Source: Prevotellaceae bacterium UBA1786 (GTDB lineage Bacteria; Bacteroidota; Bacteroidia; Bacteroidales; Bacteroidaceae). Taken from it: a stretch of 7,792 nt of DNA. Positions 1 through 7,792 of the stretch are shown here, piece by piece. The position numbers and the translations under genes were made by a program. The notes beneath the pieces were generated by a model. It did no database searches. It was not told where the DNA came from and saw only the letters and a list, made by a program, of their open reading frames with translations. Every line of letters starts with the position of its first letter. Positions within the stretch are counted from its first letter, which is position 1. The stretch is taken from positions 12,048 through 19,839 of the forward strand of contig DCGE01000043.1 in the NCBI GenBank assembly GCA_002314525.1, written 5' to 3'.

Positions 1-764
1 ATGAGTTCAAGATGACGTTTGTACTTCCTCGGAACATCCTCTTTTGCCAACATGACACGCATTGAGTGATTAGCCAATATATGGTCAAACGAACTCATGG
101 ATACTTTCATTGTTCCCGCCTCGGCATGACGACGATAATGATAGATGCCCTCCGACTGCGCTACCAGTGGAGAATGAAGATAGTGGATGCGCGTCGTATT
201 ATCATCGCTATAATATCGTGTCGTGGTATCGTAAGGATATTCATGGAACAATTCCGCACGTGCCACATATACACCATGCAAAGACCAGTCTATCGAAAGA
301 CCCATCGCCTCCTTTCCCGAAATTGCAGGAAGGATACTACCTTCATCGTCAATCATAGGCGAAGGATACTCCACTTCACTGCCATCCGCCTCAAAGTGCT
401 TTATCAATCTGAAGACAGAGCACCATACATCCGTATTTTCCTCCATCGGACGGATGGCCTTCTCCAGAGAGTCTGCATCGAACCAGTCGTCACTGTCAAG
501 AAAACAGATGTACTCACCATGACAGAGTCTGATGCCGATATTCCGTGAACAAGCCTGTCCTACATTCTCGTTGTTGTGTACTACCACAATCCTTCCATCC
601 TCAGCAGCATATCGTTCCAACATCTTCAGACTCATATCAGTACTGGCATCGTCAATGCAGACCACCTCAATGTCGGAGAGAGTCTGACTGAGCAACGAAC
701 GGATACATTCATCCAGATACCGTTCTGCATTATAGACGGCCACTAAGACTGAAACTTTCGGCAT
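1..764 (-). CDS. Family 2 glycosyltransferase (GT-A fold), 3' end outside the window
   Basis: This gene reads leftward from ATG at 764 and stays open to the window edge, giving 254 codons with the C-terminus missing. The N-terminus (MPKVSVLVAVYNAERYLDEC) is the classic start of a GT2 nucleotide-sugar-binding domain. It is followed by the IDDASTD segment at residues 37-43, a GQACSRNIG segment near 69-77, and FLDSDDW at 88-94, whose DSD (90-92) is the metal- and nucleotide-binding DxD motif. Such enzymes move a sugar from a nucleotide donor onto a growing glycan at the cytoplasmic face of the inner membrane. The sugar cannot be told from sequence. The start overlaps the end of the upstream flippase gene by 22 bp, so the two are almost certainly cotranscribed and serve O-antigen, capsule or exopolysaccharide assembly. 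Confident for the family, not for the substrate. Confidence 0.93.
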   Translation of the reverse strand, partial: MPKVSVLVAVYNAERYLDECIRSLLSQTLSDIEVVCIDDASTDMSLKMLERYAAEDGRIVVVHNNENVGQACSRNIGIRLCHGEYICFLDSDDWFDADSLEKAIRPMEENTDVWCSVFRLIKHFEADGSEVEYPSPMIDDEGSILPAISGKEAMGLSIDWSLHGVYVARAELFHEYPYDTTTRYYSDDNTTRIHYLHSPLVAQSEGIYHYRRHAEAGTMKVSMSSFDHILANHSMRVMLAKEDVPRKYKRHLEL

Positions 765-2290
765 ATTTTCTGTTTTATGGTCTGTATGATAGTTGTCTCA
801 CGGTAGAGTATTCGGAAGGATATGATGATGGAAATCAATGCACATATCGGTCCTATCGTCCACTTCAGTGTTTTCTCTGTTGTTGTCACGCCATGCATCA
901 CAGCAAGAACGGTGATCAACAACAACAAGAACTGAATGATATAGAAAATGACGTGACGGGTACGGAACCTGAACTTGTACTTCCACGAATACAGAGAATA
1001 TACGAAGATGACGTTGATCATGCCAATCAGTGACAAGGCGATTCCACAACCCATAAGGCCGTACATTGTATATGATAGCGGAATCAATACAGCAATTGTT
1101 ATGTCGTAGCATAGTTCCACGAACATGTACATCCGCGAATCTCCCTTGGCCAGAGCCAGATATTCCACTGGTCCGAAGAATGCCTTGAAAAACATAAGCA
1201 TGGATGCACAGACTGCCATAGGTATTGCATTGTGATAACTCTGGGCATAGAGCAGATGGAGAAGGTGCGGCATGAAAAGAACCAGACAGACAAGCAATGG
1301 TGCAACAAGCAGTGCACAGACTTCGATCTGCTGGTTAATAATCTTGTTGCTCCTTGTCATATCGTGGGCTGCAGCCGACAAGCGTGGAAAGTAATCAACT
1401 TCCATGGCAGTGAAAATATACGACGCATATGAAACTACAATCGTATAGCCGCACGTATATAGTCCGACCTCTATGTTTCCAAGTACCTGACTCGGTGCCT
1501 GTTCCAGGATAAAGTGACGTATGACGAACTCCGCGCCTTTTCCGAATATCCCGGCAATCACGTAACCGACTCCGAGAATAAGCATAGGCACACCAGCTCG
1601 GAAATGCTGCCCTGCTACAGTACGGCCATCCCGAATCAAAGAGGAGAACAGACGATATGGATAGCGTCTGGTCGAGAAGTGCAAAGTGATAAGTAGGATA
1701 GCAAAGTGATTGAGAAGCAATGCAATCGCTATTCCGAATATTCCAAAGACATAGTAAATCGGAACCGTTACGATTAGAGTTATTATTGTACTGAGAACCG
1801 AAATCAATGCAACAGGTTTCAATTGCTTTGTTCCCTTCAGTATAGCCTGTTCACCGGCAATCACGGTCAGCATCCCGATAATCGGAGAAATGACAAATAT
1901 ATTGAGTGGATCAGTCCATGTAACGAAGGGGGCAACAGAAAGGGAGATTATCATTCCTAAAAGACCTGCCATCAGACACCACATACGGACTGCCTGTATG
2001 AAATTCCGGATTTTTTCCTCGTCACCAGCACCAAACAACTCGGATACGTGTTTCACTGACGAGAAACAAAGTCCCAGATCCGTAGAATGATGGAGGAGTT
2101 CTATGAAATTGGTCAGCAAACCTATGATACCTGTGCCTGCCGGTCCAAGAAGATATGCTGTTATCTTGTTTCTAACTACATTCACAAGCATATTCAACCC
2201 CTGAACGCCACCAAACAACCCCGTGTACTTTATCACGTGGTCATACGTAGCATCATCATCAACATGCTTGTGACAGTCACATTTAGTCAT
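743..2290 (-). CDS. Wzx-type polysaccharide flippase (MOP/MATE-like superfamily)
   Basis: This encodes a 515-residue, strongly hydrophobic protein with about 12-14 predicted membrane segments, the usual size and layout for Wzx/polysaccharide biosynthesis transporters. These move lipid-linked oligosaccharide repeat units from the inner to the outer leaflet of the cytoplasmic membrane. The N-terminal part after a short polar tail (VIKYTGLFGGVQGLNML, then VVRNKITAYLLGPAGTGIIGLL) is typical of Bacteroidales O-antigen flippases. The open frame extends to a TTG at 2344, but that codon overlaps a promoter -7 box (2334-2341), so I place the start at ATG 2290 (MTKCDCHK). The short N-terminal tail has two Cys and two His (CDCHKH), which is unusual but of unknown meaning. 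The gene ends 22 bp inside the downstream glycosyltransferase, indicating an operon. The substrate is unknown. Confidence 0.9.
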   Translation of the reverse strand: MTKCDCHKHVDDDATYDHVIKYTGLFGGVQGLNMLVNVVRNKITAYLLGPAGTGIIGLLTNFIELLHHSTDLGLCFSSVKHVSELFGAGDEEKIRNFIQAVRMWCLMAGLLGMIISLSVAPFVTWTDPLNIFVISPIIGMLTVIAGEQAILKGTKQLKPVALISVLSTIITLIVTVPIYYVFGIFGIAIALLLNHFAILLITLHFSTRRYPYRLFSSLIRDGRTVAGQHFRAGVPMLILGVGYVIAGIFGKGAEFVIRHFILEQAPSQVLGNIEVGLYTCGYTIVVSYASYIFTAMEVDYFPRLSAAAHDMTRSNKIINQQIEVCALLVAPLLVCLVLFMPHLLHLLYAQSYHNAIPMAVCASMLMFFKAFFGPVEYLALAKGDSRMYMFVELCYDITIAVLIPLSYTMYGLMGCGIALSLIGMINVIFVYSLYSWKYKFRFRTRHVIFYIIQFLLLLITVLAVMHGVTTTEKTLKWTIGPICALISIIISFRILYRETTIIQTIKQKICRKFQS

Positions 2291-2333
2291 AGAAATTCTT
2301 GCAATACTATTTTTAGCATATACATATAACGTG

Positions 2334-2341
2334 CAAAGATA
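2334..2341 (-). promoter_or_regulatory. Bacteroidetes -7 promoter box for the flippase-glycosyltransferase operon
   Basis: The minus strand reads TATCTTTG followed by CAC, matching the Bacteroidetes sigma-70 (SigABfr) -7 consensus TAnnTTTG. A partial -33 match (TTTC) lies 20 bp upstream. Transcription would begin near 2327-2330, leaving an untranslated leader of about 40 nt before ATG 2290. It sits back to back with the promoter of the divergent dehydrogenase gene. Confidence 0.7.
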
Positions 2342-2394
2342 CAAAAAAAATACATATTAAGGAAAAATAATGCTATTTCTTGTAATATTTTTGT

Positions 2395-2402
2395 TAACTT
2401 TG
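2395..2402 (+). promoter_or_regulatory. Bacteroidetes -7 promoter box for the hydroxyacid dehydrogenase gene
   Basis: TAACTTTG followed by CAC matches TAnnTTTG exactly. No good -33 TTTG is found at the usual spacing of 19-21 bp. The box lies 21 bp upstream of ATG 2424, giving a very short leader. It rules out the upstream in-frame ATG at 2370, which would lie ahead of the transcript start. Confidence 0.68.
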
Positions 2403-2423
2403 CACTTAAACAACGTACAACTT

Positions 2424-3377
2424 ATGAGACTCATCATACTTGACGGCTTTTCCGTCGTTGCAAAAGACCTCAACTGGAGTTCCATCGTAGGTCCTGACAA
2501 TATCAAGTCTTACGAGACAACATCTCCCGAAGAATTAATAGAGAGATGCAAAGACTATGATATGATACTGACGAACAAGGTCGTTATCAATGCCGAAACG
2601 ATGGATCAGCTTCCTCGGCTCAAATACATTGGAGTACTGGCTACTGGCTACAATGTGGTCGACATAAAGCACGCAAAGGAACGTGGCATCGTTGTCACAA
2701 ACATACCAGCCTATAGCACCGACAGTGTCGCTCAGATGGTCTGGGCACATATCCTGAATATCTTCAACAAGGTTGACTACTATGCTACTCAGAACCGTAA
2801 CGGGCACTGGACTGGCAGGAGCTTCTTCTGCTATTGGGACGCTCCTTTCTATGAGATTGCAGGTAAGACGATCGGCATCGTCGGACTCGGCAACATCGGC
2901 ATGAAAGTAGCACGGATAGCATTGGCATTCGGACTTAAGGTCAAAGCCGTAACATCAAAGCCTCAGGAGCAATTGGAGGACGGAATCGAAAGCGTTGATT
3001 TTGAGACCATGATGAGGGAATCCGACATCATAAGCCTCCATTGCCCTCTGACTGAAAAAAACAAAGGCATGATCAACCATAAGTCCCTGGAATACATAAA
3101 ACAAGGTGCTGTTCTGATAAACACCGGACGGGGAGGACTTGTCGTAGAAGACGACGTAGTCGAAGCACTCAATTCCGGACGTTTAGGAGCTTACGGAGCC
3201 GACGTCTTGAACAGCGAACCTCCAAGTGCCGACAATCCATTGCTGAAAGCAAAGAACTGCTACCTCACACCTCATATTGCATGGGCAACGGTTGAAGCCC
3301 GAAAAAGACTTATCAACATCTGTGCCGAAAACATCAAGGCGTTTCTCGGCGGTTCACCAATCAATCAGGTGAACTGA
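2424..3377 (+). CDS. D-2-hydroxyacid dehydrogenase (glycerate dehydrogenase/hydroxypyruvate reductase-like)
   Basis: This encodes a 317-residue cytoplasmic oxidoreductase of the D-isomer-specific 2-hydroxyacid dehydrogenase family, which interconverts 2-oxoacids and D-2-hydroxyacids with NAD(P)H. The substrate-binding domain spans roughly residues 1-100 and 290-317, and the Rossmann domain about 100-290. The dinucleotide motif GLGNIG is at 154-159. The three catalytic residues are present: Arg236 in NTGRGGLV, Glu265 in NSEPPSADNPL and His284 in TPHIAWAT. After the second Rossmann strand (LKVKAVTSKP, 171-180) the acidic residue that usually selects NAD is not evident, so NADP use is possible. 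The start is ATG 2424 (MRLIILDGF), because the longer reading from 2370 runs through the promoter. Its 3' end overlaps the convergent lytic transglycosylase gene by 17 bp. Glycerate dehydrogenase is the most likely specific role, but this is inferred from overall likeness. Confidence 0.92.
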   Translation: MRLIILDGFSVVAKDLNWSSIVGPDNIKSYETTSPEELIERCKDYDMILTNKVVINAETMDQLPRLKYIGVLATGYNVVDIKHAKERGIVVTNIPAYSTDSVAQMVWAHILNIFNKVDYYATQNRNGHWTGRSFFCYWDAPFYEIAGKTIGIVGLGNIGMKVARIALAFGLKVKAVTSKPQEQLEDGIESVDFETMMRESDIISLHCPLTEKNKGMINHKSLEYIKQGAVLINTGRGGLVVEDDVVEALNSGRLGAYGADVLNSEPPSADNPLLKAKNCYLTPHIAWATVEARKRLINICAENIKAFLGGSPINQVN

Positions 3378-4590
3378 CCCTGATACTCCGATAGTAATCC
3401 CATAGACTGCGGATCGAGCGGACATACTGATATGTTTCCGTACCTCGCATATACCCATACTGAACCACCGGGTCACGATACGAACCTGGATTCATCAACG
3501 AGAGAACCATCTCATCGACATTGCCGTTCCACACATTCGAGTTAAGTCCCTTTTTCCGTGCCAGACGCCGTGCATCGTCAATATGACCCATTCCGCCATT
3601 ATAGGCAGCAAGGACAAAGTTTATCCGTTGGTTCCTATCGCTGATATCAGAATAATGACTGTCAAGATGACGTATTATTGCCACTGCACCCTTTATATTA
3701 ATATTAGGAGTAAATAAGTCTTCCGGATTGATTCCATAACCTCGTGCCGTACTCGGCATAATCTGCATAACACCTCTCGCTCCCGCTCTGGATACTGCCT
3801 GACAGTCAAAACCTGACTCTTGGTAAGCCTGAGCAGCAAGCAGACGCCAATCCCAATTACAGACAACCGAAGAAGACCTGAATTGTGCATCATACGGAGA
3901 TATAATCCCTCGTGATGCATCCAGCACCGTCGTCATTGCATTGATTCGTGGGGTATAATACCTTTCACCGCCATTCCTCACGCGTTTGTCGTCCTTGACC
4001 TGACGGCTTATTTCATAGAACATAGGTTGGTTGTCAGCCAGATAAGCATTGACAGCCTCGGCCAACATCGGAGATTCAGACCTGACTGCCCATGCTGTTG
4101 GTTGTTGGCTGTTGGCTGATGGCTGCTGACTGCTAATCACTGACACTCTGTTCAGACTGTCCACAAAATCTGTTATCTCCTCTTCACCACAATACACCAA
4201 CCTACCCTCCAGACTGTCGGCAATATGGAGGTTATAGGCAATCATGTCACCCTCACCGGAGATAAACTTCTGCACCAGTTCTTTTTCATCATGCATCACC
4301 TCCACACGGATCGTAGTCCCTATCTTTTCTGCAAAATCCTCAGCCAGACGGTATTGATAACCAAAATCCTCACCATGAAAGTCAAAATATGAATTGGCGC
4401 CATAAAGAGTAAGGACTATCAGTTCACCTCCGTTCTGAATATCCTCAAGGTCATACGTATGGCTATCCGTCTCAACCTTATTGAACGGATTGGGATTTGT
4501 CGTATTCAGGCATCCTGACAGGATAAGAACAGAAACCAGCAACAGACTATCAAATAAATATTTACATTGTCTTCTCACTGCAAAAATCAT
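3361..4590 (-). CDS. mltF: MltF-like membrane-bound lytic murein transglycosylase (lipoprotein) with shortened solute-binding domain
   Basis: This encodes a 409-residue lipoprotein. An N-terminal signal peptide ends in the lipobox LSGC, with Cys27 as the lipidated residue. Residues about 55-195 resemble part of a family 3 solute-binding domain (GELIVLTLYGANSYF, GYQYRLAEDFAEKIG, SGEGDMIAYNL). Residues about 240-370 form a GH23 SLT domain with the catalytic Glu258 in AYQESGFD, GVMQIMP at 273-279 and AAYNGG at 328-333. The enzyme cleaves the MurNAc-GlcNAc bond of peptidoglycan to form 1,6-anhydro ends, acting in the periplasm while anchored to a membrane. Relatives have about 90 more residues between the YCGEE..T segment and the WAVR segment. 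Here these are joined by a linker (SSQQPSANSQQPTA) encoded by a 7-bp repeat, so the second lobe seems lost. The catalytic domain looks intact and the frame is open, so I call it a gene and not a pseudogene. Confidence 0.9.
   Translation of the reverse strand: MIFAVRRQCKYLFDSLLLVSVLILSGCLNTTNPNPFNKVETDSHTYDLEDIQNGGELIVLTLYGANSYFDFHGEDFGYQYRLAEDFAEKIGTTIRVEVMHDEKELVQKFISGEGDMIAYNLHIADSLEGRLVYCGEEEITDFVDSLNRVSVISSQQPSANSQQPTAWAVRSESPMLAEAVNAYLADNQPMFYEISRQVKDDKRVRNGGERYYTPRINAMTTVLDASRGIISPYDAQFRSSSVVCNWDWRLLAAQAYQESGFDCQAVSRAGARGVMQIMPSTARGYGINPEDLFTPNINIKGAVAIIRHLDSHYSDISDRNQRINFVLAAYNGGMGHIDDARRLARKKGLNSNVWNGNVDEMVLSLMNPGSYRDPVVQYGYMRGTETYQYVRSIRSLWDYYRSIRVSSPD
4094..4135. repeat. Degenerate 7-bp tandem repeat inside the mltF-like gene
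   Basis: On the plus strand six consecutive heptamers can be read: GCTGTTG, GTTGTTG, GCTGTTG, GCTGATG, GCTGCTG and ACTGCTA. Three repeats make 21 bp or seven codons, so the protein shows a seven-residue period (SQQPSAN, SQQPTAW). The tract lies exactly in the linker where relatives carry the second lobe of the solute-binding domain. The period is seen directly; the mechanism that produced it is not known. Confidence 0.75.
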
Positions 4591-4609
4591 CTCTTTCTAA
4601 AAATCGATG

Positions 4610-4617
4610 CAAAGTTA
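4610..4617 (-). promoter_or_regulatory. Bacteroidetes -7 promoter box for the mltF-like gene
   Basis: The minus strand reads TAACTTTG followed by CA, an exact TAnnTTTG match 19 bp upstream of ATG 4590. No clear -33 TTTG is seen at normal spacing. The box faces away from the strong promoter at 4639-4669, and the two promoters share the AT-rich DNA between them. Confidence 0.65.
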
Positions 4618-4638
4618 GGAAAAATTTTTCTTCTTTGT

Positions 4639-4669
4639 TTTGTCAATATCAAAAAAATAATTAACTTTG
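4639..4669 (+). promoter_or_regulatory. Strong Bacteroidetes promoter for the structured RNA gene
   Basis: TTTG at 4639-4642 and TAACTTTG at 4662-4669 are separated by exactly 19 bp. This matches both halves of the Bacteroidetes primary sigma factor consensus (TTTG, 19-21 bp, TAnnTTTG). Transcription should start near 4675. No convincing protein gene follows before the terminator at 5010-5047, so the promoter appears to serve a non-coding transcript. Confidence 0.75.
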
Positions 4670-4674
4670 CACTC

Positions 4675-5047
4675 GCACATTCACTTAACGCTAACAATAC
4701 TAACCAATAAATGCGTAAGATAGTACATTTGTAATACGAGAGACTGGTTCCAGTCTATATGTGGCAGCAGAGTTTCAGCATTCAGAAATGCTGACATTTC
4801 TCTTGATGACACTCTTTTGTCACACTCGAATTTGTAGAAGCATTTACAAAATGCTGAATTACAATAGAAGAAATTTTCATACTTTCTGTACTGCAGTGCA
4901 TTCTATCTGAATATGTGAATATGAGGGTAGATGTTTTTAAATTGAAGATTAGTATTTGTTGCACTGCAATAAAAGTACAGATTGTCGTGCTTTATTTTGT
5001 GTTTGTGTTGGCTGCCCCTTACGCGAGTAACGGGCGGCCTTTTTTTT
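4675..5047 (+). ncRNA. Candidate structured non-coding RNA of about 370 nt, family not recognised
   Basis: This stretch has its own promoter (4639-4669), its own intrinsic terminator (5010-5047) and no credible coding frame. The 72-codon frame at 4915-5133 runs straight through the terminator and the uxaB promoter. Many inverted repeats are visible. Perfect hairpins lie at 4741-4756 (6-bp stem, GTTC loop), 4775-4794 (8-bp stem, CAGA loop), 4807-4822 (5-bp stem) and 4839-4855 (7-bp stem). TTGTAAT at 4729-4735 can pair with ATTACAA at 4858-4864 and would enclose all four as a multi-branched domain. A second domain is closed by CTGTACTGCAGTGCA at 4886-4900 pairing with 4960-4967 and 4974-4980, with a 6-nt AATAAA bulge. 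I see none of the hallmark sequences of RNase P RNA, tmRNA or SRP RNA. 6S RNA or a long regulatory RNA cannot be excluded. The start is estimated from the promoter. Confidence 0.6.
5010..5047 (+). terminator. Strong intrinsic terminator with GCGA tetraloop
   Basis: The left arm GGCTGCCCCTTAC (5010-5022) and right arm GTAACGGGCGGCC (5027-5039) form a 13-position stem with one G-U wobble and one C-C mismatch. It is capped by the GNRA-type loop GCGA (5023-5026) and followed by eight T (5040-5047). It ends the transcript from the 4639-4669 promoter before the uxaB promoter begins. Confidence 0.9.
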
Positions 5048-5053
5048 CGGCTG

Positions 5054-5072
5054 ATAATACATTTTGTATTAT
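5054..5072. promoter_or_regulatory. Inverted repeat upstream of the uxaB promoter, candidate regulator site
   Basis: ATAATAC (5054-5060) and GTATTAT (5066-5072) are perfect inverted 7-bp arms around the spacer ATTTT. The site lies just after the terminator T-tract and about 14 bp upstream of the uxaB -33 element, a place suited to an activator or upstream operator. AT-rich DNA makes chance palindromes common, so support is modest. Confidence 0.35.
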
Positions 5073-5075
5073 TTT

Positions 5076-5089
5076 CAACATAAATGTTG
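5076..5089. promoter_or_regulatory. Palindrome overlapping the uxaB -33 element, candidate operator
   Basis: CAACAT (5076-5081) and ATGTTG (5084-5089) are perfect 6-bp arms around AA. The right arm contains the TTG that serves as the -33 element of the uxaB promoter, so a bound dimeric repressor would block RNA polymerase. The regulator is not encoded in this window. Confidence 0.45.
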
Positions 5090-5116
5090 GGATTTCAGTT
5101 TTTTTTCGTAATTTTG
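5086..5116 (+). promoter_or_regulatory. Promoter of the uxaB-uxaC operon
   Basis: TAATTTTG at 5109-5116 fits the TAnnTTTG -7 consensus, and GTTG at 5086-5089 lies 19 bp upstream as the -33 element. Transcription would start near 5122, leaving an A-rich leader of about 30 nt before ATG 5154. It lies wholly downstream of the terminator at 5010-5047, so the operon is transcribed separately from the RNA gene. Confidence 0.65.
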
Positions 5117-5153
5117 TGCTCCATATCCGATAAATAAGTAAAACTATCAAAAT

Positions 5154-6623
5154 ATGAAATCGCTAAACAAACGGACTGCACCCAAAAGTTGTGCACCTGA
5201 AAGAATCATCCAGTTCGGAGAAGGCAATTTTCTCCGTTGTTTTGTTGACTGGATCATCTACAAGATGAACCGCAAGACTGACTTCAACTCAAGTGTGGTT
5301 GTCGTTCAGCCTATTGAGAAGGGAATGGTTGACTGGCTGAATGGTCAGGACTGCTTGTATCATGTCAATCTTCAGGGTCGTCTGAACGGAGAGAAAGTCG
5401 ATAAACTGACAAGGATCGACTGCATCAGCCGTGCATTGAACCCATACACTCAGAACCAGGCTTTCATAGCTCTGGCTGAACAACCGGAAATCAGGTTTGT
5501 CATCTCGAACACCACTGAAGCCGGTATCGCCTTCGACCCTTCATGCAGGTTCAGTGATGCTCCTGCGAGCAGCTATCCCGGCAAACTCACACAACTTCTT
5601 TTCCATCGCTACGAGACCTTCAACGGTGCAACGGATAAAGGATTGATCATTATGCCATGCGAACTCATCTTCCTCAACGGTCATCATCTCAAGGAATGCA
5701 TCTTCCAGTACATCGAACTCTGGAAGGAGGATTTCGGTACCAAGTACGAAGGTTTCAAGGACTGGTTCACCAACTATTGCTATGTCTGTGCCACTCTCGT
5801 CGATCGCATCGTACCTGGTTTCCCTCGCAAGGACATCAACCAGATCCAGGAGAGAATATGCTACCGCGACAACATGGTCGTTCAGGGCGAGGCTTTCCAC
5901 CTCTGGGTCATCGAAAAACCTGAAAACATGAGCATCGAGGATCTGAAATCTGAATTCCCAGCCGAAAAGGCAGGACTCAACGTGCTCATAGCAGAATCCG
6001 AGAAACCTTATCACGAACGTAAAGTCACACTGCTCAACGGACCACACACCGTTCTGTCACCAGTTGCATTCCTTTCCGGAATCAACATCGTCAGAGACGC
6101 CTGCAATCATGAAGTCGTCGGTAAATATATCCATAAGGTTCAGTTCGATGAACTCATGCAGACTCTCAATCTGCCTATGGACGAACTTGAGAAATTCGCA
6201 GGCGACGTACTTGAACGCTTCAACAACCCGTATGTCGATCATCAGGTAACGAGCATCATGCTCAACTCATTCCCGAAATACGAGACACGCGACCTTCCGG
6301 GCCTGAAGACATTCCTCGAAAGGAAAGGCTGTCTTCCTGAAGGCCTTGTATTCGGACTTGCTGCCATCATCACCTACTACCGAGGTGGAAAACGTGACGA
6401 CGGCACGGAAATCGTTCCGAATGATGCTCCTGAAATCATGCAGTTTCTCAAGGACCTCTGGGCAACCGGCGACACTCAGAAGGTTGCAGAAGGAGTCCTC
6501 GCTGCCGAATTCATCTGGCATGAGAACCTCAACAGCATCCCTGGTCTTACCCAACTCGTAAAGCAAGACCTCGACCTCATCAGCAATAAGGGCATGCTCG
6601 AAGCCCTCAAGACAATACTATAA
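5154..6623 (+). CDS. uxaB: Tagaturonate reductase (altronate oxidoreductase)
   Basis: This encodes a 489-residue cytoplasmic enzyme of the long-chain mannitol dehydrogenase family that reduces D-tagaturonate to D-altronate with NADH, the second step of galacturonate breakdown. The N-terminal segment RIIQFGEGNFLRCFVDW (17-33) forms the start of the Rossmann fold. ISNTTEAGI (117-125) and LVDRIVPGFPR (215-225) are typical of UxaB. KVTLLNGPH (290-298) carries the Lys290, Asn295 and His298 pattern (K-x4-N-x2-H) that matches the catalytic residues of the family. The length agrees with other UxaB proteins. Many codons end in C (CTC, ATC, TTC), unlike the flippase gene, which suggests good expression. 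Fructuronate reductase (UxuB) is a related alternative, but the motifs and the uxaC neighbour favour UxaB. Confidence 0.92.
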   Translation: MKSLNKRTAPKSCAPERIIQFGEGNFLRCFVDWIIYKMNRKTDFNSSVVVVQPIEKGMVDWLNGQDCLYHVNLQGRLNGEKVDKLTRIDCISRALNPYTQNQAFIALAEQPEIRFVISNTTEAGIAFDPSCRFSDAPASSYPGKLTQLLFHRYETFNGATDKGLIIMPCELIFLNGHHLKECIFQYIELWKEDFGTKYEGFKDWFTNYCYVCATLVDRIVPGFPRKDINQIQERICYRDNMVVQGEAFHLWVIEKPENMSIEDLKSEFPAEKAGLNVLIAESEKPYHERKVTLLNGPHTVLSPVAFLSGINIVRDACNHEVVGKYIHKVQFDELMQTLNLPMDELEKFAGDVLERFNNPYVDHQVTSIMLNSFPKYETRDLPGLKTFLERKGCLPEGLVFGLAAIITYYRGGKRDDGTEIVPNDAPEIMQFLKDLWATGDTQKVAEGVLAAEFIWHENLNSIPGLTQLVKQDLDLISNKGMLEALKTIL

Positions 6624-6635
6624 AAACATAAAGCC

Positions 6636-7792
6636 ATGAAAGAATTCAACGACAAGGACTTCCTCCTCCAGACCGAGACTGCAAAGCATCTTTTCCACGA
6701 TCATGCTGCCAAACTGCCAATCATAGACTACCACTGCCACCTTGTACCACAGATGGTGGCCGACGACCACAAGTTCTCTTCCATCACTGAACTATGGCTC
6801 GGTGGAGACCATTATAAATGGAGGGCCATGCGCTCGAACGGCGTTGCCGAGAAATACTGTACCGGCAAGGACACATCCGACTGGGAGAAATTCGAGAAAT
6901 GGACCGAGACCGTTCCGTACACATTCCGCAACCCTCTGTACCACTGGACTCACCTCGAACTCCGCACGGCCTTCGGAATCACGAAACTGCTGAAACCTGA
7001 GACGGCACGCGAAATATTCGACGAGTGCAACGACCGACTCCAGAACGATCCTTCATTCACGGCAAGAGGTCTGATGCGTAAATACAACGTGGAAACCGTA
7101 TGTACCACCGACGATCCTATCGACGATCTGCGCTTCCACAAACAGACACGTGAAAGCGGCTTCGAGATCAAGATGCTTCCTGCCTGGAGACCTGACAAGG
7201 CAATGGCTGTGGAAAATCCACAGAATTTCCGCACCTATATCGAACGTCTTTCCGAAGTGAGCGGCGTCAACATCTCGTCTTTCAGCGATGTTATCGATGC
7301 TCTCCGCCGACGTCACGACTTCTTTGCGGAAAACGGCTGCCGACTCTCCGACCACGGAATCGAGGAATTCTACGCCGAAGACTATACCGACGCTGAAATC
7401 AACGACATCTTCAACAAGGTCTATTCAGGCAAGGAACTATCCAAGGAGGAAATCATGAAGTTCAAGAGCTGCATGCTTGTGAAGTTTGCTGAGATGGATG
7501 CTGAATCAGGTTGGGCTCAGCAGTTCCACTACGGAGCCATCCGGGACAACAACACTCGTATGTTCAATCTCATCGGTCCCGACACTGGATTCGATTCCAT
7601 CGGACAGTTCAACACATCCAAGGCAATGTCGAAGTTCTTCAACCGCCTTGCCATGGAGGACCGTCTGACCCAGACCATCATCTACAACCTCAATCCGGCA
7701 GACAACGAGATGGTTGCTACAATGCTCGGCAACTTCCAGGACGGTTCTGTTCCGGGAAAGATACAATGGGGTTCAGGTTGGTGGTTCCTCGA
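6636..7792 (+). CDS. uxaC: Uronate isomerase (glucuronate/galacturonate isomerase), 3' end outside the window
   Basis: This gene starts at ATG 6636, 12 bp after the uxaB stop codon, and stays open to the window edge, giving 385 complete codons. UxaC proteins are about 470 residues, so roughly the last 80 are missing. It belongs to the amidohydrolase superfamily and interconverts D-galacturonate with D-tagaturonate and D-glucuronate with D-fructuronate in the cytoplasm. The HxH metal-ligand motif is His33 and His35 in IDYHCHLVPQ. Other typical segments are ELWLGGDHYKWRAMR (about 52-66), TTDDPIDDL in the middle, GWAQQFHYGAIRDNN, and GSGWWF at the cut end. With UxaB it forms a two-step path from galacturonate to altronate, and the tight spacing shows a shared transcript. 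Confidence 0.95.
   Translation, partial: MKEFNDKDFLLQTETAKHLFHDHAAKLPIIDYHCHLVPQMVADDHKFSSITELWLGGDHYKWRAMRSNGVAEKYCTGKDTSDWEKFEKWTETVPYTFRNPLYHWTHLELRTAFGITKLLKPETAREIFDECNDRLQNDPSFTARGLMRKYNVETVCTTDDPIDDLRFHKQTRESGFEIKMLPAWRPDKAMAVENPQNFRTYIERLSEVSGVNISSFSDVIDALRRRHDFFAENGCRLSDHGIEEFYAEDYTDAEINDIFNKVYSGKELSKEEIMKFKSCMLVKFAEMDAESGWAQQFHYGAIRDNNTRMFNLIGPDTGFDSIGQFNTSKAMSKFFNRLAMEDRLTQTIIYNLNPADNEMVATMLGNFQDGSVPGKIQWGSGWWFL

Follow-up and report, generated by a model that had tools for sequence, protein, structure and literature searches.

The window (the whole 7,792-nt stretch of DNA analysed here) contains a candidate RNA gene between mltF and uxaB. This RNA is predicted to be some 373 nt long. 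Judged from its sequence and predicted fold, its 3′ part (4884–5047, about 164 nt) belongs to an extended Bacteroides-1 family as a divergent member. The window has no galE ORF at the position it takes in a syntenic relative, and alignment to that relative indicates that the galE promoter now precedes an RNA-only unit. Comparison across genomes identifies a conserved, folded RNA with an invariant linker, which several lineages have kept without its mRNA.

A structured RNA unit between mltF and uxaB

Genes in the window are ordered glycosyltransferase, flippase, 2-hydroxyacid dehydrogenase, mltF (minus strand), uxaB and uxaC. The intergenic region separating mltF from uxaB (4591–5153, 563 nt) contains a promoter and a predicted RNA running from about 4675 to 5047. 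In the feature list, L089 denotes the RNA locus of G221, the nearest relative of the window.

3364–4590, minus strand: mltF-like lytic transglycosylase, the divergent neighbour (best NCBIfam match, under that model's cut-off; 79% identity in G221)
4639–4669, plus strand: Bacteroidetes-type promoter TTTG-N19-TAACTTTG (31 bp), the former galE promoter (sole strict match; lies within the L089-like stretch 4608–4718)
4670–4718, plus strand: former galE 5′ leader and first codons (alignment to L089; sequence)
4719–4883, plus strand: 165-nt stretch without known relatives replacing the galE ORF, with hairpins (genome search; fold)
4884–4981, plus strand: structured domain, counterpart of Rfam Bacteroides-1 (fold, L089 identity, held-out covariance model match, permutation tests)
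4885–4892/4974–4981, plus strand: helix P1 of the structured domain
4893–4900/4960–4967, plus strand: helix P1b of the structured domain
4902–4931, plus strand: P2 of the structured domain, with UAUGUGAAUA at 4912–4921
4933–4949, plus strand: P3 of the structured domain
4982–5009, plus strand: 28-nt U/G-rich core, predicted to be single-stranded and nearly invariant across the family
5010–5047, plus strand: intrinsic terminator with GCGA tetraloop and T8 (fold; covariation in relatives)
5154–6623, plus strand: uxaB (tagaturonate reductase), the downstream neighbour (NCBIfam above cut-off; 90% identity in G221)

A preliminary description, made from the letters of the window, had proposed that a structured RNA gene lies here, bounded by a promoter and a terminator of its own. 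Our analysis supports this. The two-element, 31-bp promoter with 19-bp spacing is found exactly at 4639–4669. It is the single match to TTTG-N17-21-TANNTTTG, the Bacteroidetes promoter consensus, on both strands of the whole window. By chance, 0.04 matches would be expected on one strand of the 563-nt intergenic region (500 shuffles). A sigma-70 scan returned sites at chance level only. A separate promoter had also been proposed for the next operon. Consistent with that, positions 5072–5118 upstream of uxaB share 81% identity with the corresponding L089 stretch, but the strict two-box pattern has no match there.

The roughly 370 nt following the promoter had been described as lacking a credible protein gene, and this holds. 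Just two ORFs of at least 60 aa overlap 4674–5047: a 60-aa minus-strand frame (4782–4964) and a 72-aa GTG frame (4915–5133) that reads through the terminator. Among the 93 core loci described below, the 72-aa frame matched L089 alone (E 6e-8, within the DNA-conserved part) and the 60-aa frame had no outside match better than E 0.03. Both short frames are unconserved; hence, we rejected a small ORF as an explanation for 4674–5047.

The RNA is predicted to be highly structured. Positions 4674–5047 have a minimum free energy of -114.2 (z -5.63), matched by none of 100 dinucleotide shuffles. Separately, the 5′ extension (4674–4883) gives z -3.07 (1/200 shuffles as good) and the domain at 4884–4981 gives z -4.50 (0/200). 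Both halves fold better than shuffles, so the earlier account of hairpins and two multi-helix domains is a fair description. The computed fold also contains the strong intrinsic terminator expected from that account, as a stem (5010–5039) followed by 8 T. A simple terminator scan did not list 5010–5047, we think because of a 1x1 internal loop. Within the 165-nt insert there are two similar hairpins (GCATTCAGAAATGC and GCATTTACAAAATGC).

Searches with Rfam gave no match at E ≤ 1 in the RNA region of the window, and a search of the region alone returned sub-threshold matches only. The one match at E ≤ 1, U6atac at 5375–5498 (17.1 bits, cut-off 33), lies inside uxaB and was taken as chance. The searches do not support tmRNA, tRNA or other Rfam families. 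FopS was not among the Rfam matches on the window, a negative that counts only if the release includes a FopS model.

A near-invariant core marks an RNA family in Bacteroidaceae

Relatives were sought by two routes. Among the best 80 of 462 uxaB loci, none has mltF upstream of uxaB, and nhmmer with the region gave nothing significant (one match at E 0.13). A DNA search found matches in 220 of 399 family genomes (E ≤ 0.01, two candidates scored per genome). Nearly all matches listed from that search are one stretch directly before the terminator. This 28-nt core was present at 99 loci; after dropping 6 duplicates, 93 distinct loci remained, including the window. Positions 1, 2 and 9 vary, in 3, 1 and 2 loci respectively, and the other 25 of 28 are invariant in all 93, a count biased upward because loci were picked by similarity with at most 5 mismatches allowed. 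The window has C at position 9, as does one other locus, and otherwise carries the common core. With at most 3 mismatches, the core occurs in 4 of 344 genomes sampled evenly from the order, all four of which are also in the family sample. A reversed-core control found none in the same 344 genomes.

At E ≤ 1e-5, 215 of the 399 family genomes gave a match to a covariance model of the RNA; we draw nothing from its absence in the others, many of which we take to be drafts, the filters also being strict. Most genomes carry one copy and the maximum is four. Three or four copies occur in some genomes (G386:C29:32637-33040, G262:C1:5015912-5016316, G354), and G386 and G262 each have two copies in tandem, about 70 nt apart. 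A 35.6-kb IMG/VR contig has a copy (L261:3564-3670, 80.9 bits) near an S24-type repressor gene, which could be either prophage-borne or host flank at a provirus edge. In four genomes (L110, L117, L119, L120) a free-standing RNA with its own strict promoter match lies downstream of a shared gene, which we take by eye to be Maf-like.

Covariation supports the predicted structure

Of the 93 loci, 44 have UAUGNGAAUA no more than 220 nt ahead of the core, where shuffling predicts 0.3. Hence, the motif is not universal in the family. It can be read as a UAU/AUA stem capped by a GNGA tetraloop, a putative UAU-GNGA-AUA hairpin. In the window, the hairpin is present with its covarying flanks at -11.3 kcal/mol. 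Mean pairing energy of the flanks (P2) was -9.79, compared with -4.72 ± 0.47 when flanks were exchanged between loci (0/300 permutations as good; 38 motif loci among 82 non-redundant). Likewise, the 16 nt before the core (P1) pair upstream at -9.60, against -8.23 ± 0.20 after exchange (0/300; 82 loci). Since these permutations, and the shuffles below, ignore relatedness, their certainty is overstated.

RNAalifold applied to a MAFFT alignment recovered the terminator alone, with covariation. The 5′ domain was therefore tested by permutation and with a named structure. Counting and modelling drew on 33 of 42 loci that bear the hairpin, the window not being counted among them. Briefly, 38 remained after removing redundancy, L089 was held out, and L090, L093, L097 and L164 were omitted as long. 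Fifteen of 20 pairs changed on both sides (1/500 shuffles as high), and the three UAU/AUA pairs are uninformative because they never vary. The covariation score was 0.467 against 0.233 ± 0.014 for shuffles (0/500 as high) and dropped to 0.10–0.17 once the structure was shifted by 1 to 3 columns. P1 forms in 78.5% of cells. In these relatives, therefore, the stems covary and, as noted above, no reading frame is conserved, so the preliminary description withstands its own test on related intergenic regions.

A covariance model built without the window or L089 found the window at 4876–5038 (75.8 bits, E 6e-15 over 493 kb). It also found all 13 other held-out core loci (63.6–103.1 bits). On 50 of the 80 uxaB loci, which served as controls, it made one match (22.9 bits, E 0.009), the place of which was taken as chance. 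The core is included in the model. Hence, this result tests the whole unit and not the 5′ domain alone.

Relationship to Bacteroides-1 and other described RNAs

Rfam family RF01694, Bacteroides-1 (Weinberg 2010), has the same UAUGUGAAUA hairpin in the same place. Matches to RF01694 were obtained in 10 of 30 RNA-carrying genomes at E ≤ 0.01, four of them above the cut-off. All 10 lie directly upstream of the core, which argues that Bacteroides-1 is the 5′ domain of this RNA. The 82-nt model ends before the core and terminator. The window itself gives no match at E ≤ 1, or at E ≤ 10 for 4640–5070, and falls outside the gathering score of 43. The suggestion that the RNA is undescribed thus stands in part: the family of its 3′ portion has a 5′ domain already in Rfam, and the core and terminator are outside the model.

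The table in Weinberg 2010 (PMC2864571) marks the Bacteroides-1 motif 'y' for RNA, '?' for cis-regulation and 'n' for switch. In the literature searched, that paper alone gives the accession RF01694. Elsewhere the string 'Bacteroides-1' belongs to microbiome studies, judged by title, and the phrases 'Bacteroides-1 RNA' and 'Bacteroides-1 motif' are absent. No paper in the same literature joins Bacteroides, galE, UTR-derived and small RNA. The main text of PMC8040213, on candidate structured RNAs of human microbiomes, does not contain galE, epimerase or Bacteroides-1; a supplementary candidate may match.

Several other small RNAs (sRNAs) of Bacteroides bear comparison. MasB (BTnc201, RF04177) of B. 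thetaiotaomicron likewise has a U/G-rich linker before its terminator; its model scores 20.4 bits on the window against a cut-off of 105. MasB is roughly 100 nt long and its conservation is called narrow by its authors. According to the part of PMC10994844 consulted, mutations were used to probe pairing sites at nt 41–50 and 69–74, and a compensatory mutant gave partial restoration. Counted along the RF04177 consensus, nt 41–50 fall in the U/G-rich linker. BTnc049 (RF04179) has a weak likeness across core and terminator (20.6 bits for the window and no more than 35.4 for the relatives scanned; cut-off 81.9). FopS and GibS, both bound by RbpB, are also Bacteroides sRNAs, and the sections of PMC11697453 consulted describe FopS-14 as 3′ UTR-derived. 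By the same account FopS has 14 paralogues in B. thetaiotaomicron and a 5′ seed, whereas the family described here is mostly single copy with a 3′ core. More generally, an sRNA derived from an mRNA 3′ UTR shares the terminator of the coding gene. Here, in contrast, several lineages keep the RNA but lack the coding gene. PMC7366714 names a validated UTR-derived sRNA, BTnc028, which might correspond to this RNA.

Probable loss of galE beside a retained RNA

At 70 of the 93 loci, the core lies at most 500 nt past the end of a galE of one type, and the RNA is the 3′ UTR of that gene. The other 23 loci, the window among them, have no galE directly upstream. We treat galE linkage as typical of the family, not as defining it. 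Two of the 70 linked proteins were checked, and both are GalE by TIGR01179, above cut-off. In one genome with two galE copies, a core follows each (L200 and L201, G004).

G221 is colinear with the whole window (glycosyltransferase 74% identity, flippase 83%, dehydrogenase 76%, mltF 79%, uxaB 90%, uxaC 89%). It has galE between mltF and uxaB; the window does not. Positions 4608–4718 align at 82% identity with the promoter, leader and first codons of galE in L089. An ATG at 4711 reads MRK and its frame stops at 4732–4734. Positions 4884–5045 are 76% identical to the galE 3′ UTR, core and terminator of L089, beginning 9 nt past the stop codon, and some helix differences are compensatory by eye. 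Where G221 has a 1.04-kb galE ORF, the window has 165 unrelated nucleotides. The simplest reading of this alignment is that galE was lost from the window locus rather than never there. The absence applies to the mltF–uxaB locus, and a copy elsewhere in the genome is possible. The predicted unit here holds RNA alone; in G221 the corresponding promoter and 5′ end belong to galE.

A search of 399 family genomes with the 165-nt insert (4719–4883), in which two candidates per genome were scored, produced matches in 14, all short and at chance level; the ten listed with their loci span 22–32 bases. Neither the remaining window nor the 12-kb region around the G221 locus gave a good match (best E 0.14). 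Comparison with galE revealed no clear remnant (Smith-Waterman 23 against 19.1 ± 2.3; 21 of 300 shuffles as high). Hence, an origin as galE remnant, duplication or mobile repeat is unsupported.

The same galE type is missing from 20 of the 22 other searched genomes with unlinked RNA, although draft incompleteness could fake a few of these absences. An alternative GalE of about 50% identity is present in 17 of the 20 (one partial), and three have no match at the thresholds used. The two that keep this galE have it on another contig (G054) or about 2.5 kb upstream (G093). All 11 galE-linked genomes checked contain it. From genome to genome, one GalE type seems to stand in for the other (about 50% identity); both are present in G144.

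Some galE-less loci share neighbours with galE-linked relatives. The gene directly downstream in G076 is common to galE-linked G055 and G166, and in G125 it sits 4.5 kb downstream, past another ORF. G094 has a downstream gene in common with galE-linked G003. G123 retains divergent mltF upstream and is missing galE. Upstream sequences of galE-less L220, L221 and L224 align with the pre-galE regions of relatives (42–73 nt, 68–79%, E 7e-5 to 0.002), a weaker case than that of the window since promoters share consensus letters. For L192 (G123), matches to pre-galE regions were short and unconvincing. A strict promoter match lies at most 420 nt upstream in 9 of the 22 other unlinked loci and is lacking in 13.

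An aspS tree was built of 29 genomes, of which 13 lack this galE; it requires five changes of galE state, at least four of them forced by well-supported branches. The window was not included, and G258, the thirtieth genome, was dropped as it had no match over the aspS cut-off. All 29 genomes have the RNA. The tree counts changes and not their direction; given the wide linkage to galE, losses are the simpler reading. Retention of the RNA in several lineages without galE suggests that it has a job of its own.

Proposed function and alternative explanations

By analogy with described sRNAs, we propose that the window encodes a free-standing sRNA of about 370 nt, the 3′ part of which belongs to a family found mostly as galE 3′ UTRs, and that it acts in trans by core pairing. 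We put the probability of this reading at roughly 60%. The structured domain and terminator would flank and protect the single-stranded core. The core would base-pair, in a MasB-like manner, with A/C-rich stretches of target mRNAs. An RRM-type RNA-binding protein would probably assist, and RbpB and its sRNAs make such a partner plausible. In galE-linked species, the same RNA would be made by mRNA processing or from an internal promoter. Across 67 galE leaders, the core paired with the start region little better than shuffles did (mean z -0.60; z below -2 in 13%). Hence, galE autoregulation by core–leader pairing has no support.

Against a pairing sRNA, the invariant stretch of 25 nt is longer than most known seeds, and 13 of the 22 other unlinked loci are without a strict promoter match. 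The long core, together with the lack of target pairing at galE, would fit an RNA that is mainly a protein ligand or sponge, in which a conserved RNA-binding protein would bind the core and the folded domain would serve only to stabilise it. The parts of PMC11697453 that we draw on report that RbpB favours single-stranded regions of its RNA ligands and that a 41-nt motif is enriched in its peaks. However, they also describe RbpB-bound GibS and FopS as acting via mRNA pairing, and we hold the protein-ligand role to be possible but a good deal less probable than trans pairing. The promoter count would also fit an RNA that is merely a stability or termination element of the galE 3′ UTR, with the window copy a decaying, functionless leftover; 70 of 93 loci are such 3′ UTRs, and the 165-nt insert is unconserved. 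Yet the core is retained in the 20 of 22 unlinked-RNA genomes without this galE, and 9 of 22 unlinked loci do have a strict promoter match. Core, helices and terminator are also intact in the window, with some changes from L089 that look compensatory. A leftover is thus unlikely.

An assembly or binning artefact, in which the real genome has galE and the contig is collapsed, is more doubtful still. The 165-nt stretch is not well matched anywhere else in the window or in the G221 neighbourhood, and galE-less RNA loci share genes with galE-linked relatives in G125, G076, G094 and G123. The length and structure of the RNA had earlier suggested a divergent 6S RNA. Neither 6S-flavo nor Bacteroidales-1 gives an Rfam match at E ≤ 1 on the window, and most family members examined are mRNA tails. 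We consider 6S RNA, or any other Rfam housekeeping RNA, barely credible.

Significance

On a wider interpretation, the conserved gene of this locus in the Bacteroidaceae may be the RNA and not the enzyme. The RNA would have been freed several times from the galE 3′ UTR by in-place loss of the ORF, the mRNA promoter being kept, in a conversion of mRNA to sRNA. The core would then be an unrecognised, family-wide regulatory sequence with a very broad or essential target. We rate the chances of this wider interpretation at about even. What is new here is the invariant core, the terminator, the wide range of the family and the persistence of the RNA in genomes without galE. Because galE is repeatedly absent while the RNA is kept, such genomes are natural knock-outs of the coding part, implying that RNA function is separable from mRNA function. 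The RNA-binding proteins of such bacteria are only now being worked out. An RNA stretch invariant at 25 of 28 positions in a dominant gut bacterial family, and outside the Rfam model, is a strong candidate for a post-transcriptional regulator.
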